Assembly: GCA_016930915.1 (NCBI GenBank)
Contig: JAFGFU010000005.1
Location: 62,001-126,000 of the forward strand
Length of the DNA stretch: 64,000 bases
Source of the DNA: Campylobacterales bacterium
GTDB lineage: Bacteria > Campylobacterota > Campylobacteria > Campylobacterales > Sulfurospirillaceae
Direction: 5' to 3'
This document shows, one piece after another, positions 1 to 64,000 of the stretch (position 1 is the first letter of the stretch; each line of letters begins with the position of its first letter). A program made the position numbers and the translations under genes. Under the pieces are notes generated by a model that was not told where the DNA came from, searched no databases, and saw only the letters and a list, made by a program, of their open reading frames with translations.

Positions 1-141
1 AAGATTTCTATCCTTAATAATTTGGAGCGAAGTGATGCCATTAACGAGAGGGTTTATACCAAAGTGTTGTATAAAAAAGCGACGGAGGCTATGGATGAGA
101 TAGTGGGGGATGTGGAGAGGTTTTTATGTCAAAAAAAATAA
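1..141 (+). CDS. C-terminal fragment of an unknown protein
   Basis: The reading frame is open from the first base and ends in TAA at 139-141, giving about 46 residues of a charged, probably helical tail (ERSDAINERV, then EAMDEIVGDVERFL). The start lies outside the window. I do not recognise the family. Its last 16 bases overlap the start of the next gene. The base composition is normal up to about position 120 and turns AT-rich just after, so the final residues (FLCQKK) may come from inserted DNA. A degraded copy of this tail lies at 1698-1757, on the other side of the next gene. Confidence 0.5.
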   Translation, partial: KISILNNLERSDAINERVYTKVLYKKATEAMDEIVGDVERFLCQKK

Positions 142-1625
142 ATATACTTATGCTTGATAATATGATGAATGCAAATTCTGAATTACTTTCAGACGATTGT
201 GTGAAAAAATATCTTGAATTAGAAGACATAAAATCTCAGGAATTAACTACTGTTCAGAGACTATGTCAATATCTAAAAACAACTTCTCTTTTATATCAAT
301 TCTATGAAAATTATTATTTGAATTATAAAATTCCGCAAATTGGAAAAGAATTTGATTTATTACGAATAGGTAGAGAATCCGTTGTCAATATTGAACTAAA
401 GTCAGGACAAGTTAGTGATGAAGAAGTCTTAACACAATTAAAAAGAAACTATTATTATTTATCTTTTTTAGGTAGAACAATACATTGTTACACTTTTATG
501 ACAGATGGTACACAAGATATATTATTTTATTTTGATGTAATAACTCAAGAATTACAACGGATTTCTGATAAGAATCATATTTTATACAACCTATATCATT
601 TAAATGATATGGAAGATACTACTATTGATTCTTTATTTGTTCCAAGTAACTACCTAATTTCTCCGTTTAATACGACAGATAAGTTTATTGAAAACCAATA
701 TTTTTTAACGCAACATCAAGAAGATATTAAAAAGGAAATAATTAAAGAAATAACTAGCAATAGTCAAAATAAAATATTTTCAATTTCAGGAACTGCTGGG
801 ACAGGAAAGACTTTATTGACATATGATATTGCTAAAGAATTACGTAATATTGGTAAGAGCGTAACAATAATTCATTGTGCTCAATTCAATAATGGAATTA
901 CAAAATTAAGAACACAATATCAATGGGATATTAGAACAATTAAAAACTATTCTATTTCGCCTTTATCCAATATTTTAATTGTTGATGAAGCGCAAAGGTT
1001 AGAAAAAAGTCAATTTGAAGCTCTTGTATCAATAGGTAATAAAACGATTATATTTTCACACGATGTTAATCAGCGTTTAAATAGAACAAATCAGGCACAA
1101 GAAGTTGTTGCTCTAATCAAATTAAATGCTCATAAATCACCATATGAATTATCACATAAAATAAGGCACAATAAAAGCCTTGCTTCTTTTTTAAAAAAAT
1201 TTTATGATTTGACTAAAATAACTACTGACACTTTAGTTTGCAAGGATTATGAAAATATTTTTTTCTATTATGCAAAAAATCTTAATGATGCACAGACATA
1301 TGTTTCATTTTTAATGACGAATGGTTGGGAATACATTTATTTGACGAATAGTCGTTATAATCAAGAATCGTTATCTCATTTAAAATTCAGTGATAATAGT
1401 GCTCACCAAGCAATTGGACAAGAATATGATAATGTCGTGGTAACAATCGATCAAAATTTCTTTTATAAAGAAAATAAGAAATTAGCTTATAGGTATGGCT
1501 GCTATTACAGTCCTTTAGAAACATTGTTTCAGGCAATAACACGTACTCGTAAAAAAATTATGTTTGTTATTATTAACAACAAAGAAGTTTATGAAAATTG
1601 TATAAGAATTATTGAAAAAAGGTGA
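126..1625 (+). CDS. Nuclease-helicase fusion (PD-(D/E)XK-like plus DUF2075/Schlafen-3-like ATPase)
   Basis: This 499-residue protein has two visible parts. The N-terminal part carries E75-F-D77 followed by E90-L-K92, the pattern of a PD-(D/E)XK nuclease such as the NERD type. The second part is a superfamily 1-like ATPase: Walker A GTAGTGKT at 222-229, Walker B LIVDEAQ at 284-290, and near the C-terminus QAITRTRKKIMFVI, which resembles helicase motif VI. That architecture matches DUF2075/Schlafen group 3-like helicases, a group found in phage-defence loci. A GGAGAGG site five bases upstream supports the ATG at 126. The gene is much richer in A+T than anything else in the window and contains none of the TTTACATGTAAA sites, both pointing to recent transfer. 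Nuclease activity and a defence role are inference. Confidence 0.75.
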   Translation: MSKKINILMLDNMMNANSELLSDDCVKKYLELEDIKSQELTTVQRLCQYLKTTSLLYQFYENYYLNYKIPQIGKEFDLLRIGRESVVNIELKSGQVSDEEVLTQLKRNYYYLSFLGRTIHCYTFMTDGTQDILFYFDVITQELQRISDKNHILYNLYHLNDMEDTTIDSLFVPSNYLISPFNTTDKFIENQYFLTQHQEDIKKEIIKEITSNSQNKIFSISGTAGTGKTLLTYDIAKELRNIGKSVTIIHCAQFNNGITKLRTQYQWDIRTIKNYSISPLSNILIVDEAQRLEKSQFEALVSIGNKTIIFSHDVNQRLNRTNQAQEVVALIKLNAHKSPYELSHKIRHNKSLASFLKKFYDLTKITTDTLVCKDYENIFFYYAKNLNDAQTYVSFLMTNGWEYIYLTNSRYNQESLSHLKFSDNSAHQAIGQEYDNVVVTIDQNFFYKENKKLAYRYGCYYSPLETLFQAITRTRKKIMFVIINNKEVYENCIRIIEKR

Positions 1626-1697
1626 TAGGCTACTTTATAAACAATCAGAAACTTCATTACTAGGAATCATTTTGTTTTACATGTAAAGGTTTAAATA

Positions 1698-1757
1698 GAA
1701 CGAAGTGAAGAGGTGGATGAAAGCGTAGAAGATGCGGAGTGGGTTTTTCTGAGGTAA
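1698..1757 (+). pseudogene. Remnant resembling the 3' end of the gene at 1-141
   Basis: A stretch of 19 sense codons and a stop reads ERSEEVDESVEDAEWVFLR. It resembles the end of the upstream partial gene: both contain ERS and an E-x-x-D-E-x-V-x-D-x-E pattern, and the DNA at 1731-1751 matches that at 109-128 with about three mismatches and one gap. The frame is closed just upstream by TAA, so it is not a gene by itself. I read it as the displaced original tail of the interrupted gene. Chance similarity of short acidic sequences is possible. Confidence 0.35.
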
Positions 1758-1766
1758 GCGTTGTGC

Positions 1767-1772
1767 TACAAT
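1767..1772 (+). promoter_or_regulatory. Probable -10 element
   Basis: TACAAT lies 30 bases before the ATG at 1802, inside TGTGCTACAATAGG. The same hexamer occurs before several other genes in this window (19106, 40635, 48704, 59248). No clear -35 box is seen, which is normal for sigma-70 promoters in Campylobacterota. Confidence 0.4.
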
Positions 1773-1801
1773 AGGGGGAGAGAAAAGGATAGGAGATAAA
1801 A

Positions 1802-2200
1802 ATGTTGAAAAAATCGGGGAAAGCGATTATTCGTAATCTGTTTAGAGATGTTTTAGAATCCTCTGAAGTTGAACTATCTGTGATTGAAAAATACATTGAC
1901 CCTGGCTATATCCAAAAGGTCGATGGCGTGATTTTGGATTATCATGGATTTATTGAACATATGAAAAAACAAAAGCAAGTGATTGAGGCGATGTCGGTTA
2001 CGTTTATCTCTATGGTTGAAGAGTCCGATACCGTTTTTACCAATCACATTGTAGTGGCTAAAAAGAAAAACAAAGAAGAACTGCACGTACACGTTATCGC
2101 CCAATTTACGCTTAAAGACGGGCGTTTAATCGCTTGTGATGAGCTAACGAGACTTTTAACGGGAAACGAAGAAGATCGAAACATTGGCTCTTGCCATTAA
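1802..2200 (+). CDS. SnoaL/NTF2-like small protein
   Basis: This 132-residue protein has the make-up of the SnoaL-like (nuclear transport factor 2) fold: N-terminal helices (SVIEKYIDPGYIQKVDG), then alternating strands ending in VHVIAQFTLKDGRLIACDELTRLL, the usual core of such domains. The family includes isomerases, hydrolases and non-catalytic binding proteins, so the substrate cannot be named. The start is supported by AGGAGA seven bases upstream. It stands alone between the inserted nuclease-helicase and the cytosine deaminase, apparently with its own promoter. Confidence 0.6.
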   Translation: MLKKSGKAIIRNLFRDVLESSEVELSVIEKYIDPGYIQKVDGVILDYHGFIEHMKKQKQVIEAMSVTFISMVEESDTVFTNHIVVAKKKNKEELHVHVIAQFTLKDGRLIACDELTRLLTGNEEDRNIGSCH

Positions 2201-2250
2201 TCATTACATGTAAAGAAGTTAAAACTTAACTCTTCAAAGTTTCATTGTCC

Positions 2251-2256
2251 TATAAT
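2251..2256 (+). promoter_or_regulatory. Probable -10 element of the cytosine deaminase gene
   Basis: A perfect TATAAT lies 36 bases before the start codon at 2292, in a 90-base gap after the previous gene. No convincing -35 box was seen. Confidence 0.45.
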
Positions 2257-2291
2257 ATAACGCAACCTGAAATATACGAAAAAGGCAAACC

Positions 2292-2729
2292 ATGGATACA
2301 TTTTTAGAAGCAGCCATAGAAGAAGCGCACAAGGGTTTGGAAGAGGGTGGCATACCCATTGGCTCGGTGCTGGTGATAGACGGTAAAATAGTAGGGCGTG
2401 GGCATAACCGAAGGGTTCAAAAAGGAAGTGCTATCTTGCATGCGGAGATGGACTGTTTGGAAAATGCGGGGCGTTTGAGTGCAGCTGATTATCGTAAAGC
2501 CACGCTTTATTCGACTTTATCGCCTTGCGATATGTGCAGTGGTGCCGTTTTACTGTATGGAATTCCAAAAGTCGTTATCGGTGAAAACCAAACCTTTTGT
2601 GGCCCAGAAGCGTATGTCAAATCCAGAGGTGTCGAGGTTGAAGTTCTCAACGACCCCAAATGCCGTGAGCTGATGGAGGCTTTTATAAAAAACAATCCAG
2701 AGCTTTGGAATGAAGATATTGGGGTGTAA
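2292..2729 (+). CDS. Yeast-type cytosine deaminase
   Basis: The enzyme should hydrolyse cytosine to uracil and ammonia for pyrimidine salvage in the cytoplasm. The 145 residues carry the zinc deaminase signature, HAEMDCLENAG (His ligand and catalytic Glu) and SPCDMCSGA (the two Cys ligands). The rest follows Saccharomyces Fcy1 as I remember it: GGIPIGSVL, GRGHNRRVQKGSA, TLYSTLSPCDMC, YGIPKVVIGEN and the C-terminal W-x-EDIG. That C-terminal helix closes the active site in yeast Fcy1 and separates it from tRNA adenosine deaminases (TadA) and guanine deaminases. This is not the CodA-type enzyme of E. coli. No permease gene is adjacent. Confidence 0.85.
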   Translation: MDTFLEAAIEEAHKGLEEGGIPIGSVLVIDGKIVGRGHNRRVQKGSAILHAEMDCLENAGRLSAADYRKATLYSTLSPCDMCSGAVLLYGIPKVVIGENQTFCGPEAYVKSRGVEVEVLNDPKCRELMEAFIKNNPELWNEDIGV

Positions 2730-2812
2730 CACGTTATAAGATAGTGTTTTTAAGAATCAAAGAAAGAGAAGATAAACATAAACTACTTTTTTGTAAAAAT
2801 AAGTATATACAT

Positions 2813-3991
2813 TTATGTTGAGGGGTATTTTTTAATCACAATGTAGGTAACAATGAGAATGCAGACAAGCTCAACAATAAAAAATATGCCGTAGTTTTGT
2901 GTGGAGACAATGATGCCAGCTCCCATAGCAGAAGCAATGCGTGTAAATGAAAAAAGGCTCGATTGTAGTGCGTAGTCGATGGCTTTGGAGGTTTGCCTTG
3001 CATAGTCCATCATCAAAGCAAAAATAATGGCCGAGGAAAATGAGATAGCAAGGGCGGTGAGGCTAATTGCTACAACGACTAAGCCCATGCTAAAACCGCA
3101 GTATTCCATGTACACTAAGATGGCGACACTTAGAGCATTAAAGCATGAAAAAACCACAAGAAGTCTTTTTTTTGCATAATATTTTCCTATGTAAGAAGCT
3201 AAAAAACCACCTAAAATTCCGATGATACCACCATAAATTCCGACCAGTAAAGCAACGTTATCAGGATTCATCTTTTTGCTAAGAAGATAAGGCTTGATAA
3301 AAATCCAAACCGCACTAATAAAAGCAAAATAAAATGCGACGATAATAAGCCAAATTCCGATATTTTTTTGTTTAAAAAACGATGAAATAATGCGAAATGA
3401 AAAGGATTCTATGAGAATCTTTTCGTCGTTTTCTGTGATGCATTTTAAAAACAGTAAAGCAATAAAAATCAAACCAGCCATGAACCAAAGGGTGTATTGC
3501 CAACCTATATGGTTATAAAAAAGAAGTAAAATACCTCCACCAAGGAGTAATGCTGTAAAAACGGCACTCATTTTATAACTTCCAGCAGCGATTCTTTCTT
3601 CTTTCTTGAAAACTTTAATCGCCAGAGCATTAAGGGGAATATCAATCAACGTTGCCACAAAAACGATAAGGCATATCATCATAAAAACAAGGCTGGTCTG
3701 ATGCTCTAAAGAGCATTCACCCAAGCCGATAAGTAAAAGTGCGTAAACGATACCAAGGAGACAAATCCACGTTTTGTAATGATTTTTTTTAAAAACGATG
3801 CGATCAATGGGCGGTGATAGTAGAAATTTGAGGACAGCTGAGAAGCCTACCATTTGAAAAAGTCCGATAAACGAAGCATCAAAGCCTCTCATCTGCAAAA
3901 TCATCGGCAAACCCATCATAAAAAAGATGGAGGGCGTCGTAAAAGCGGTAAACAAAAGTCCAAAGAGTATGTTTTTTTTAGCAAGAGACAT
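2813..3991 (-). CDS. MFS permease, RhtX/FptX-like siderophore transporter
   Basis: The 392-residue protein has about 12 hydrophobic segments and an MFS layout. The N-terminus (FTTPSIFFMMGLPMILQMRGFDA) and the PPIDR motif resemble the AmpG-related permeases RhtX and FptX, which carry siderophores or ferric siderophores through the inner membrane as single proteins. It is the last gene of a leftward operon with a TonB receptor, so import of the ligand delivered by that receptor is the natural role. Its start overlaps the end of the methyltransferase gene by 14 bases. AmpG-type muropeptide transport is the main alternative, made less likely by the context. Confidence 0.7.
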   Translation of the reverse strand: MSLAKKNILFGLLFTAFTTPSIFFMMGLPMILQMRGFDASFIGLFQMVGFSAVLKFLLSPPIDRIVFKKNHYKTWICLLGIVYALLLIGLGECSLEHQTSLVFMMICLIVFVATLIDIPLNALAIKVFKKEERIAAGSYKMSAVFTALLLGGGILLLFYNHIGWQYTLWFMAGLIFIALLFLKCITENDEKILIESFSFRIISSFFKQKNIGIWLIIVAFYFAFISAVWIFIKPYLLSKKMNPDNVALLVGIYGGIIGILGGFLASYIGKYYAKKRLLVVFSCFNALSVAILVYMEYCGFSMGLVVVAISLTALAISFSSAIIFALMMDYARQTSKAIDYALQSSLFSFTRIASAMGAGIIVSTQNYGIFFIVELVCILIVTYIVIKKYPST

Positions 3992-4994
3992 GATGAGCTT
4001 CTTTTTTGAGAATATGAACGGTTGTGGGCGTCATGGGCGTATCGTGTGATGTAAAGGTTTGTATTGGCTCAAAGCCTGCTTTGTTAAACATGACGGATAA
4101 TTCTGTGGGTTTAAAAATGCGTTTTCCTTGTAGATTTAAAAATAAAAAGTAGAAAAAACTATCGGTGTCATGGGAATTTGTTATATCAATTTCGACATGA
4201 GCACTGATTAAAATACCGTTTGGATTAAGAGCGTTGTACAGTTTTTCAATGACAGAGGTTGGATTTTCGAAAAAATAGAAGAGATTGCTGCACCAAATTA
4301 GATCGTATCCGTATCCAATGTCATCCATTTGTACATCGCCGCACAGTGTTGTCGTGCGTGATTTTAGAGCGTACTCTTCAATGTGCTCTTGCACGATTTC
4401 AATCACTTCGGGATAGTCAAAAAAGACGCCATGCCATGAAGGTCTGGTTTGGAGTATTTCAAGCCCGACGATGCCTGAAGCGCACCCGATGTCTAATATT
4501 TTTGCATTATCGGGCAAAGAAGGAAGGTGTTTGAGACACTTTAAGGCAACGTGCGAAATGAGGTTTTTTTGCTCTTGTTTTAAAAATTTTTTGGAAGCTT
4601 GCGCCCATCTTTGAGGATGCTTGGTGTGGATCATCTCTTTATTGCCTTCTTTCAAAAGTTTTTCAAGCATCTTTACACCTTGATGTAGCATGGCTTTTCG
4701 GTGCAAGAAAACATCGCCACAATACTTTGGGGCATCGAAAATAAAAAAAGTTTTTGTAATGTCCGTATTGGCGTAAAAAGAAGCGTCTTCTTCAATGAGC
4801 TCTAACATCACTAAGGCATCTAAGAAGATTTTTGTGTTGGTAGGATCGAATGCGAGTATCAGGGCTAAGTCTTCCGCCGTGCATTTTTGCTCTTCAATGC
4901 GTTGAAAAAGCTTTACATGTAAAGCGATGGCAAGCACTTCGATTTGATAAGGCACGAGTAACATCGTGAGGTAAGAATTGAGTGTTTTTGGCAT
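3978..4994 (-). CDS. SAM-dependent O-methyltransferase-like protein
   Basis: The 338-residue protein resembles class I O-methyltransferases of the acetylserotonin/hydroxyneurosporene type. Residues 1-100 form a winged-helix dimerisation region (VLAIALHVKLFQRIEE). The SAM-binding motif is ILDIGCASGIVGLEIL, followed by FFDYPEVIEIV and DLIWCSNLFYFFE. It sits between a TonB receptor and a siderophore-type permease, nine bases from the former and overlapping the latter. A role in modifying an imported siderophore or making a small metal ligand is inference. No other biosynthetic gene such as an NRPS is present nearby, so the substrate is unknown. Confidence 0.7.
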   Translation of the reverse strand: MPKTLNSYLTMLLVPYQIEVLAIALHVKLFQRIEEQKCTAEDLALILAFDPTNTKIFLDALVMLELIEEDASFYANTDITKTFFIFDAPKYCGDVFLHRKAMLHQGVKMLEKLLKEGNKEMIHTKHPQRWAQASKKFLKQEQKNLISHVALKCLKHLPSLPDNAKILDIGCASGIVGLEILQTRPSWHGVFFDYPEVIEIVQEHIEEYALKSRTTTLCGDVQMDDIGYGYDLIWCSNLFYFFENPTSVIEKLYNALNPNGILISAHVEIDITNSHDTDSFFYFLFLNLQGKRIFKPTELSVMFNKAGFEPIQTFTSHDTPMTPTTVHILKKEAHHVSC

Positions 4995-5003
4995 GGTGTT
5001 TCC

Positions 5004-6995
5004 TTAAAATCGATAGGCAAATTTGACGCCGATTTCACGACCTTCACGTACGATGGTTGTGGTACCATTCATGTAAGCATTACGTGCGTTATACTCTTTG
5101 TCAAAAAGATTATGGGCGTAGAGATAAACATCGTAGGCTTTGGTTTCGTAACCAATTTTGGTATCGACAAGCGTATAAGCATCTTGAGAATAGCGGTTGG
5201 CTTTATCGAAATAGGTTTTTCCATACCCATTGACGTCACATCTAGCGTAATAACCGCTTGCATTTCGGTATTGCATTCCGACGTTAAAATTGTATTTTGG
5301 AGCAAAGGTTGCTTTATTTGCATCATAATTTCCAGCAGTGTCAGAAAAATTGTCGTATGAAGTATCGTTAATCCCACCACTTGCAAAAAAGGTCACAGTA
5401 GGGTTTAACAAGGCTTCCAGTTCAACTTCTAAGCCTTTTGAAGTTGCTTTGGCAGCATTGACAATATAAACAACTCCTCCTGTACGCATTTCTTCAACTT
5501 GCATATCGTTGATTTTCATGAGGTAAATATCGGCATTGAGTTTTAGTGTATCGTTTAAAAACATCCCTTTGTATCCTAGTTCATAAGAGATGAGGTTTTC
5601 TTCGTCATAAATTTGTTTACCAGTGGGAGCAAAAGGGTTGAATCCACCCGATCGGTACCCTTTGGCAACCGTAGCATAAGAGATATTTTTTGCATTAATC
5701 GTATATTGTAATGAGAGTTTAGGTGAAATACTATTCCATTGATCATCTAAATGAATGTTTGAAGCATCAACATCCATATTTTTCTTTTCAACATCGTAAC
5801 GGATACCCGTATTGAGTGTCCATTTTTCGCTTAGTGGATGAATGACATTGGTAAAAAGTCCTAGACTTTTTTGCGTCAAATCTTGAGGTTTTGAATTGGC
5901 TCCTGTTGGATCAGCAAGGGTGATGATTTTCGTATGTAAATCATCCTTTTCTTTATCGAGATAAAGACCAGAGATGAGTTTTGTATCGGAAAATGTGGTT
6001 TCGTAGCGAAGTTCTTGGGAAAGCGTGCTGTATACATTGTCTTTGAATGTATTCTGAATAGTGGTAGGTAATAAATCTGCATCTAAAACGACGTTATCTT
6101 TATGTTCTCTCCATGTCGTAATAGAAGTAATTTTCTCATCATCATTAAGATGGTAATCAACATTCAATGCAATACTTGTTGTAGATGGTTCTGAAGAACT
6201 TGGTAAATTGGAACTAACTTTAGATGAGGTGCTCGTTGCTTTAATCCAATCGTGTGCACCATTGTTGTTTTTACTTTTTGAAGCAATCAGAGAAATATCA
6301 AGATTTTCCGTAGGCGTATAACGCAGTGTTATTTTCCCCGCATTGTTTTCTTTAAAGTTTACGTATTCATTGGTAAGTGTATTTTTGATATTACCATCTT
6401 TTTCGTTGTGTTGATACGCAATCGCTAAATAAAGTGTGTCTTCAGCAATGGGACCTGAGACGTTGATTCCGTACAAGCGTTTTCCATCACTTCCTATCGT
6501 TGTATACAGCTTCCCTCGTGCTTCGTTATTTGGCTTTTTTGTGATGACATTGATAACGCCTGCTTCCGAATTTTTACCATACAATGTGCCTTGTGGTCCT
6601 CGTAAGACTTCGATGCGCTCAACATCTTCGAGTGCATCGGCATAACCAAAACTATTCATTGTGGGTACGCCATCCACGTAAAGGCTCACGGGTGTTGAAA
6701 AAGAGAGCACATTGGCGCTCAATCCCCGCATTGAAGGTGGAGTAAGCCCTTGTTGTCCTGTATTAAAGAGCATTAAATTAGGTGTATATTTGGCGATGTC
6801 GTCTAAAGATTCGATGGATTTATCTTCTAGATCAAGATCATCAAAAACAGACATACTAATGGGAACATTTTGAACATCTTCCTTGCTTTTTTGTGCCGTT
6901 ACGGTAATACTTTCAAGGTTGGTTGTCTGTGCTATAGCTTGACTTATACAAAGAGATGTTGCAATGGATAAAGAAAGCGTCGTTTTGAAATTCAT
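5004..6995 (-). CDS. TonB-dependent siderophore receptor
   Basis: This 663-residue outer-membrane protein has a signal peptide ending near AIAQ, then a TonB-box-like stretch (LESITVTAQ) and the plug domain (VPISMSVF, SMRGL, VYVDGVP-like LYVDGVPTM, VERIEVLRGPQGTLYGKN). The rest is a beta-barrel ending in FAYRF with the usual C-terminal Phe. It should import a ferric siderophore using TonB energy. It is preceded by a DUF2798 gene that overlaps its start by four bases and is followed by a methyltransferase and a permease. A Fur-like palindrome stands just upstream of the operon, so iron repression is likely. The ligand cannot be told from sequence. Confidence 0.88.
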   Translation of the reverse strand: MNFKTTLSLSIATSLCISQAIAQTTNLESITVTAQKSKEDVQNVPISMSVFDDLDLEDKSIESLDDIAKYTPNLMLFNTGQQGLTPPSMRGLSANVLSFSTPVSLYVDGVPTMNSFGYADALEDVERIEVLRGPQGTLYGKNSEAGVINVITKKPNNEARGKLYTTIGSDGKRLYGINVSGPIAEDTLYLAIAYQHNEKDGNIKNTLTNEYVNFKENNAGKITLRYTPTENLDISLIASKSKNNNGAHDWIKATSTSSKVSSNLPSSSEPSTTSIALNVDYHLNDDEKITSITTWREHKDNVVLDADLLPTTIQNTFKDNVYSTLSQELRYETTFSDTKLISGLYLDKEKDDLHTKIITLADPTGANSKPQDLTQKSLGLFTNVIHPLSEKWTLNTGIRYDVEKKNMDVDASNIHLDDQWNSISPKLSLQYTINAKNISYATVAKGYRSGGFNPFAPTGKQIYDEENLISYELGYKGMFLNDTLKLNADIYLMKINDMQVEEMRTGGVVYIVNAAKATSKGLEVELEALLNPTVTFFASGGINDTSYDNFSDTAGNYDANKATFAPKYNFNVGMQYRNASGYYARCDVNGYGKTYFDKANRYSQDAYTLVDTKIGYETKAYDVYLYAHNLFDKEYNARNAYMNGTTTIVREGREIGVKFAYRF

Positions 6996-7231
6996 GCTCT
7001 TCTCTCTTCGTGTACAATTAATCTATGAACAAATCTTTTGACGGATGGAAGAATCACGAGCACAATAGGAAAAGCAATCAAAAAAGCCCTCCAGTAAGCT
7101 TGAAGCCATTGATGGATAAAGTGGGATGACCACCCTAAGTTAAACCACGTAATAATCAAGCTCATAAGCCCCGTCATAATCAGTGCCATGATAAAAGAGA
7201 AGAGCAAACTCTCATATTTTTTGGAAATCAT
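6992..7231 (-). CDS. DUF2798 small membrane protein
   Basis: The 79-residue protein has two membrane helices (LLFSFIMALIMTGLMSLIITW and WRAFLIAFPIVLVILPSV) with the spacing of DUF2798 proteins. Their function is not known, but they are often found with iron-uptake genes. It is the first gene of the leftward operon and overlaps the receptor start by an ATGA. The Fur-like palindrome lies about 50 bases upstream of its start. Confidence 0.7.
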   Translation of the reverse strand: MISKKYESLLFSFIMALIMTGLMSLIITWFNLGWSSHFIHQWLQAYWRAFLIAFPIVLVILPSVKRFVHRLIVHEERRA

Positions 7232-7283
7232 ATTTGAACCTTTAATGTGAATTTTATAGAAGAAAGTCTATTATTTATATATG

Positions 7284-7298
7284 TGATATTCAATATCA
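7284..7298. promoter_or_regulatory. Fur-box-like palindrome in divergent promoter region
   Basis: TGATATTCAATATCA is a perfect 7-1-7 inverted repeat. It differs from the Fur 7-1-7 consensus TGATAATnATTATCA at one position in each half. It lies between the leftward siderophore operon (start at 7231) and the rightward AraC gene (start at 7343), so one bound dimer could repress both. Binding by Fur is inferred from the match and the gene context. Confidence 0.6.
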
Positions 7299-7342
7299 AA
7301 AATATGATAAACGGTTTAATTTTCTATGCTAAAAGGAAAAAG

Positions 7343-8284
7343 ATGCAGTATTTGTCGTTAAACAATATCATCAACTTCAATTTAGATTCTCAGCGCAGTG
7401 CTATTATTCAAAACAGTTTTCCAAAAGAGATTGGTGTGGATTATATGGAACATGTTTGTTTGCAAGAAGATCTTTTTTTTATGAAAACGGATTATCGTTT
7501 TTTGCAAAAAACACGTATCGAATCAAAGCAAAATGAGCGAAAATTTGTCATAACCTTTTCTTTGAAAGGCAAGGGGAGTTATACCAATCGTGATGATGCT
7601 CAAGTGATTCCTTTTCAAGAGGGATTTACGACTATCTCACTTTTAGATGAGACCGAGGGATTTCGTGATTTTCATACCAAAGAGCTTTCTCAAGTGAGGA
7701 TTATTCTAAGAGAAAATTTTTTAACACGTCATCTTAAAGAGAGTGTGCAAGAGAAGTACCTTTACAACAGTTCCCCTCATCTTAATCTTGTCAAATTTGC
7801 ACCGACTGCTATTGCTTCACAATGGGTGATTCAAGAGATATTTCGTTCTCCTTATCAAGGGGAATTGGCATCTTGTTATCTTCAAAGTAAAGTTTTAGAA
7901 CTGCTCTCTTTTGAACTGAGTCATTTATCGGATAAAGAATCATCTAAACAGAGTATGTTAGATGCGTATGATAAAGAGCGAATTTATAAAGCAAAAGAGA
8001 TTTTGCTTAAAAGTATGCAAAGCCCGCCTTCGATTGGTGAATTAGCAAAATTAGTGCATTTAAATGAAACAAAACTCAAGGTAGGTTTTAAAGAAATTTT
8101 CCAGATGAGTCCCTATCAAGTAGTGTTAAAATATAAAATGCACTCTGCTAAGAAAATGTTAGAATCTGGGGATTTTAATATTAATGAAGTGGCATCCAAA
8201 ACAGGTTATAAATATGCGAATAACTTTACACATGCCTTTCTAAAAGAGTTTGGTGTTTTACCAAAAGCGTTTAAAATACGATAA
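7343..8284 (+). CDS. AraC-family regulator, PchR-like (first of two)
   Basis: About 313 residues; the C-terminal 100 carry the two helix-turn-helix units of AraC proteins (SIGELAKLVHLNETKLKVGFKE, then INEVASKTGYKYANNFTHAF). The N-terminal region would bind the effector. PchR-type regulators sense a ferric siderophore and activate its receptor genes, which fits the position between two TonB-receptor operons. I place the start at 7343 (MQYLSLNN), where AAAAGG precedes the ATG, and not at the GTG 96 bases upstream, which would overlap the Fur-like site. Confidence 0.75.
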   Translation: MQYLSLNNIINFNLDSQRSAIIQNSFPKEIGVDYMEHVCLQEDLFFMKTDYRFLQKTRIESKQNERKFVITFSLKGKGSYTNRDDAQVIPFQEGFTTISLLDETEGFRDFHTKELSQVRIILRENFLTRHLKESVQEKYLYNSSPHLNLVKFAPTAIASQWVIQEIFRSPYQGELASCYLQSKVLELLSFELSHLSDKESSKQSMLDAYDKERIYKAKEILLKSMQSPPSIGELAKLVHLNETKLKVGFKEIFQMSPYQVVLKYKMHSAKKMLESGDFNINEVASKTGYKYANNFTHAFLKEFGVLPKAFKIR

Positions 8285-8308
8285 TTAATTTATTTTTGAA
8301 AGGGTTTT

Positions 8309-9295
8309 GTGGTGCCTGAATCTGTGTTGCATACAAATATTTATGATCTTTTAGAGATTGTCAAAAGCATTAAAAATCCTTTTTCTCGTGAAAATTTTAT
8401 GGCAAAAGTGAAGCCTGCCTTTGGGGATGGGACGTTTTTGTGGTACAACCTAGGCAATGGCATCGCCAGTTATACTTATGCGTATGAACTTTCCCAAGAT
8501 ACTGTGGCTACCTTGTATTCAGATGTTGCTGGTGCGGTGTTGGTGTTTAATTTAGGGGATGATTTTACACATGCGTATCAAAATGGCACGAAGTATGTGA
8601 TTAAGAAAAACAGCTTTTTTATTGGTTTTTCATCGCATGCGTTTGAGATGAAGATATGTATGGCTCAGGGGAAATCGTATAAAACGGTTAATGTTGGCAT
8701 TAAAGAGGAGTTATTACTGCGTCTCATAGCTCATTATGGTGATATGTATGCCAAAATGGTGAACGATACTCGTCTCAATGGCTATGCGATTTTAGAGGGT
8801 GGAGAGATTGATGGGATGCAAAGGGAGATATTGAACCTTTTTCCTTTGCATGAGATGGATGAGGATGTGTTGAATGTTCTAAAATTGGAGGGACACATTA
8901 TGCATTTGGTGCACGATACGATTGTGCGTATTATGCGAATGATGCATAAAATGAGTGATTTGAATTTAGATATTGCGAAGATTAATTCCCTTGAACGTGC
9001 GAGAAATATCATATACAACGAGTATGACAAAGAGCTTTCTATCAAACAGATTGCGTATCGTTCAGCGATTAATGAGTGTTATTTGAAGAAAGACTTCAAA
9101 GCCTATTATGGTATGACAGTGTATGAAATGCTACAAACACAACGTTTAGAAATGGCGAAAAAACTTCTTAAAAATGACACGAGTGTGAAAGAAGTGAGTT
9201 CTAAAGTCGGCTACAAACACACAGGACATTTTAGTAAACTTTTTACAAAGCGCTTTGGTATATCGCCGAGTATGTACCGCAAAAACTTCTCTTAA
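8309..9295 (+). CDS. AraC-family regulator (second of two)
   Basis: The 328-residue protein ends in an AraC DNA-binding domain: LSIKQIAYRSAINECYLKKDFK followed by SVKEVSSKVGYKHTGHFSKLF and the family ending F-G-I-S-P-S-x-Y-R. It follows the other AraC gene by 24 bases and precedes the second TonB operon by 120. It is not a close copy of its neighbour, so the two probably answer to different ligands, each serving one receptor operon (inference). The start is GTG at 8309 or 8312, after AAAGGG. Confidence 0.75.
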   Translation: MVPESVLHTNIYDLLEIVKSIKNPFSRENFMAKVKPAFGDGTFLWYNLGNGIASYTYAYELSQDTVATLYSDVAGAVLVFNLGDDFTHAYQNGTKYVIKKNSFFIGFSSHAFEMKICMAQGKSYKTVNVGIKEELLLRLIAHYGDMYAKMVNDTRLNGYAILEGGEIDGMQREILNLFPLHEMDEDVLNVLKLEGHIMHLVHDTIVRIMRMMHKMSDLNLDIAKINSLERARNIIYNEYDKELSIKQIAYRSAINECYLKKDFKAYYGMTVYEMLQTQRLEMAKKLLKNDTSVKEVSSKVGYKHTGHFSKLFTKRFGISPSMYRKNFS

Positions 9296-9345
9296 AGCGT
9301 TATTTTCCCCTTTGTATTCTTTTTTTTCCTTTTTGTGACTTTTTA

Positions 9346-9364
9346 TTTATTGATAATCGTCATC
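9346..9364. promoter_or_regulatory. Candidate Fur box before the second TonB operon
   Basis: TTTATTGATAATCGTCATC matches the classical 19-base Fur consensus at 14 positions, including the central TGATAATC. It lies about 50 bases before the receptor start at 9415, a sensible operator position. Confidence 0.5.
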
Positions 9365-9414
9365 ATAAATGGCACACTTCTTCCATTCAAACTGATTTAG
9401 AGAAAAGGATAGCT

Positions 9415-11414
9415 ATGTGGAAAAGAAGTTTGGTGCTATGTGCTCTTTTACCCTCATTTGTATGTGCTGAGAATGCAACGGTTGAACTGAGCGAAGTAAC
9501 GGTTATGGGTGAAAAAATAGAGCGTTCGATGCAAGAGACCACAACGGCGGTGAGTGTGTTTAAGGGCGAGAGCGTGGATAAAGCCGATACCAAATCCATC
9601 TATGATGTGGCCGCTCAGGTTCCCAATATGATTAATAATCCTTCTGATATTCCCATTATTCGGGGTGTGAATGGTGCTGGACCTGCTATTGGAGGGTTTG
9701 CGGTACTCTCAGGAAAACACGTCCTCGCATTAGTACCAGTGTGGATGGTTTAAGTGAGGCATGGAACGGGCAACGCTATATGGATGTGAGTTCGTGGGAT
9801 GTGGAGCAAGTAGAGGTTCTGCGAGGTCCTCAATCAACCACGCAAGGGCGAAACAGCATCGGTGGGGCTGTTGTTGTAACGACCAAAGACCCTAGCTTTG
9901 AGCCTGAGGGTGCACTGCGCATTGGGTATGAAAATGAGGCAGATAAAGCACTCTTTGCGGCAATGATTTCAGGCCCTGTGGTGGAGAATGAATTGGCAAT
10001 GCGTTTAAGTATGGAGGGTGTGTATGGGCATGGGTTTATTGACTATGCGGGAGCAGATACACCATGGAATCCTTCAGACATTAAACAAGGCAGTGTGCGA
10101 GGCAAAGTGTTGTGGATACCCAAAGAGATAGAGGGTTTGACGGTTAAAATGACAGCAGCGCATAAGCAGAGTGAAGGTGGCTATATGAATGAAATTAGCC
10201 CTAATTCAGATATATCAGATTATACCTTTTTAGTCTCCGCACCTTCTAGTTTGGTGCGTTATGGCGATAGCAAAAGTCATATGCTGAGCACGGATGTAGA
10301 GTATGTTCTCAATCCTGAGACGACCTTTTACTTTTTAGCAGGGTATAGCAAGACCAAAACAACGTTTGAACAAGCCCCCACAGCGATGGATATGACTATT
10401 GATGAAAAGAGCATTACCTTAGAGCCTCGTTTGGTGCATAACCCACAAGGAGGGCTTCTTACGAGTATGGCAGGGCTTTATTTTTACCATCGTGACCAAA
10501 AAACAGATATTGCCAAACAGATTACCATGGATAGCGATGATACGATTAACGCCCTTGCATTTTACCTTGAAGAGTCTTTACATGTAAACACGAAGTTGGA
10601 CTTCATTTTTGGTGGTCGGATTGAGCGAGAGCATCAAGAACGTGATGTTACGTATAACACCAGACCTATGGATGCCAACGTGGCGGAGACCATGTTCTTA
10701 CCCAAAGTGGGGCTCAACTATAAACTTACACCTGAACATACCCTAGGCTTTACCGTACGCAAAGGGTATAACCCAGGAGGAGGTTCTTTAACGTGGGATA
10801 CCTATACGTATTATGAGTACGATAAAGAAGAGGTGTGGACGTATGAGGCAACCACTCGCTCTTTGATGTTAGGGAAACAACTCTCTTTAAATACCAACCT
10901 TTTTTACAATGACTACAGCGATTATCAAGGGATTGCAGGTTCGGGTTTGGGACAGCGTTTTAGCAATGTTCCTGAGGGAAAAAGCTATGGCTTTGAAGTC
11001 GAATCAAGCTATCGGGTGAGTTCTGATTTAGAACTTTATGGCGCTCTTGGATTTTTACGCAGCGAAATCACCAAAGCACCCGAGGGAACAACCTTTAAGG
11101 GCAATGAATTTAACCATGCGCCGCATTTTACGGGAAGTTTAGGCTTTACTCAGCATTTTGGCGGAGGCTTCTTTTTTGGCAGTGATTTACATTATGTGGG
11201 TGAGTATTATACAGGGATCAATAATCTCGATACGTCTAAAGCAGGCAAATATACCTTGGTCAATTTTAATCTAGGCTATGAGACGAAAGATTATACGATT
11301 CGTACCTATCTTAAAAATGCCTTTGATGAAGAGGTCTTGTATAACTACCGTGGCACCTTTGCGCAAGTGGGACAACCTCGTACGTTTGGTGTGACCTTTG
11401 ACTACCGTTTCTAA
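9415..11414 (+). pseudogene. TonB-dependent siderophore receptor, frameshifted
   Basis: Two frames together make one receptor of about 665 residues. The first (9415-9753) gives a signal peptide ending in VCA, a TonB-box region (VELSEVTVMG) and the plug up to PAIGGFAVLSGK. The second resumes with TRPRISTSVDGL, then VEQVEVLRGPQSTTQGRNSIGG and a barrel ending in VTFDYRF. The switch is at the AAAA at 9714-9717: one more base there restores GKTRPRISTSVDG. The break would leave only a truncated plug, so the gene is inactive unless it is a sequence error. It starts an operon with membrane and PepSY genes typical of siderophore reduction and uptake. Confidence 0.8.
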
Positions 11415-11429
11415 GAAGAGTCGTTTCAA

Positions 11430-11729
11430 ATGAACCTTTATCGCTTTTTAGCCACACATGAGCCCAATGGCAAAACACTAGGGCTCTTTCGCATCCTGAC
11501 CGCTATCTTTGGCGGTTTGGTGCTTTCGTACCTTGGCATGAGCCTTTTACCTGTACTTTTTTCTTCGTTTAAGCAGGATTTAGCGGTGATTGCACTGTTA
11601 TACAACACGTTTGCATGGGCGGTGGTGGCATTGTGGATTGCTCTAGCTCCTACAAAACTTTCTGCCTTGCTTCGATGCTTTCTTACCACTTTGATGATAG
11701 GGATGCTTTTAGGATACCACTATGTATGA
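11430..11729 (+). CDS. Small membrane protein of a siderophore operon (DUF3649-like)
   Basis: The 99-residue protein has three hydrophobic segments (FRILTAIFGGLVLSYLGMSL, NTFAWAVVALWIALA, CFLTTLMIGMLLGYH). Its size, helices and place between a TonB receptor and a PepSY protein match the small DUF3649/DUF3325-type proteins of ferric-siderophore operons, but I cannot assign the family firmly. It starts 16 bases after the receptor and overlaps the next gene by eight. Confidence 0.55.
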   Translation: MNLYRFLATHEPNGKTLGLFRILTAIFGGLVLSYLGMSLLPVLFSSFKQDLAVIALLYNTFAWAVVALWIALAPTKLSALLRCFLTTLMIGMLLGYHYV

Positions 11730-13298
11730 AAAACTATGGAAACAGCGCCTTGTACGTTTGCATGCCACGTTAGGTTTGGTGGTTTCACTGTTGCTGTATA
11801 TAAGTCTTTTTTTTGGAATTTTTGCGATTTTTTTGCCCTATATTCATGTTTGGGAAAAACCTTCACGGCATATCCAGACCCTAAGTCCCACACAGATTGA
11901 TTATGAGAAAATTCTCCAAACAGTCGCTTTGGAGCCAAATTTTCCTCAAAATAATCTTGTGATAACCTTGCCTAAAACCAAAGGGGAAAGTGCGCTTAAG
12001 GTTTCTCACCGCTTTGCTACACCGCTGTTTTTCAACTCAAGCAATGCTGAAAAAATCGCTGATGAGGGAAAAACATCGCAACTTTCATCCTTTCTCAATC
12101 AGCTTCATTACGGAAAAGTGCTTGATTTTGATAAGGAACTTTTTGGTGCTTTGTGGAGTGTTTTTGGTAGGGTTTTATTTGGGTTAATGGCTGTTGGTGT
12201 CATGAGCGTCATCATTTCAGGAGTCATTTTAATTCTGATTTTTTCCTACAAGCAGAAAATAAAAACACCCAAAATGCTTTTTTCTGCTTTACATGTAAAG
12301 ATTTTTACATGGGTTTTTCCTGTCTTTTTACTCATCGTGATGAGTGGGGCGTTTATGAATCTTTCACTTCTAAGCGCAACACCTATGGCAAAACTTATCA
12401 GTGGGGGAGCGCAGAGTCAAATCGATGCCATCATCGGTCCTGTCCTTTTTCCTAAAGAGCAGAGTGTTGCACAGTCCCATGAAGATGCGCTAATGCTTCC
12501 TATCGCAAAGCTTTTTCATATGGCACAAACACGAAAGCCTACGATTGATTTTCAACAGATTCGCTTGATAAATTGGCACGATCAGAGCGCTCGTATCGAA
12601 TTTAAAGGTATGACCCCTATAAGCCTTTTTTAAACGGGGGTGTTTTTCATAAACCAAGTGTGATACTCAGCGGAGTGGATGGCTCTTTAATAGCGGAGCA
12701 AGGGGTTTTAGGGCGTTCGTGGAGTGTGTATGCAGCAGAAGCGACCTTTTTTCTTCATTTTTTAGCAGGGGTGGATAGTATCAGTCGTACGATAGTTGCT
12801 TTGATGATGCTAGGGTGCGCATTGGCTATAGGATTTGGTGTGATGTTATGGTTGGAAAAAGAGTCTAGAAAGTTTGAGAGCAATACGTTGTTTTATCATG
12901 GATTTGGACGTCTTGCTTTGTCTGTGATGGTAGGTGTTCTCCCAGCAACGGCTCTGTTATTTGTAGTGCAATGGCTTTTGCCCTTTGATATGATTGATAG
13001 AGTTTTATGGCAAAAAGGGCTCTTTTATAACGCATGGCTCGCAACGCTCTTTTGGTCTTTTTACCGACTTAACAGTTACCAAGCCGCTAGAGAATTACTG
13101 GCGTTGGGTGGGGTGTTGTTTATAGTAGCGGTTGGTGTACACTATTATCGTGTGGGTTTTGTGGGGATTGCTTCGGTGATAGGCGTGAATTGCGCCTTAT
13201 TTTTTGTGGGGAGTATTCTACTTTTCATCGCACAAAAATTGCCTGCTTCTTTTGAGAAGCGTGTTTCATTTTGGCTAAGAAAAAAGGAGCAAGTATGA
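11722..13298 (+). pseudogene. PepSY-domain inner-membrane protein (iron-uptake/reductase type), frameshifted
   Basis: The full product would be about 525 residues with four or five membrane helices and periplasmic PepSY regions, like the PiuB/FoxB/FpvG proteins thought to take part in release or reduction of iron from siderophores. The first frame runs to 12633 and ends in an unrelated tail (MTPISLF). The homologous reading continues in another frame: FKG then YDPYKPFLNGGVF, SVILSGVDGSL and onward to 13298. A single missing base near 12609 explains it. There is no homopolymer there. The 3' part ends in an ATGA overlap with the next gene. Confidence 0.7.
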
Positions 13299-13771
13299 AA
13301 AAAATAGTTTGGTTGTTGAGTCTTCCTTTATGGATGTACGCACACACGTTGTTATTACATGTAGGCGATAATGAGGATGGAACTATCAGTATTAAAGGTG
13401 AATTTAGTACAGGTGAGGGTGCTTCGGGAGCGTTGGTAAAACTCAAAGCACTAGGAAGTGAAGAGATACTTATGCAACAAAGATTACCCAATAGCAGTGA
13501 AATAGTTTTAGAGATTCCAAAAACACCGTATGAAATTATCCTCGATGGAGGTCCTGGGCATCAGGTACATCGTGAGGGTATCGCACCAAAGGGAGGATTT
13601 GCAAAAAACACTTCGGTGTCCTCGAAAAATGCTACGCCTCAAACCTACACTTTTCCTTTAGCCTTGCGTGTGAGTTTGGCGTTGGCATTAATCCTTCTCA
13701 TAGCAACAATTACCATTAGCATTTACAATACCCGTTTAGTGATTCGAAGCATAGAAAAGAAGAAAGCTTAG
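13295..13771 (+). CDS. Periplasmic protein with a C-terminal membrane anchor, unknown
   Basis: About 158 residues: a signal peptide (IVWLLSLPLWMYAHT), a soluble beta-rich domain (LHVGDNEDGTISIKGEF, PYEIILDGGPGHQV) and one C-terminal helix (ALALILLIATITISIY). I chose ATG at 13295, which has AAAAGGAG upstream and overlaps the PepSY stop by four bases, over the ATG at 13271. Proteins of this layout occur at the end of PepSY operons and in metal-transport operons. The function is unknown. Confidence 0.6.
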   Translation: MKKIVWLLSLPLWMYAHTLLLHVGDNEDGTISIKGEFSTGEGASGALVKLKALGSEEILMQQRLPNSSEIVLEIPKTPYEIILDGGPGHQVHREGIAPKGGFAKNTSVSSKNATPQTYTFPLALRVSLALALILLIATITISIYNTRLVIRSIEKKKA

Positions 13772-13790
13772 GAATGTTTTCCTAAGCTTT
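13763..13790. terminator. Bidirectional hairpin terminator
   Basis: A perfect 12-base-pair stem (13763-13774 with 13779-13790) with a TGTT loop overlaps the stop of the rightward gene and lies eight bases from the end of the leftward phoX-like gene. Read leftward it is followed by a T-rich run, so it should work best for that gene. Confidence 0.75.
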
Positions 13791-13797
13791 GGGAGTG

Positions 13798-15615
13798 TTA
13801 TTCAAACGCAGGGAATGGCCCCATTACGCCAATCCACGACTCGATGTCTTGTGGTGAGCTTTTCTTATCTTTGTCACTCTCTCCATAAGGGTGCTGAATG
13901 ACGGTTGTCAAATACCCATTACCACCGATGTTTGGATACCAAAATGGAGACGTGGTTTCAGAACCATAGGGTGCGGTTAAAATGCGTGTGAGGCTCTTGG
14001 TGTCAACATCGTATGCCCAGATATAATCAATCTGGTGTAAGCCTGTATCTTCACCAATGATGAGTACATTAGAACTCTTGATAAAGGTTAAATTATCAGG
14101 CTCTGCAATAGCATCAATCGCACATTTATTGCCATCAAATTCACTTCCTTTAGGATAGGTTTTCATCACGCCCATCACTTCACCCACAAAGTTGCTCGCT
14201 ATCATATTGCTCGCAATCGCAACCCCACTACTGTCTTTTTGTCCGCCCGTAATAGCAAGTTTATACACCCCACCACAGTCATTGCGTGGTAATTTGATAT
14301 GGTTACCGCCCCCTAAATCATATTGGTCGCTCTCTTTTCCACTTTTTTTGTAGTCTTCCATACCGTATAAGATACGGCTGATGGCAATATAGAGTTGGTT
14401 GCGTTTAGGATCGAAGGTAATACCCTCTTTTTTATTGAACTCTGTTGTCGCTCCCATGTAGCCTGCATAGCGTCTTGATTCTAAACGTGAAGCAACCAGA
14501 CCCATACCCGTTTTAAGCTTTAAACACTCGGTTCCCCATGCGGTATTGACAGAGCGAAAATCAGCAGGACATTTTCCATGGTCATCTTTTGCAACATCAA
14601 AGAGATCTTCAAAGGAGAGTTTTTTATCGACAAATTTACGCATTTGCGCATCATTGGCACGTCCTAAATTAATCCATGTAATACCAAAAGAACCGCCATT
14701 GAGATCACTTTTTTGCTCTAATTTAGCCGAATACAAAGTACCTGAACTCAAATCCCGCTCTTTATCGGCAATAAACATAAACAAGGCACCGTTTACACCA
14801 TCATCGGTCAAGTAAACTGTTTTTTCATCAGGCATAACATAGCCTAATTCATGCGCAAAACGACCCATGGAGTAGTGTTTGACATATTTTGTCTCACCTT
14901 TGTCGTTTGTGATGGTCACTTCTGGCATCCACCCCCAATAGTAAGGATTGAGTGCTTTTTCACCCTCTTTAAAGTAGAGCGTGTAATTAGAGTAATATTC
15001 ATCTTTGGCGACGGCTCTGGCATTTGCTTCGTATTCTTCACTTCCTAAGTGGCTTCCCCATGGTGTTTTCATTCCCGCACAGTGCACCCATCCGCCATGA
15101 TACCCTGCTTGGGAGATGTGGCTGGTCGCAACGGCTTTAAGTCCACCCTCAGCCGTTTTTTCAAGTCTTGAGATGTACATCGCAGCAGGGCCACACTCAA
15201 ATTGGGTGATGGCAAAAAGATTTCCATTTAATTCATGGAGCGTGGTGTGATCAGGGCCTGAGCCATCTTTACTGGTTTTACAGACAAAGGGGCTTCCATC
15301 TTTATGGCTAATGGGTTTGTCCATTTCATCTTTGACTTGACCAAAGATCTCTGTTGTTTTGCCATCTAAACTGGGCAAGACTTGACCCGTTCGTGCAATG
15401 GTATGCCACGCAATTTTGTGTGTTTGCCCATTAATAACTACTTCTTCAGAAGTCATAATCTGTTTTTTCTCCGCATCGCTTATGGGTGCTTTTACGGGTT
15501 TAAAATAGACCTCATTGTGCGTTTGCGTCGCAGGTGATGGGGTGGTCGTACAGCCACTGAAAATTAAGCCAGCGACTGAAAGGGCGAGCGTGCTTTTAAG
15601 CATCACGTATGTCAT
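13798..15615 (-). CDS. PhoX-like (DUF839) lipoprotein
   Basis: The 605-residue protein has a lipoprotein signal (LALSVAGLIFSGC; lipid on the Cys) and then a large domain typical of PhoX/DUF839: CKTSKDGSGPDHTTLHEL, AHELGYVMPDEKTVYLTDDG, FDPKRNQLYIAIS, PDNLTFIKSSNVLIIGED. PhoX enzymes are calcium/iron phosphatases of the periplasm; here the protein would be fixed to a membrane. AAGGAAG stands before the ATG at 15615. No phosphate regulator or transporter is nearby, so a true phosphatase role is not proven. Confidence 0.75.
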   Translation of the reverse strand: MTYVMLKSTLALSVAGLIFSGCTTTPSPATQTHNEVYFKPVKAPISDAEKKQIMTSEEVVINGQTHKIAWHTIARTGQVLPSLDGKTTEIFGQVKDEMDKPISHKDGSPFVCKTSKDGSGPDHTTLHELNGNLFAITQFECGPAAMYISRLEKTAEGGLKAVATSHISQAGYHGGWVHCAGMKTPWGSHLGSEEYEANARAVAKDEYYSNYTLYFKEGEKALNPYYWGWMPEVTITNDKGETKYVKHYSMGRFAHELGYVMPDEKTVYLTDDGVNGALFMFIADKERDLSSGTLYSAKLEQKSDLNGGSFGITWINLGRANDAQMRKFVDKKLSFEDLFDVAKDDHGKCPADFRSVNTAWGTECLKLKTGMGLVASRLESRRYAGYMGATTEFNKKEGITFDPKRNQLYIAISRILYGMEDYKKSGKESDQYDLGGGNHIKLPRNDCGGVYKLAITGGQKDSSGVAIASNMIASNFVGEVMGVMKTYPKGSEFDGNKCAIDAIAEPDNLTFIKSSNVLIIGEDTGLHQIDYIWAYDVDTKSLTRILTAPYGSETTSPFWYPNIGGNGYLTTVIQHPYGESDKDKKSSPQDIESWIGVMGPFPAFE

Positions 15616-15776
15616 AGTTCTTCCTTAGTATTGGGGTATAAAAACCGCATTGTAAAACCAATTCATTACAGAGGTATTACAAAAGTGTGACATTTGTCAA
15701 AAAAAAACAGTGTAATAAAATTGAAACTTTTTAAGATTAAAATTTTTCAAAATAATGCTTAAGAAAGTGATTCTCA

Positions 15777-17531
15777 ATGCAGATATATAACTATGGTTTG
15801 ATAGTTTCTCTTTTTACATGTAACCTACTTTTAGCAGAAGAAATTGATTTGAAAAATACGACCTTATACAATGAAACTGCTTATATTACGAGTCAATGTT
15901 ATACAAAAACAGAAGATGAAAGTAACCCAAATATTTTGCATAATCCCTGTTTTAGTTGCCATGTGAAAAACAAAGTTCCTAACTTCACCTTGTATGATGA
16001 TGAGTTACAACGAGCGTATGACTTTCCCGCTCCTGCTTTAAAAAACCCATGGAGCAATCTCTTTTTAGACAGAACCCAAGCGGTCAATGCCATCAGTGAT
16101 GAGGCGATTTTACGCTACGTTAGGGAAGATAATTACCTCAAAAATGGCAAGATTATTTTGCAAGAAAAACTCAACAATCTCCAACCCTCATGGGATTTTA
16201 ACGACAACCAGCAATGGGACGGGTATGTGCCTGATTGTTATTTTCACTTTGATGAAGAAGGGTTCGATACAGCCCCCAATGGCGAGTATACAGGTTGGAG
16301 AGCCTTTGCGTACTATCCCTTTTTAGGCACCTTTTGGCCGACCAATGGTAGCACTGATGATGTACTCATTCGTCTTGCCAAACCGTTTCAAGAAGATGAA
16401 AATGGACGCTTTGATAAAGAAGTTTATAAGCTTAATTTGCTTATCGTCGAATCGCTTATTAAACAAAAAAGCCTCGCTATTGCACCCACCGATGAGAAGC
16501 GTTATGGGGTGGATTTGAACCAAAACGGCACCCTTGACGTGGCAGATGAAATCGTTTTCAACTGGCAACAACCCACATACGATGCGCAATCCCTAAAACT
16601 TTCCAACTTTAGTATGAGCTATGTGGGTCATGCGAAAAAACTTCTTGAATCCAATGATTACCTTATCGCCCCAGGTCTTTACCCCAAAGATACGGAGTTT
16701 TTACACTCGGTTCGCTATATCAACATTGATAAAAACGGTGAAATTACCCTTGCTCCACGTATGAAAGAGCTACGTTATGGTAAAAAACACTTTTGGTATC
16801 CTTACTTTCAGCTCTCTAATGCAGGTATGGAAGATTTAAAAGAAAAAGAGAGTTCTCCTGATAATGTTGATACCTATGTGGGAAACATCGAAACAGGATT
16901 GAACAATAAAATTGGCTGGTACTATCAAGGCTTTATTGAAGATGCCAAAGGGGAACTTCGTCCTCAAAGTTATGAAGAGACGCTATTTTGCGTGGGATGC
17001 CATAACAACATCGGCGCCATCGCCGATAGCACTTTTGTGTATCAGCGCAAATTTGAAAAAGGCACACACAAAGAGGGTTGGTACCACTGGAGCGAAAAAG
17101 GGTTTAAAAACATCAAAGATATGCTGCTGCCAAATGGAGAGAGCGAGTACGTCCGCTACCTCAAAAACAACAACGCAGGTGATGAATTTAGAGATAATGA
17201 AGAGGTCATGGAGAAGTTTTTTGTCAAAGGGTGGGAAAAGGATGCGAAAAATATCGAAAAAGAGCTTTTGATTAAACTGGAAAATCCTGACAGTGTTTTG
17301 GATTCGTATTGGAAAGTTAAAAAAGAGGCAATTTTAAAGCTAAAAAATGACATCTCCTACTTGCTTTTACCATCCAAACAACGAGCTTTAACGTTGAATA
17401 AAGCCTATAAAGTCATTGTGGAAGAGCAAAGTTTTATCTACGGGCGTGATGCGCATGTAAAGCCTGTCACAAATGTGCATAAAGAGGTGACAAGCAAACA
17501 AATGACCCATTTGGAAAAGATTGAGCGATGA
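15777..17531 (+). CDS. Periplasmic di-haem cytochrome c-like protein, unknown
   Basis: The 584-residue protein has a signal peptide (LIVSLFTCNLLLAEE) and two c-type haem motifs, CFSCH at 58-62 and CVGCH at 405-409, far apart. I do not recognise a named enzyme. It is translationally coupled (four-base overlap) to a NicO Ni/Co permease, and the next genes encode a DUF1007 protein and a small exported protein, so it probably belongs to a metal-related process. A TGATTCTCA just before the start recalls half of a Fur site. A redox sensor or electron carrier for metal uptake is a guess only. Confidence 0.6.
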   Translation: MQIYNYGLIVSLFTCNLLLAEEIDLKNTTLYNETAYITSQCYTKTEDESNPNILHNPCFSCHVKNKVPNFTLYDDELQRAYDFPAPALKNPWSNLFLDRTQAVNAISDEAILRYVREDNYLKNGKIILQEKLNNLQPSWDFNDNQQWDGYVPDCYFHFDEEGFDTAPNGEYTGWRAFAYYPFLGTFWPTNGSTDDVLIRLAKPFQEDENGRFDKEVYKLNLLIVESLIKQKSLAIAPTDEKRYGVDLNQNGTLDVADEIVFNWQQPTYDAQSLKLSNFSMSYVGHAKKLLESNDYLIAPGLYPKDTEFLHSVRYINIDKNGEITLAPRMKELRYGKKHFWYPYFQLSNAGMEDLKEKESSPDNVDTYVGNIETGLNNKIGWYYQGFIEDAKGELRPQSYEETLFCVGCHNNIGAIADSTFVYQRKFEKGTHKEGWYHWSEKGFKNIKDMLLPNGESEYVRYLKNNNAGDEFRDNEEVMEKFFVKGWEKDAKNIEKELLIKLENPDSVLDSYWKVKKEAILKLKNDISYLLLPSKQRALTLNKAYKVIVEEQSFIYGRDAHVKPVTNVHKEVTSKQMTHLEKIER

Positions 17532-18268
17532 GTACGTTGTATCATACTTTTTTAAGTTACATCATTGGATGGCAAAAAGAACTCAATACTGCCATTACCG
17601 ATGCTTTCGATACCCTCGAATCAGCCCAAGGAGGCGGTGAAGTATACGCTTACATTCTTGCGAGTGCTTTTGTGTACGGTCTGGTGCATGCCCTAGGACC
17701 TGGGCATGGGAAGATGGTGATTGCAAGTTACTTTTTAGTGCACGGCTCCAAAGTGCGTGATGCCCTCAAAGCGGGATTTTTAATCTCTTTAGTACACACC
17801 TTCTCAGCGCTAGGCATCACAGCGATACTCTATCTTTTTTTTCAAAATGCTATTATGAAGCATTTTGAACGCATTAATGCTAACATGTACAAAATTTCAG
17901 CCATCTTCATTATGCTACTTGCGCTTTTTTTACTCTTTGAAACCCTCAAAGAGCGCCAACACGCTACCCCTCATGCTACGACCTCATCTAAAAGTCTTTT
18001 AAAAATTGCTTTTTCTATCGGGATTGTACCATGTCCTGGCGTGATGAGCATTGTTTTGTTTTCAATGATTTTGGGCTATTACACACTAGGTGTTGCCAGT
18101 GCGATTAGTATGAGTATTGGCATGGGGATTACGATGTCTTTGGCAGCGATTGCAACCACGCGCATCAAAAATACTTCTTTTTTAAGCCGCTACAAAGGGG
18201 TGTTTCATAACCTTAGTTTTGTGGGTATTGCTCTTTTATTCGGACTTGGCGTTGCCATTTTGGTATGA
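17528..18268 (+). CDS. NicO-family nickel/cobalt permease
   Basis: The 246-residue membrane protein has six predicted helices and the family motifs HALGPGHGKMVIASYFL and FSIGIVPCPGVMSIVLFSM, which hold the His and Cys residues expected to handle the metal. NicO/RcnA members move Ni or Co; pairing with DUF1007 is typical of uptake systems, while RcnA itself is an exporter. No His-rich cytoplasmic loop of the RcnA kind is seen. Ni could serve hydrogenase, and Co could serve the corrinoids used by Sulfurospirillum; neither is shown here. Confidence 0.8.
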   Translation: MSTLYHTFLSYIIGWQKELNTAITDAFDTLESAQGGGEVYAYILASAFVYGLVHALGPGHGKMVIASYFLVHGSKVRDALKAGFLISLVHTFSALGITAILYLFFQNAIMKHFERINANMYKISAIFIMLLALFLLFETLKERQHATPHATTSSKSLLKIAFSIGIVPCPGVMSIVLFSMILGYYTLGVASAISMSIGMGITMSLAAIATTRIKNTSFLSRYKGVFHNLSFVGIALLFGLGVAILV

Positions 18269-18747
18269 AATTTCTTTGCCTTATCGTTATTTTTCATCTG
18301 AGCCTTTGCGCACACCCGCATTTTTTTATTGATACGGATATTCGTATTGAAAAAGAGGCTATTTACCATCTTTGGCGTTTTGATGCGCTCAACTCCAAGC
18401 TCTTGATTTTTGAATTTGATACCGATAAAAACCGTATTTTAGATACTCAAGAACAAGAACATTTTTTAAAAGAGCACATAGCACCTTTGGCACAAAACCA
18501 TTTTAATCTCTTTTTTCAAAGTGGCGAAAAAGAGATACCAAGCAAACCCATAGATTTTAACGTGAGCATTGCAAATAAACGCCTTGTCGTGACCTTTAAA
18601 ACAGAGCATCTTTTTAGCCAATCCTCTATTTTTTGTACCATTGATGGAACCTTGTATATGGCGTATCAGTTACATGATGTTCAAAGCATCTATGCGTATG
18701 AGGCCCAAAAAAGTGACTACGATTTTTGTTTAGGAGTTAATCCATGA
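18265..18747 (+). CDS. DUF1007 family exported protein
   Basis: The 160-residue protein has a signal peptide (LCLIVIFHLSLCAHPHFF) and the DUF1007 start AHPHFFIDTDIRIE, then FEFDTDKNRILDTQE, an EF-hand-like acidic loop. DUF1007 proteins are found next to NicO permeases and are thought to help present Ni or Co in the periplasm. The mature protein begins with His residues (HPH). Its start overlaps the permease stop by four bases and its end overlaps the next gene by four. Confidence 0.75.
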   Translation: MKFLCLIVIFHLSLCAHPHFFIDTDIRIEKEAIYHLWRFDALNSKLLIFEFDTDKNRILDTQEQEHFLKEHIAPLAQNHFNLFFQSGEKEIPSKPIDFNVSIANKRLVVTFKTEHLFSQSSIFCTIDGTLYMAYQLHDVQSIYAYEAQKSDYDFCLGVNP

Positions 18748-19055
18748 GAGTTTTTTTACTGTTTTATCTGTTTTTTTCTTCTTTGTACGCACATCCTGTC
18801 AGCTACAGTATTGATTTACATGTAAGCTATAACGAAAAGGACAAAAGTGTGCGTGTGGCGTGTGAAAGTGACAGTCGCAATAAATGTGGCTTGCATGATT
18901 TTCATCTGCTTAACGCGCAAGGTGAAGTTTTTAAAACCGCTTCGTTTCCGTTTATGAAGGAGAGTATTATGCTAGAATCTCCCCAAAAACCAGTCAAAAT
19001 GATTTTTTATCTGCGCCAAATTCCTGAACACACCTATAGTGTTATTATAGAATAG
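18744..19055 (+). CDS. Small exported protein of the NicO operon, unknown
   Basis: 103 residues with a signal peptide (VFLLFYLFFSSLYAHP), a His at the mature N-terminus and two Cys (RVACE and NKCGL). The remainder looks like one small beta domain. It overlaps the DUF1007 gene and ends the operon. I do not recognise a family; a periplasmic metal-binding accessory protein fits the context. Confidence 0.5.
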   Translation: MRVFLLFYLFFSSLYAHPVSYSIDLHVSYNEKDKSVRVACESDSRNKCGLHDFHLLNAQGEVFKTASFPFMKESIMLESPQKPVKMIFYLRQIPEHTYSVIIE

Positions 19056-19105
19056 TCTTGCACGTAAATCGTACATTCCTTAAGCTAAGATAAAAATGTT
19101 TTGGC

Positions 19106-19111
19106 TACAAT
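19106..19111 (+). promoter_or_regulatory. Probable -10 element of the glucosylglycerol gene
   Basis: TACAAT in TTGGCTACAATAGAC lies 114 bases before the start at 19225, implying a leader of roughly 100 bases. No structure was recognised in the leader. Confidence 0.35.
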
Positions 19112-19224
19112 AGACATCCATACGTGCGAATCTGATCACTTTTACATGGCACGTCGTCTCTTGTTTTTACATGAATGTTTCCCATCCAAAGGGTTTTGCA
19201 CAACAAAATACAATGGAGGTATAA

Positions 19225-21486
19225 ATGATAAATACACTGATTTCTTCTTCGCCATCGAGTGTTATTCTTGCAACTGATTTAGACGGTACTTTACTTGCAG
19301 GGCCATTACCTGCAAGACGTTATCTTCGTGAACTTTTTAGTGGTAATATTCCTCATGCTAAACTTATCTTTGTAACAGGTCGTGGGTTAGAATCTATTTT
19401 ACCTGTTTTAAATGACCCTATGGTGCCTCGTCCTGATTATATCATTGCCGATGTAGGTGCTACAGTGTTGTACGGTGATACGTTACTGCCTATTTTTCCT
19501 TTGCAACAAGAAATTTCAGATAGATGGCCAGGGACACAGGTTGTTTTGGATGCTTTGAGCACATTTGATTATTTGGAACGACAAAGTGTTCCGCAAGAAC
19601 GTCGTTGTTCTTTTCTTGTGCGTGAGGGTTTAATAGATGATAGACTAAGGGAGGTTGTTGAAGCTTTAGGGTGTGAACTTCTTTTTTCTGCTCAAAAATA
19701 CTTGGATGTTTTACCCAAAGGGACTGGAAAAGGTTCGACATTAAAAAAATTATGTGAACATTTTAATTTTAATGCAAACAGTGTCGTGACAGCAGGAGAT
19801 ACACTCAACGATTTATCCATGTTTCAAGAGCGTTTTTCAAGTATTGTTGTGGGTGGTGCTGAGCCTGCTCTGATTCATGCTGTACGTGATTGTGAAGGAG
19901 TTTATCTCTCTTGTGCGGAAGGGTGTGCTGGTATTGTAGAGGGACTCAAGCATTATCAATTTTTAGAGACACAAAAACCAGCCATGGTGCATGAGGCAGG
20001 TAAGTCCGATTTAGTAATGGTGTATCACCGTTTACCCTTTGATGAGTTAGCTAATGGAAAACGACGTAAACCAAAAACTCCTAATGGTATTATCCCAACA
20101 CTGCTCAATTTTTTTACTTCTGGTATTAAAGGTTCGTGGGTTGCATGGTCACAACAAGCTTCAAGAAACCCTGAAAATTTTGATGCACATGTGGATGTCG
20201 ATCGTGAAAAATATCCAAATCTCCAAGCTTCTCGTATCCCACTGCTTGCTAAAGATGTGGATTTATTTTATAAGAAATTTTCCAAAGAAGCGTTTTGGCC
20301 CATTATTTTTTCTTTTCCAGATAAGGCAGAATTTAATCAAGACCATTGGAAGCATTATCTTGAAATTAATGAAATATTTGCAAAACAAGCTGCACAAGAG
20401 GCTTCAAAAGGCGCTTTAGTTTGGATTCATGATTATAATTTATGGATGGTACCTGCTTTTTTACGCATGTTGAGACCCGATCTTAAAATCGCTTTTTTTC
20501 ACCATACAACCTTTCCACCTTCTAATATTTTCAATATTATTCCATGGCGAAGGGAGATTATAGGAAGTTTATTGCAATGTGATTATATAGGATTTCATAT
20601 CCCTCGGTATGTCGAAAATTTTGTAGACGTTGTGCGTAGCTATGCCCCAACAAAGATTCTTTCCCAATCAACATGTGCGCCAAGGTTTATGACGTATGGA
20701 TGCGCATTAGGTGTTGATAGTATGAGTGATAGCATTTATGTTTCAAGAAGGGAGGTACACTTAGGTGCACACCCTGTTGGGATTGATTGTGATCAAATCG
20801 ATAGATGTGTTGCAAGCCCAGTATTTTTGCGCAAAACGGAGCGTATTCGTGCTGAGTTTAAAGGAAAACGAGCGATTCTTTCACTAGAACGACTTGATTA
20901 TGTGAAAGGTGCGCTTGAAAAGCTGATGGCATTTGAATCCTTGTTGCAAAAACATCCTGAGTTTATTGGCAATGTGGTGTTACTTAATTGTATAACGCCA
21001 GCAGCTTCTGGTATGGAAGTGTACGAAGCATTACGGGTTGAGGTTGACATGCTCGTAGGACGTATCAATGGTCGTTTTTCAACCTTAGATTGGACACCCA
21101 TACGTTATTTTTATCGTTCGATTCCGTATGAAGATGTCTTAACGTATTATGCCATCGCAGATATTGCATGGATAACTCCACTGCGTGATGGGCTTAATCT
21201 TGTTGCCAAAGAGTATGTAGCAACACAAGGAAAATTAGGCGGTAGTGGCGTACTTGTTCTCTCAGAGTTTGCAGGGGTAGCTGTTGAGTTACATGGGGCA
21301 TTACTCAGTAATCCTTATGATGCAAAAAATATGGAAGAGACACTTTATTTGGCTTTAACATTAGAGCACGATGATAGAACATACCGCATGTCTCGTATGA
21401 ATGCTATTGTACGTAATAATAATGTGCATGTGTGGGGAAAACGATTTATGGATGCCGTAAAGATGGGGCATAGAACACAACAATAG
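19225..21486 (+). CDS. ggpPS: Fused glucosylglycerol-phosphate phosphatase/synthase
   Basis: The 753-residue protein joins two enzymes. Residues 15-240 form a HAD phosphatase of the sucrose/glucosylglycerol-phosphate type (DLDGTLLAG, VTGRG, KGTGKGSTL, AGDTLNDLSMF). From about residue 255 there is a GT20 synthase that resembles GgpS rather than trehalose-phosphate synthase: PNGIIPTLLNFF, GSWVAWS, WIHDYNLWMVP, AFFHHTTFPPSNIFN, LLQCDYIGFHIPRYVENF, RDGLNLVAKEY. Together they would make glucosylglycerol from ADP-glucose and glycerol-3-phosphate, an osmolyte of salt-stressed cells. Such fusions are known in some marine bacteria. The gene stands alone; AATGGAGG precedes the ATG. Trehalose synthesis is the less likely alternative. 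Confidence 0.8.
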   Translation: MINTLISSSPSSVILATDLDGTLLAGPLPARRYLRELFSGNIPHAKLIFVTGRGLESILPVLNDPMVPRPDYIIADVGATVLYGDTLLPIFPLQQEISDRWPGTQVVLDALSTFDYLERQSVPQERRCSFLVREGLIDDRLREVVEALGCELLFSAQKYLDVLPKGTGKGSTLKKLCEHFNFNANSVVTAGDTLNDLSMFQERFSSIVVGGAEPALIHAVRDCEGVYLSCAEGCAGIVEGLKHYQFLETQKPAMVHEAGKSDLVMVYHRLPFDELANGKRRKPKTPNGIIPTLLNFFTSGIKGSWVAWSQQASRNPENFDAHVDVDREKYPNLQASRIPLLAKDVDLFYKKFSKEAFWPIIFSFPDKAEFNQDHWKHYLEINEIFAKQAAQEASKGALVWIHDYNLWMVPAFLRMLRPDLKIAFFHHTTFPPSNIFNIIPWRREIIGSLLQCDYIGFHIPRYVENFVDVVRSYAPTKILSQSTCAPRFMTYGCALGVDSMSDSIYVSRREVHLGAHPVGIDCDQIDRCVASPVFLRKTERIRAEFKGKRAILSLERLDYVKGALEKLMAFESLLQKHPEFIGNVVLLNCITPAASGMEVYEALRVEVDMLVGRINGRFSTLDWTPIRYFYRSIPYEDVLTYYAIADIAWITPLRDGLNLVAKEYVATQGKLGGSGVLVLSEFAGVAVELHGALLSNPYDAKNMEETLYLALTLEHDDRTYRMSRMNAIVRNNNVHVWGKRFMDAVKMGHRTQQ

Positions 21487-21510
21487 CCTTACATGTAAAA
21501 CTAAAACACT

Positions 21511-22179
21511 TTAGGGTGTAGGAACTTTGATGGTGTAGCCAATGCCTCTTATGTTAAGAATAAAATCTTCTTTAACATGTGTTTTTAGGCGGTTGACTTC
21601 GGTGCGAATGGTGGCGTCATCAACGTAGGTGTCAACATCATCCCAAACACTCTCTCGAAACATATCGTAGCTACAAACGAAGCCTCGATTGTGGGTGAGA
21701 AACTCTATAATTTTAAGTTGTCGTTTGGAGAGAATTTGGGGTTCATCTTGAAAATAAAGCGTCATGCTTTCGCAATTAAAACTGTAAGAACTTGAAAGCC
21801 GTTTGTGGCACATTACTTTTGTTGCTGTTTTTGCGATTCTATCAATGCGAATGGAGAGTTCTTTGAGATGAAACGGTTTTTTTAGATAGTCATAACAACC
21901 TAGCTCAAAAGCACGTGAAATATCTTCAATATCAATGAGGGTAGAGGTGAAAATGACAGGAGCAACCTTCTTTTGTTGGTGCAGTGTCTCTAAAATACTC
22001 AAACCATCGATATTGGGGACATTAATATCAAACACAAGTAAATCAAATTTTTCTTTCTCTAAAACAGTTAAACAGACATTACCATCTCGTACGGAAGTTA
22101 GGGTATGTCCAATGCTAGCTAAGTATTTTGTAATGGACTCATTCAATAAAATATCATCTTCTAGGAGTAGGATTTTCAT
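21511..22179 (-). CDS. OmpR-type response regulator
   Basis: The 222-residue protein has a receiver domain (LLEDDILLNESI acidic pocket, phosphorylated Asp in FDINVPNIDGLSIL, Lys in YLKKPF) and a C-terminal winged helix (LSKRQLKIIEFLTHNRGF, IRTEVNRLKTHV, IRGIGYTI). It overlaps the FIST kinase gene by four bases and should be its partner. Target genes are not shown. Confidence 0.88.
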   Translation of the reverse strand: MKILLLEDDILLNESITKYLASIGHTLTSVRDGNVCLTVLEKEKFDLLVFDINVPNIDGLSILETLHQQKKVAPVIFTSTLIDIEDISRAFELGCYDYLKKPFHLKELSIRIDRIAKTATKVMCHKRLSSSYSFNCESMTLYFQDEPQILSKRQLKIIEFLTHNRGFVCSYDMFRESVWDDVDTYVDDATIRTEVNRLKTHVKEDFILNIRGIGYTIKVPTP

Positions 22180-24065
22180 CTGTTTTCAACCTTAAATTCA
22201 TAACAAAAAGAGGTAAGCTTTTCGTCTGAGTGGAGTTTTATTTTGACATTTTCTTCCTTGCAGATTCTTTTAACAAGATTAAGACCTAGCCCAAATCCAT
22301 CTTTTGCTTTTTCTTCTCGATAGTACTCTTCAAATATCTTTTCAGGTTTTTGAATTTTTCGTGAGTGTGATGCGATACAAAAAAGATAACGCTCTTCCTC
22401 TTTTTTAAGGGAAACGATAATATTTTCATTTTCAAAGGTATATTTGATAGCGTTGGTGAGGTTGTTATCAATGATGCGCTGTAATTTGGTTTCGTTAAAA
22501 AAGAGAGTTGCTCTTTCGCAGTTGGTTTCAAAAATAAAAAGCGATTTTGCTTTTTGTGCAACTTGTGCAAAAAACTCGATGCGACTACGAATATAATCAA
22601 CGAAATCAATTTTATGCTTTAGATAGTGAACATGGTCTTTTTTGACCAAATAGCTCAAATCATCGTACATCGAAAAAATACTTTTAACCGCTACTTCGAT
22701 GTTTTCCAAATAAACACTTCGTCCAAACTCCATTTCATGGAGTTCTATATTGCTCATAATAACGCTGAGTGGGGTATTCATCTCATGAACGGTGTAGCGT
22801 AAAAACTGTTTGTGTGATGCCAAGAGATTTTCAGAGTAATTCATCTGTGCTTCGAGGCGTTTGGACTGTTCGTCATAATCCCTTGCACTTTGTTCTACGA
22901 GGTGGGTTAAGGATTGGATGGCTTTAGAATAGGAGGTATTTTTTTTAGGTTCTTCTTTAGGGAAAATTTCTAAGGCACGCAAAGGTTTCGTGGATTCACT
23001 CAGTGCAACAACGGTTAAGGTTTGATTGAGCAGTTTATTGCTCCCTTTATGGTGGTAAAATTCTGAGTAGGTAAAAAATCCAGCAGCAGGAGCGATTTTT
23101 GAGAAAGAACCAATGCCAAGTTTGATAAGAAAAGGCATAAACCTTCTACGTGCCATACACGAAAAGATATAAAAAGATTCTATATTGATGGTGTGTAAAT
23201 TTTCTAAGACCTCGATGGGGTCTCTCATTAAAGATTCAGCGTCTCCAAAACCAATTCTTACCTCATCACCTTCGTCTAAATTACCACTGTAACTTAGGCT
23301 TCCATCTTCATGTTTGGCGATGACGGCTCGTGCCATAATAACGCCATTTTTTTCTAAGATAAGGGGAAATTCGATTTGAGAGAAATCGCTGCCTAAGTAT
23401 TTATCATAAAAATAAGAGGCTTTCATATCGTCGATAAGGTAAACTCTATTGTCTTTTACTTTGGTAATGGTGTGCTTGAGTCCAATGGGTTTCCAATCAA
23501 ATTTATAATCTGTGGCTACATGTAAAACATCGGAGTTCAATGAAACCCCTACAACGCCTTCACTTAAAAGGGTGTTTTGTGAAGAGATATAGGTTTGAAC
23601 AAACTTGCCATTATCCCCTGCCATACCGCCACAAATAGGGATATTTGCATTAAACGATTCAATGCCTTTTAAAAACTTTTCGGCATTCATTTTGGTGCCA
23701 TCAGAAAAGAGAATTAAGAGTTTGGTGTTGGGTGTGATCAGTTTGGAAGCGATTTGCATACCACATTGAAAGGAGTCACTATCGTTAGCAAAGGCGGTTT
23801 TAATACAGGTATTTTGAAAAACGCTGATGGAGATAACGGTTCGTGATGTGGTGATGGATTCACCATAGATTTCGCCATCAGTCGTCGTTCCAATACAAAT
23901 GGCATCAGGGAGGCGCTTTAGAATGGTTTGCGTAAGCGTATTGAAGATTTCTTTACTTTGTCCACAAAATACTTGTACTAAAACATGCTTTTCATGCGTA
24001 AAGCAAGAAAAATCTATCAGCTCGTCTATGGAACCTTTTTCATAACAAAAATTTGTTGTCTGCAT
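22176..24065 (-). CDS. FIST-domain sensor histidine kinase
   Basis: About 629 residues. The first 380 form FIST_N and FIST_C domains (ICIGTTTDGEIYGES, PICGGMAGDNGKF, SCMARRRF), a sensory module thought to bind small ligands such as amino acids. A short coiled coil leads to the H-box (VHEMNTPLSVI), the N-box NNLTNAIKY and the G-box GFGLGLNLV. There is no membrane segment, so it senses in the cytoplasm. The start at 24065 follows AAGGAGAA by seven bases; a 35-codon upstream extension in the same frame is unlikely. It is transcribed away from the molybdenum-enzyme cluster, and the shared gap contains an 11-base repeat array. Confidence 0.85.
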   Translation of the reverse strand: MQTTNFCYEKGSIDELIDFSCFTHEKHVLVQVFCGQSKEIFNTLTQTILKRLPDAICIGTTTDGEIYGESITTSRTVISISVFQNTCIKTAFANDSDSFQCGMQIASKLITPNTKLLILFSDGTKMNAEKFLKGIESFNANIPICGGMAGDNGKFVQTYISSQNTLLSEGVVGVSLNSDVLHVATDYKFDWKPIGLKHTITKVKDNRVYLIDDMKASYFYDKYLGSDFSQIEFPLILEKNGVIMARAVIAKHEDGSLSYSGNLDEGDEVRIGFGDAESLMRDPIEVLENLHTINIESFYIFSCMARRRFMPFLIKLGIGSFSKIAPAAGFFTYSEFYHHKGSNKLLNQTLTVVALSESTKPLRALEIFPKEEPKKNTSYSKAIQSLTHLVEQSARDYDEQSKRLEAQMNYSENLLASHKQFLRYTVHEMNTPLSVIMSNIELHEMEFGRSVYLENIEVAVKSIFSMYDDLSYLVKKDHVHYLKHKIDFVDYIRSRIEFFAQVAQKAKSLFIFETNCERATLFFNETKLQRIIDNNLTNAIKYTFENENIIVSLKKEEERYLFCIASHSRKIQKPEKIFEEYYREEKAKDGFGLGLNLVKRICKEENVKIKLHSDEKLTSFCYEFKVENR

Positions 24066-24213
24066 AAAACGTTCTCCTTGTGTATAAAGAAGATAGCAAA
24101 TATGAACTTGTAACTCATCACATAGATGAAGAGGAAGAAGAGAGAAACGGTTTTTTTGTAACAAAATCACACATAAAAAGCTCTTTCAAACGAAAGGATT
24201 TCAAAGAAATCTT

Positions 24214-24267
24214 CATGCTATATTCATGCTATATTTTTGCTATATTTTTGCTATATTTTTGCTATAT
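24214..24267. repeat. Five 11-base direct repeats (GCTATAT core)
   Basis: GCTATAT occurs at 24217, 24228, 24239, 24250 and 24261, exactly 11 bases apart. The units read GCTATATTCAT twice and GCTATATTTTT twice, then a partial copy. A period near one DNA turn puts every core on the same face of the helix, which suits cooperative protein binding or a curved promoter region. Replication slippage is the simpler explanation for the identical copies. Confidence 0.8.
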
Positions 24268-24403
24268 GATTGGATAGGCAAAGAGAAATAAGAAGCAATT
24301 TAAAGGAGGCGAAAAATCTTTTAATGTATAGAAGCATTGGCTGTGTGCGAGTGCTTTTAAGGGGTTTAAAAAAAGGGTGGTTTTTTGATGACTCACGAGA
24401 GAT

Positions 24404-24424
24404 AATATGCTAAAAAAGCATATT
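24404..24424. promoter_or_regulatory. Perfect inverted repeat, possible operator
   Basis: AATATGCT and AGCATATT are separated by five A bases. No T-run follows in either direction, so it is not a typical terminator. It lies about 110 bases upstream of the molybdenum oxidoreductase start, and a related GCATATT lies at 24480. It may be an operator for that cluster. Confidence 0.4.
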
Positions 24425-24530
24425 GTGTAGAGGTAATATGGAATTTCAAAAAGCCTATGGAAACAAATATGTTATTTTTGCATATTCTTACATGTAAAAC
24501 GTGACGAATAGACTCTTAAAAAGGAAAACG

Positions 24531-27254
24531 ATGTTAAAAAGAACAGTTATGATCAATGGGGCGAAAACAACATTTGTTGCGGATGCTGAGGAGAAATTGT
24601 CGGATGTGCTTCGAAAACAGTTGGGTTTGACAGGCACAAAAGTAGGCTGTGGTAGTGGAGAATGCGGTACATGTACGGTGATTCTCAATGGTAAATTGGT
24701 TCGTTCATGTATTACAAAAATCAAAAAAATTGAAGACAATGATGAAATCATTACCGTTGAAGGTGTTGGGAGCAAAGATAACCTTCATCCTGTCCAAATT
24801 GCGTGGATGGTACACGGTGGTGCACAATGTGGTTTTTGTACCCCAGGTTTTATTGTTTCATCAAAAGCCCTTTTAGATCACAACAATAATCCAACACGTG
24901 AAGAAGTGCGTGATTGGTTCCAAAAAAATAAAAACCTTTGCCGTTGTACAGGGTACCAACCTCTTGTGGATGCAGTGATGGACGCTGCAAAACTTGTACG
25001 TGGGGAAATGAGTGTCAAAGAGTTTTGGAAAAAAATTCCTGAGGGTGCTTCTTTGGTTGGCTCATCCTTACCTAGACCTTCAGCGATGGCAAAAGTGACA
25101 GGAACATAGGACTTTGGTGCGGATTTGGGATTGAAGCTTCCTGAGAATACCCTTCATGCAAAAATTGTTCAAGCCAAAGTCTCTCATGCCAATATTCTCT
25201 CTATCGACACCGAAGAAGCGAAAAAAGTGCCAGGTGTTGTAGCTGTTTTAACTTATAAAGATGTAAAAGGAACAAACCGCATTAACGGACTTGCTTTCCC
25301 TTCTAACAAAGGTGATGGTTTGGACAGACCTATCTTAAATGATAAAAAAATCTTCCAATTTGGTGATGCGATAGCTATCGTTTTAGCGGATAATGAAAAA
25401 GCAGCCCATGCAGGTGTTGATAAGGTTAAAGTGGAAATCGAAGAGTTACCAGCGTATATGAATGCACCTGATGCAATGGCCGAAGATGCGATTGAGATTC
25501 ACCCAGGTACCCCTAATGTGTACTTTACCAACTACATTGCCAAAGGTGGTGAAACATCACCGATTATGTCAAGTGCTCCGTATGTGGTTGAAGATAGCTT
25601 TTATGTTCAACGACAACCGCATTTACCCCTAGAGCCAGATGTTGGTTTTGCGTATGTTAATGATGAGGGAAAACTTATTATTCATTCAAAAAGTATTGCG
25701 CTTCACTTCCATGCCTTGATGATTGCTGAGGGTGTGGGTATGAAAGCTGAAGATGTTTTTATTGTTCAAAATAACATTGGCGCAACGTTTGGTTATAAAT
25801 TTAGCCCAACGATTGAAGCGCTTTTAGGTGTGGCAACATTGGCAACTGGAAGACCTGTTTATCTCGAGTTTAACATGTTCCAACAAATTACCTACACAGG
25901 TAAACGTTCACCATTCTGGACAACGATGAAAATGGCAGCGGATAAAGAGGGGAAAATCTTAGCGCTTGAGTCTGATTGGAGCGTGGATCATGGACCTTAT
26001 TCAGAATTTGGTGACTTGTTAACGCAACGTGGTTTTCAATTCGGAGGGGCTGGCTACAATATTGATAATATCCGTGGTAATGGACGAACCGTTTGTACCA
26101 ACCATGGTTGGGGTTCAGCATTTCGTGGATACGGTGCTCCTGAAATTATGTTCCCTTCTGAAGTTTTAGTAGATGAATTGGCTGAAAAAGTGGGTATGGA
26201 TCCATTTGAATTTAGATACAAAAATGTGTACCGAGAAGGCTCAACGACGCCAACAGGATGTGCGCCAGATGCGTATTGTTTAGAGGGCTTATTTGATAAA
26301 AGTCGCCCTGTGTATGAACTGGCTAAAAAAACAGCTGCAAGTAAAAACGCTGCCAGTGATGGGGTCAAAAAATACGGTGTGGGTGTTTCTGTTAATATTT
26401 ACGGTTGTGGTTTGGATGGTCCTGATACTTCTGAGGCGTGGGCGGAAGTGACTCCTAAAGGTGTCGCAATTGGTACATCATGGGAAGATCATGGACAAGG
26501 TGCAGACATTGGTACCTTAACGTATGCTCATGAAACCCTTAGACCACTTAATCTTAGCATCGAACAAATTGACCTTGTCATGAATGATATGACTAAAACA
26601 CCTAACAGTGGACCTTCTGGTGGTAGCCGTCAAAATCTCGTCACAGGAAATGCCATTACCGTTGCGTGCAAAAACTTACTTGAAGCGATGAAAAAAGAAG
26701 ATGGTAGCTACCGAACGTATGAAGAGATGATTGCCGAGGGTCGTGAGGTGAAATACATGGGTAAATGGACTGCGCCATGTACAGATACTCCTCCAACAGG
26801 TGGTCAAGGCAATCCTTTTGCAGGTTACATGTACGGTGTATGTGTTGCAGAAGTTGAAGTCGATACCAAAACAGGTAAAACACAAGTTGAAAAAATGACA
26901 TTGGCTTCAGACATTGGTACCATCATCAACAAACTTGCAGCCGATGGTCAAATGTATGGCGGTTTGGCTCAAGGGATTGGTTTGGCACTCACCGAGGACT
27001 TTGATGATTTGAAAAAACATACCACACTTACTGGTTGTGGATTCCCAAAAATCAAGGATATTCCAGACAATCTCAACCTCATCTACACAGAAACACCAAG
27101 AGCCAACAACTTCTACGGTGCTTCAGGTGCGGGCGAGATGCCTCTTGCTGCTCCACATGCGGCAATTATTAACGCTATTTACAATGCGTGCGGTGCAAGA
27201 GTCACTCACTTACCAGCACGACCTGAAAAAGTATTGGCGGCGTTAGCAAAATAA
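24531..27254 (+). pseudogene. mop: Mop-type molybdenum aldehyde oxidoreductase, interrupted by in-frame TAG
   Basis: The whole frame encodes about 907 residues closely following Desulfovibrio gigas Mop. The N-terminal part has a plant-type 2Fe-2S domain (CGSGECGTC) and a second 2Fe-2S domain (CGFCTPGF, CRCTGYQPLVDA). The large molybdopterin domain follows (FGYKFSPT, GSAFRGYGAPE, GPSGGSRQNL, and GAGEMPLAAPH with the expected catalytic Glu). At 25107-25109 the frame has TAG, in ...AKVTGT-stop-DFGADLGLKL; Mop has Leu there, so TTG to TAG is the simplest change. The stop falls in the linker between the Fe-S and Mo domains, so two separate polypeptides could form if translation restarts at TTG 25125. 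No strong ribosome site is seen there. AAAAAGG precedes the ATG at 24531. Confidence 0.85.
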
Positions 27255-27265
27255 AAATGTTTTAC

Positions 27266-27298
27266 AAGGTGAATGGGATGTGCTCTTCCATTCACCTT
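27266..27298 (+). terminator. Hairpin after the oxidoreductase gene
   Basis: A perfect 11-base-pair stem (27266-27276 with 27288-27298) with an 11-base loop lies between the oxidoreductase stop and the next start. Only a weak T-run follows, so partial termination or mRNA stabilisation is more likely than a full stop. It would lower expression of the accessory genes relative to the enzyme. Confidence 0.5.
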
Positions 27299-27330
27299 TA
27301 CTTTAGATGCAATCAAAGAGGATGTAGAGA

Positions 27331-29685
27331 ATGGACTTAGATAAATTACTGGAAATTGGCAATCAATGTATCCATTTAGAACCACCTGTTTGCGTGGCAT
27401 CGTGTCCTGTGCATATGGACATTCTTGCCTTTGTGTCTGAAATCGAAAAAGGTGATTTTGCTAAAGCGTATAAAATCATGGAAAATAAACTACCTTTTAG
27501 CAGACTTATTGGAAAAATTTGTGACTATCCGTGTGAAAACAGCTGTGTTCGAGAAAAAGCAGGTGGAAGTATTCGCATCAGTGAATTAGAAAAAACCGTC
27601 ATTGATTTGGGCTATGTGCCTCCTAAAAAACCTTTTCCATTACCCAAAACCAAAGGGAATGTTGCGATTATTGGTGGGGGTTTAAGTGGATGTGTTGCGG
27701 CGGTTGAATTGGATAAAAAAGGCTATAAGGTTAGCATTTATGAAAAAACGAATCGTTTAGGCGGAAGTCTTTGGGCGTATGAGGGTAAAGGTTTAGAAAA
27801 GCAAGCTATTGAAGAAGAGCTCTCTACCATTGAGAAAAAAGGTATTACGGTTTTTTACAATACTGAAGTATCGGAGCAGAATCTACAAACCTATAAAGAT
27901 CAATACGACGCTCTTTATTTGGGTACGGGGATTTGGGAGAAAACGTATACTATCAACCCTCACACTTTCCAAGTCGATGAGAGCGCTTTATTTGTCGGCG
28001 GAAAGCTTCAAATCAAAAGCGATTCTATTATCTTCTCTGCTAGTTCGGGCAAACGAGCGGCGGTTTCCATTGACAGATATATTAACAAAACCTCAATGCT
28101 TGCTTCCAGAGAGCGTGAGGGAGTGTTTGAAACACGTTTACATGTAAAGATGGAGAAAATCTCTTTTGTACCAACAATCATTCAACGTAGCTCTTCTTAC
28201 ACACAAGCAGAAGCTATGGAAGAGGCGAGTAGATGCCTTAAATGCCAATGCAACGAATGCTTTAACGCCTGTGTGCATATGCAAAGCTTCAACATAACAC
28301 CCGATAGTTACATTAGAAGCATCAACCACAATGAACGTATTATCCTAGGAACGCACCACGCCAATGCGATGATTAACGCCTGTACGCAGTGTGGTTTATG
28401 TAAAGTGGTGTGTCCTGTAGGAATTGGTATGAAAGAGATTATCCATGAAACACGGCAAAGTATGGTGGAACGAGGGAAAATGCCTGTTTCTGCGCATGAT
28501 TTTGCCCTTAAAGATATGCAATTTAGTCACAGTGATTATTTCTCATTGGTACGCAAACAACCGAGCAAAGAGGCTTCAAAAGAGTTGTTTTATTATCCTA
28601 TGATTGCTTTTTCGGCGTACGCACGAGGGCTGTATAAAGGCTCAGGCAAAACGGGCTATCTGTTTTACCCAGGGTGTCAGCTTAGTTCCACGCATACAGA
28701 ATATATCGGGGATATTTACAAACATCTCGTGGGGGCTATTAAGGATAAAGATGCGGATAATGATGTTGGCTTGTATTTGGGCTGTTGTGGCGCACCTGCG
28801 GATTGGGCGGGGAGGCTTGATTTGATGCCTGAGAGTATCGAAAAAATACGCACGACATGGGAAGAAATGGGAGAACCGACCTTTATTTTAGCCTGTTCGA
28901 GCTGTTCGGCGACGTTTGAGAAGTACCTACCGATGATAAAAACCATCTCCTTATGGGAAGTCTTTGAAAAATATGGTTTACCTGAGGTGGATATTAAGAA
29001 AGGCAAACGAGAGCTTTGTATTCACGATGCGTGTGCAACCAGACACGATAGCAAAGTGCATGAGAGCATTCGGAGCATTGTCAAAACCTTAGGCTATAGT
29101 GTAGAAGAACTTGAATACTCCAAAGAAAAAGCTAAATGCTGTGGGTATGGTGGGTTGGTTGCTTGTGCTAACCCTGAACAAGCAAAAGATTTTGTTGAAG
29201 ACCGAAAACACGAGAGTGAACACGATGTTTTAGTCTATTGTGCGATGTGTAAAGATATGTTGGTTAAAGGCAATAAAAGGGCGTATCACATCTTAGACCT
29301 CATTTATGGCACAGAACAAGACCCTCAAAAAATGCCAACACTCTCAGAGCGTCAAAATAATCGAAAACATTTAAAACAAACCCTTTTAAAAGAGATTTGG
29401 AAAGAGGAGACGATGCATACCGATGAAACATATACTTTTACCTTGCGCATCAGTGATGATGTGAAAGAGCTTATGGAAAAGCGTTTTATTTTAGTAGGGG
29501 ATATTGAAAAAGTCATTGACAATGCCATCAAAAACAAAGAGCGTTTTTTCAATCCCAAAACATCGGATTATCTCGCACGTTTGAGGCTTCAAAATGTCAC
29601 CTATTGGGTGAAATACGAAGAAAATGGCACTGAAATGACACTTAAAGATGCGTATTCTCATCGCATGGAAGTGGTGGAGCATTAA
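27331..29685 (+). CDS. FAD/NAD(P)-dependent oxidoreductase fused to Fe-S dicluster and CCG domains
   Basis: The 784-residue protein is modular. An N-terminal GltD-like Cys-rich region (CVASCPVHMD, CDYPCENSC) precedes an FAD-binding fold (AIIGGGLSGCVAAVELDKKG). A central two-cluster ferredoxin-like part (CLKCQCNECFNAC, CTQCGLCKVVCPVG) is followed by heterodisulfide-reductase-type Cys-rich repeats (YPGCQLSSTHTEY, CCGAPADW, CIHDACATRHD, CCGYGG). A C-terminal region of about 90 residues is unlike the rest. It resembles the dicluster protein DVU1558 beside Mop in D. vulgaris, as I recall. The likely role is to carry electrons between the Mo enzyme and NAD(P)H or a quinone/thiol pool; direction and partner are unknown. 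Confidence 0.8.
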   Translation: MDLDKLLEIGNQCIHLEPPVCVASCPVHMDILAFVSEIEKGDFAKAYKIMENKLPFSRLIGKICDYPCENSCVREKAGGSIRISELEKTVIDLGYVPPKKPFPLPKTKGNVAIIGGGLSGCVAAVELDKKGYKVSIYEKTNRLGGSLWAYEGKGLEKQAIEEELSTIEKKGITVFYNTEVSEQNLQTYKDQYDALYLGTGIWEKTYTINPHTFQVDESALFVGGKLQIKSDSIIFSASSGKRAAVSIDRYINKTSMLASREREGVFETRLHVKMEKISFVPTIIQRSSSYTQAEAMEEASRCLKCQCNECFNACVHMQSFNITPDSYIRSINHNERIILGTHHANAMINACTQCGLCKVVCPVGIGMKEIIHETRQSMVERGKMPVSAHDFALKDMQFSHSDYFSLVRKQPSKEASKELFYYPMIAFSAYARGLYKGSGKTGYLFYPGCQLSSTHTEYIGDIYKHLVGAIKDKDADNDVGLYLGCCGAPADWAGRLDLMPESIEKIRTTWEEMGEPTFILACSSCSATFEKYLPMIKTISLWEVFEKYGLPEVDIKKGKRELCIHDACATRHDSKVHESIRSIVKTLGYSVEELEYSKEKAKCCGYGGLVACANPEQAKDFVEDRKHESEHDVLVYCAMCKDMLVKGNKRAYHILDLIYGTEQDPQKMPTLSERQNNRKHLKQTLLKEIWKEETMHTDETYTFTLRISDDVKELMEKRFILVGDIEKVIDNAIKNKERFFNPKTSDYLARLRLQNVTYWVKYEENGTEMTLKDAYSHRMEVVEH

Positions 29686-29686
29686 T

Positions 29687-29893
29687 ATGAAACAGGAAAT
29701 GGATACAACAACACCATGGATGTGCGACAAATGCCATGAGGCATTGGTGTTGCAAAAGGTTCACGTACGTTATTTGGAGGGTAGTTTTGAGGTAGAGCTT
29801 TTAAAATGCCCTACATGTAAGATGGTTTTTATTAGCGACGAGTTGGCGATGGGAAAAATGCTTGAGGTGGAAAAAGGGTTGGAGGACAAGTAA
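29687..29893 (+). CDS. Small CxxC redox protein (DVU1557-like)
   Basis: About 68 residues starting at ATG 29687, two bases after the previous stop. It has two CxxC pairs, CDKC near the start and CPTC in the middle, separated by a beta-rich stretch. This layout fits a zinc ribbon or rubredoxin-like fold. I recall a small redox protein of this kind in the Desulfovibrio cluster. The upstream in-frame start at 29648 lies inside the previous gene and lacks a ribosome site. Confidence 0.65.
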   Translation: MKQEMDTTTPWMCDKCHEALVLQKVHVRYLEGSFEVELLKCPTCKMVFISDELAMGKMLEVEKGLEDK

Positions 29894-30625
29894 GTGACAA
29901 ATGCTTATGAGAGTTGCTGTATGCAAGAGGCTACGGGTGAGACCCTGCGTCCTGGTGGATTTACATTGACTCAAAAAGCCGTTAGTTTTTGTGGCTTAAC
30001 ACAGAAAAGTCGTGTTCTTGATGTAGGGTGTGGCATGGGTGCAACGGTTTCTTACTTATATGAAAACTATGGAATAAGTGCAGTGGGCATTGACCCATCT
30101 CAAAAACTTTTGGGCATAGCAAAAGTTAAAAATCCTTTTGCCACATTTTTTTTAGGTGCAGGGGAAGCTTTGCCTTTTGAGAAAGAGCGTTTTGAGTGCG
30201 TTACTGCAGAATGCACATTATCGTTGATGAATACTTTACATGTAAGTTTGCACGAAGTGCATAGAGTCTTAGAAAAAGGCGGTTGGTTTGTTATCACCGA
30301 TGTGTATGCGAAAAACCCTGAGGCACTCAAATCGATGGAAAATTTTTCACTCAATTCGTGTATGAGAGGCTTGCACCATCTGCCACGTTTACAACACGAA
30401 CTAGAGATGATGGGATTTGAGGTGATGCTTTTAGAAGATTGTAGCCAATTACTTAAAGAGCTTATGGTGAAAATCATTTTTTCACACGGTTCCATGAATG
30501 CTTTTTGGAGCAAAACGCTTGAAGATGAAACACCGCATGCGTGCTGTGCATTTGAGCAAAATCTTAAAGCGTGCAAACCAGGGTATTTTATGATGGTTTT
30601 ACAAAAAGGAGAATGCAATGGATGA
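29894..30625 (+). CDS. SAM-dependent methyltransferase (DVU1556-like)
   Basis: The 243-residue class I methyltransferase has motif I LDVGCGMGATVSYLY, the acidic residue in AVGIDPSQKL, and AECTLSLMN near motif IV. Cys residues are abundant, including SCCMQEATGETLRPGG at the N-terminus. It starts with GTG directly after the preceding TAA and overlaps the next gene by eight bases. Its place with a radical SAM enzyme and a C-GCAxxG-C-C protein suggests it acts on a shared small molecule or cofactor. The substrate is unknown. Confidence 0.75.
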   Translation: MTNAYESCCMQEATGETLRPGGFTLTQKAVSFCGLTQKSRVLDVGCGMGATVSYLYENYGISAVGIDPSQKLLGIAKVKNPFATFFLGAGEALPFEKERFECVTAECTLSLMNTLHVSLHEVHRVLEKGGWFVITDVYAKNPEALKSMENFSLNSCMRGLHHLPRLQHELEMMGFEVMLLEDCSQLLKELMVKIIFSHGSMNAFWSKTLEDETPHACCAFEQNLKACKPGYFMMVLQKGECNG

Positions 30626-31064
30626 TTTATCGCTTCGTTTATTTAAGCTCTCAAATGAAGGGTTTTGCTGTGCGCAAATCATGTACAAGCTGGCTTTGGA
30701 AGATGAGGGAAGTCACAATGATGACTTAGTGCGTGCCGCACAAGGCTTATGTAGAGGTATCGCCGATACGCAAAAAACTTGTGGGGTACTCACTGGAGCG
30801 CTTGGCGTTTTGGGTTTGTATGGTGCTAAAGGTAGTGAGAACGAAAGTGCAAAAGAAAATTTCTCACACATGATTAAAGAATTTCACGCATGGTTTAAAG
30901 CCGAATTTGGCTCCACCAAATGTGTGACCCTCATCGGTGAGAGAGACTTTACAAGTGCGGATCAAAGTTTTAAACCTATCTGCGCTGGAATGATTCAAAA
31001 GGCCTATGTCAAAGTCTATGAGATATTGCAAGAACACGGCTACGAGTATGGCAACAGAACGTGA
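30618..31064 (+). CDS. C-GCAxxG-C-C family protein (DVU1555-like)
   Basis: The 148-residue protein has the pattern that names this family: EGFCCAQIM near the start, CRGIADTQKTCGVLTGALGVLG in the middle, and single Cys at KCVTLIG and KPICAGM. Such proteins are thought to bind a metal or Fe-S cluster through these Cys; the function is unproven. It overlaps the methyltransferase gene by eight bases. Confidence 0.75.
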   Translation: MDDLSLRLFKLSNEGFCCAQIMYKLALEDEGSHNDDLVRAAQGLCRGIADTQKTCGVLTGALGVLGLYGAKGSENESAKENFSHMIKEFHAWFKAEFGSTKCVTLIGERDFTSADQSFKPICAGMIQKAYVKVYEILQEHGYEYGNRT

Positions 31065-32376
31065 ACATTTGATGCAGACTCAAAGCCTTTGCCCGATTTG
31101 TTTGCGTAAGCTTGAAGCATTTATTGTTGAAGAGAACGATGATGCGTATATGCTTAAAACGTGTCCTGAACACGGCTTGTTTGAAACAGTGTTATGGAGG
31201 GGACGTACGCCTATGCGTGAGTGGATTCGCACCAAAGAGCGTGCGACTATTAAAAACCCCATCACGCAAATAGATCAAGGATGCCCCTTTGATTGCGGGT
31301 TGTGCTCTGCGCATCGGCAACACACCTGTACTGCACTCATTGAAGTCACTTCTCGTTGCAATTTAAACTGTCGCTTTTGTTTTGCGGATGCATTGGATAG
31401 CCAAAGTAAAGACCCGAGTTTAGAGCAGATGCGGTTTCAGTTTGAGAGCATTTTAAAAGTTTCAGGCAGATGCAATATCCAACTCTCAGGCGGTGAGCCA
31501 ACGGTGAGGGATGATTTGGCAGACATCATTCGTATAGGTGTTGAACTGGAATTTCCTTTCATTCAGGTCAATACCAATGGCATACGCATGGCAAAAGAGG
31601 AAGCGTATGTCAAAGCCTTAAAAGAAGCGGGGCTTAGTTCTATCTTTTTACAATTTGATGGTATTGATGATGCTATTTATGAGAAACTAAGAGGCAAACC
31701 ACTCTTTGAGCTAAAAGTTAAAGCGATTGAAAATTGCCAAAAATATGGCATTGGCGTGGTATTGGTTCCAACCATCGTACCTCGCGTTAATGAGCAGAGC
31801 ATCGGCGATATTGTTCGTTTTGGTATCAGCCACTCTCCTACGGTAAGAGGGGTACATTTTCAGCCTGTGAGTTACTTTGGGCGTATTCCAAAAGCACCCA
31901 AAGATGAAGACAGAATCACCTTGCCTGAGGTGATGGATCTCCTTTGTGAACAGATGCATGGCATGGTTGAAATGAATAGTATGCAACCCCCTGGGTGTGA
32001 AAATGCGCTGTGTTCGTTTAATGGCAATTACCTTATCGAAAAGGGCGTTTTAAAACCCGTGAGCAAACGCTCATGCTGTTCGAGTAATGCTAAAGCCGAA
32101 GAGGGAGCAAATAAAGCCAAAGCCTTTGTGGCTCGCAATTGGGCGTATCAACAACAAGCCAAAGAAGAGAAACTTTCTGATTGGGACAAAATTCTCAATG
32201 CTATTGCGAACAACACCTTTAGCCTCTCTGGCATGGCGTTTCAAGATGTATGGAATGTGAATTTAGAACGTATTAGAGATTGTTGTATTCATGTCTCTAT
32301 GGCTGATGGAAGACTCATTCCTTTTTGCATGTACAACATCACCAACATGGAAGGAAAGTCCCTTTATCGGGACTAA
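31048..32376 (+). CDS. Radical SAM enzyme (TrsS/DVU1554-like)
   Basis: About 442 residues. A zinc-finger-like N-terminus (CPICLRKL, CPEHGLF, then GCPFDCGLCSAHRQHTC) precedes the radical SAM motif CNLNCRFCFA, followed by LSGGEPTVRDDL and VNTNGIR. Towards the C-terminus are further Cys (GCENALCSF, RSCCSSN, RDCCIHVSMADGR) that may bind an auxiliary cluster. It resembles the MoaA/tetraether-type group with an added N-terminal domain. I favour ATG 31048, overlapping the previous gene by 17 bases; ATG 31072 is also possible. It probably makes or modifies a product tied to the Mo enzyme. Confidence 0.75.
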   Translation: MATEREHLMQTQSLCPICLRKLEAFIVEENDDAYMLKTCPEHGLFETVLWRGRTPMREWIRTKERATIKNPITQIDQGCPFDCGLCSAHRQHTCTALIEVTSRCNLNCRFCFADALDSQSKDPSLEQMRFQFESILKVSGRCNIQLSGGEPTVRDDLADIIRIGVELEFPFIQVNTNGIRMAKEEAYVKALKEAGLSSIFLQFDGIDDAIYEKLRGKPLFELKVKAIENCQKYGIGVVLVPTIVPRVNEQSIGDIVRFGISHSPTVRGVHFQPVSYFGRIPKAPKDEDRITLPEVMDLLCEQMHGMVEMNSMQPPGCENALCSFNGNYLIEKGVLKPVSKRSCCSSNAKAEEGANKAKAFVARNWAYQQQAKEEKLSDWDKILNAIANNTFSLSGMAFQDVWNVNLERIRDCCIHVSMADGRLIPFCMYNITNMEGKSLYRD

Positions 32377-32384
32377 AAGAGAGC

Positions 32385-33689
32385 ATGATGCACAAAACAC
32401 CATTGGAAAACTGGATAGCAAAGCGTACCCATTTGAGCACAAAAAGCCAAGAGGCATTAAGGGCGTATCAGCTTGAAAAGCTCACACACACTTTAGCACA
32501 TGCCAAAGACAAAAGCCGATTTTACAAAGAGAGATTAAAAGAAACCGACCTTGATACCATCAGCTCACTGAGTGATTTTGAACAGGTTCCTTTTACGACA
32601 CCTTTGGATATTAGACGCAATGCGCATGATTTTTTGTGCGTTTCCGCCCATGAGATAGAGCGCATCGTGACGCTTAACACCTCAGGCACGACGGGTGATG
32701 AAAAACGCATCTTTTTTACGCACGAGGACTTAGAAGAGACCATCGACTTTTTTCACTATGGCATGAACTGTTTGGTCGAAAAAGGTGATAAGGTCATGGT
32801 GTTGCTCCCAGGTCCTAGCTATGGAAGTATTGGGGATTTGCTCAAAAAAGCACTCTCTCGCTCAAATATTGAGTGTGTGGTGCATGGTGTGTTGCAAGAT
32901 GTGGAAAAAACAGCACAGTGTATTGAGGAGCATCATATTAGTTGCATCGTGGGCATTCCAATGCAAGTACGCTATCTAAGCCTTATGAAACCTGAACTCT
33001 TTAACACACACATTCAAAAAGTGCTGTTAAGTACGGACTATGTTCCTGATGTGCTTGTCAAAACCCTGAGTCGCAATGGTACATGTAAGGTGTTTAACCA
33101 CTACGGCATGACCGAGATGGGTTATGGTGGAGGTGTGGAATGCGAGTGTTTGAATGGGTATCACCTAAGAGAAAACCATCTGTATTTTGAAATTATCGAC
33201 CCTAAGACGGGTGAACGTGTGAGCGATGGCGAGTATGGTGAGGTGGTTTTTACCACGCTGAATCGCCAAGCGATGCCTTTGATTCGCTACAAAACGGGTG
33301 ATATGGCACGATTTGTTAGCCAGCCTTGTGGGTGTGGTACTTTTTTGCGCACCATGGAAAAGGTGCGTGGACGCATGGAAAATAAGATAAATATTAATGG
33401 GTGTGAGGTGCATTTGAGGGAGCTAGATGAAATTATCCTAAGCTATGATGAGGTGATGGATTATAAAGCAGAATACTTTGGGAAAAATACGTTACATGTA
33501 AGGCTTATGGTCGCACAAAAATCACCCTCAAAAAGGCTTGAAGCATTCATAGCACATGTACTGAATGCACAGTATAAGGGAGCGGTTGACTTTTGTATAG
33601 AGCAGTTTGAAGAGGATGATTTATTGAAAATAAGCAATAGCATGATCAAACGAAAATTACACACAGGCAAAATGGAGATGAGGGTATGA
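32385..33689 (+). CDS. AMP-forming CoA ligase-like enzyme (DVU1553-like)
   Basis: About 434 residues, similar to phenylacetate-CoA ligase. It has the ATP loop LNTSGTTGDEKRIFF, the adenylate motif NHYGMTEMGYGG, a Cys-rich insert (CECLNGY, QPCGCGTFL) and the hinge KTGDMARF. It should activate a carboxylate as its adenylate and pass it to CoA or another acceptor. That fits an aldehyde oxidoreductase, which would supply the acid, but the order could be the reverse if the enzyme reduces acids. AAAGAGAG precedes ATG 32385 (or 32388). Confidence 0.75.
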   Translation: MMHKTPLENWIAKRTHLSTKSQEALRAYQLEKLTHTLAHAKDKSRFYKERLKETDLDTISSLSDFEQVPFTTPLDIRRNAHDFLCVSAHEIERIVTLNTSGTTGDEKRIFFTHEDLEETIDFFHYGMNCLVEKGDKVMVLLPGPSYGSIGDLLKKALSRSNIECVVHGVLQDVEKTAQCIEEHHISCIVGIPMQVRYLSLMKPELFNTHIQKVLLSTDYVPDVLVKTLSRNGTCKVFNHYGMTEMGYGGGVECECLNGYHLRENHLYFEIIDPKTGERVSDGEYGEVVFTTLNRQAMPLIRYKTGDMARFVSQPCGCGTFLRTMEKVRGRMENKININGCEVHLRELDEIILSYDEVMDYKAEYFGKNTLHVRLMVAQKSPSKRLEAFIAHVLNAQYKGAVDFCIEQFEEDDLLKISNSMIKRKLHTGKMEMRV

Positions 33690-34718
33690 AAAGAATGATA
33701 GATTCTATCGTAGAGAGTTTAAACACCCAACACGATGTTGTTACTGCAACCATTGTACAAAAAAGCGGTTCAGCCCCTAGAGAAGCAGGGACGAAGATGA
33801 TGATTCGTACCGATGGAAGTATCGTTGGTACCATAGGTGGGGGCTTGCTTGAAGCGATGTGTATGAAATATGCACCTGATATTTTAAGCAGTAAAAAGCA
33901 TGTTATGCAAGATTTTGAATTATCTGACAGTGATGCAACAGCTCAGGGAATGGTGTGTGGTGGCGAGGTGAGGGTGTTGTTAGAATATCTGGATGCTTTG
34001 GATATTTCTCAACTCACTATTCAGCATAAAGCGCAAGAACTTAGCTCTTTAGAGACTGATTTTGTAATGATTACTAAGATTTCACAGAAGCGTATTGTGG
34101 GGCAAAGCAAGTGGATTTGTACTGAAATGGATTTTTTTGGAGAAGAAGATAAAGAGGTGCTAAGCATTGCAATAAAGCTTAGAGAAAATTTTAATCGCAT
34201 TAAGTTTCATCTACATACAGGTAAAGAGACTTATATGATTGAGCCTTATTATGCGACGCAACGACTTTATATTGTAGGCGCTGGTCATGTGTCTCAACAA
34301 ATTGCGATGCTAAGCCAAAGTGTTGGTTTTTACACCGTTGTGATGGATGACAGGCAAGAGTTTGCCAACAAAGAGCGGTTCCCTAGTGCTGAAGAGGTGC
34401 ATGTTATCTCCTCTTATGAGCTTTTGCGTCAAGAAGTCAGTATCCCAAAAAACAGTTATATTGTCATTGTCAGCCGAAGCCACGCATTGGATCAAATTAT
34501 TCTCCAACAAGCCCTTCACACCCACGCCAAATACATTGGCATGATTGGGAGCAAAAGCAAAAAAAAATCATGTTTATGGGGAACTTTTAGCAGAGGGTTT
34601 TGCACAAAAGGAGCTAGAGGAAGTACATTGTCCTATTGGTGTTCCTATTAACGCTCAAACGCCTGAAGAGATTGCCATTAGCATCGTAGCGGAGCTTATT
34701 AAAGCCAAAAGAAGTTAA
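33686..34718 (+). pseudogene. xdhC: XdhC-type maturation factor, frameshifted at an A9 tract
   Basis: XdhC proteins bind molybdenum cofactor, help its sulfuration and insert it into Mo hydroxylases. The N-terminal part shows TIVQKSGSAPREAGTKMMI and GTIGGGLLEA; the Rossmann part has YIVGAGHVSQQIAMLSQ and GMIGSKSKK. At 34559-34567 a run of nine A bases breaks the frame. Ten A would read KKKIMFMGELLAEGF and continue through CPIGVPINAQTPEEIA to TAA at 34716-34718. The observed frame ends at 34651 in an unrelated tail. Polymerase slippage on A9 could restore some full-length protein. It overlaps the ligase stop by four bases. Confidence 0.8.
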
Positions 34719-34722
34719 GCAG

Positions 34723-35829
34723 ATGGCAAAGCAAAACATCGCTGTTCTCATCATCGCTGCTGGGTATTCCTCACGCATGGGTGATTTTAAACCGCTTTTG
34801 CCTTTGGGAAAAATGAGTGCGTTAGAGCGGTTGATTGAGACTTACCAAGCGCATGGGATAGGGCATATTTATGTGGTGGTGGGGCATAGAAAAGATGAGC
34901 TTATCGACGTTTTAAAAGGCTACAAGGTTCATATCGTTTACAACGAGGATTATGATCAAGGCATGTTTAGCTCCATTCAAAAAGGGTTGCGTGTGATGGA
35001 CGAGCGCATCGAAGCGTTTTACATGAATCCTGTGGATATTCCCCTTATTAAGCTTCAAAGCCTTGCGCTTTTGTACGAGGCGTATGAGCATGAGAAAAAA
35101 GGGGTGATTTACCCGACATTTTTAGGGCGCAAAGGGCATCCACCCCTCATTGACATGAAGTACAAAGCGAATATTCTCGCCAGCGATGGCAAAGGTGGGC
35201 TTAAAAAAGTCCTTGAAGCATTTTGTGATGATGCTTTACATGTAAAGGTTTACGACCAATCGGTACTCATGGATATGGATACGAAAGAGGATTATGAAGT
35301 TCTAAAAGCGTATGAGGCACTGCATGCGCCCAGCGACGAGGAGTGTTATGCTTTGATGGATTTTTACGGGGTAGAAGAGCGTATTATCAAGCATTGCCAA
35401 GCGGTTAAGTCCATGGTGCGCATTTTGTTACATGAAGTCTCACGCAGTGGCATTTACTTTGATGCCCCCACACTTTTAGCCGCAGCTCTTTTGCACGATA
35501 TCGCACGCAAAGAGAAAAACCACGCCTTCGTGGGTGCGCAAAAATTACGAGCTATGGGTTATGATGCCATTGCCAAGTTGATTGAAACCCATATGGACAT
35601 TGACGTGGACACCCATGCGCCTTTAAATGCCAATGAGATTCTTTTTTTAGCCGATAAGTTGGTGAATGAAGATGAGGTGTGCGGTGTGAAAAAACGCTTT
35701 GCCAAAGCACTTCAAAAATGCGAGGGAAACGCTCTGGCGTGTGATAATATTCAAAAGCGATTGAGTGCTGTAAAAGCGATTATTGCTAAGATACAAATCC
35801 TTACATGTAAAGATTTTCCCTATGGTTGA
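34723..35829 (+). CDS. MobA-like nucleotidyltransferase fused to an HD domain (DVU1551-like)
   Basis: The 368-residue protein has an N-terminal MobA/MocA-type NTP transferase (LIIAAGYSSRMGDFKPLLPLG, NEDYDQGMFSSIQKGL, MNPVDIPLI). Such domains add CMP or GMP to molybdopterin. From about residue 230 there is an HD domain (LLAAALLHDIARKEKNHA, IETHMDIDVD) of the phosphohydrolase kind. The fusion is typical of this Mo-hydroxylase cluster. The likely job is to make the dinucleotide cofactor (MCD) for the oxidoreductase; the HD substrate is unknown. It starts four bases after the restored xdhC stop. Confidence 0.8.
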   Translation: MAKQNIAVLIIAAGYSSRMGDFKPLLPLGKMSALERLIETYQAHGIGHIYVVVGHRKDELIDVLKGYKVHIVYNEDYDQGMFSSIQKGLRVMDERIEAFYMNPVDIPLIKLQSLALLYEAYEHEKKGVIYPTFLGRKGHPPLIDMKYKANILASDGKGGLKKVLEAFCDDALHVKVYDQSVLMDMDTKEDYEVLKAYEALHAPSDEECYALMDFYGVEERIIKHCQAVKSMVRILLHEVSRSGIYFDAPTLLAAALLHDIARKEKNHAFVGAQKLRAMGYDAIAKLIETHMDIDVDTHAPLNANEILFLADKLVNEDEVCGVKKRFAKALQKCEGNALACDNIQKRLSAVKAIIAKIQILTCKDFPYG

Positions 35830-36412
35830 AAAAGTCTATTTGGTACGCCATGGACACATTGATACAGGAGGAGAAAAGCGCTACATCGGGCAAACCAACC
35901 TGCCTCTTGATGCGCTAGGGCTTGAACAGGCTCATGCTTTGTCGAAGTATTTTAAAACCATTCCTTTGGATGCTGTTTTTACCAGTCCGTTGATGCGTTG
36001 CGTGCAAACCACACGGATTATTGCATCTGCCTATGAAGAGGTGGAAGCCTTGCGTGAGATCAATATGGGAAATTGGGAAAATATGCCACTTCGAGAAATC
36101 AGAGCACGTGACCCACAAGGCTTTGAAGAGCGAGGTCGAAATATCGAACACTTCACACCCCCACAAGGAGAGAGTTTTAGCACTCTTTCCAAACGGGTCT
36201 TAGAGGCGTTTCATACCCTCACGCAAAACTACCATGGCACCGTGCTTATCGTCGCACACGCTGGGGTTAATCGGGTTATTTTGCGCCACATCTTAGGTGT
36301 TTCTTTTGAGAAGATCTTTGAAATCAAGCAACCCTATGCTGGTGTTAATCTGCTGGTGAGAGATTTAAAAAAAGAAGAGTGGAAAGAGGCTTTACATGTA
36401 AAGCCTCTTTAG
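35822..36412 (+). CDS. Histidine phosphatase (CobC/PhoE-like)
   Basis: About 196 residues of the branch-1 histidine phosphatase family: catalytic LVRHGHIDTGG, FTSPLMRCVQT, REINMGNWE and VAHAGVNRVIL. Alpha-ribazole phosphatases (CobC) and phosphoglycerate mutase-like enzymes share these motifs. It overlaps the previous gene by eight bases and ends the cluster, so its substrate may be an intermediate of that pathway. The start at ATG 35822 puts the RHG motif at the usual position near residue 9. The last residues (EALHVKPL) are encoded by a 28-base palindrome. Confidence 0.8.
   Translation: MVEKVYLVRHGHIDTGGEKRYIGQTNLPLDALGLEQAHALSKYFKTIPLDAVFTSPLMRCVQTTRIIASAYEEVEALREINMGNWENMPLREIRARDPQGFEERGRNIEHFTPPQGESFSTLSKRVLEAFHTLTQNYHGTVLIVAHAGVNRVILRHILGVSFEKIFEIKQPYAGVNLLVRDLKKEEWKEALHVKPL
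36383..36410. terminator. 28-base perfect palindrome between convergent genes
   Basis: Bases 36383-36396 are exactly complementary in reverse to 36397-36410, and the centre is TTTACATGTAAA. As RNA it would fold into a long stem on either strand, with T-rich flanks, so it probably terminates both the phosphatase gene (stop at 36412) and the opposing DUF21/CBS gene (stop at 36415). It lies wholly inside the phosphatase coding region. Confidence 0.6.
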
Positions 36413-36414
36413 GG

Positions 36415-37491
36415 TTAATTAACTTTGGCTTTTTCGAGTTTTTTACGCTCAATTTTAATGCGGTCTTGGAATTTTTTACTTCTGTCTTTTGCAAAAAGTT
36501 GCATATCTTCAACTTCGTCCATTTCATCGACGATTTCAACACCTAAAAGTGTTTCAATGGCATCTTCAAGGGTAACAACACCTGCAGTTTGTCCGTAACT
36601 ATCAAAAACAATAAAGAGATGTGTTTTACGTTTAATAAATTGGTCAATAAGGTTTGGTACAGGAAGATTTTCTGAGACCATATGCACTTCATGTGAAATT
36701 TGCTCTAACGTTGTCGCATCATGATCTTCAACACTCTCTTCAAGAATACGTTGATTAAAGACGATACCCACAACATCATCAAGCGTTTCACCAAAAATAG
36801 GAATACGTGAATGGATGTACATTCTATCGTCCTCAATGGCATCTTCAATGGTGGTTGTGGCAGGTAGAGCAAAGACAACGCTACGTGGTGTCATAATGTC
36901 TTTGGCTTTAATATTTTTCAGTTTTAAGAGGTTTTCAATCAAATCACTCTCTTTACTTAAAATAGAACCTTCTCTCTCACCCATGGCAACGACTGCCATA
37001 ATTTCATCACGTGAATAATTATTGTGCTGTTTTTTGTTTTTAGAGATAAATTTGGTCAGCAGCGATGAAATCCATGTAAAAGGTGTGGTGAGTGTTACAA
37101 AAAATGAGATGGTATAGGCAGAAGGTACTAAAAGCTTTTTCCAGTATATGGCCCCAATGGTTTTAGGGAGAATTTCAGATGCATATAAAATGAGCAGAGT
37201 TACCGCAAAAGCAACAGCTGTTTGCCACTCTTCACCAAATATGATTTGTGCTTGTGCTCCAACGCCTGCAGCTCCCATAGTGTGGGCAAAAGTGTTGACC
37301 GTTAAAATAGAAGAAATAGGTTTATCAATATCAGATTTTAGATGTTTTAGTTTTTGAACGACCTCTTCATTGGATTCTTTTGGCAAGCTTTCAATATACG
37401 AATTGGTACTTGAGAGCAGTACGGCTTCAAGAATAGAGCAAAGAAAAGAGATAGAAATGGCGATAAGAAGATAGACAAGCAGTAGTGTCAT
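36415..37491 (-). CDS. CNNM/HlyC-type membrane protein (DUF21 and CBS domains)
   Basis: The 358-residue protein has a DUF21 membrane domain (residues 1-180, four helices, with LYASEILPKTIGAIYW) and a CBS pair (IMTPRSVVFALPATTTIEDAI, VFDSYGQTAGVVTLEDAIETLLG). Such proteins are linked to Mg or Co handling or efflux. The C-terminal CorC/HlyC domain of larger members is absent; the protein ends in a basic helix. AGGAG precedes the ATG. Confidence 0.8.
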   Translation of the reverse strand: MTLLLVYLLIAISISFLCSILEAVLLSSTNSYIESLPKESNEEVVQKLKHLKSDIDKPISSILTVNTFAHTMGAAGVGAQAQIIFGEEWQTAVAFAVTLLILYASEILPKTIGAIYWKKLLVPSAYTISFFVTLTTPFTWISSLLTKFISKNKKQHNNYSRDEIMAVVAMGEREGSILSKESDLIENLLKLKNIKAKDIMTPRSVVFALPATTTIEDAIEDDRMYIHSRIPIFGETLDDVVGIVFNQRILEESVEDHDATTLEQISHEVHMVSENLPVPNLIDQFIKRKTHLFIVFDSYGQTAGVVTLEDAIETLLGVEIVDEMDEVEDMQLFAKDRSKKFQDRIKIERKKLEKAKVN

Positions 37492-37602
37492 AGGATGGCT
37501 CCTAGAACAGAAGAGAGTAAGCTACACGAGTCTGGTTCGCTTTGGGTCATACGAAATTCCTTTTAAAATAATTTGAACGGGTATTATAGCATAAACTCAA
37601 AA

Positions 37603-37968
37603 CTATCTTTTTTGAGGAGCAAAGGTAAGGGAGAGTGAATTGACACAATGGCGTGTATTTTTAGGAGTGAACCCCTCGCCCTCAAATACATGTCCTAAGT
37701 GCGCTCCACAGGCTTTACAGAGAATTTCAATGCGCCTACCATCTGTGTCAGTTTTGCGTTGAACGGCACCTTCTATTTCATCATCAAAGCTAGGCCATCC
37801 ACAGCCTGATTTAAATTTTGAAGAAGAGCGATACAAAGGCGAATGACAGCGTTTACAGTGGTAAACTCCTTCTTCATAAAAGTCGTTATACTCACCAGCA
37901 TAAGGCATTTCCGTTCCTTTATGAACGATAATATGTTCTTCCTCTGGTGTTAAAGGATTTAGATTCAT
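37603..37968 (-). CDS. msrB: Peptide methionine-(R)-S-oxide reductase
   Basis: The 121-residue protein is a stand-alone MsrB. It has zinc-binding CxxC pairs (CKRC, CKAC), the core [11 protein letters not shown] and [10 protein letters not shown], and the catalytic Cys in NTRHCVNS. It repairs the R form of methionine sulfoxide in proteins. There is no signal peptide, so it is cytoplasmic. AAGG stands before the ATG, with an A-run as spacer. Confidence 0.92.
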
Positions 37969-38009
37969 TTTTTTCCTTTTGGTGAATCAAAAATAAGGTA
38001 AAACTCTTT

Positions 38010-38059
38010 TACATGTAAAGATTTATAACGCTTTTAGGCTAAAAAGTGTTTTACATGTA
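38010..38059. repeat. Pair of TTTACATGTAAAG palindromes in an intergenic region
   Basis: Two copies of TTTTACATGTAAAGATT lie 42 bases apart in the gap between the divergent msrB and TonB-receptor genes. They match the window-wide palindrome. Their place upstream of both genes would also suit an operator, but the same motif inside genes argues against a simple repressor site. Confidence 0.7.
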
Positions 38060-38116
38060 AAGATTACTTATGGCTTTTTAAGGTAAAATTTTTCTCCCAA
38101 ATTTTAAGGAGAATGT

Positions 38117-40060
38117 ATGAAAAAACTCAAAGGATTTCGAGGGAAGTATTTTAGCTTGGCGGCTATTCTTGCTTTAAATACGACCATTGCGATTGCCAGT
38201 GAAGGGCAAAGCGTGGTGGATAATGAAAAGCAACTCTATGCGCCAAAAGCAGAATCTTCATCTGAAACATCAGAGGTACTTGAAGAGACAAGTGCGCCTG
38301 CTGTGGTTATCTCGAAAAAAATTAAAACGCAAAAGTCTGAAGTTTATTCTGCTTCTAAATCTCTGGTCAGCGCGACCAACGTGACTGATAATGTGAGCAT
38401 TATCACCTCCGAAGAACTCTCCCAAAAAGGCATTTCAACTGTCACTGAGGCGTTAAATACCATTCCTGGTATTAGTATTACCACGCAAGGTGGAAAAGGT
38501 ACACTCTCAAGTGTTTTTATGCAAGGTATGGCAAATAAATATACACTTGTAATGGTAGATGGCATTCGTTATAACGACCCTAGTAATAGCTCAGGTGCTG
38601 ATTTTAGCAATCTTTTAGTGGGTGATATAGAGCGTATAGAGGTCATAAAAGGAGCGCAAAGTGGTGTGTGGGGAGCAGATGCTGCTGCAGGTGTGATTAA
38701 CATCATTACTAAAAGTGCCTCAAAAGGAACACATGGAAGTGCGGGCATTGAGCTAGGAAGTTATGGGCATAAAAGTTTTAATACCTCTCTTTCCCATAAA
38801 ACCGATAGATTTGACGCCATACTCTCTGTTCAACGTGTTATAGAGGATGGATTTAGTGCACAAGCACCTTGGCGAAAAGATATTGACAATTACGAAGATG
38901 ATGCGTACCGAAATACGACAATCAATTTAAAAAGTGGGTATTGGATAAATGATTCCAATCGTATTGAAGCAGGGTATCATGACATTAATGCTTTAAGCAG
39001 TTATGATGGTTTTCTAGCACCCAATAGCACACAGCATAGTGACTTAAAACAGCGTTCAGGCTATCTGAGCTATAAATATTTTATTGCGAATCATGCCATA
39101 GAGACAACGCTCTCTAAAAGTACCTTTGAAAGAAAAGAATTAGAAGCTTCAAACTCTTATGATGTTAAAAATTATGAAGCAGAAGTCCCGTCCATAGAAA
39201 TGAAAGATACATGGAAATATTATGACAATGGAACGCTTGTTTTTGGGGGAACCTATGAAAAACGTGACCTTGATATTGAGTACGTGGCACAACCAAAAGA
39301 GTCGTTAGAGGAAAATTCCAAAGCACTTTATATCAATAATACTAATAAATTTGGGAAGGTTGTTTTAACAGAAGCCCTTCGCTATGATAAATACAGTGAT
39401 TTTGATGATAAAACGACTGGCAAAGTGGGTGTAAAATATCTATTTAGCAATGATTTTAATATTTATACAAACTATGGAACGGCTTATAAAATACCAAATG
39501 TCTGGGAACTTATGTATAGCAATGGGGAGTTAAAACCTGAAAATATTCAAAGTTTTAATGTAGGGTTGCAGTATGCTGGGCTAAGCATTAATCTCTTTAG
39601 AAATGAAATCGAAGATATGATTAGCTGGGATAGTGCAACATGGAACAATAAAAATATTGATGGTACATCGGTTCTTAAAGGCATTGAAATTTCCTATGAA
39701 CAACTGTTGTTTCAATCTCTCTTAGCAGGTGCGAACTATACTTATGTGGATGCCAAAGATGAAGATGGCGATAGATTGGTGAATCGACCACGCTATCAAA
39801 CAACACTTTATGCTACGTATATGCCAATTAAACAAATTGCATGGAATATTAATGGAACATACATTGGTTCACGAGAAGATTCTTCAACCAATGAGACGGG
39901 AAACTATTTTGTTGCGAATACAAAGCTGACCTATCATATCACCAAAGATGTAGATGTGTATGTGAAAGTCAATAACCTTTTTGACCGCTATTATCAGAGC
40001 GTTTATGGTTATGCATCTGCGGAGAGAAGTTATTATGCGGGTATTCAGGCGAAATTCTAA
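38117..40060 (+). CDS. TonB-dependent receptor, BtuB-like
   Basis: The 647-residue outer-membrane protein has a signal peptide (LAAILALNTTIAIAS), an unusually long linker of about 60 residues before the TonB-box-like region (APAVVISKKIK), then a plug (NVSIITSEELSQKGISTVTEALNTIPG, VMVDGIRYNDPS, IERIEVIKGAQSGVWGADAAAGVINI) and a barrel ending in YYAGIQAKF. The plug closely follows BtuB, so cobalamin is a reasonable ligand; a haem or siderophore ligand cannot be excluded. AAGGAGA precedes the start. It is coupled to the membrane protein that follows. Confidence 0.82.
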   Translation: MKKLKGFRGKYFSLAAILALNTTIAIASEGQSVVDNEKQLYAPKAESSSETSEVLEETSAPAVVISKKIKTQKSEVYSASKSLVSATNVTDNVSIITSEELSQKGISTVTEALNTIPGISITTQGGKGTLSSVFMQGMANKYTLVMVDGIRYNDPSNSSGADFSNLLVGDIERIEVIKGAQSGVWGADAAAGVINIITKSASKGTHGSAGIELGSYGHKSFNTSLSHKTDRFDAILSVQRVIEDGFSAQAPWRKDIDNYEDDAYRNTTINLKSGYWINDSNRIEAGYHDINALSSYDGFLAPNSTQHSDLKQRSGYLSYKYFIANHAIETTLSKSTFERKELEASNSYDVKNYEAEVPSIEMKDTWKYYDNGTLVFGGTYEKRDLDIEYVAQPKESLEENSKALYINNTNKFGKVVLTEALRYDKYSDFDDKTTGKVGVKYLFSNDFNIYTNYGTAYKIPNVWELMYSNGELKPENIQSFNVGLQYAGLSINLFRNEIEDMISWDSATWNNKNIDGTSVLKGIEISYEQLLFQSLLAGANYTYVDAKDEDGDRLVNRPRYQTTLYATYMPIKQIAWNINGTYIGSREDSSTNETGNYFVANTKLTYHITKDVDVYVKVNNLFDRYYQSVYGYASAERSYYAGIQAKF

Positions 40061-40620
40061 TGAAACTGCACCTACGTTTTTACCTATGGTATAAGCTTCT
40101 TAACTCTTTCTTTTTTGGCATGGCGGTGGGGAGTGTTTTTGTGCTCTACACACCGCTTGAGCCTTCAGTATTTTCATTAGGAGGTATTGGGCTTGCCATA
40201 GGTTTACTCGTAGTGGCTAAAAAATACGAAAAGATGATGAATCTTTTTGTATTTTTCGCTGTGACTTTAATGGTAGAAGCTATTGCTTTGCTTATTATTT
40301 TTTCAGTGTTGTGTTTTAATATTTCTTATGCCAATGCACTGTTTATTTATAGTGCGTATCAGATTACCTTTATTTTTGGTAATTATTTGATGCGAATGGA
40401 AACGTTGGTTTTGAAAAAAACAGTACTCCTTTCTTTTGCCGATGTGATGAAACAAAAGGGATATTTGTTGGGTATGGTCGCTTCTTATCTCTTTTATAAA
40501 GCGATTGGCTTTTTGGGCATTGTAGACAAACAGACACAAGTTTATTTTTTACATGTAGGACTTTTGTGTGTACAACTTTTGATTCTTTTCCTCGTTTTTA
40601 AAGCATTTCGCTTACGATAG
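40060..40620 (+). CDS. Membrane protein coupled to the BtuB-like receptor, unknown
   Basis: The 186-residue protein has about six hydrophobic segments (LLNSFFFGMAVGSVFVLY, GGIGLAIGLLVVAKK, LMVEAIALLIIFSVL, ALFIYSAYQITFIFGNYLM and a C-terminal pair). The first half looks like one half of an MFS permease, but I cannot assign it. The start overlaps the receptor stop by one base (TAATG), so the two probably work together, perhaps in inner-membrane passage of the same ligand. Confidence 0.55.
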   Translation: MKLHLRFYLWYKLLNSFFFGMAVGSVFVLYTPLEPSVFSLGGIGLAIGLLVVAKKYEKMMNLFVFFAVTLMVEAIALLIIFSVLCFNISYANALFIYSAYQITFIFGNYLMRMETLVLKKTVLLSFADVMKQKGYLLGMVASYLFYKAIGFLGIVDKQTQVYFLHVGLLCVQLLILFLVFKAFRLR

Positions 40621-40634
40621 TCTTCTCTTTTAGG

Positions 40635-40640
40635 TACAAT
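40635..40640 (+). promoter_or_regulatory. Probable -10 element of the acyl-CoA synthetase gene
   Basis: TACAAT follows TTTTAGG and lies 30-35 bases before the synthetase start. Its spacing to the gene equals that seen at 1767. Confidence 0.35.
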
Positions 40641-40669
40641 AAGGAAGATTTTTACTAAAGGGATTGTGC

Positions 40670-42559
40670 TTGCATTGTGCTGAAAATACACTGTTTCATA
40701 TGTTTCTTAGAACCTATGAAGACCATAAAGAAAAAAAAGCTTTTATTTACAAAGTTGCCCAACAAGAATTTGACGTTAGTTACGAAAAGTTGTTTGAAGA
40801 TGTTTTGGTACTTGCTCGTGCGTTTAAAGCCAAAAAAATTACAAAAAATTCCAAAGTGATGTTTGTATGCGATAACCGCTATGAGTGGATGGTAACAGAT
40901 TTAGCACTGGTCTCATTAGGGGCTATCAGTATTCCTAGAGGGTGCGATACACCATCGCAAGAGTTAGCATTTATCTTAAATCACTCAGGTGCGGAGTTTT
41001 TTATTGTCGAAAACGAGCAAATGTATCAGCGTTATGAGGCAATTCTTCCTCTCTCTTTAGAGGCAATTTTTATTGTTGAGGCACCCAGCGTACACTCTTT
41101 TTTAAGTAATCTTTACTCCTATCAGGATATTTTAAAAGACAGAGCCATTCATACGGATGAAGTGGAAGCCTTTATTCAAAGCAAAGAAGCGCTGGATGAA
41201 GAAGATATTGTCACCATTATTTATACCTCAGGTACGACTGGAACACCAAAAGGCGTTCCTTTAAGTCATAAAAACATTATGTACAATGTACGAGAAATTC
41301 CGCCACTCATTGCGCTTCAAAGTACGGATATGTGGGTCTCTATTTTACCCTCATGGCATATTTTTGAGCGGGCGGCGGAGTATGTGGCACTTTCCCGTGG
41401 GTGCTGTACGGTCTATTCGACCATTAAAACTTTTGCAGCGGATTTGGAGCAGTATAAGCCGACTATCGTAGCAACCGTTCCTAGGCTTTGGGAGTCTATG
41501 TATACAAAGATTAATACCACGCTGGAAAAAACTGACGCAAAAAAAGCCAAAATTTTTAAAAAACTTATTGCAATTTCTGTTGCCTACAAACGTTCAAAAC
41601 GTGTCATAGATGACGAACTTCCCTGTTTTAAAACCCCCTCATTTCTTTTTACATGTAAAGAAAAAATCGTGGCATATTTGACCTGTTTTTTCCTGTATCC
41701 TTTTTATAGCATCGCTCAGAAAAAATTAGCCCTTGTGCAAGAAAAGTTTGGAGGTAGACTTCGTTTGGCAGTGAGTGGGGGTGGGGCGTTGCCTGATTTT
41801 TTAGATGCGTGGATTGATGCGATTGGTATTCGTATTGTGAATGCGTATGGTATGAGTGAGTGTGCGCCTGTTATTTCAGGTCGTGCGCTTCAGTGCAATA
41901 CCTTCTCTACCTTGGGACTTCCTGTGGAGGGAACCACGCTTAAGATTGTCTCTAAAGAGGGTGAGCAATTAGGAGCAGGTGACGTTGGTGAGATTTGGGT
42001 CAAGGGTGATCAGGTGATGCATGGATACTACAATAACCCTGAAGAGAATGCTAAAAGTTTCAGCGAAGATGGTTTCTTTAAAACTGGAGATTTGGGGAAA
42101 TTAACCCTTAAAGGGGAGCTTGTCATCACGGGACGTTCAAAAGAGATTATTGTTCTTGCTAATGGTGAAAATGTTGATCCCTCCCGCATTGAATCGACCC
42201 TCTCCATGTTGCCATTTATTAGCGATGCTATCTTGGTTGGGCACACTAAAAAAGGTTTGGGTGCGCTGATTGTGCCTGATTTTGAAAAACTTAAAGAGTA
42301 TGTCGCCTGTCATTTTGATAAGGCTGTGAATACGATTGAACAGGTTATGGAAGACAAGCAAATTATTGCTAAAATTAAAGGCGAGATGAATGATTTATTG
42401 CATCAAAAAGATGGATTTAAGCCTTTTGAAAAGCTGCAAAATATTCATTTTCTTGAACAAGAATTTAGTGTGGGTGAAGAACTTACCAATACACTAAAGA
42501 AAAAACGTCATGTAATTGAAAAAAAATATAAAGAGATTATCGATAAGTTTATACATTAA
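40670..42559 (+). CDS. Long-chain acyl-CoA synthetase (AMP-forming)
   Basis: About 629 residues of the FadD15/long-chain type: ATP loop IIYTSGTTGTPKGVPLSHKN, substrate region VSILPSWHIFER, adenylate motif VNAYGMSECAPV, hinge KTGDLGKLTLKGELVITGRSKE, and the C-terminal KKKRHVIEKKYKE. It activates fatty acids to acyl-CoA at the inner membrane. The start is a TTG: AAAGGG lies seven bases before TTG 40670, while TTG 40664 is too close to it. It is followed at nine bases by an RNA-nuclease gene. Confidence 0.85.
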   Translation: MHCAENTLFHMFLRTYEDHKEKKAFIYKVAQQEFDVSYEKLFEDVLVLARAFKAKKITKNSKVMFVCDNRYEWMVTDLALVSLGAISIPRGCDTPSQELAFILNHSGAEFFIVENEQMYQRYEAILPLSLEAIFIVEAPSVHSFLSNLYSYQDILKDRAIHTDEVEAFIQSKEALDEEDIVTIIYTSGTTGTPKGVPLSHKNIMYNVREIPPLIALQSTDMWVSILPSWHIFERAAEYVALSRGCCTVYSTIKTFAADLEQYKPTIVATVPRLWESMYTKINTTLEKTDAKKAKIFKKLIAISVAYKRSKRVIDDELPCFKTPSFLFTCKEKIVAYLTCFFLYPFYSIAQKKLALVQEKFGGRLRLAVSGGGALPDFLDAWIDAIGIRIVNAYGMSECAPVISGRALQCNTFSTLGLPVEGTTLKIVSKEGEQLGAGDVGEIWVKGDQVMHGYYNNPEENAKSFSEDGFFKTGDLGKLTLKGELVITGRSKEIIVLANGENVDPSRIESTLSMLPFISDAILVGHTKKGLGALIVPDFEKLKEYVACHFDKAVNTIEQVMEDKQIIAKIKGEMNDLLHQKDGFKPFEKLQNIHFLEQEFSVGEELTNTLKKKRHVIEKKYKEIIDKFIH

Positions 42560-42568
42560 GGATAAACA

Positions 42569-43966
42569 ATGGCAAATGTAACATCATACGGTGGTGCTTC
42601 TATGGTGACGGGGTCATGTCATCTGGTGGAAATTCGCTCTATTAAAATTTTAATTGATTGTGGGATGATTCAAGGTGAATTGTGGCAGGAGAACTATCAG
42701 CCTTTTGGATTTGAAGCTTCAAAAATTGATTATTTGATTTTAACCCATGCTCATACCGACCATATAGGGCGTGTTCCAAAGCTTGTTAAAGAAGGATTTC
42801 GTGGAGAGATTATTGCCACAGAAGCGACCTTGGATATTGCGTATATTATGCTGCTTGATAGTGCTGTTTTATTGATGGAAGAGTATGAAACACAGCTAAG
42901 AAAAGCACTTCGAAGAGGGGATGAGGCTTTGGTTCAGGAGCCTTTGTATACCAAAGAGCATGTAGAGCAAGTTTTTGCTAAAAAAAGACGCTATGCCCAT
43001 TATGATGAAAAAATTAAAATTGCTCCTTTTTTAGAACTCAGCTTTCACAATGCAGGGCATATTATGGGCAGTGCTTATCTTTCTCTTTTCTTTAAAGAAG
43101 AGAATGGTGAAGAGAAGCGTGTGGTGTTTTCGGGTGATTTGGGCAGTAAAAATCGTCTTTTGCTCAATCAACTCACACCTCTGCGTCAGGCGAATACTCT
43201 TTTTATTGAATCAACCTATGGTGATAGAGAACATCGCCCACTCAAGGAAAGCATTAAAGAGTTTAACGAAGTGATTGTTCAAACTTTGCAAGAGGGTGGA
43301 AATGTTGTGATTCCTTCTTTTGCCTTAGAGCGTACACAAGAGATTTTGTGGCTACTGCATCAGATGCATCAAGAAGGATTGTTGCAGAATTGTCATGTTT
43401 TTTTAGACAGTCCTTTAGCCATCGAAGCAACGAAGATTTATCATAAGTATCCCTCAGAGCTTAATAAAGAATTGGGTTTACATGTAAGCTTAGGGGATGA
43501 TCCTTTTTCTTTTCCCCAATTGCATTTAACTCAGCGCAGAAAAGATTCTATGGAGATTAATGACGTAGAAAAAAAGGCGATTATTATTGCTGGAAGTGGT
43601 ATGTGTACGGGAGGAAGGGTGTTACACCATTTGAAGCAACGTATTTGGAATCCAAAAAATGCTGTTGTTTTTGTAGGGTTTCAAGTAAAAGGTACGCTGG
43701 GGCGTGACATTGTGGATGGAGAGCAATTTATTCGTATTTATGGGGAAGAGATTAAAGTGCGTGCAAAAATTCATACGATTAATGGATTTTCAGCCCATGC
43801 AGATAGATCGGATATGCTCCAATGGATTCAAAAGATGCAAGGTTTAGAGCATATTTATTTGATTCATGGCGAGCCTGATAAATTGGAACTTTTTAAAGTT
43901 TATTTGAAAGAAAATACAGAGAGTAAAGTGCATATTGTCAAGAAAAATGAGACGATTTATGTTTAG
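42569..43966 (+). CDS. Metallo-beta-lactamase fold RNA nuclease (beta-CASP)
   Basis: The 465-residue protein has the metal motif THAHTDHIGRVPKL, the later ligands in HNAGHIMGSAYL and FSGDLGS, and the beta-CASP region (STYGDREHR, SFALERTQEIL, DSPLAIEAT, AGSGMCTGGRVLHHLK, SAHADRSD). This is the CPSF73/Ysh1-like group of bacterial RNA-processing nucleases, not RNase J. It should cut RNA in the cytoplasm. The target is unknown. Confidence 0.85.
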   Translation: MANVTSYGGASMVTGSCHLVEIRSIKILIDCGMIQGELWQENYQPFGFEASKIDYLILTHAHTDHIGRVPKLVKEGFRGEIIATEATLDIAYIMLLDSAVLLMEEYETQLRKALRRGDEALVQEPLYTKEHVEQVFAKKRRYAHYDEKIKIAPFLELSFHNAGHIMGSAYLSLFFKEENGEEKRVVFSGDLGSKNRLLLNQLTPLRQANTLFIESTYGDREHRPLKESIKEFNEVIVQTLQEGGNVVIPSFALERTQEILWLLHQMHQEGLLQNCHVFLDSPLAIEATKIYHKYPSELNKELGLHVSLGDDPFSFPQLHLTQRRKDSMEINDVEKKAIIIAGSGMCTGGRVLHHLKQRIWNPKNAVVFVGFQVKGTLGRDIVDGEQFIRIYGEEIKVRAKIHTINGFSAHADRSDMLQWIQKMQGLEHIYLIHGEPDKLELFKVYLKENTESKVHIVKKNETIYV

Positions 43967-44174
43967 TTTTATTAGTTTAGAACTTTTTTAAGAGAAGCAG
44001 AGTATAGTTTGCTTGAACAGACTTCTTGTAAAACGCATTTTGTAAGAAGGAAAAGCACCAAGGGTGCGTGGGGCATTCCGCCGAGGAAAACCCAGTGTTA
44101 ACATAGCCTTTAGAGCTTTGCTTTAAAGGTGTGTCGAGAGTTCTGAAAGAACTCTAATAAAAAAGGAGGTTCTC
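43967..44174 (+). ncRNA. Structured leader upstream of the small rod-like gene
   Basis: This 208-base gap has a candidate -10 (TATAGT near 44004) and three hairpins: GCACC-AAG-GGTGC near 44057, CCTTTAGAG with CTTTAAAGG near 44113, and AGAGTTCT-GAA-AGAACTCT near 44136. The last ends shortly before a strong AAGGAGG ribosome site and lacks a T-run. Part of it could pair with that site (GGAGGTTCT), which would hide it. No known riboswitch consensus was recognised. It may be a regulatory leader or a separate small RNA. Confidence 0.4.
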
Positions 44175-44456
44175 ATGCAGATTAATTCAAATGCGATGAT
44201 GGCAATGTCAAGCTGGATGGGGAATAGCGCTCATAATGTTGTTAATGTGAATACAGAAGAGTTTAAAGCAACACAAACAACTATTACAAACGAAAATGAT
44301 GCAGTTGTGGCGCGGAGTGCTCAAACTCAGAATAGTACCGATTTAGCGACTGAGTTTACAGACCAAATCTCACTCGAAACGGCTTTTGAAGCGAATACAA
44401 AACCCATTCAAGCTCAAGATGAAATGCTCGGTACTTTGCTGGATATGAAAGCATAA
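44175..44456 (+). CDS. Miniature flagellar rod/hook-like protein
   Basis: The 93-residue protein looks like both ends of an axial flagellar protein joined without the middle. The N-terminus (MMAMSSWMGNSAHNVVNVNTEEFKA) matches the rod/hook start with its N-x-x-N-V-N-T motif. The C-terminus (DLATEFTDQISLETAFEANTKPI, DEMLGTLLDMKA) matches the coiled-coil end of FlgC/FlgE-type proteins. It could pack into the rod or hook, or regulate assembly. No other flagellar gene is nearby. AAAGGAGG precedes the ATG. Confidence 0.65.
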   Translation: MQINSNAMMAMSSWMGNSAHNVVNVNTEEFKATQTTITNENDAVVARSAQTQNSTDLATEFTDQISLETAFEANTKPIQAQDEMLGTLLDMKA

Positions 44457-44460
44457 AACG

Positions 44461-45480
44461 CTAAATAATTAGCATCGCATCGCCGTAAGAGAAGAAGCGG
44501 TATTTTTCTTTTACGGCTTCTTCATATAATTCTAGCGTTTTTTCAATTCCTATAAACGAAGCAACCAACATGATGAGTGTTGATTTGGGAAGATGAAAAT
44601 TGGTTAAAAGATGATTGACACGTAAGGGTGGATTGTTGGGATGTAAGAAAAGATTGCATTTTCCTAGAGGCTCTTTGGCTCTTGCATAGTATTCAACACT
44701 TCGAGTCACGGTTGTCCCCACTGCAAGAAGGGGCTTTTGGGAGTCTATGAGTTTACATGTAAGTTCTGGAATAGCATAGATTTCTGAGTGCATAACATGT
44801 TCTAAAATATGTTCCGCTTCAACAGGTTTAAATGTTCCTGCCCCTACATGTAAGGTTAAGAAATGCGTTTCATAATGCTCTTTAAGTGCTCCAAACATGC
44901 TGTCTGTAAAGTGAAGAGACGCAGTAGGCGCTGCTACAGCACCTTGTTCTTTGGCAAAAACCGTTTGATAATCTATTGTATCTTCTCGTGTATCTTCACG
45001 TTTAATGTAAGGTGGCAGAGGAATATGCCCAATCGTCTCTAAACTATCAAAAAGTGCTTGCGTATGCAGTGCTTTCTTCTCTTTAAAAAAGGCAACAATA
45101 CGTGTGCCATCTTCTTTAAGTTCAATAACTTCTGCTTCTAGTGCTTGATCAAAATGAAGTTTCATTCCTTTTTTAACACGACCTCTAATATAAACAGAGT
45201 AAAAATTTTCATGTAAGGGGGCATTTAAGAGCAGTTCAATTTCACCACCACTCTCTTTTTTCCCAAAAACACGTGCTTTAACAACTTTTGTATCATTAAG
45301 AAGCACCGCTATGTTTTGAGGTAAATAATGAAATAGCTCTTTAAAAAGGGTATGGGTCACTGTGCCATTTTGTCGATTAAACACCAAGAGTTTCGCCTCA
45401 TCCCGTGGTTCAACAGGATGGGTGGCAATGAGCTCTGGAGGAAGCGTGTAGTCATAAGTGGATTTTAGAAGCGGATCGAT
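44461..45480 (-). CDS. queA: tRNA queuosine ribosyltransferase-isomerase, apparent ATC start
   Basis: QueA moves ribosyl from SAM onto preQ1 in tRNA. Motifs visible are LLNDTKVVKARVFG, GHIPLPPYIKR, EQGAVAAPTASLHFT, LHVGAGTFKPVE, TNFHLPKSTLIMLV and a C-terminal YRFFSYGDAMLI. The first usual start codon in frame (GTG, 45387) would remove the conserved YTLPPELIATHPVEPRDEAKLL. That sequence is encoded upstream in frame, with no ATG, GTG or TTG before it. The frame begins six bases after the tatC stop at ATC (45480-45478), followed by DPLLKSTYDYTLPPEL; AGAGGA lies about eight bases before. From ATC the product is 339 residues, the normal QueA size. Confidence 0.8.
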   Translation of the reverse strand: MDPLLKSTYDYTLPPELIATHPVEPRDEAKLLVFNRQNGTVTHTLFKELFHYLPQNIAVLLNDTKVVKARVFGKKESGGEIELLLNAPLHENFYSVYIRGRVKKGMKLHFDQALEAEVIELKEDGTRIVAFFKEKKALHTQALFDSLETIGHIPLPPYIKREDTREDTIDYQTVFAKEQGAVAAPTASLHFTDSMFGALKEHYETHFLTLHVGAGTFKPVEAEHILEHVMHSEIYAIPELTCKLIDSQKPLLAVGTTVTRSVEYYARAKEPLGKCNLFLHPNNPPLRVNHLLTNFHLPKSTLIMLVASFIGIEKTLELYEEAVKEKYRFFSYGDAMLII

Positions 45481-45483
45481 GGC

Positions 45484-46245
45484 TTAGTCCTCTTCTTTTA
45501 TTTCTTCATCAGTATTTTCACTCTCTTCTTCACTCGGTACATAAGGATTGACGGCTTTGGCAACTAAAATGGAAATACCATATAAAATAATCAGCGGAGC
45601 TGCCATCAAAAACTGAGAAAGAACATCAGGAGGTGTGAGCATTGCTGCTAAAATAAAAATAATAATAATGGCATAGCGAAAAAATTCTTTTAATCCCTTA
45701 TCATCAACTAAGCCTAATTTTGCAAAGAAAAAGATGATGACAGGCATTTCAAAAGAAAGACCAAATCCCACTAAAATTTTGGTAAAAAACCCAACATATT
45801 CACCAATGCTCGGCAGAGCTGTAAAAAGTGCGCTACCGAAGCCAATAAGAAAAGCAAAGGCTAAAGGAACAACAATGTAGTAACAAAAAGCCGCTCCCAT
45901 TAAAAACATTAACGTGGCAGCAGATACAAAAGGAATCACAAGGCGTTTTTCATTGTCATAGAGTCCTGGTGCCACAAAGAGCCAAAATTGCCAAAAGATA
46001 ACAGGCAAAGAGACAATAAAGCCTGCAAAAAATGCTACTTTCATAGCAGTAAAGAAAGGTTCTTGAACACCCGTAAAAATAACACTACTTCCCGCAGGTA
46101 AAACTTCTTTTAGTGGTGCAATCATCCAATCTAAAATGGGTTGCCAAAAAGAAAAACAGACCAAGAACATAACAATAACAACGGCTAAAGAGATGCTAAG
46201 GCGCTTACGAAGTTCTGCTAAATGGGGTTTTAACTCATCAAACAT
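45484..46245 (-). CDS. tatC: Twin-arginine translocase subunit TatC
   Basis: The 253-residue protein has six membrane helices and the TatC signature at the N-terminus (LKPHLAELRKRLSISL) with the conserved periplasmic FTGVQEPFFTAMKVAF. It binds the twin-arginine signal peptides of folded exported proteins. One such cargo is encoded here, the FccA-like flavoprotein at 54785-56323. A long acidic tail (EEESENTDEEIKEED) is species-typical. It overlaps tatB by one base and is followed by queA. Confidence 0.95.
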   Translation of the reverse strand: MFDELKPHLAELRKRLSISLAVVIVMFLVCFSFWQPILDWMIAPLKEVLPAGSSVIFTGVQEPFFTAMKVAFFAGFIVSLPVIFWQFWLFVAPGLYDNEKRLVIPFVSAATLMFLMGAAFCYYIVVPLAFAFLIGFGSALFTALPSIGEYVGFFTKILVGFGLSFEMPVIIFFFAKLGLVDDKGLKEFFRYAIIIIFILAAMLTPPDVLSQFLMAAPLIILYGISILVAKAVNPYVPSEEESENTDEEIKEED

Positions 46246-46676
46246 TAGACATTTTCCTCTTTTTTAGTTTCTGCTACAAGGGGGGAAGGGGTGGGTGTTA
46301 CTAGTGTGGTTGGTTCTATGGGTGTTGTAATTGACTCAAAAGAGGTACTCTCTTTGACACTGTTTTCTAACTCTTTTAAGGAGTCAGTAACCCCTTGTGT
46401 TGTTTTTTTAATCTCTTCAAGTTCATCAAAGGTAATCACTTTTTTTGCGCTGGTGGCTGCTTCATCTAGCTTTTTTTTATAGGTAAGTGCTTCTTCTTTA
46501 AGTTCTTGAATTTTCATCTCTTGTTCAAAAGAGCTTTTGACATCATTAATGCTGTTCTTAAATGATTTGAAAAATTTTGCACCTTTTACCATTGCATCAG
46601 GAAGTTTTTCAGGACCTAAAAATAAAATAGCAATAATCGCAATGACGAGGATTTCAGAAAAACCTAGACCAAACAT
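46245..46676 (-). CDS. tatB: Twin-arginine translocase subunit TatB
   Basis: The 143-residue protein begins with the TatA/B helix (GLGFSEILVIAIIAILFLGPEKLPDAM), then a long amphipathic helix and a Pro/Thr-rich tail. The E at position 8 and the LGPE hinge suit TatB. It would form the receptor complex with TatC. TatA is not in the window. Confidence 0.9.
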   Translation of the reverse strand: MFGLGFSEILVIAIIAILFLGPEKLPDAMVKGAKFFKSFKNSINDVKSSFEQEMKIQELKEEALTYKKKLDEAATSAKKVITFDELEEIKKTTQGVTDSLKELENSVKESTSFESITTPIEPTTLVTPTPSPLVAETKKEENV

Positions 46677-46749
46677 AAACGACCGCCTCAGAAGTGAATT
46701 TTAAGTTTGAATCTTAGCTGAATTTTTATCAAAATAATATAAATATCTG

Positions 46750-46755
46750 TATAAT
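46750..46755 (+). promoter_or_regulatory. Probable -10 element of the GGDEF/EAL gene
   Basis: A perfect TATAAT lies 41 bases before the ATG at 46796, in the gap between divergent genes. No clear -35 box is visible. Confidence 0.45.
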
Positions 46756-46795
46756 AGACTCATGGATGTAGCGATATGTTAAGGAGAATAAGCTT

Positions 46796-48685
46796 ATGCG
46801 TATTATGTTGAATTCTTTACGTATTGTTTTTGTCTATGCTTTTTTTTCTATTTTATGGATTTTATTCTCTGATACTATCTTGGGGTTTTTCATTAAAGAC
46901 GCTTCTTTACTGAGCTCTGTACAGACAGTTAAAGGACTCTTTTTTGTTTTCATTACTTCTTTGATGCTGTATGTTTTAATTAAAAGAAAAATTGATGAAA
47001 TTGATACGATGCGAAAAAATCTTCATGAGCATCAGCAACGCTTAGAATATGTAATTGAAGGGGCAAATCTTGGCTATTGGGACTGGGATTATGTGCACAA
47101 TAGACAAATGGTCAATGATAGATGGCTTTCTTTTTTAGGCTTAAACCGTGATGAGATTGAACATACGATTACAGATTGGTCTAACCGTATTCATCCCAGT
47201 GATAAAATTATTGTAGATAAAGCGATTGAGAATACCATTCGTCACAATAAGCCTTATATCATTGAATTTAGAATGCAACATGCGGATGGGCATTGGGTTT
47301 GGATTGAAGGCTCTGGTGCTGTTGTTAAACGAGATGAAAAAACAGGTGCTCCCTTAAGACTTGCAGGAACACATCGAGATATTAGTGAACGTAAACGATC
47401 TCAAGCAGATATGCTCTTTTTGGCACTCAATGATCCTTTGACTAAATTACCTAATCGGGCTTATTTAAGGCAGGAGTTTGAAAAAAGACGTTTGAGTGAA
47501 TCTACTTCGATGGCTTTTTTATTTTTGGATTTGGATTATTTTAAAAATATCAATGATATGTATGGGCATTCTATTGGTGATAAAGTGATTCAAATTGTTG
47601 CAAAGCGATTTAACTCCTGTATTAAAGAGTCTGATTTTTTAGCACGTGTAGGGGGCGATGAGTTTGTTATTTTAACGGAGGGGCATTTACATGTAGGAAG
47701 TTTGTGTGAAGATTTGGTGCAAAGTTTAATTGAATCTATTGTGATTGAAGAAGATGCGTTTTCCTTAGGAGTAAGTATAGGTGTTGCGTGTGCTCCGCAA
47801 AATGGCAATAGTTTTGAAGCTCTTTTTAAAAATGCAGATACAGCCATGTATGAAGCCAAAAGTAGTGGCAAAAATAGATATGTTTTTTATACACAAGACA
47901 TGACAGATAGTATTATTAAATCCACAAAACTTGATAACGAAATAAAACGTGCCATTGAAAAAGATGAGTTTATCCTCTATTATCAGCCACAAGTTGATTT
48001 GGAAACAAAAAAAGTGGTTGGTATTGAAGCATTGGTTCGATGGATGGATCCGATGAAAGGGGTTATGAATCCTGACTTTTTTATTCCCAGAGCAGAAGAA
48101 AATCGCTTGATTGTTGTTTTGGGTGAGATGGTTTTTAAAAAAGCTTTGTATCAACTCAAAGCATGGAAAAACCAAAAGCTTTTTGAGGGGAAAATGGCAA
48201 TTAATATTTCGGGTGTACAGATGGAAGAGGAAAATTTTGTGCAGAGACTAGAATCAATACGTCAAGAAATTAATGTAGATGCTTCGTGTATTGAATTAGA
48301 AGTCACAGAGAGTTATATTATGACAAAAGCTACATCTTCTATTCCGATGCTTCAAGAACTTAAAGATTTGGGTTTTAGTATTGCAGTGGATGATTTTGGA
48401 ACAGGATATTCTTCTTTGAGTTATCTTAAACAATTGCCACTCCAAAAACTTAAGATTGATCGTTCTTTTATTAAAGATTTGCCTTATGATTACGAAGATA
48501 GAGCTATTTTACGTGCCATTGTAGATCTAGCAAAGGGTTTAAAGCTTGAAGTATTAGCAGAAGGCGTCGAAGAGGAAGAGCAAAAAGAGTTTTTACTTAA
48601 AAATGGCTGTAAAATGGCGCAAGGCTTTTTATTTGCAAAACCCATGAGTGCAGAAGCGTGTGAGGAGTATTTGCGTCAAAACTAA
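46796..48685 (+). CDS. PAS-GGDEF-EAL cyclic-di-GMP enzyme
   Basis: The 629-residue protein has two N-terminal membrane helices (IVFVYAFFSILWILF and TVKGLFFVFITSLMLYVLI) with a very short loop. A PAS/PAC domain (YVIEGANLGYWDWD, AGTHRDISERKRSQ), a GGDEF domain with an intact motif (RVGGDEFVIL) and an EAL domain with intact motifs (GIEALVRWMDP, DDFGTGYSSLSYLKQ, LKIDRSFIKDL, EGVEEEEQ) follow. Both cyclase and phosphodiesterase activities are possible. The PAS domain may bind flavin or haem and sense redox state (inference). AAGGAGA precedes the start. Confidence 0.9.
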   Translation: MRIMLNSLRIVFVYAFFSILWILFSDTILGFFIKDASLLSSVQTVKGLFFVFITSLMLYVLIKRKIDEIDTMRKNLHEHQQRLEYVIEGANLGYWDWDYVHNRQMVNDRWLSFLGLNRDEIEHTITDWSNRIHPSDKIIVDKAIENTIRHNKPYIIEFRMQHADGHWVWIEGSGAVVKRDEKTGAPLRLAGTHRDISERKRSQADMLFLALNDPLTKLPNRAYLRQEFEKRRLSESTSMAFLFLDLDYFKNINDMYGHSIGDKVIQIVAKRFNSCIKESDFLARVGGDEFVILTEGHLHVGSLCEDLVQSLIESIVIEEDAFSLGVSIGVACAPQNGNSFEALFKNADTAMYEAKSSGKNRYVFYTQDMTDSIIKSTKLDNEIKRAIEKDEFILYYQPQVDLETKKVVGIEALVRWMDPMKGVMNPDFFIPRAEENRLIVVLGEMVFKKALYQLKAWKNQKLFEGKMAINISGVQMEEENFVQRLESIRQEINVDASCIELEVTESYIMTKATSSIPMLQELKDLGFSIAVDDFGTGYSSLSYLKQLPLQKLKIDRSFIKDLPYDYEDRAILRAIVDLAKGLKLEVLAEGVEEEEQKEFLLKNGCKMAQGFLFAKPMSAEACEEYLRQN

Positions 48686-48703
48686 CTTTTAGTTCCTTTT
48701 TTG

Positions 48704-48709
48704 TACAAT
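48704..48709 (+). promoter_or_regulatory. Probable -10 element of purL
   Basis: TACAAT in TTTTTTGTACAATAAG lies 37 bases before the purL start, after a T-rich stretch as is common in Campylobacterota promoters. Confidence 0.45.
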
Positions 48710-48746
48710 AAGCCCATTTTAATTACATCACATAGGGTAACAATTC

Positions 48747-50948
48747 ATGGAAAATTTAGACGCAGTGTTAAAAAAGCATAAGTTAACCAAAGACGAATAT
48801 GAAAATATTTTGAACATTTTAGGACGTGAGCCTAATATGCTAGAGATCGGTATCTTCTCATCCATGTGGAGTGAGCACTGCTCTTACAAATCCAGCAAAA
48901 AATACCTCAATGGCTTCCCCACCAAGGCCCCATGGGTCATTCAAGGACCAGGTGAGAATGCGGGTGTTATCGACGTGGGCGATGGCATGGCGGCTGTCTT
49001 TAAGATGGAGTCACACAACCACCCAAGTTTCATTGAACCCTACCAAGGTGCAGCAACGGGCGTGGGTGGAATTTTAAGAGATGTCTTTACGATGGGTGCA
49101 CGCCCTGTAGCCAATATGAACTCGCTTCGTTTTGGCAATGTCACCAACAATGACGACACATCGCATCATCAACGCTACCTTGTACGTGGTGTGGTTGCAG
49201 GTATCGGTGGATACGGTAACTGTATGGGTGTTCCAACCATTGGTGGTGAGACCTTTTTTGATGAGAGCTACAATGGCAATATCTTGGTTAACGCATTCAC
49301 ACTAGGTCTTGCAAAAAGTGATGAGATTTTTTACGGCAGAGCTGAGGGTATCGGCAATCCAGTTGTTTATGTTGGTTCAAAAACAGGTCGTGATGGTCTG
49401 GGTGGCGCTGTTATGGCGAGTGATAGCTTTACGGAAGCAAACAAAAGCCTACGCCCAACCGTACAAGTGGGTGACCCATTTGCTGAGAAACTTCTTTTGG
49501 AAGCATGTTTAGAACTCTTTAAAACTGACTACATCGTGGGTATTCAAGATATGGGTGCGGCTGGACTTACTTCAAGTTCATTCGAGATGGCAGGACGAAG
49601 TGGAAGCGGTATGATCATGCACTTAGATAAAGTTCCTGCTCGTGAAGAGGGTATGCAACCATTTGAATTTATGCTCTCTGAATCACAAGAGCGAATGCTC
49701 ATCTGTGCTAAAAAAGGGTATGAGGACAAAGTTGTCGAGATCTTTAGAAAATGGGATCTAAACGCTGAAATCATCGGTGAAGTAACAGCAACGGGCAACA
49801 TGGAACTCTTCTGGCATGGTGAGAGAGTGGCAGATATGCCAGTACAACCCGTGAGCGAGCAAGCACCGATTTATGATCGACCCACTAAAGAGCCAGCTTA
49901 TTTGGCTTCTATTAAAAACACAACGATCAACGACTTTGCTAAAGTAGAGAACCAAAAAGCGTTTGATACCCTTTTAAACTCCGTCGAAGTCAGTGATAAA
50001 TCATGGATTTTTGACCAATATGACTCCACCGTTCAAACCAATACCATTAAAGCACCAGGAAGTTTGGATGCAAGCGTGATTCGTATCAAAGAAAACGGTA
50101 AAGCACTTTCGATGAGTAGCGATTGTAACCCACGTTATAACTACATCGATCCTAAAATGGGTGCTGCTGCTGCGGTGGCTGAAAGTGGAAGAAATGTTGC
50201 TATGAGTGGCGCACGACCATTAGCAATTACCGATTGTCTCAACTACGGCAATCCTGAAAACCCTGAGGTCATGTGGCAGTTTGCACAGGGGTGTTATGGC
50301 ATCAAAGAGGCGTGTGCGAAACTCAATACGCCTGTTGTCAGCGGTAACGTATCTTTGTACAATGAAACCAATGGCATAGGTGTTTTCCCAACCCCTGCGA
50401 TTGTGATGGTGGGTTTGAATGACGATGCGAACAAAACGCTTCCATCAAGCTTCCAAAAAGAGGGCGCTTCGATTTATCTCATTGGTGAAACTAAAAGCGA
50501 TTTTGGCGGAAGCTTGTATATGAAAGAGCTTTTTGGCAAAGTCGAGGGAACCTTAGCAAAGCTTGATTATGACAAAGAGCTGAAACTGTGGGAATTGGTC
50601 ATTGAAGCCAATAAAAAAGGTTATTTGAATGCGGCTAAAGATGTGAACGTAGGTGGCGTTGCCATCGCGCTGGCTAAAATGGTCGCCAAAAGTGGAAAAG
50701 GTGTTACATGTAAGTTTACATGTAACGATGCTAAAGACATTTTTTCAGAGAGTTTTTCCCGTGCACTCGTTGAAGTAAACGATGAAGCAGGCTTTGAAGT
50801 GATGGCTAAAACGGTTGGTTTAACTGCTACTAAAATCGGAACGGTGGGTGGAAATACCTTTACATGTAATGATATTTCAAAAAGTGTTGAAGCGATACAA
50901 GAGCGTTATTTTAACCGTTTCCAAGAAGTTATCGAGCAAGATATCTAA
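48747..50948 (+). CDS. purL: Phosphoribosylformylglycinamidine synthase, large subunit
   Basis: The 733-residue enzyme is the short PurL that works with separate PurS and PurQ in step four of purine synthesis. Motifs are [51 protein letters not shown] and [15 protein letters not shown]. Neither purS nor purQ is in the window. Three TACATGTA palindromes fall within its last 250 bases, two of them 12 bases apart at 50705 and 50717, reading VTCKFTCND. They add Cys residues to a part of PurL not expected to need them. Confidence 0.95.
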
Positions 50949-50954
50949 ATCTTT

Positions 50955-50980
50955 AAGAGGTGCGAGGGCACCTCTTTTTT
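50955..50980 (+). terminator. Intrinsic terminator of purL
   Basis: A perfect nine-base-pair stem (50955-50963 with 50968-50976), loop GAGG, runs into T bases at 50977-50980. It lies six bases after the purL stop. Confidence 0.88.
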
Positions 50981-51005
50981 ACTTCTTATTTTAGCTTTCT
51001 AAAAC

Positions 51006-51788
51006 TCAAAATGTCCCGTATGCGACAAAAAAGGCGATATTCATACATTGTGGTTGTGCGGCACCTTTTTTTGAGGGGCAACGCTTCATATAGGTATTGA
51101 TTTTTTTGCCATCTTTGTGTGTGAGCATGGGGTAGTTAAAATTCATATAATCTAAAATATTTTTACCATTGGAGTGGTGAATAAATTCTACCGTACCATC
51201 GGCTTCAACTTTGGTGACAATACCTACATGCGTGATATTCTCAGCCACATTTGGCACAGGTGCTTTCTTTTGAACGACCTCTTTTTTACCATTTTTTGTT
51301 TTGCTTTGAACTGTTTTTTTAGTTTTAGGAGTGGCTCTTCGCTCTGTATTTTCAAAAAAGACAAGGTCTCCAAGATTTGGAAGTCTAGCTTCGTAAGCAT
51401 TGCCTTTTTTAGACATAAGATTAAACATGGCACGGGATTTTCGTGCGTTATCAAAACTTGCGTTTAACTCTTGTTCATTATAGAAAGGACGACCAGTTTT
51501 AAGGTTGATAAGATTGACAAATCCTGAACAATCACCTCCATCTCGTTTTCCCAAATACATCATGGCATTCTCAACAATTGCCTCACGGGAGGAGAGCTCA
51601 GGTGCATGGCGCAACCTATATCCCTCTTTCTCTTTTTCCAGAAAGAGCTCATTGTTTGGTTCTTTGTCAATGTACATTTTAGGTTCAACTTTGATTTCAG
51701 CGACATTGCTTGTTGGGGTAACTTCAACGTGTGTGATGGCACATCCACACAGTAGCAAGGCACTTAGGCTTAAAATGATTGGTTTCAT
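51006..51788 (-). CDS. NlpC/P60-like lipoprotein (longer paralogue)
   Basis: The 260-residue protein has a lipoprotein signal (LSLSALLLCGC). Its catalytic domain has the Cys in GKRDGGDCSGFVNL and the His in ITHVGIVTKVEADGTVEFIHH, as in NlpC/P60 peptidases that cut murein peptides. A Lys-rich insert (around TKKTVQSKTKNGKK) lies between the two. It shares its start with the end of the gene before it by a four-base overlap and is a clear paralogue of it. Murein remodelling in the periplasm is likely. Confidence 0.75.
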   Translation of the reverse strand: MKPIILSLSALLLCGCAITHVEVTPTSNVAEIKVEPKMYIDKEPNNELFLEKEKEGYRLRHAPELSSREAIVENAMMYLGKRDGGDCSGFVNLINLKTGRPFYNEQELNASFDNARKSRAMFNLMSKKGNAYEARLPNLGDLVFFENTERRATPKTKKTVQSKTKNGKKEVVQKKAPVPNVAENITHVGIVTKVEADGTVEFIHHSNGKNILDYMNFNYPMLTHKDGKKINTYMKRCPSKKGAAQPQCMNIAFFVAYGTF

Positions 51789-52402
51789 TTGATACTCCCA
51801 TAAGCACTAAAATAATTAGGGGCTAAGCAGAGATGGCCTTCATTTTTAGGGCATTTTTCCATGTAGGAATTGATCTTTTTTTCTTCGTAGTTGACGTCTT
51901 TTGGATAGTTTAAATTCATTTGGCTAATGAGATTTTTTCCTTTGGTATGGTGGATAAAATGTACGGTTTCATCGTTGTCAATTTTCGTAATGATGCCAAT
52001 ATGGGTAATGTTATCGACACTTTTTTTGGCTTGAGCGTATTTTTTAACGGTATTGGCAAAGAAGATAAGATCGCCCACTTTTGGTTTTTCATGGTAGAGA
52101 CGGTTTTGTGTCTCTAAAAGATTGTAAATGGCGAGTGAACGCCTTGAGTCTTCGAAGTATTCATTGAGCTCTTCGGTGGTGAAATAGGGAGCAAAACTTT
52201 CTTTATTGACCAATGTGACAAATCCTGAACAATCCCCACCATCTTTTTTGCCATGGTATTTAAGCGCATTTTGAAGGATTCCCATGCGTTTAGGTGTATC
52301 ATCAGGTTGGATAACAGGAGGGGGTGTTTGTACTAAAGTTTTTTGGCTACATCCTGTCACTAAAAAAAGCAAAGTCAGCATCATAAGATAAAAAAGTTTC
52401 AT
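51785..52402 (-). CDS. NlpC/P60-like lipoprotein (shorter paralogue)
   Basis: The 205-residue protein has the lipobox LFLVTGCS and the same domain as its neighbour: GKKDGGDCSGFVTLVNK with the catalytic Cys, NITHIGIITKIDNDETVHFIHH with the His, and a matching C-terminus (KINSYMEKCPKNEGH, SAYGS). It lacks the Lys-rich insert. The pair arose by tandem duplication and later diverged. Confidence 0.75.
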   Translation of the reverse strand: MKLFYLMMLTLLFLVTGCSQKTLVQTPPPVIQPDDTPKRMGILQNALKYHGKKDGGDCSGFVTLVNKESFAPYFTTEELNEYFEDSRRSLAIYNLLETQNRLYHEKPKVGDLIFFANTVKKYAQAKKSVDNITHIGIITKIDNDETVHFIHHTKGKNLISQMNLNYPKDVNYEEKKINSYMEKCPKNEGHLCLAPNYFSAYGSIK

Positions 52403-52443
52403 CGTGTCCCTTAAAAAAATTATATGATTTTAGCGATTTTGCC

Positions 52444-53583
52444 TTAAATTTTTAAATTATCCATTGCCTTTTGCATGCGTTCTAAAATCTCCTTTAAAAG
52501 AGTCCTTTGGGTTCCAAAGTTTAATCGTACACAATTTTTGTCGCCAAAGCCTTCCCCATCGCTAAGACCCACGCCAAATTCCAGAAAAAAGTCATACGGG
52601 CTTTTTACATGTAAAGCAGAAGCGTCTATCCATGCTAAAAAGGTGGCTTCTTGATTTAAGAGTTTAAGTTTGGGATTTTTGGCGACAAAGGCTTGAACGA
52701 GTTTGAGGTTTTCTGCTAAATAAAGACGAAGATCCGCTAGCCACGCATCACCTTCAAGGTATGCAGCTTTCATGGCAATAATACCTAAGAGGTTAATTCC
52801 TCCTACCATGCTGCCCATCGTCTCTTTAAAGCGTTTACGAAGCGAGGTATTGGGGATGATGGCAAACGAGGCTTGAAGTCCTGCAATGTTAAAGGTTTTA
52901 CTTGGAGCCATCAGTGTAATGGTGCATTCTTGAAGTGCGGGGCTGAGTGAGGCAATAGGAATATGTTTTGCCGTATCATTGAGAATCAAATCGGCATGAA
53001 TTTCATCTGAACAGATGCTTAGGTTATGCTTTAAACAAAATGCTCCTAGTTGCTCTAACTCTTTACATGTAAAAACAGTTCCTGCTGGATTGTAAGGATT
53101 GCAAAGCATAAAGAGTTTACATGTAGGTGTTATGTGCGCTTCCATCGCTTCAAAGTCAAACGTCCAGCGCTTGTTTTCTTCTTTCATTTTAATGGCTATC
53201 ACTTCACGCCCTGCATGTTTAGGTGCTTTGATGAAATGGGGGTAAATCGGTGTCGTTGTCATGACGCTTTCTCCCTCCACCGCCATACACGCAATGTTCA
53301 TACTGCTCACCACGCCGTGCGTAAAGACCAACCACTCTTTTTGAATCTCCCAATTGTAGTGGCGTTTCATAAACGCAAGAATCGCATCATAGGTTTCATC
53401 ATCAACAGCGGTATAACCAAAAACCCCTTCGCGTACACGTTTTTGCAAGGCTTCTATGACACATGGAGGCGATTTAAAATCCATGTCGGCAACCCATGTG
53501 GGAATAACATCTTTTCCCTTGTATTTGTCCCATTTTTCAGAGGGCGTTTGGGTTCTATCTACGATTTCATCAAAGCTACTCAT
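52444..53583 (-). CDS. patB: PatB/MalY-type PLP beta-C-S lyase
   Basis: The 379-residue PLP enzyme of fold type I has the PatB/MalY start (FDEIVDRTQTPSEKWDKY, PTWVADMDFKSPP), CNPYNPAGTVF, SDEIHADLIL, the PLP Lys in MAPSKTFNIAGLQ, and VRLNFGTQRTLL. It should split cystathionine or Cys-like substrates to a thiol, pyruvate and ammonia. General aminotransferase activity is the alternative. Three of the TACATGTA sites lie in or near it (52606, 53064, 53118). Confidence 0.85.
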   Translation of the reverse strand: MSSFDEIVDRTQTPSEKWDKYKGKDVIPTWVADMDFKSPPCVIEALQKRVREGVFGYTAVDDETYDAILAFMKRHYNWEIQKEWLVFTHGVVSSMNIACMAVEGESVMTTTPIYPHFIKAPKHAGREVIAIKMKEENKRWTFDFEAMEAHITPTCKLFMLCNPYNPAGTVFTCKELEQLGAFCLKHNLSICSDEIHADLILNDTAKHIPIASLSPALQECTITLMAPSKTFNIAGLQASFAIIPNTSLRKRFKETMGSMVGGINLLGIIAMKAAYLEGDAWLADLRLYLAENLKLVQAFVAKNPKLKLLNQEATFLAWIDASALHVKSPYDFFLEFGVGLSDGEGFGDKNCVRLNFGTQRTLLKEILERMQKAMDNLKI

Positions 53584-53702
53584 ATAAGGTATCCTTATTT
53601 TTAATGAAATGATTGTAGCACAATTACGCTCGTTTCGTTTTTACATGTAATGTATCAATAAGAATACCAAATATGAAAAATGAGGCATAAAAAGAAAGCT
53701 TT

Positions 53703-54323
53703 TTACTTCTCTTTTTGGATGCCATAGTGTTGATATTTTTCTTGTATTTCACTCTTTTTCTCTTTCATTTGCTCCTTCATTATCTCAAATTCTGGGGTGT
53801 AATAATTTAAGGTATTTCGCATATTTTGATGTCCTGCATCAATATGACACGAAGCGCAATGAATTTCTTTATCCGTTCCTTTTAGGCTTTGATAATGTTT
53901 ATGCATTTTTTGTGCTTGTTTGGAAGATGTTTGAGTTGAGAGAAGATTGCCATGACATTCTAAACAGCCATCATCAAAGACAAAACTTTCTCTGTGTGCT
54001 CTTTTTTCAATCCAATCAATTTTAGAAGGGTCTCCAAAGAGATGAATACTTCCTTCTACCACACCGTTTCTTGCTTTGGTGTAGATGTATTTGAGGATAT
54101 TGTCATGGGGAAGGTGACAATCAACACATTTTGCACTCGCACCTAATTTCCCAGCACCTCCGTGTACATCTTCTCTATAAGCCACCACCATAGGGTCCAT
54201 TTCATGGCAGATGACACAAAATTTTTGGTCACTTGTTTTGTGGAGTCCATAGTACGTTACAAGACTGAATATCAATCCAATACCAATACCTATGGATAGA
54301 AAGATAAATAGTTTAAGTTTCAT
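53703..54323 (-). CDS. fccC: NapC/NirT-type tetrahaem quinol dehydrogenase (FccC-like)
   Basis: About 206 residues: one N-terminal membrane helix (LFIFLSIGIGIGLIFSLVTYY) and four CxxCH motifs (CVICH, CVDCH, CLECH, CASCH). NapC/NrfH-type proteins take electrons from menaquinol and pass them to periplasmic reductases, here the tetrahaem FccB-like protein and then the flavoprotein. I take ATG 54323, which makes an ATGA overlap with the gene before, rather than the in-frame start 18 bases upstream. It ends the operon. Confidence 0.88.
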   Translation of the reverse strand: MKLKLFIFLSIGIGIGLIFSLVTYYGLHKTSDQKFCVICHEMDPMVVAYREDVHGGAGKLGASAKCVDCHLPHDNILKYIYTKARNGVVEGSIHLFGDPSKIDWIEKRAHRESFVFDDGCLECHGNLLSTQTSSKQAQKMHKHYQSLKGTDKEIHCASCHIDAGHQNMRNTLNYYTPEFEIMKEQMKEKKSEIQEKYQHYGIQKEK

Positions 54324-54784
54324 GGCGTTTTCCTCATCCACATATTCGTAGCAATCTCTTTTTCATGACATTCCGCACACATATTGATAGATGCTTTGTG
54401 TTCATAGTGACATTCATCACAGGATAAACGTGTTCCATCATGAATGGAGTTGTGAGGATTTGGTTTGCCTATAAAATCTAAACGTTGCGCAATTTTTTCT
54501 TTAGAGCCATGGCATTCAAGACAGGTTTTTTCTCTAACCGCTTTAAACGCTTCAGGATTATTTCCCTGTCCATCATGACAAAAGAGACATTCTAAAGATA
54601 ATTTTGCATGGACACGTTTGAGAGGATACTTTTCTTTGAACTCTTGTGTCATCGTTACGGTTTCTCTTCCTTTTAGATCAGGAGAAGAAGAGGTAACTTC
54701 TCCTGATTTAAGCGTTAAAGGTAAGAGAGTAAAACATAAAGAAAGACAAAGAGCTACAAATATATTTTGTGCTCTTTGTTTCAT
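54320..54784 (-). CDS. fccB: Periplasmic tetrahaem cytochrome c (FccB-like)
   Basis: The 154-residue protein has a signal peptide (IFVALCLSLCFTLLPL) and four CxxCH motifs (CLFCH, CLECH, CDECH, CAECH), in the style of the haem domain of Shewanella flavocytochrome c. There that domain is fused to the flavin domain; here it is separate and directly follows the flavoprotein gene. It should pass electrons from the NapC-type protein to FAD. Confidence 0.88.
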   Translation of the reverse strand: MKQRAQNIFVALCLSLCFTLLPLTLKSGEVTSSSPDLKGRETVTMTQEFKEKYPLKRVHAKLSLECLFCHDGQGNNPEAFKAVREKTCLECHGSKEKIAQRLDFIGKPNPHNSIHDGTRLSCDECHYEHKASINMCAECHEKEIATNMWMRKTP

Positions 54785-56323
54785 TTAGATGTTTTCTCCC
54801 GCGACCATACCAAAGACAAGACAGTCAGGAATAGAGCAACTACCCAAACGACTTGCACCATGGATACCGCCATTTACTCCACCTGCAGAGAAGAGCCCTG
54901 GAATCGGTTTTTTTGTTTTTGTCGAAATGATTTGTGCTTTGTCGTTGATTTTTAAGCCACCCATGGTGTAGTGCAGTTTAGGAACGCCTCGTGTGCCATA
55001 AAAAGGAGGTTTATTAATTTGTACACCTTCGACCCCATGCACGGGTTTCCCAAATTCGGTATCTTTTTTAGCGGTGACATAACCATTGTAGGCTTCAACG
55101 GTTTTTTTCAACTCCGCTGCTGGCATTTTGTAGGCTGCTGCGAGTTCATCAAGTGTATTGAATTTTTTGACAACGCCTGAAGCAAGTGCTTTTGCAGTCA
55201 AATCAGGAATGATTTTATCCACAGCGGCTTGATCACAAATATTGATAGGGTAGTTTTGATCTTGACCAATGACATTAAACATTGCAAGTGAGCGAACACG
55301 ACGGTCGGCTAGTTCATTCATAAAACGTTTGCCTGTTTTTGTGTCAACGGTAATACCGTATCTAAATGTTGCATTAATGTTAAAATTAGAAGCGGTACCA
55401 AATCCTTTTTCATCTGGGCTTGCCCAAGGTCCCCATTGAATCCATGACATCTGAACGGGTACAGCACCTAATTCTAACGCTTTCATAATGACTTCACCTG
55501 TTGCACCTGGCTGATTTGTTGTGTCGCATTCAAGAGGAATACTAGGGTCTTGCATATTACGTAAAAAAGTATCACGACAAAAACCACCACTGGCAAGAAT
55601 CACACCTTTGCGTGCCTTAATGTATTTGGTCTCTCCTGTTTTATTTTCTGCATGGTCATCTAAGGCTTTCATATCAAATTTATAGTTCTCTCGTATAACA
55701 ACGCCGACAATACGTCCAGAATCGTCTGCAATAAAATCATCAAATTTTGTTCGGTTTTTCAGTGTGACATTGGAGAGTTTTTCTGCATAGCCTAACATAG
55801 GTTGAACAATGCCAGCGCCACTTGCGGTAGATGTTAAATACGTTCTAGGAATAGAGTGACCACCGAGGTGAGAAAGTTTTTCATAATATTTTGCACCACA
55901 TTTTTCAGTTAATTTAAGCGCATCAGCACTTCTAGCGGCAATGACTTTAAGATTATCTGTGTGATTCATATTTAACCCTGCTTTAAGCATATCTTTGAGA
56001 TAAAGCTCAATAGAATCTTGAACACCTTCTGCTTTTTGTTTAGGGCTATTTACGACGGCAAATAATCCACCATTAATGATCGAATTACCTCCAAAACGTC
56101 CCATTTTTTCAATCATACATACTTTAAGACCTTTTTCTGCTGCGGTAATAGTTGCGGCAAGCCCCGCAAATCCAGAACCAATAACCACAACATCATATTC
56201 TTGATCGTATTTAACACCTTTTTGATCCAGTACGCTTGCACCAAGTGAACTTTCACCTAGTGCTACCATTCCTGCACTTAGTGCTCCAAGTTTAACAAAA
56301 TTACGTCGGGTAATATCAGCCAT
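54785..56323 (-). CDS. fccA: Tat-exported flavoprotein reductase (FccA-like)
   Basis: The 512-residue FAD enzyme belongs to the fumarate reductase/flavocytochrome c group. It has a Tat signal (TRRNFVKLGALSAGMVALG), the FAD fold (VVVIGSGFAGLAATITAAEKG), active-site regions (YGITVDTKTGKRFMNELADR, LHYTMGGLKIN) and the end GIHGASRLGSCSIPDCLVFG. It would reduce an unsaturated acid in the periplasm. The fccABC order equals that of Wolinella succinogenes, where methacrylate reductase activity has been reported; urocanate, acrylate or fumarate are possible too. Ser-Cys-Ser in place of the Gly-Gly-Asn of fumarate reductases (RLGGNAISD) hints at a different substrate. Confidence 0.85.
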   Translation of the reverse strand: MADITRRNFVKLGALSAGMVALGESSLGASVLDQKGVKYDQEYDVVVIGSGFAGLAATITAAEKGLKVCMIEKMGRFGGNSIINGGLFAVVNSPKQKAEGVQDSIELYLKDMLKAGLNMNHTDNLKVIAARSADALKLTEKCGAKYYEKLSHLGGHSIPRTYLTSTASGAGIVQPMLGYAEKLSNVTLKNRTKFDDFIADDSGRIVGVVIRENYKFDMKALDDHAENKTGETKYIKARKGVILASGGFCRDTFLRNMQDPSIPLECDTTNQPGATGEVIMKALELGAVPVQMSWIQWGPWASPDEKGFGTASNFNINATFRYGITVDTKTGKRFMNELADRRVRSLAMFNVIGQDQNYPINICDQAAVDKIIPDLTAKALASGVVKKFNTLDELAAAYKMPAAELKKTVEAYNGYVTAKKDTEFGKPVHGVEGVQINKPPFYGTRGVPKLHYTMGGLKINDKAQIISTKTKKPIPGLFSAGGVNGGIHGASRLGSCSIPDCLVFGMVAGENI

Positions 56324-56429
56324 AATGACCTCCTTGAAATTTAAAACATCAAATTAAACTATAAAAAAATAATTAAAAAATAAATTTTATAAAAGAAGGG
56401 CATATTAAGGATTTTAGTGGACGATAGAA

Positions 56430-57116
56430 TTAAGAAGAAAGAACACGATAGCCATATCCTGAGATGTTTTCTATAATTTCAGGATAGGTTTTATTGCGAA
56501 TTTTTTTGATACACATGCGTAAAGATTGAATACTCATACTTTTTTCTTTCCAGACATAATTTTCAATGGTTACATAATCAATAATTTGATTGATATTAAG
56601 TATTAAAAGATGCAACAATTCTCTCTCAGACTTTGTCAAAACAATATTTTTTTCAGCTTGTTTTAATAGCTTATGCTCAATATCATAGGTGAAGTTGTTC
56701 TGTAGAGTGATGCAATGCGTACAAATGTCTTTGGTTGCCATAAGGAGTGTTGTTTGTAAGTCATCAATTTGAATAGGCTTGCGTAGATAACTGTATGCTC
56801 TTTGATGGATACTCTCCGCAATATTTTCTGAATTATCATAGGAAGTAATGATAATAACGGGTAAATGTGGCGCAATGGTATGCATGGCGGCAACCATTTC
56901 TAAACCGTTCATTTCTGGAAGATTGATGTCGGCAATGACGACATCATGGCGATTTTTTTCAAACATTTCAAATCCACTCATGCCGTTATTGGCAACATCG
57001 ACACGTCGGCAGTGCATGATTAAAGATTGTTTTAATGCATAGGAAGTCATTTCGTCATCTTCAACAATAAGCACATAAATATTAGCCAGTTTTTTCAGAA
57101 TGTTTATGTCTAACAT
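56430..57116 (-). CDS. Response regulator of the fcc locus
   Basis: The 228-residue protein has a receiver domain (IVEDDEMTSYAL, phosphorylated Asp in VIADINLPEMNGLEMV, Lys in YLRKPIQID) and an OmpR-type winged helix (LTKSERELLHLLILN, SIQSLRMCIKKIRNK, ISGYGYRVL). It overlaps the kinase gene by seven bases and lies about 100 bases before fccA, so activation of the fcc operon is likely. Confidence 0.85.
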   Translation of the reverse strand: MLDINILKKLANIYVLIVEDDEMTSYALKQSLIMHCRRVDVANNGMSGFEMFEKNRHDVVIADINLPEMNGLEMVAAMHTIAPHLPVIIITSYDNSENIAESIHQRAYSYLRKPIQIDDLQTTLLMATKDICTHCITLQNNFTYDIEHKLLKQAEKNIVLTKSERELLHLLILNINQIIDYVTIENYVWKEKSMSIQSLRMCIKKIRNKTYPEIIENISGYGYRVLSS

Positions 57117-59128
57117 GATAAATCCTCTTTATTTTTGAACAGTGATAATAGAAAAATTGTTGGATTGTGATAGGAAAGAACACAAAGGTGCCCTTTTAAT
57201 TTTTGTGTAGCAATTAATTGAGAAAGGTATAAACCATTACCTGTTCCTTTAGCTCCTTTGGTTGATTTAAAGGGTTTAAATAGCATTTCTCTCATATTAA
57301 TATTAATACCTGGACCATTATCCTCCACTTTGATAGTGTAGTTATTTTCTGTTTCTTCTAGGATTATTTTAATTTTCATAGGTTCTTTTTTAACATGTTC
57401 CATTAGCGCTTCTTTGGCGTTAAATAATAAATTGGCGATAATTTGTTGAAATTCATTTTTATACGTAGTACAAAGATACGCTTTCTCCTCCGCAATAAAA
57501 TCAATAAAGATATTGGTATTTTTAAAATGAGGCTCTATAATAAAAAGGGTGTCTTGAATAGCTGTTTTTAAATCAAAGACGTGCATCTCTTTTTCAGGTA
57601 CATAAAAATTTTTAAAAGTATCAATTGTTGTGGAAAGATAGTGGGTATTGGATATAGCTCGTTGAAGATTTTCTTCAAAAATATCATCGGTTAAACACTT
57701 CATCTTTTTAAATTGCAGTAAATTTCCTAAGAGAATAGAGATGGCATTTAAAGGTTGACGCCATTGATGCGATATGGCACCTATCATTTTTCCAAGATCT
57801 GCCATTTTGGATTGCTGAAAAAGAATATCTTCTTGCTCTTTTTTTTGCTGTTTTTCTTCTGTTTGGTCTGTTATATCATCTAAAATGATAATAATACCTT
57901 TATAGGTTCCTTTGCCATCTTTAACGGGTGACATAATGCAAAAAAAATGAAAACGTTGATTATTGTAAGAAAATGAAAAAGCATTTTCCCATGTTTTTTG
58001 TTTTTTAATCGTTGCTTTTATCATTTTGTTCATACACGATTGAACCCATGGCGGAAGATTTTGATAAAGAGGGTGTTGTGTGGATAAATAATTGTTTTTT
58101 GATTCGAGATTCGAGACTTTTAAGAGTTCTAAAAATCGTTGATTATAATACGTAATATGTTGTGTGTCATCGGCAATTAAAATTCCTTTTTCATTATGAT
58201 CAATAAAATTATGAATCAATGCTTTTGCCGTGGATAATTGTTTGATATTTTTATAGGCTAAAATGTTATATAAAAGATTTAAAAGTATGAATAAGAGTAA
58301 GCTTACTGTATAAATGACAATATTGATAAAAAGTTGTACATCCACTTTTTCATACATTTTTTCTTTCTCTAATTGAGCAATAAGATACCCATCTAAGAGC
58401 TTAATGGGCGCATAAGAAAAAATGTAATTTTCTAAACATTCACTTGTCTTAACAAGATGGCAAGAGTTTTTATCCAAGTCACAAGGAAATAGTTTGAAAA
58501 TTTTTTGTGCATCATTATGCACTAAAATACGTTTATTTTGGTCAATTAAAAAAGCCTTGCCATCATAAGGGAGTGAAATACTCGCAATTTCTGCTTGAAT
58601 ATACGCTAAAGGGAGTGTGCCACATAAGACTCTTTTAGGAGCGTTGTGTGTACGAAGGGGCGTACACACAACAAGACTCATTGTATCGTGATAAGGTTCA
58701 AAGTGTAGGGTTATTGTATTGTCAAAAAGAGTTTTTTCATGATAAAAAAAGGCTTCAGGTTGAGGTTGACATAAAGAAGTTTTTTTGTCCAAAAGAAGTG
58801 TAGGTGAATACGAAGTTTGCATAGAGATAGTCGCAAAACCAGCAAGTTTAGAACTATTGGTTAAAATTTCGTGAATACGTTTTTCGTTTTCATCTGGATT
58901 GAGCTTACTCACAAAATCTCTTGCAAGATATAAGGAGCTTATTTTTGCTTCTAACCATTTATTTAAATGATTTGAAACATCTTTCATGGATTGAATTTGC
59001 AAATCATCAATGGTACTTTTTAAAATATAAAGATTCATCCAATAATTAGCAATAATAAGGATAAAGAAACCTATGCTAAAGAGTAGAATCATTTTGATGT
59101 TTTTGAATAAATAGTGTTTCATGTTCAT
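57110..59128 (-). CDS. Cache-PAS sensor histidine kinase of the fcc locus
   Basis: The 672-residue kinase has a membrane helix near the N-terminus (MILLFSIGFFILIIANYWM), a periplasmic region of about 230 residues fitting a double Cache sensor, and a second helix (IVIYTVSLLLFILLNLLYN). A PAS domain (KGILIADDTQHITYYNQRF), the H-box SHQWRQPLN, the N-box NLLFNAKEAL and GNGLYLSQLIA follow. Double Cache domains bind small organic acids, so the ligand may be the fcc substrate (inference). Confidence 0.88.
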   Translation of the reverse strand: MNMKHYLFKNIKMILLFSIGFFILIIANYWMNLYILKSTIDDLQIQSMKDVSNHLNKWLEAKISSLYLARDFVSKLNPDENEKRIHEILTNSSKLAGFATISMQTSYSPTLLLDKKTSLCQPQPEAFFYHEKTLFDNTITLHFEPYHDTMSLVVCTPLRTHNAPKRVLCGTLPLAYIQAEIASISLPYDGKAFLIDQNKRILVHNDAQKIFKLFPCDLDKNSCHLVKTSECLENYIFSYAPIKLLDGYLIAQLEKEKMYEKVDVQLFINIVIYTVSLLLFILLNLLYNILAYKNIKQLSTAKALIHNFIDHNEKGILIADDTQHITYYNQRFLELLKVSNLESKNNYLSTQHPLYQNLPPWVQSCMNKMIKATIKKQKTWENAFSFSYNNQRFHFFCIMSPVKDGKGTYKGIIIILDDITDQTEEKQQKKEQEDILFQQSKMADLGKMIGAISHQWRQPLNAISILLGNLLQFKKMKCLTDDIFEENLQRAISNTHYLSTTIDTFKNFYVPEKEMHVFDLKTAIQDTLFIIEPHFKNTNIFIDFIAEEKAYLCTTYKNEFQQIIANLLFNAKEALMEHVKKEPMKIKIILEETENNYTIKVEDNGPGININMREMLFKPFKSTKGAKGTGNGLYLSQLIATQKLKGHLCVLSYHNPTIFLLSLFKNKEDLSC

Positions 59129-59247
59129 TATTTTTAATATTTTTTCGCCTAATGATTCTATCGCATATTGTTTGAAATGTTATGAAAAAAAAGAGAATTT
59201 TTATGAAACGTGTTGAAAGTGAGAGAAAGGTTACGTTTTCAATATGC

Positions 59248-59253
59248 TACAAT
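59248..59253 (+). promoter_or_regulatory. Probable -10 element of the thioesterase gene
   Basis: TACAAT in ATATGCTACAATGAAGG lies 43 bases before the ATG at 59296. A TTTACATGTAAA palindrome lies between it and the start codon. Confidence 0.4.
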
Positions 59254-59295
59254 GAAGGAAATTTTTTTGATATTTTTTACATGTAAAGGAAGAAA

Positions 59296-59781
59296 ATGCT
59301 CTCCACTCCGTTTGAAAAACACACCTTAACGATGTCGGTTTTAATGACACCTGATAAAGCCAATTTAGCGGGAAATGTACACGGGGGTGATATTTTAAAA
59401 TTGCTGGATCAAGTGGCGTATGCGTGTGCTTCACGCTATTGTGGGCATTATGTTGTTACTATGTCAGTCGATCAGGTGATTTTTAAACATCCTGTCTCAG
59501 TAGGCTCACTGCTCACGTTTTTAGCCAGCGTGAATTACACGGGTAAAACGTCGATGGAAGTAGGTATTAAAGTCATTTCGGAGGATATTCAAAAAGGAAC
59601 AGCGATGCATACCAACAGTTGTTTTTTTACGATGGTTGCCATCGGTAAAGATGGCAAACCAACACCTGTGCCTGAGCTTATTCCTGAAACACCTGCGCAA
59701 ATTAAGCGGTTTAAGGCCGCAAAAAAACGCAAAGAAATTCGTCTTCATGGCTGTGAGTGTCACGAGGAAAAACCCTGCTAG
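59296..59781 (+). CDS. Acyl-CoA thioesterase, YciA-like hotdog
   Basis: The 161-residue protein is a single hotdog domain of the acyl-CoA hydrolase type (NLAGNVHGGDILKLLDQVAYACASRY, VDQVIFKHPVSVGSLL, TNSCFFTMVAI). It splits acyl-CoA to acid and CoA. The tail has CECHEEKPC, a Cys/His cluster that may bind a metal; it is not part of the usual domain. AAAGGAAG precedes the ATG. Confidence 0.85.
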   Translation: MLSTPFEKHTLTMSVLMTPDKANLAGNVHGGDILKLLDQVAYACASRYCGHYVVTMSVDQVIFKHPVSVGSLLTFLASVNYTGKTSMEVGIKVISEDIQKGTAMHTNSCFFTMVAIGKDGKPTPVPELIPETPAQIKRFKAAKKRKEIRLHGCECHEEKPC

Positions 59782-59790
59782 AGGGTTTTT
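59768..59790. terminator. Bidirectional terminator between convergent genes
   Basis: AAAAACCCT (59768-59776) pairs with AGGGTTTTT (59782-59790) around a five-base loop. The A and T ends give a T-run in both directions. It overlaps the stop of the thioesterase gene and abuts the stop of the opposing Dsb gene. Confidence 0.85.
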
Positions 59791-60417
59791 CTATAATTCA
59801 GATTCGATGAGTGCTTGAAGCTCTTTGTAGCCAAATTTGAGTAGAGGCTTACCATTGACAAAAAACTCAGGGGTTGCTCTAACACCGAGTGTTTTTACAT
59901 CAGCAATATCTTGTGCAATGAGTGCTTCGATTTCAGGTTTTTTCATATCCTCTTTAATCTTCTCAATATCGACACCTGCTTCAGGCAGAAACGTCCAAAT
60001 TAAGCCAATATTTGGAGTGTGGTGACTTGCCCATTTATCTTGATATTTGTAGATGACACCTAATGTCTCTAAATATTTTCCTTGTAAGCGAGCCGCTTCT
60101 AGCATGGCAACCACCACAGAAGAGTCTTTATGAAAAGGGGCATACCGTAAAACCAATTTAATTTTATCAGGATGTTGTTTCATCATCTTCTTTACAAACG
60201 GGTAAAAATTTCGACACGTTTCACACGCAGGGTCAAAGAACTCTACAATAGTGGTTTTAGCATTGGGATTTCCAAGAACAAAGGCGTGAGGGCGAATAAG
60301 TGCTACTGTTTTTTCGTTTTTGAGACTGTGATCAGCGTTTTGATAAAAGTAACTTCCTACAAAATAGAGCGCAACAAGCGCTATAAACGTACCAATAATT
60401 ATCCACTTTTTTTTCAT
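59791..60417 (-). CDS. DsbA-family thiol oxidoreductase, membrane-anchored
   Basis: About 208 residues: a signal anchor (WIIIGTFIALVALYFVGSYF), a thioredoxin fold with the active site FFDPACETCRNFYPF and the cis-Pro loop RATPEFFVNG. It resembles BdbD/ScsC-type DsbA proteins. It should make disulfides in exported proteins. I prefer ATG 60417, which gives a four-base overlap with dsbB. Confidence 0.85.
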   Translation of the reverse strand: MKKKWIIIGTFIALVALYFVGSYFYQNADHSLKNEKTVALIRPHAFVLGNPNAKTTIVEFFDPACETCRNFYPFVKKMMKQHPDKIKLVLRYAPFHKDSSVVVAMLEAARLQGKYLETLGVIYKYQDKWASHHTPNIGLIWTFLPEAGVDIEKIKEDMKKPEIEALIAQDIADVKTLGVRATPEFFVNGKPLLKFGYKELQALIESEL

Positions 60418-60863
60418 TTTGTATCCTTTTTTTTGAGGCAAAGTAGTAAAATAAAAAGGAGTGCAAATGCACTTAACGATAAAAATTGAATGCTAATAAA
60501 GCCAAACCAATTGATGTATTCACTTGTGCATGAAACACCTTGTGTACAAGGCGCAGCACTCTCTGGAAGCACACCCCATGAGAGAAGGTTATGGTAGAGG
60601 GCAAAAAAGAGTCCGATGAGCACTAAAGGCATAGCGTATTTAAAGACATTTTTGTCATTTGAAAAAAGTGCTATAAAGAAAATGAGCACTAAAGGATACA
60701 TACAAATGCGTTGATACCAACACATGACACAGGGTGGAAAAAGCATCACTTCGCTAAAGAAGAGACTTCCTAATGTTGAAATCATTGCTATTAGCCAGCT
60801 CATAAAGAGAATTAGCCATATTTGTTGTGAAGAAGAAGGGGAGGGGGTCATGTATTGCTTCAA
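60414..60863 (-). CDS. dsbB: Disulfide bond formation protein B
   Basis: The 149-residue protein has four membrane helices and the two redox Cys pairs of DsbB: CVMC in FFSEVMLFPPCVMCWYQRIC and CTQGVSC in the second periplasmic loop. It should reoxidise the DsbA-like partner encoded next to it and hand electrons to quinone. Confidence 0.88.
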   Translation of the reverse strand: MKQYMTPSPSSSQQIWLILFMSWLIAMISTLGSLFFSEVMLFPPCVMCWYQRICMYPLVLIFFIALFSNDKNVFKYAMPLVLIGLFFALYHNLLSWGVLPESAAPCTQGVSCTSEYINWFGFISIQFLSLSAFALLFILLLCLKKKDTK

Positions 60864-60942
60864 ATTTTAATCCGTCCTAAAAGGAAGATATTGTAAAATA
60901 AAAGTATCAATGAATTATTAATAAAAGTAATAAAGGAAAAAT

Positions 60943-62475
60943 GTGAGAGCGTTAATTAGTGTGAGTGATAAGACTGGGATTGTCGAGTTTGCAAAAGAAT
61001 TGGTAGGGCTTGGTTTTGAGGTTATTTCCACAGGCGGAACGTATAAACTCTTAAAAGAAGAGGGCATCAAAGCGCTTGAAATTTCTGAAGTGACAAAGTT
61101 TCCTGAAATGTTTGATGGTAGGGTTAAAACGCTCAATCCCATGATTCATGGTGGTATTTTGCATCGTAGAGATTTGCCTTTACATGTAAAGGTTGCAAAA
61201 GAGCATGGCATTGAGGGTATTGATGTGGTGTGTGTTAATCTTTATCCGTTTAAAGAGACAATTGCAAAGACCGATGATTTTGATGAAATTATTGAAAATA
61301 TTGACATTGGTGGACCTGCAATGGTGCGAAGTGCGGCAAAAAACTTTAACGATGTCATGATTGTCACCGATGTTTTGGATTACGATAGGGTGATTGATGT
61401 GTTAAAATCTGGAAGTAATACCCTTGACTTTAGACGCTCTTTAATGATTAAAGCCTTTGAGCATACCGCAGCGTATGATAGCATGATAGCCAATTATATG
61501 AATCAGCGTTTTAGCGGGGGATTTGGTGAAAAACAGTTTATCGTAGGCACTAAAGCGTTTGATACCCGTTATGGTGAAAACCCTCATCAAAAAGGGGCAT
61601 TGTACGAGTTTGATTACTTCTTTACCAACAATTTTAAAACCCTCAAAGGCGAAGCTAGTTTTAACAATATGACGGACATCAACGGTGCGGTTAAAATCGC
61701 TGCATCCTTTGGGGATGCACCTGCGGTATGTATTATTAAACATGCTAATCCGTGTGGTTTTGCGATTGGTGAGAATTTGCTTGATAGTTATGTGAAAGCC
61801 TTAAAATGCGATCCTGTTTCAGCGTATGGCGGTGTGGTTGCGATTAATGGGACGCTGGATAAAGCCTTAGCAGAGAAAATCAATGAAATTTTTGTGGAAG
61901 TGATTATTGCGGCGAACGTCGATGAAGATGCGTTGAGCGTTTTTGAGAGTAAAAAACGTATCAAAATCTTTACGCAAGAGAGCAAATATCTCGTGTTGAG
62001 TGAAGATGCGTACGACTTTAAACATGTGGATGGTGGTTTTGTATTTCAGCAGAGCGATATGGTGTGTGATGAAGAGATTACACAGGCAAAATGCCTCACA
62101 ACTCGTCAAGCTTCCAAACAAGAGATGAGTGACCTTGAAATTGCTTATAAAGTGGCAAGTTTGACCAAATCAAACTGTGTGGTTTATGTTAAAGATAGTG
62201 CGATGGTTGCTATTGGCATGGGCATGACCAGTCGTGTGGATGCCGCCAAAGCGGCGCTTCGAAAAGCAGAAGATATGGGCATTGATGTCAGTGGTGCTGC
62301 ACTTGCTAGTGAAGCGTTTTTTCCATTTCGAGATAGCATTGATGCGGCTGCAAAGGCAGGTGTAAAAGCCATTATTGAGCCAGGTGGAAGCATCAGAGAT
62401 GATGAGGTGATTGCTGCTGCCAATGAGTATGGTATGGCGCTTTATTTCACGGGGGTTAGACACTTCTTACACTAA
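60943..62475 (+). CDS. purH: Bifunctional AICAR transformylase/IMP cyclohydrolase
   Basis: The 510-residue enzyme does the last two steps of IMP synthesis. The N-terminal cyclohydrolase part has [24 protein letters not shown] and [15 protein letters not shown]; the C-terminal transformylase part has [29 protein letters not shown] and [23 protein letters not shown]. The start is GTG at 60943, eight bases after AAAGGA. An ATG two bases upstream is followed at once by TGA, so ribosomes choosing it would stop immediately. Confidence 0.95.
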
Positions 62476-62487
62476 AAACTTCTTTGA

Positions 62488-62507
62488 AAGCCCATTTTTT
62501 TGGGCTT
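62488..62507 (+). terminator. Hairpin terminator after purH
   Basis: AAGCCCA (62488-62494) pairs with TGGGCTT (62501-62507) around six T bases. A mixed C/T run follows, not a pure T-run, so efficiency may be modest. It lies 13 bases after the purH stop. Confidence 0.65.
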
Positions 62508-62614
62508 CTTCTTCAATTCAGACATTTTTTCTCTTTTTATTGATGTAGATTAAGGAAATCCCTTTTATCTTCCACTATAGTTTCATCCAAATAAACCCTT
62601 AAAAGGATGAAACA

Positions 62615-62947
62615 ATGACACCTATTTCTTTACATGTAAACGATGCAACGGTCCCTTTTATAACCTACACGCACGATGGAATTGAGTATATTGAGTTTGA
62701 TACGTCGATGTGCATTCCCCCAGAACCGATGGTCAATGCCATGTTGGCGTTGGAGCTTTTAGATACACCTCAAAAAAAAGTTGTGATGATTAACCATCGC
62801 TCTCCTGTGGGGCTTTTAGCCAAAGTGAGTGATTTTTATGACATTGAGGTTATTGAACTTGAAGGAGGAAAGCAAAAGTTGATTTTCTCTTACAAAGAGG
62901 GTGCGAGTAATAAGGCTGATTTAAGTCAAAAGCATTGTGCGGGATAA
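62615..62947 (+). CDS. DUF2249-like small protein
   Basis: The 110-residue protein looks like a TusA/DUF2249-type fold: MCIPPEPMVNAMLALELLDTPQKKVVMINHRSPVGLLAKV followed by IEVIELEGGKQKLIFSY. In this family a Cys-Pro or Pro-Pro motif leads into the first helix; here it is CIPPEP. Such proteins often sit beside nitric-oxide-related haem proteins. It is followed at four bases by a multi-helix membrane protein, probably a functional partner. AAAAGGATG precedes the ATG. Confidence 0.6.
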   Translation: MTPISLHVNDATVPFITYTHDGIEYIEFDTSMCIPPEPMVNAMLALELLDTPQKKVVMINHRSPVGLLAKVSDFYDIEVIELEGGKQKLIFSYKEGASNKADLSQKHCAG

Positions 62948-62951
62948 GGTG

Positions 62952-64000
62952 ATGAAAGTCTCACTTGCTACCGAAATGGCACCACCTTTTGTGTTGGTGG
63001 CGCATTTTTTTATTGCGGGAATTTTCTTTCTTATCTTAAGCGGACTTTTGCTCTTTAGCATGGGGTCTGACATCTTAGGGGCTATGGTCTCCTCTTCCTT
63101 AGCGGCATTTTCACACCTCTATCTTTTGGGTTTTGTGATGATGATTATCTTTGGGGCGATGTATCAGCTTTTGCCTGTGGTTCTTGAAGCACCGATTTTT
63201 TCAAAAGATTTTGCGTATGTACAGTTTTACATGTACGTGTTGGGTCTTGTGTTGATGGTGAGTGGTTTTCATTTTGACACATTGCATCTGCTCATCCCTT
63301 ATGGTGCGGTGATTACCTATCTTGCTATGCTGATTTTTTGTGTCAATGTGTTTATCACCTTTTATCGTTTAGAAGCAATGAGTCTCGTGGGATGGTTTTT
63401 GTTGATAGCGACTGTTTTTCTTTTTGTTTCGGTAAGCCTTGGGCTTGTCATAGGCTTTACCCTTGGGCATGGACTTTTTGAAATAGAGATTGATGCATGG
63501 ATTAAAGCGCATGTGATGGGAACCCTAGGTGGTTTTGTGATGATGATTGTTATGGGGGTTTCGATGGTTTTAATTCCTATGTTTTCACTCTCCCATAGTT
63601 TTAAAGACAGTTGGATTAAAGCAGCGCTTTGTATCTATCCTTTAGGTATCGCACTGGGCATGATAACATTTGTCTTTGGCTTAGGCTGGGGGATGAAAGG
63701 CTTAGCTGCATTGTTTATGGTTGTAGGTATAGGGCTTTATGTGATTCAAATGGGTGTGATTCTCAAACAACGGGTGCGTAAACAGAATGATTATTGGGTG
63801 AAAAATATCGTCTTTGCATGGATGGCGCTCAGTCTTAGTGTGCTAAGTTTGGTGCTTTATATGGTTCAAGGAGATGAGTTTTTAGCGATTCTCTCAGGAT
63901 CTCTTTTCTTTTTTGGTTTTTTACTTTCGTTTATTGTGGGGCACATTTATAAGATTTTGCCATTTTTGATTTGGTATGAGAAATTTTCACCGTTGGTTGG
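62952..64000 (+). CDS. Polytopic membrane protein, possible haem-copper oxidase subunit I homologue (partial)
   Basis: The frame opens at ATG 62952 and is still open at the window edge (about 349 residues). It has about ten membrane helices with conserved-looking His: VLVAHFFIAG, AAFSHLYLLGFVMM, IKAHVMGTLGGFVMM and IVGHIYKILPFLIWYEKF. Spaced His in helices recall NnrS or cbb3 subunit-I-like proteins that bind haem. The preceding DUF2249-like gene supports a nitric oxide or respiratory link. The C-terminus is missing. Confidence 0.6.
   Translation, partial: MKVSLATEMAPPFVLVAHFFIAGIFFLILSGLLLFSMGSDILGAMVSSSLAAFSHLYLLGFVMMIIFGAMYQLLPVVLEAPIFSKDFAYVQFYMYVLGLVLMVSGFHFDTLHLLIPYGAVITYLAMLIFCVNVFITFYRLEAMSLVGWFLLIATVFLFVSVSLGLVIGFTLGHGLFEIEIDAWIKAHVMGTLGGFVMMIVMGVSMVLIPMFSLSHSFKDSWIKAALCIYPLGIALGMITFVFGLGWGMKGLAALFMVVGIGLYVIQMGVILKQRVRKQNDYWVKNIVFAWMALSLSVLSLVLYMVQGDEFLAILSGSLFFFGFLLSFIVGHIYKILPFLIWYEKFSPLV

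Follow-up and report, generated by a model that had tools for sequence, protein, structure and literature searches.

The window analysed here is a stretch of 64,000 nucleotides from the genome of a Campylobacterales bacterium of the family Sulfurospirillaceae (assembly GCA_016930915.1, contig JAFGFU010000005.1, positions 62,001 to 126,000). Close to its left end is an open reading frame of 499 amino acids, on the forward strand, which we refer to as nhi (Table 1). It lies immediately behind cobB, only the 3' end of which falls within the window. The complete cobB gene is at L002 13440-14141 (an L002 position is the window position plus 14000), so that it starts about 560 bases to the left of the window, and when we inspected the 14 kb on that side we found that it comes directly after metH; both genes were named from their sequences. 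As the original prediction stated, nhi is an AT-rich gene that begins inside the end of the gene upstream: with the cobB stop codon at 139-141 and nhi starting from an ATG at 126, the two reading frames overlap by 16 bp. The insert supplies the final codons of cobB, which encode CQKK in the window genome versus EQ or RE in sister genomes. The composition of nhi is foreign. Its GC content (26.3%, with 16.6% at third codon positions) is the lowest among the 39 long open reading frames (at least 200 amino acids) in the window, which as a whole has 38.8% GC, while the values for cobB are 47.2% and 50.2%.

Table 1. Features of the cobB–deaminase interval in the window, and cargo genes in the same slot of other genomes of the genus.
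Feature	Position	Strand	Basis or remark
cobB 3' end (Sir2-family NAD-dependent deacylase)	1-141	+	Stop codon 139-141; orthologue found across the genus
GGAGAGG, putative ribosome-binding site in conserved cobB tail	114-120	+	Sequence; 5 nt before the nhi ATG; presumed use
nhi/abiO-type gene, 499-aa nuclease-helicase	126-1625	+	Full-length PADLOC AbiO and Nhi profile matches
Predicted N-terminal PD-(D/E)xK nuclease domain, residues 1-165	126-620	+	AlphaFold pLDDT 92 (domain folded alone); structural matches; invariant D77/E90/K92
Nuclease motif D77...E90-x-K92	354-401	+	Invariant in 71 sequences
C-terminal SF1 helicase, residues about 190-497	693-1616	+	Pfam SLFN-g3_helicase and Viral_helicase1; structural matches; motifs
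Walker A	789-809	+	GKT is residues 226-228
DEAQR motif	984-998	+	D287, E288, R291
R473	1542-1544	+	Helicase motif residue
Degenerate second cobB 3' end	1648-1748	+	cobB from about codon 174 to its end, with internal deletion; also in G002 and G016
SnoaL-like small protein	1802-2200	+	Whole at the site only in G000 (window genome), G002 and G016; G015 has traces
Cytidine/deoxycytidylate-type deaminase, conserved right flank	2292-2729	+	Pfam dCMP_cyt_deam_1
Cargo gene, G005, 436 aa	L052 9808-11118		No Pfam or PADLOC match
Cargo gene, G006, 543 aa	L053 10199-11830		No Pfam or PADLOC match
Cargo gene, G016, 193 aa	L010 9821-10402		No Pfam or PADLOC match
Cargo gene, G008, 212 aa	L048 11318-11956		No Pfam or PADLOC match

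The Nhi protein matches two PADLOC models of phage defence proteins over almost its whole length (residues 4-496): AbiO (PDLC02350; 480 bits, E = 1.6e-144) and Nhi (PDLC02372; 476 bits, E = 3e-143). By these matches it is a full-length member of a family that is already known. The original prediction had expected a single-gene defence module of a new kind; instead, the protein is a standard Nhi/AbiO member, and each of the 71 homologues in our alignment, which came from viral contigs and a wide range of phyla, also hits both models. Using the alignment as the query we found 242 relatives in genome contigs and 20 in viral contigs, whereas single-sequence searches of the genome and viral contigs returned no Nhi relatives because the peptide patterns they used were too strict. 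Ten residues are invariant in the alignment (D77, E90, K92, G225, G227, K228, D287, E288, R291 and R473), and the E90/K92 pair and the GKT motif that had been singled out beforehand are present in the window protein and invariant or nearly so across the family.

AlphaFold models the whole protein with a pLDDT of 89.9. The structural matches of the N-terminal domain are nearly all PD-(D/E)xK nucleases, each of them modest (Z < 8)–for example, BsaXI at 7.8, an HsdR subunit at 7.0, the La Crosse virus endonuclease at 6.7 and Hjc at 6.3–and the top Foldseek rank goes to the Cas4-like protein ACE1. In Pfam this domain hits no recognised family (NERD appears only at E = 0.03), a phmmer search of PDB sequences with the window protein gave no match, and a profile search of the same sequences retrieved AAA and SF1 ATPase cores only. 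Single matches are weak, but since the list of matches agrees and the D-E-K triad is invariant, the N-terminal domain is clearly assignable to the PD-(D/E)xK nucleases, as a predicted fold with a predicted activity. The outcome that would have counted against a nuclease, a model without a nuclease fold, did not occur. The helicase part resembles SF1 helicases more closely, with Z scores of up to 16.3 (HelD, DSH9, UvrD, SLFN and Dda). Judged from sequence and model, the protein has the composition of an Nhi/AbiO enzyme: an N-terminal nuclease with conserved catalytic residues, and an SF1 helicase with Walker A and B intact.

Plasmids of Enterococcus, Lactococcus, Providencia and Pantoea carry Nhi homologues, as do prophages. 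In a phylogenetic tree the window protein clusters with Campylobacterota homologues (100% SH-aLRT for five rows). Another Campylobacterota homologue, on L081, falls among Pseudomonadota, a placement that fits transfer of nhi between phyla without proving it. The closest homologue (58% identity) is on L078 (CAMCYD010000189.1), which is titled as a Helicobacter pylori PMSS1 MAG but is probably a mislabelled metagenome bin. A more distant one (47% identity; L076 3995-5476) is near the end of a Helicobacter pullorum prophage (BK070132.1), where its neighbours are a phage DNA transposase and a regulator, and is probably carried by a transposable prophage. By eye, we found no partner gene common to the neighbourhoods of the homologues in the window genome, in G022 and in six annotated plasmid or prophage records, so at the neighbourhoods inspected nhi stands as a single gene. 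On the Lactococcus lactis plasmid p14B4 (L074) the homologue (1779-3389) is close to the plasmid's ssb gene (4266-4721), which is of interest because sensitivity to Nhi reportedly depends on the single-strand-binding protein (SSB) of the phage.

Every one of the 24 genomes of the genus has cobB or a fragment of it, and only the window genome has nhi at this site; G022 has a copy with 57% identity at another location. Among 22 genomes whose cobB surroundings we compared, 13 keep both flanks, cobB on the left and the deaminase gene on the right. The distances between the flanks in these 13 genomes are 79, 655, 739, 831, 1395, 1889, 2124, 2166, 2295, 3150, 3709, 5804 and 6124 bp, and the intervals contain 30 open reading frames belonging to 27 families. 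The 79-bp interval, in G010, is an empty site, and the slot is occupied in the other 12. The interval between cobB and the deaminase gene is therefore a hypervariable slot: its flanking core genes stay constant, its cargo differs, and relatives include an empty version. In a limited literature search we found no earlier description of it. This comparison supports the proposal that nhi occupies an insertion slot at a gene end: sister genomes keep the flanks without nhi, and the opposite pattern, with the gene at the same place everywhere and of normal composition, was not seen. An alternative is that this is an ordinary variable intergenic region in which genes turn over no faster than elsewhere in these genomes. 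Judged from this interval and the metH–cobB gap just upstream of it, we consider this reading unlikely, given the presence of 27 families between two conserved genes in 13 genomes, the existence of a nearly empty version, and the near constancy of the metH–cobB gap, which measures 310 bp in G010 but 14-15 bp in the other seven of the eight genomes that allowed a measurement.

Downstream of nhi there is a second, degenerate copy of the cobB 3' end. The cobB tail at 94-126 matches positions 1716-1748 at 23 of 33 bases, better than anywhere else in the window and better than in any of 2000 shuffles. The complete copy (1648-1748) aligns to cobB with a score of 30.5, whereas none of 500 shuffles scored above 20; it is longer than the original prediction could see, because its first part matches a portion of cobB to the left of the window. 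The copy is thus real, but the idea that the insertion duplicated the gene end fails. According to that idea, nhi arrived by an integrase-like event that copied the end of cobB, so that 109-128 and 1731-1751 would be the two ends of one element, and a cobB tail and a diverged copy do flank the gene. However, G002 and G016 share this remnant, including its internal deletion, directly before the SnoaL-like gene, and have different cargo between the remnant and cobB. The nhi insertion therefore did not make the copy, and we reject it as the origin. A recent target duplication would also have diverged less than this copy has. The repeat is an old and degenerate one that several genomes have in common, and the slot of the window genome contains no integrase or other recombinase of the kind that gene-end insertion of the integrase type calls for. 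We regard this origin as highly improbable. The remnant either was in place before nhi arrived or moved together with the SnoaL-like gene.

No integrase or recombinase reading frame lies between cobB and the deaminase gene in the window genome, which is why the route by which nhi entered has to be inferred. Pieces of cobB in other genomes point to one. The slots of G015 and G017 both contain shorter pieces. A second cobB is found in G007, 5.4 kb downstream of the first, and lacks the first 28 codons. At 89% identity to the resident copy and 90% identity to the cobB of G006, this 5'-truncated copy is as unlike its resident counterpart as the gene of another species; it shares an identical run of 129 bp with the resident copy. 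A foreign segment that was imported together with a cobB gene, and then underwent recombination or gene conversion, would be expected to leave such a pattern. Cargo is likely to be exchanged through homologous recombination anchored in cobB: it would be swapped by recombination in the flanks, with cobB serving on the left, and partial cobB copies would be left behind. In G007 the stretch between the two copies (L051, oriented coordinates 753-1439 and 6816-7418) contains a transposase-like gene and also two long open reading frames, whose homologues are between cobB and the deaminase gene in G012.

We also examined what the slot carries in other genomes. The recognisable cargo in G009 is type IIG restriction-modification, accompanied by a helicase and by a T5orf172-type protein that is GIY-YIG-like, and in G020 it is an SieB-like exclusion protein. 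Pairs named from sequence resemblance as nucleotidyltransferase/HEPN-like are present in G003 and G004, and also in G002, G011, G014, G015 and G023, where the right flank was not found. By resemblance, then, the cargo includes defence or toxin-antitoxin-like genes. Five cargos have no Pfam or PADLOC match, namely one of 161 amino acids in G004 and those in G005, G006, G008 and G016. The last four (Table 1) are candidates for unknown defence genes. More broadly, we suggest tentatively, and with rather more doubt than belief, that the cobB 3' end is a genus-wide slot where homologous recombination, with no integrase involved, exchanges small cassettes, some of them bringing a cobB tail along, and that several unrecognised single genes in it–these four, together with genes of 527 amino acids in G014 and 496 amino acids in G013–are undescribed phage-defence genes.

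A separate feature of the window genome is the 12-bp palindrome TTTACATGTAAA, which occurs at 681 sites in its 2.23 Mb (control, 0). There are 15 exact sites in the window, for example at 1676-1687, 4912-4923, 38008-38019 and 62629-62640, and when one mismatch is allowed there are 27, versus 0.6 expected. All 24 genomes of the genus contain it, at 14 to 792 sites per genome, and genomes from other families of the order have 0 or 1; about three-quarters of the sites are in coding sequence. It resembles a highly iterated palindrome such as HIP1 of cyanobacteria, or an uptake-type signal. In a text search of the literature, the papers that contained the string were unrelated.

Taken together, we are confident that nhi encodes an anti-phage enzyme of the Nhi/AbiO type that was acquired horizontally into the hypervariable slot between cobB and the deaminase gene. 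The defence assignment, which agrees with the original suggestion of a plausible anti-phage protein and which the full-length family match makes likely, draws on that match, on the intact motifs, on the sporadic occurrence of the gene, on its carriage by plasmids and prophages, and on the company it keeps in the slot. That it is instead an ordinary helicase-nuclease of DNA repair, as the resemblance of its helicase core to RecD2, UvrD, Dda and Dna2 might suggest, is very improbable in view of the full-length match to defence models, its patchy distribution within the genus, its mobile relatives and its foreign composition. The staphylococcal Nhi is described as a nuclease-helicase that acts from a single gene, nicking phage DNA and unwinding it, and variation in the phage SSB sets the sensitivity; protection from phage and SSB-dependent sensitivity have been published for the staphylococcal protein only (PMC12904381). 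It protects without abortive infection (PMC11811056). Because all the motifs are intact, the published mechanism is our best guess for the window protein too. By analogy, the SF1 helicase would load onto phage replication intermediates and unwind them, the N-terminal nuclease would nick or degrade them, and phage replication would stop, with the phage SSB deciding which phages are sensitive. Expression would come from read-through of cobB transcription, with GGAGAGG in the cobB tail acting as the ribosome-binding site.

Both the protein family and the kind of genomic slot are already known. The prototype of single-gene nuclease-helicase immunity is reportedly SERP2475 of Staphylococcus epidermidis, from work by Bari et al. 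in 2022. The window protein appears to share its organisation, with an N-terminal nuclease and an SF1 helicase in a single gene, and like it belongs to a family that occurs sporadically on plasmids and prophages; unlike the staphylococcal gene, nhi is chromosomal, in a cobB-end slot of a member of the Campylobacterota, and its activity is a predicted one. AbiO of Lactococcus is its best profile match, and in a survey the same proteins were assigned to either AbiO or Nhi; AbiO systems were reported mostly from plasmids (PMC11811056), in contrast to the chromosomal location of nhi. The helicase domain is like that of the Schlafen proteins SLFN11 and SLFN14 (Pfam SLFN-g3_helicase), whereas the nuclease part is, in the model, a PD-(D/E)xK domain. 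The gene thus adds to the Nhi/AbiO family a member from Campylobacterota whose model gives a clear nuclease assignment. The slot is more useful than the gene. It is compact and almost always occupied, and since it holds unknown single genes beside known defence types, it can serve in practice as a list of candidate defence genes, for a genus in which phage biology is poorly known. As a gene-end hotspot it is less novel than had been proposed, because it is well established that defence genes occupy slots between core genes, with 41 hotspots defined by their flanking core genes in Escherichia coli (PMC10121019). The cobB–deaminase slot resembles these in its conserved flanks and interchangeable cargo that includes defence genes; it differs in that its cargo is small (0.7-6 kb) and mostly without integrases, and in its occupancy, which is 12 of 13 genomes compared to a median of 8% for the E. 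coli hotspots (PMC10121019).
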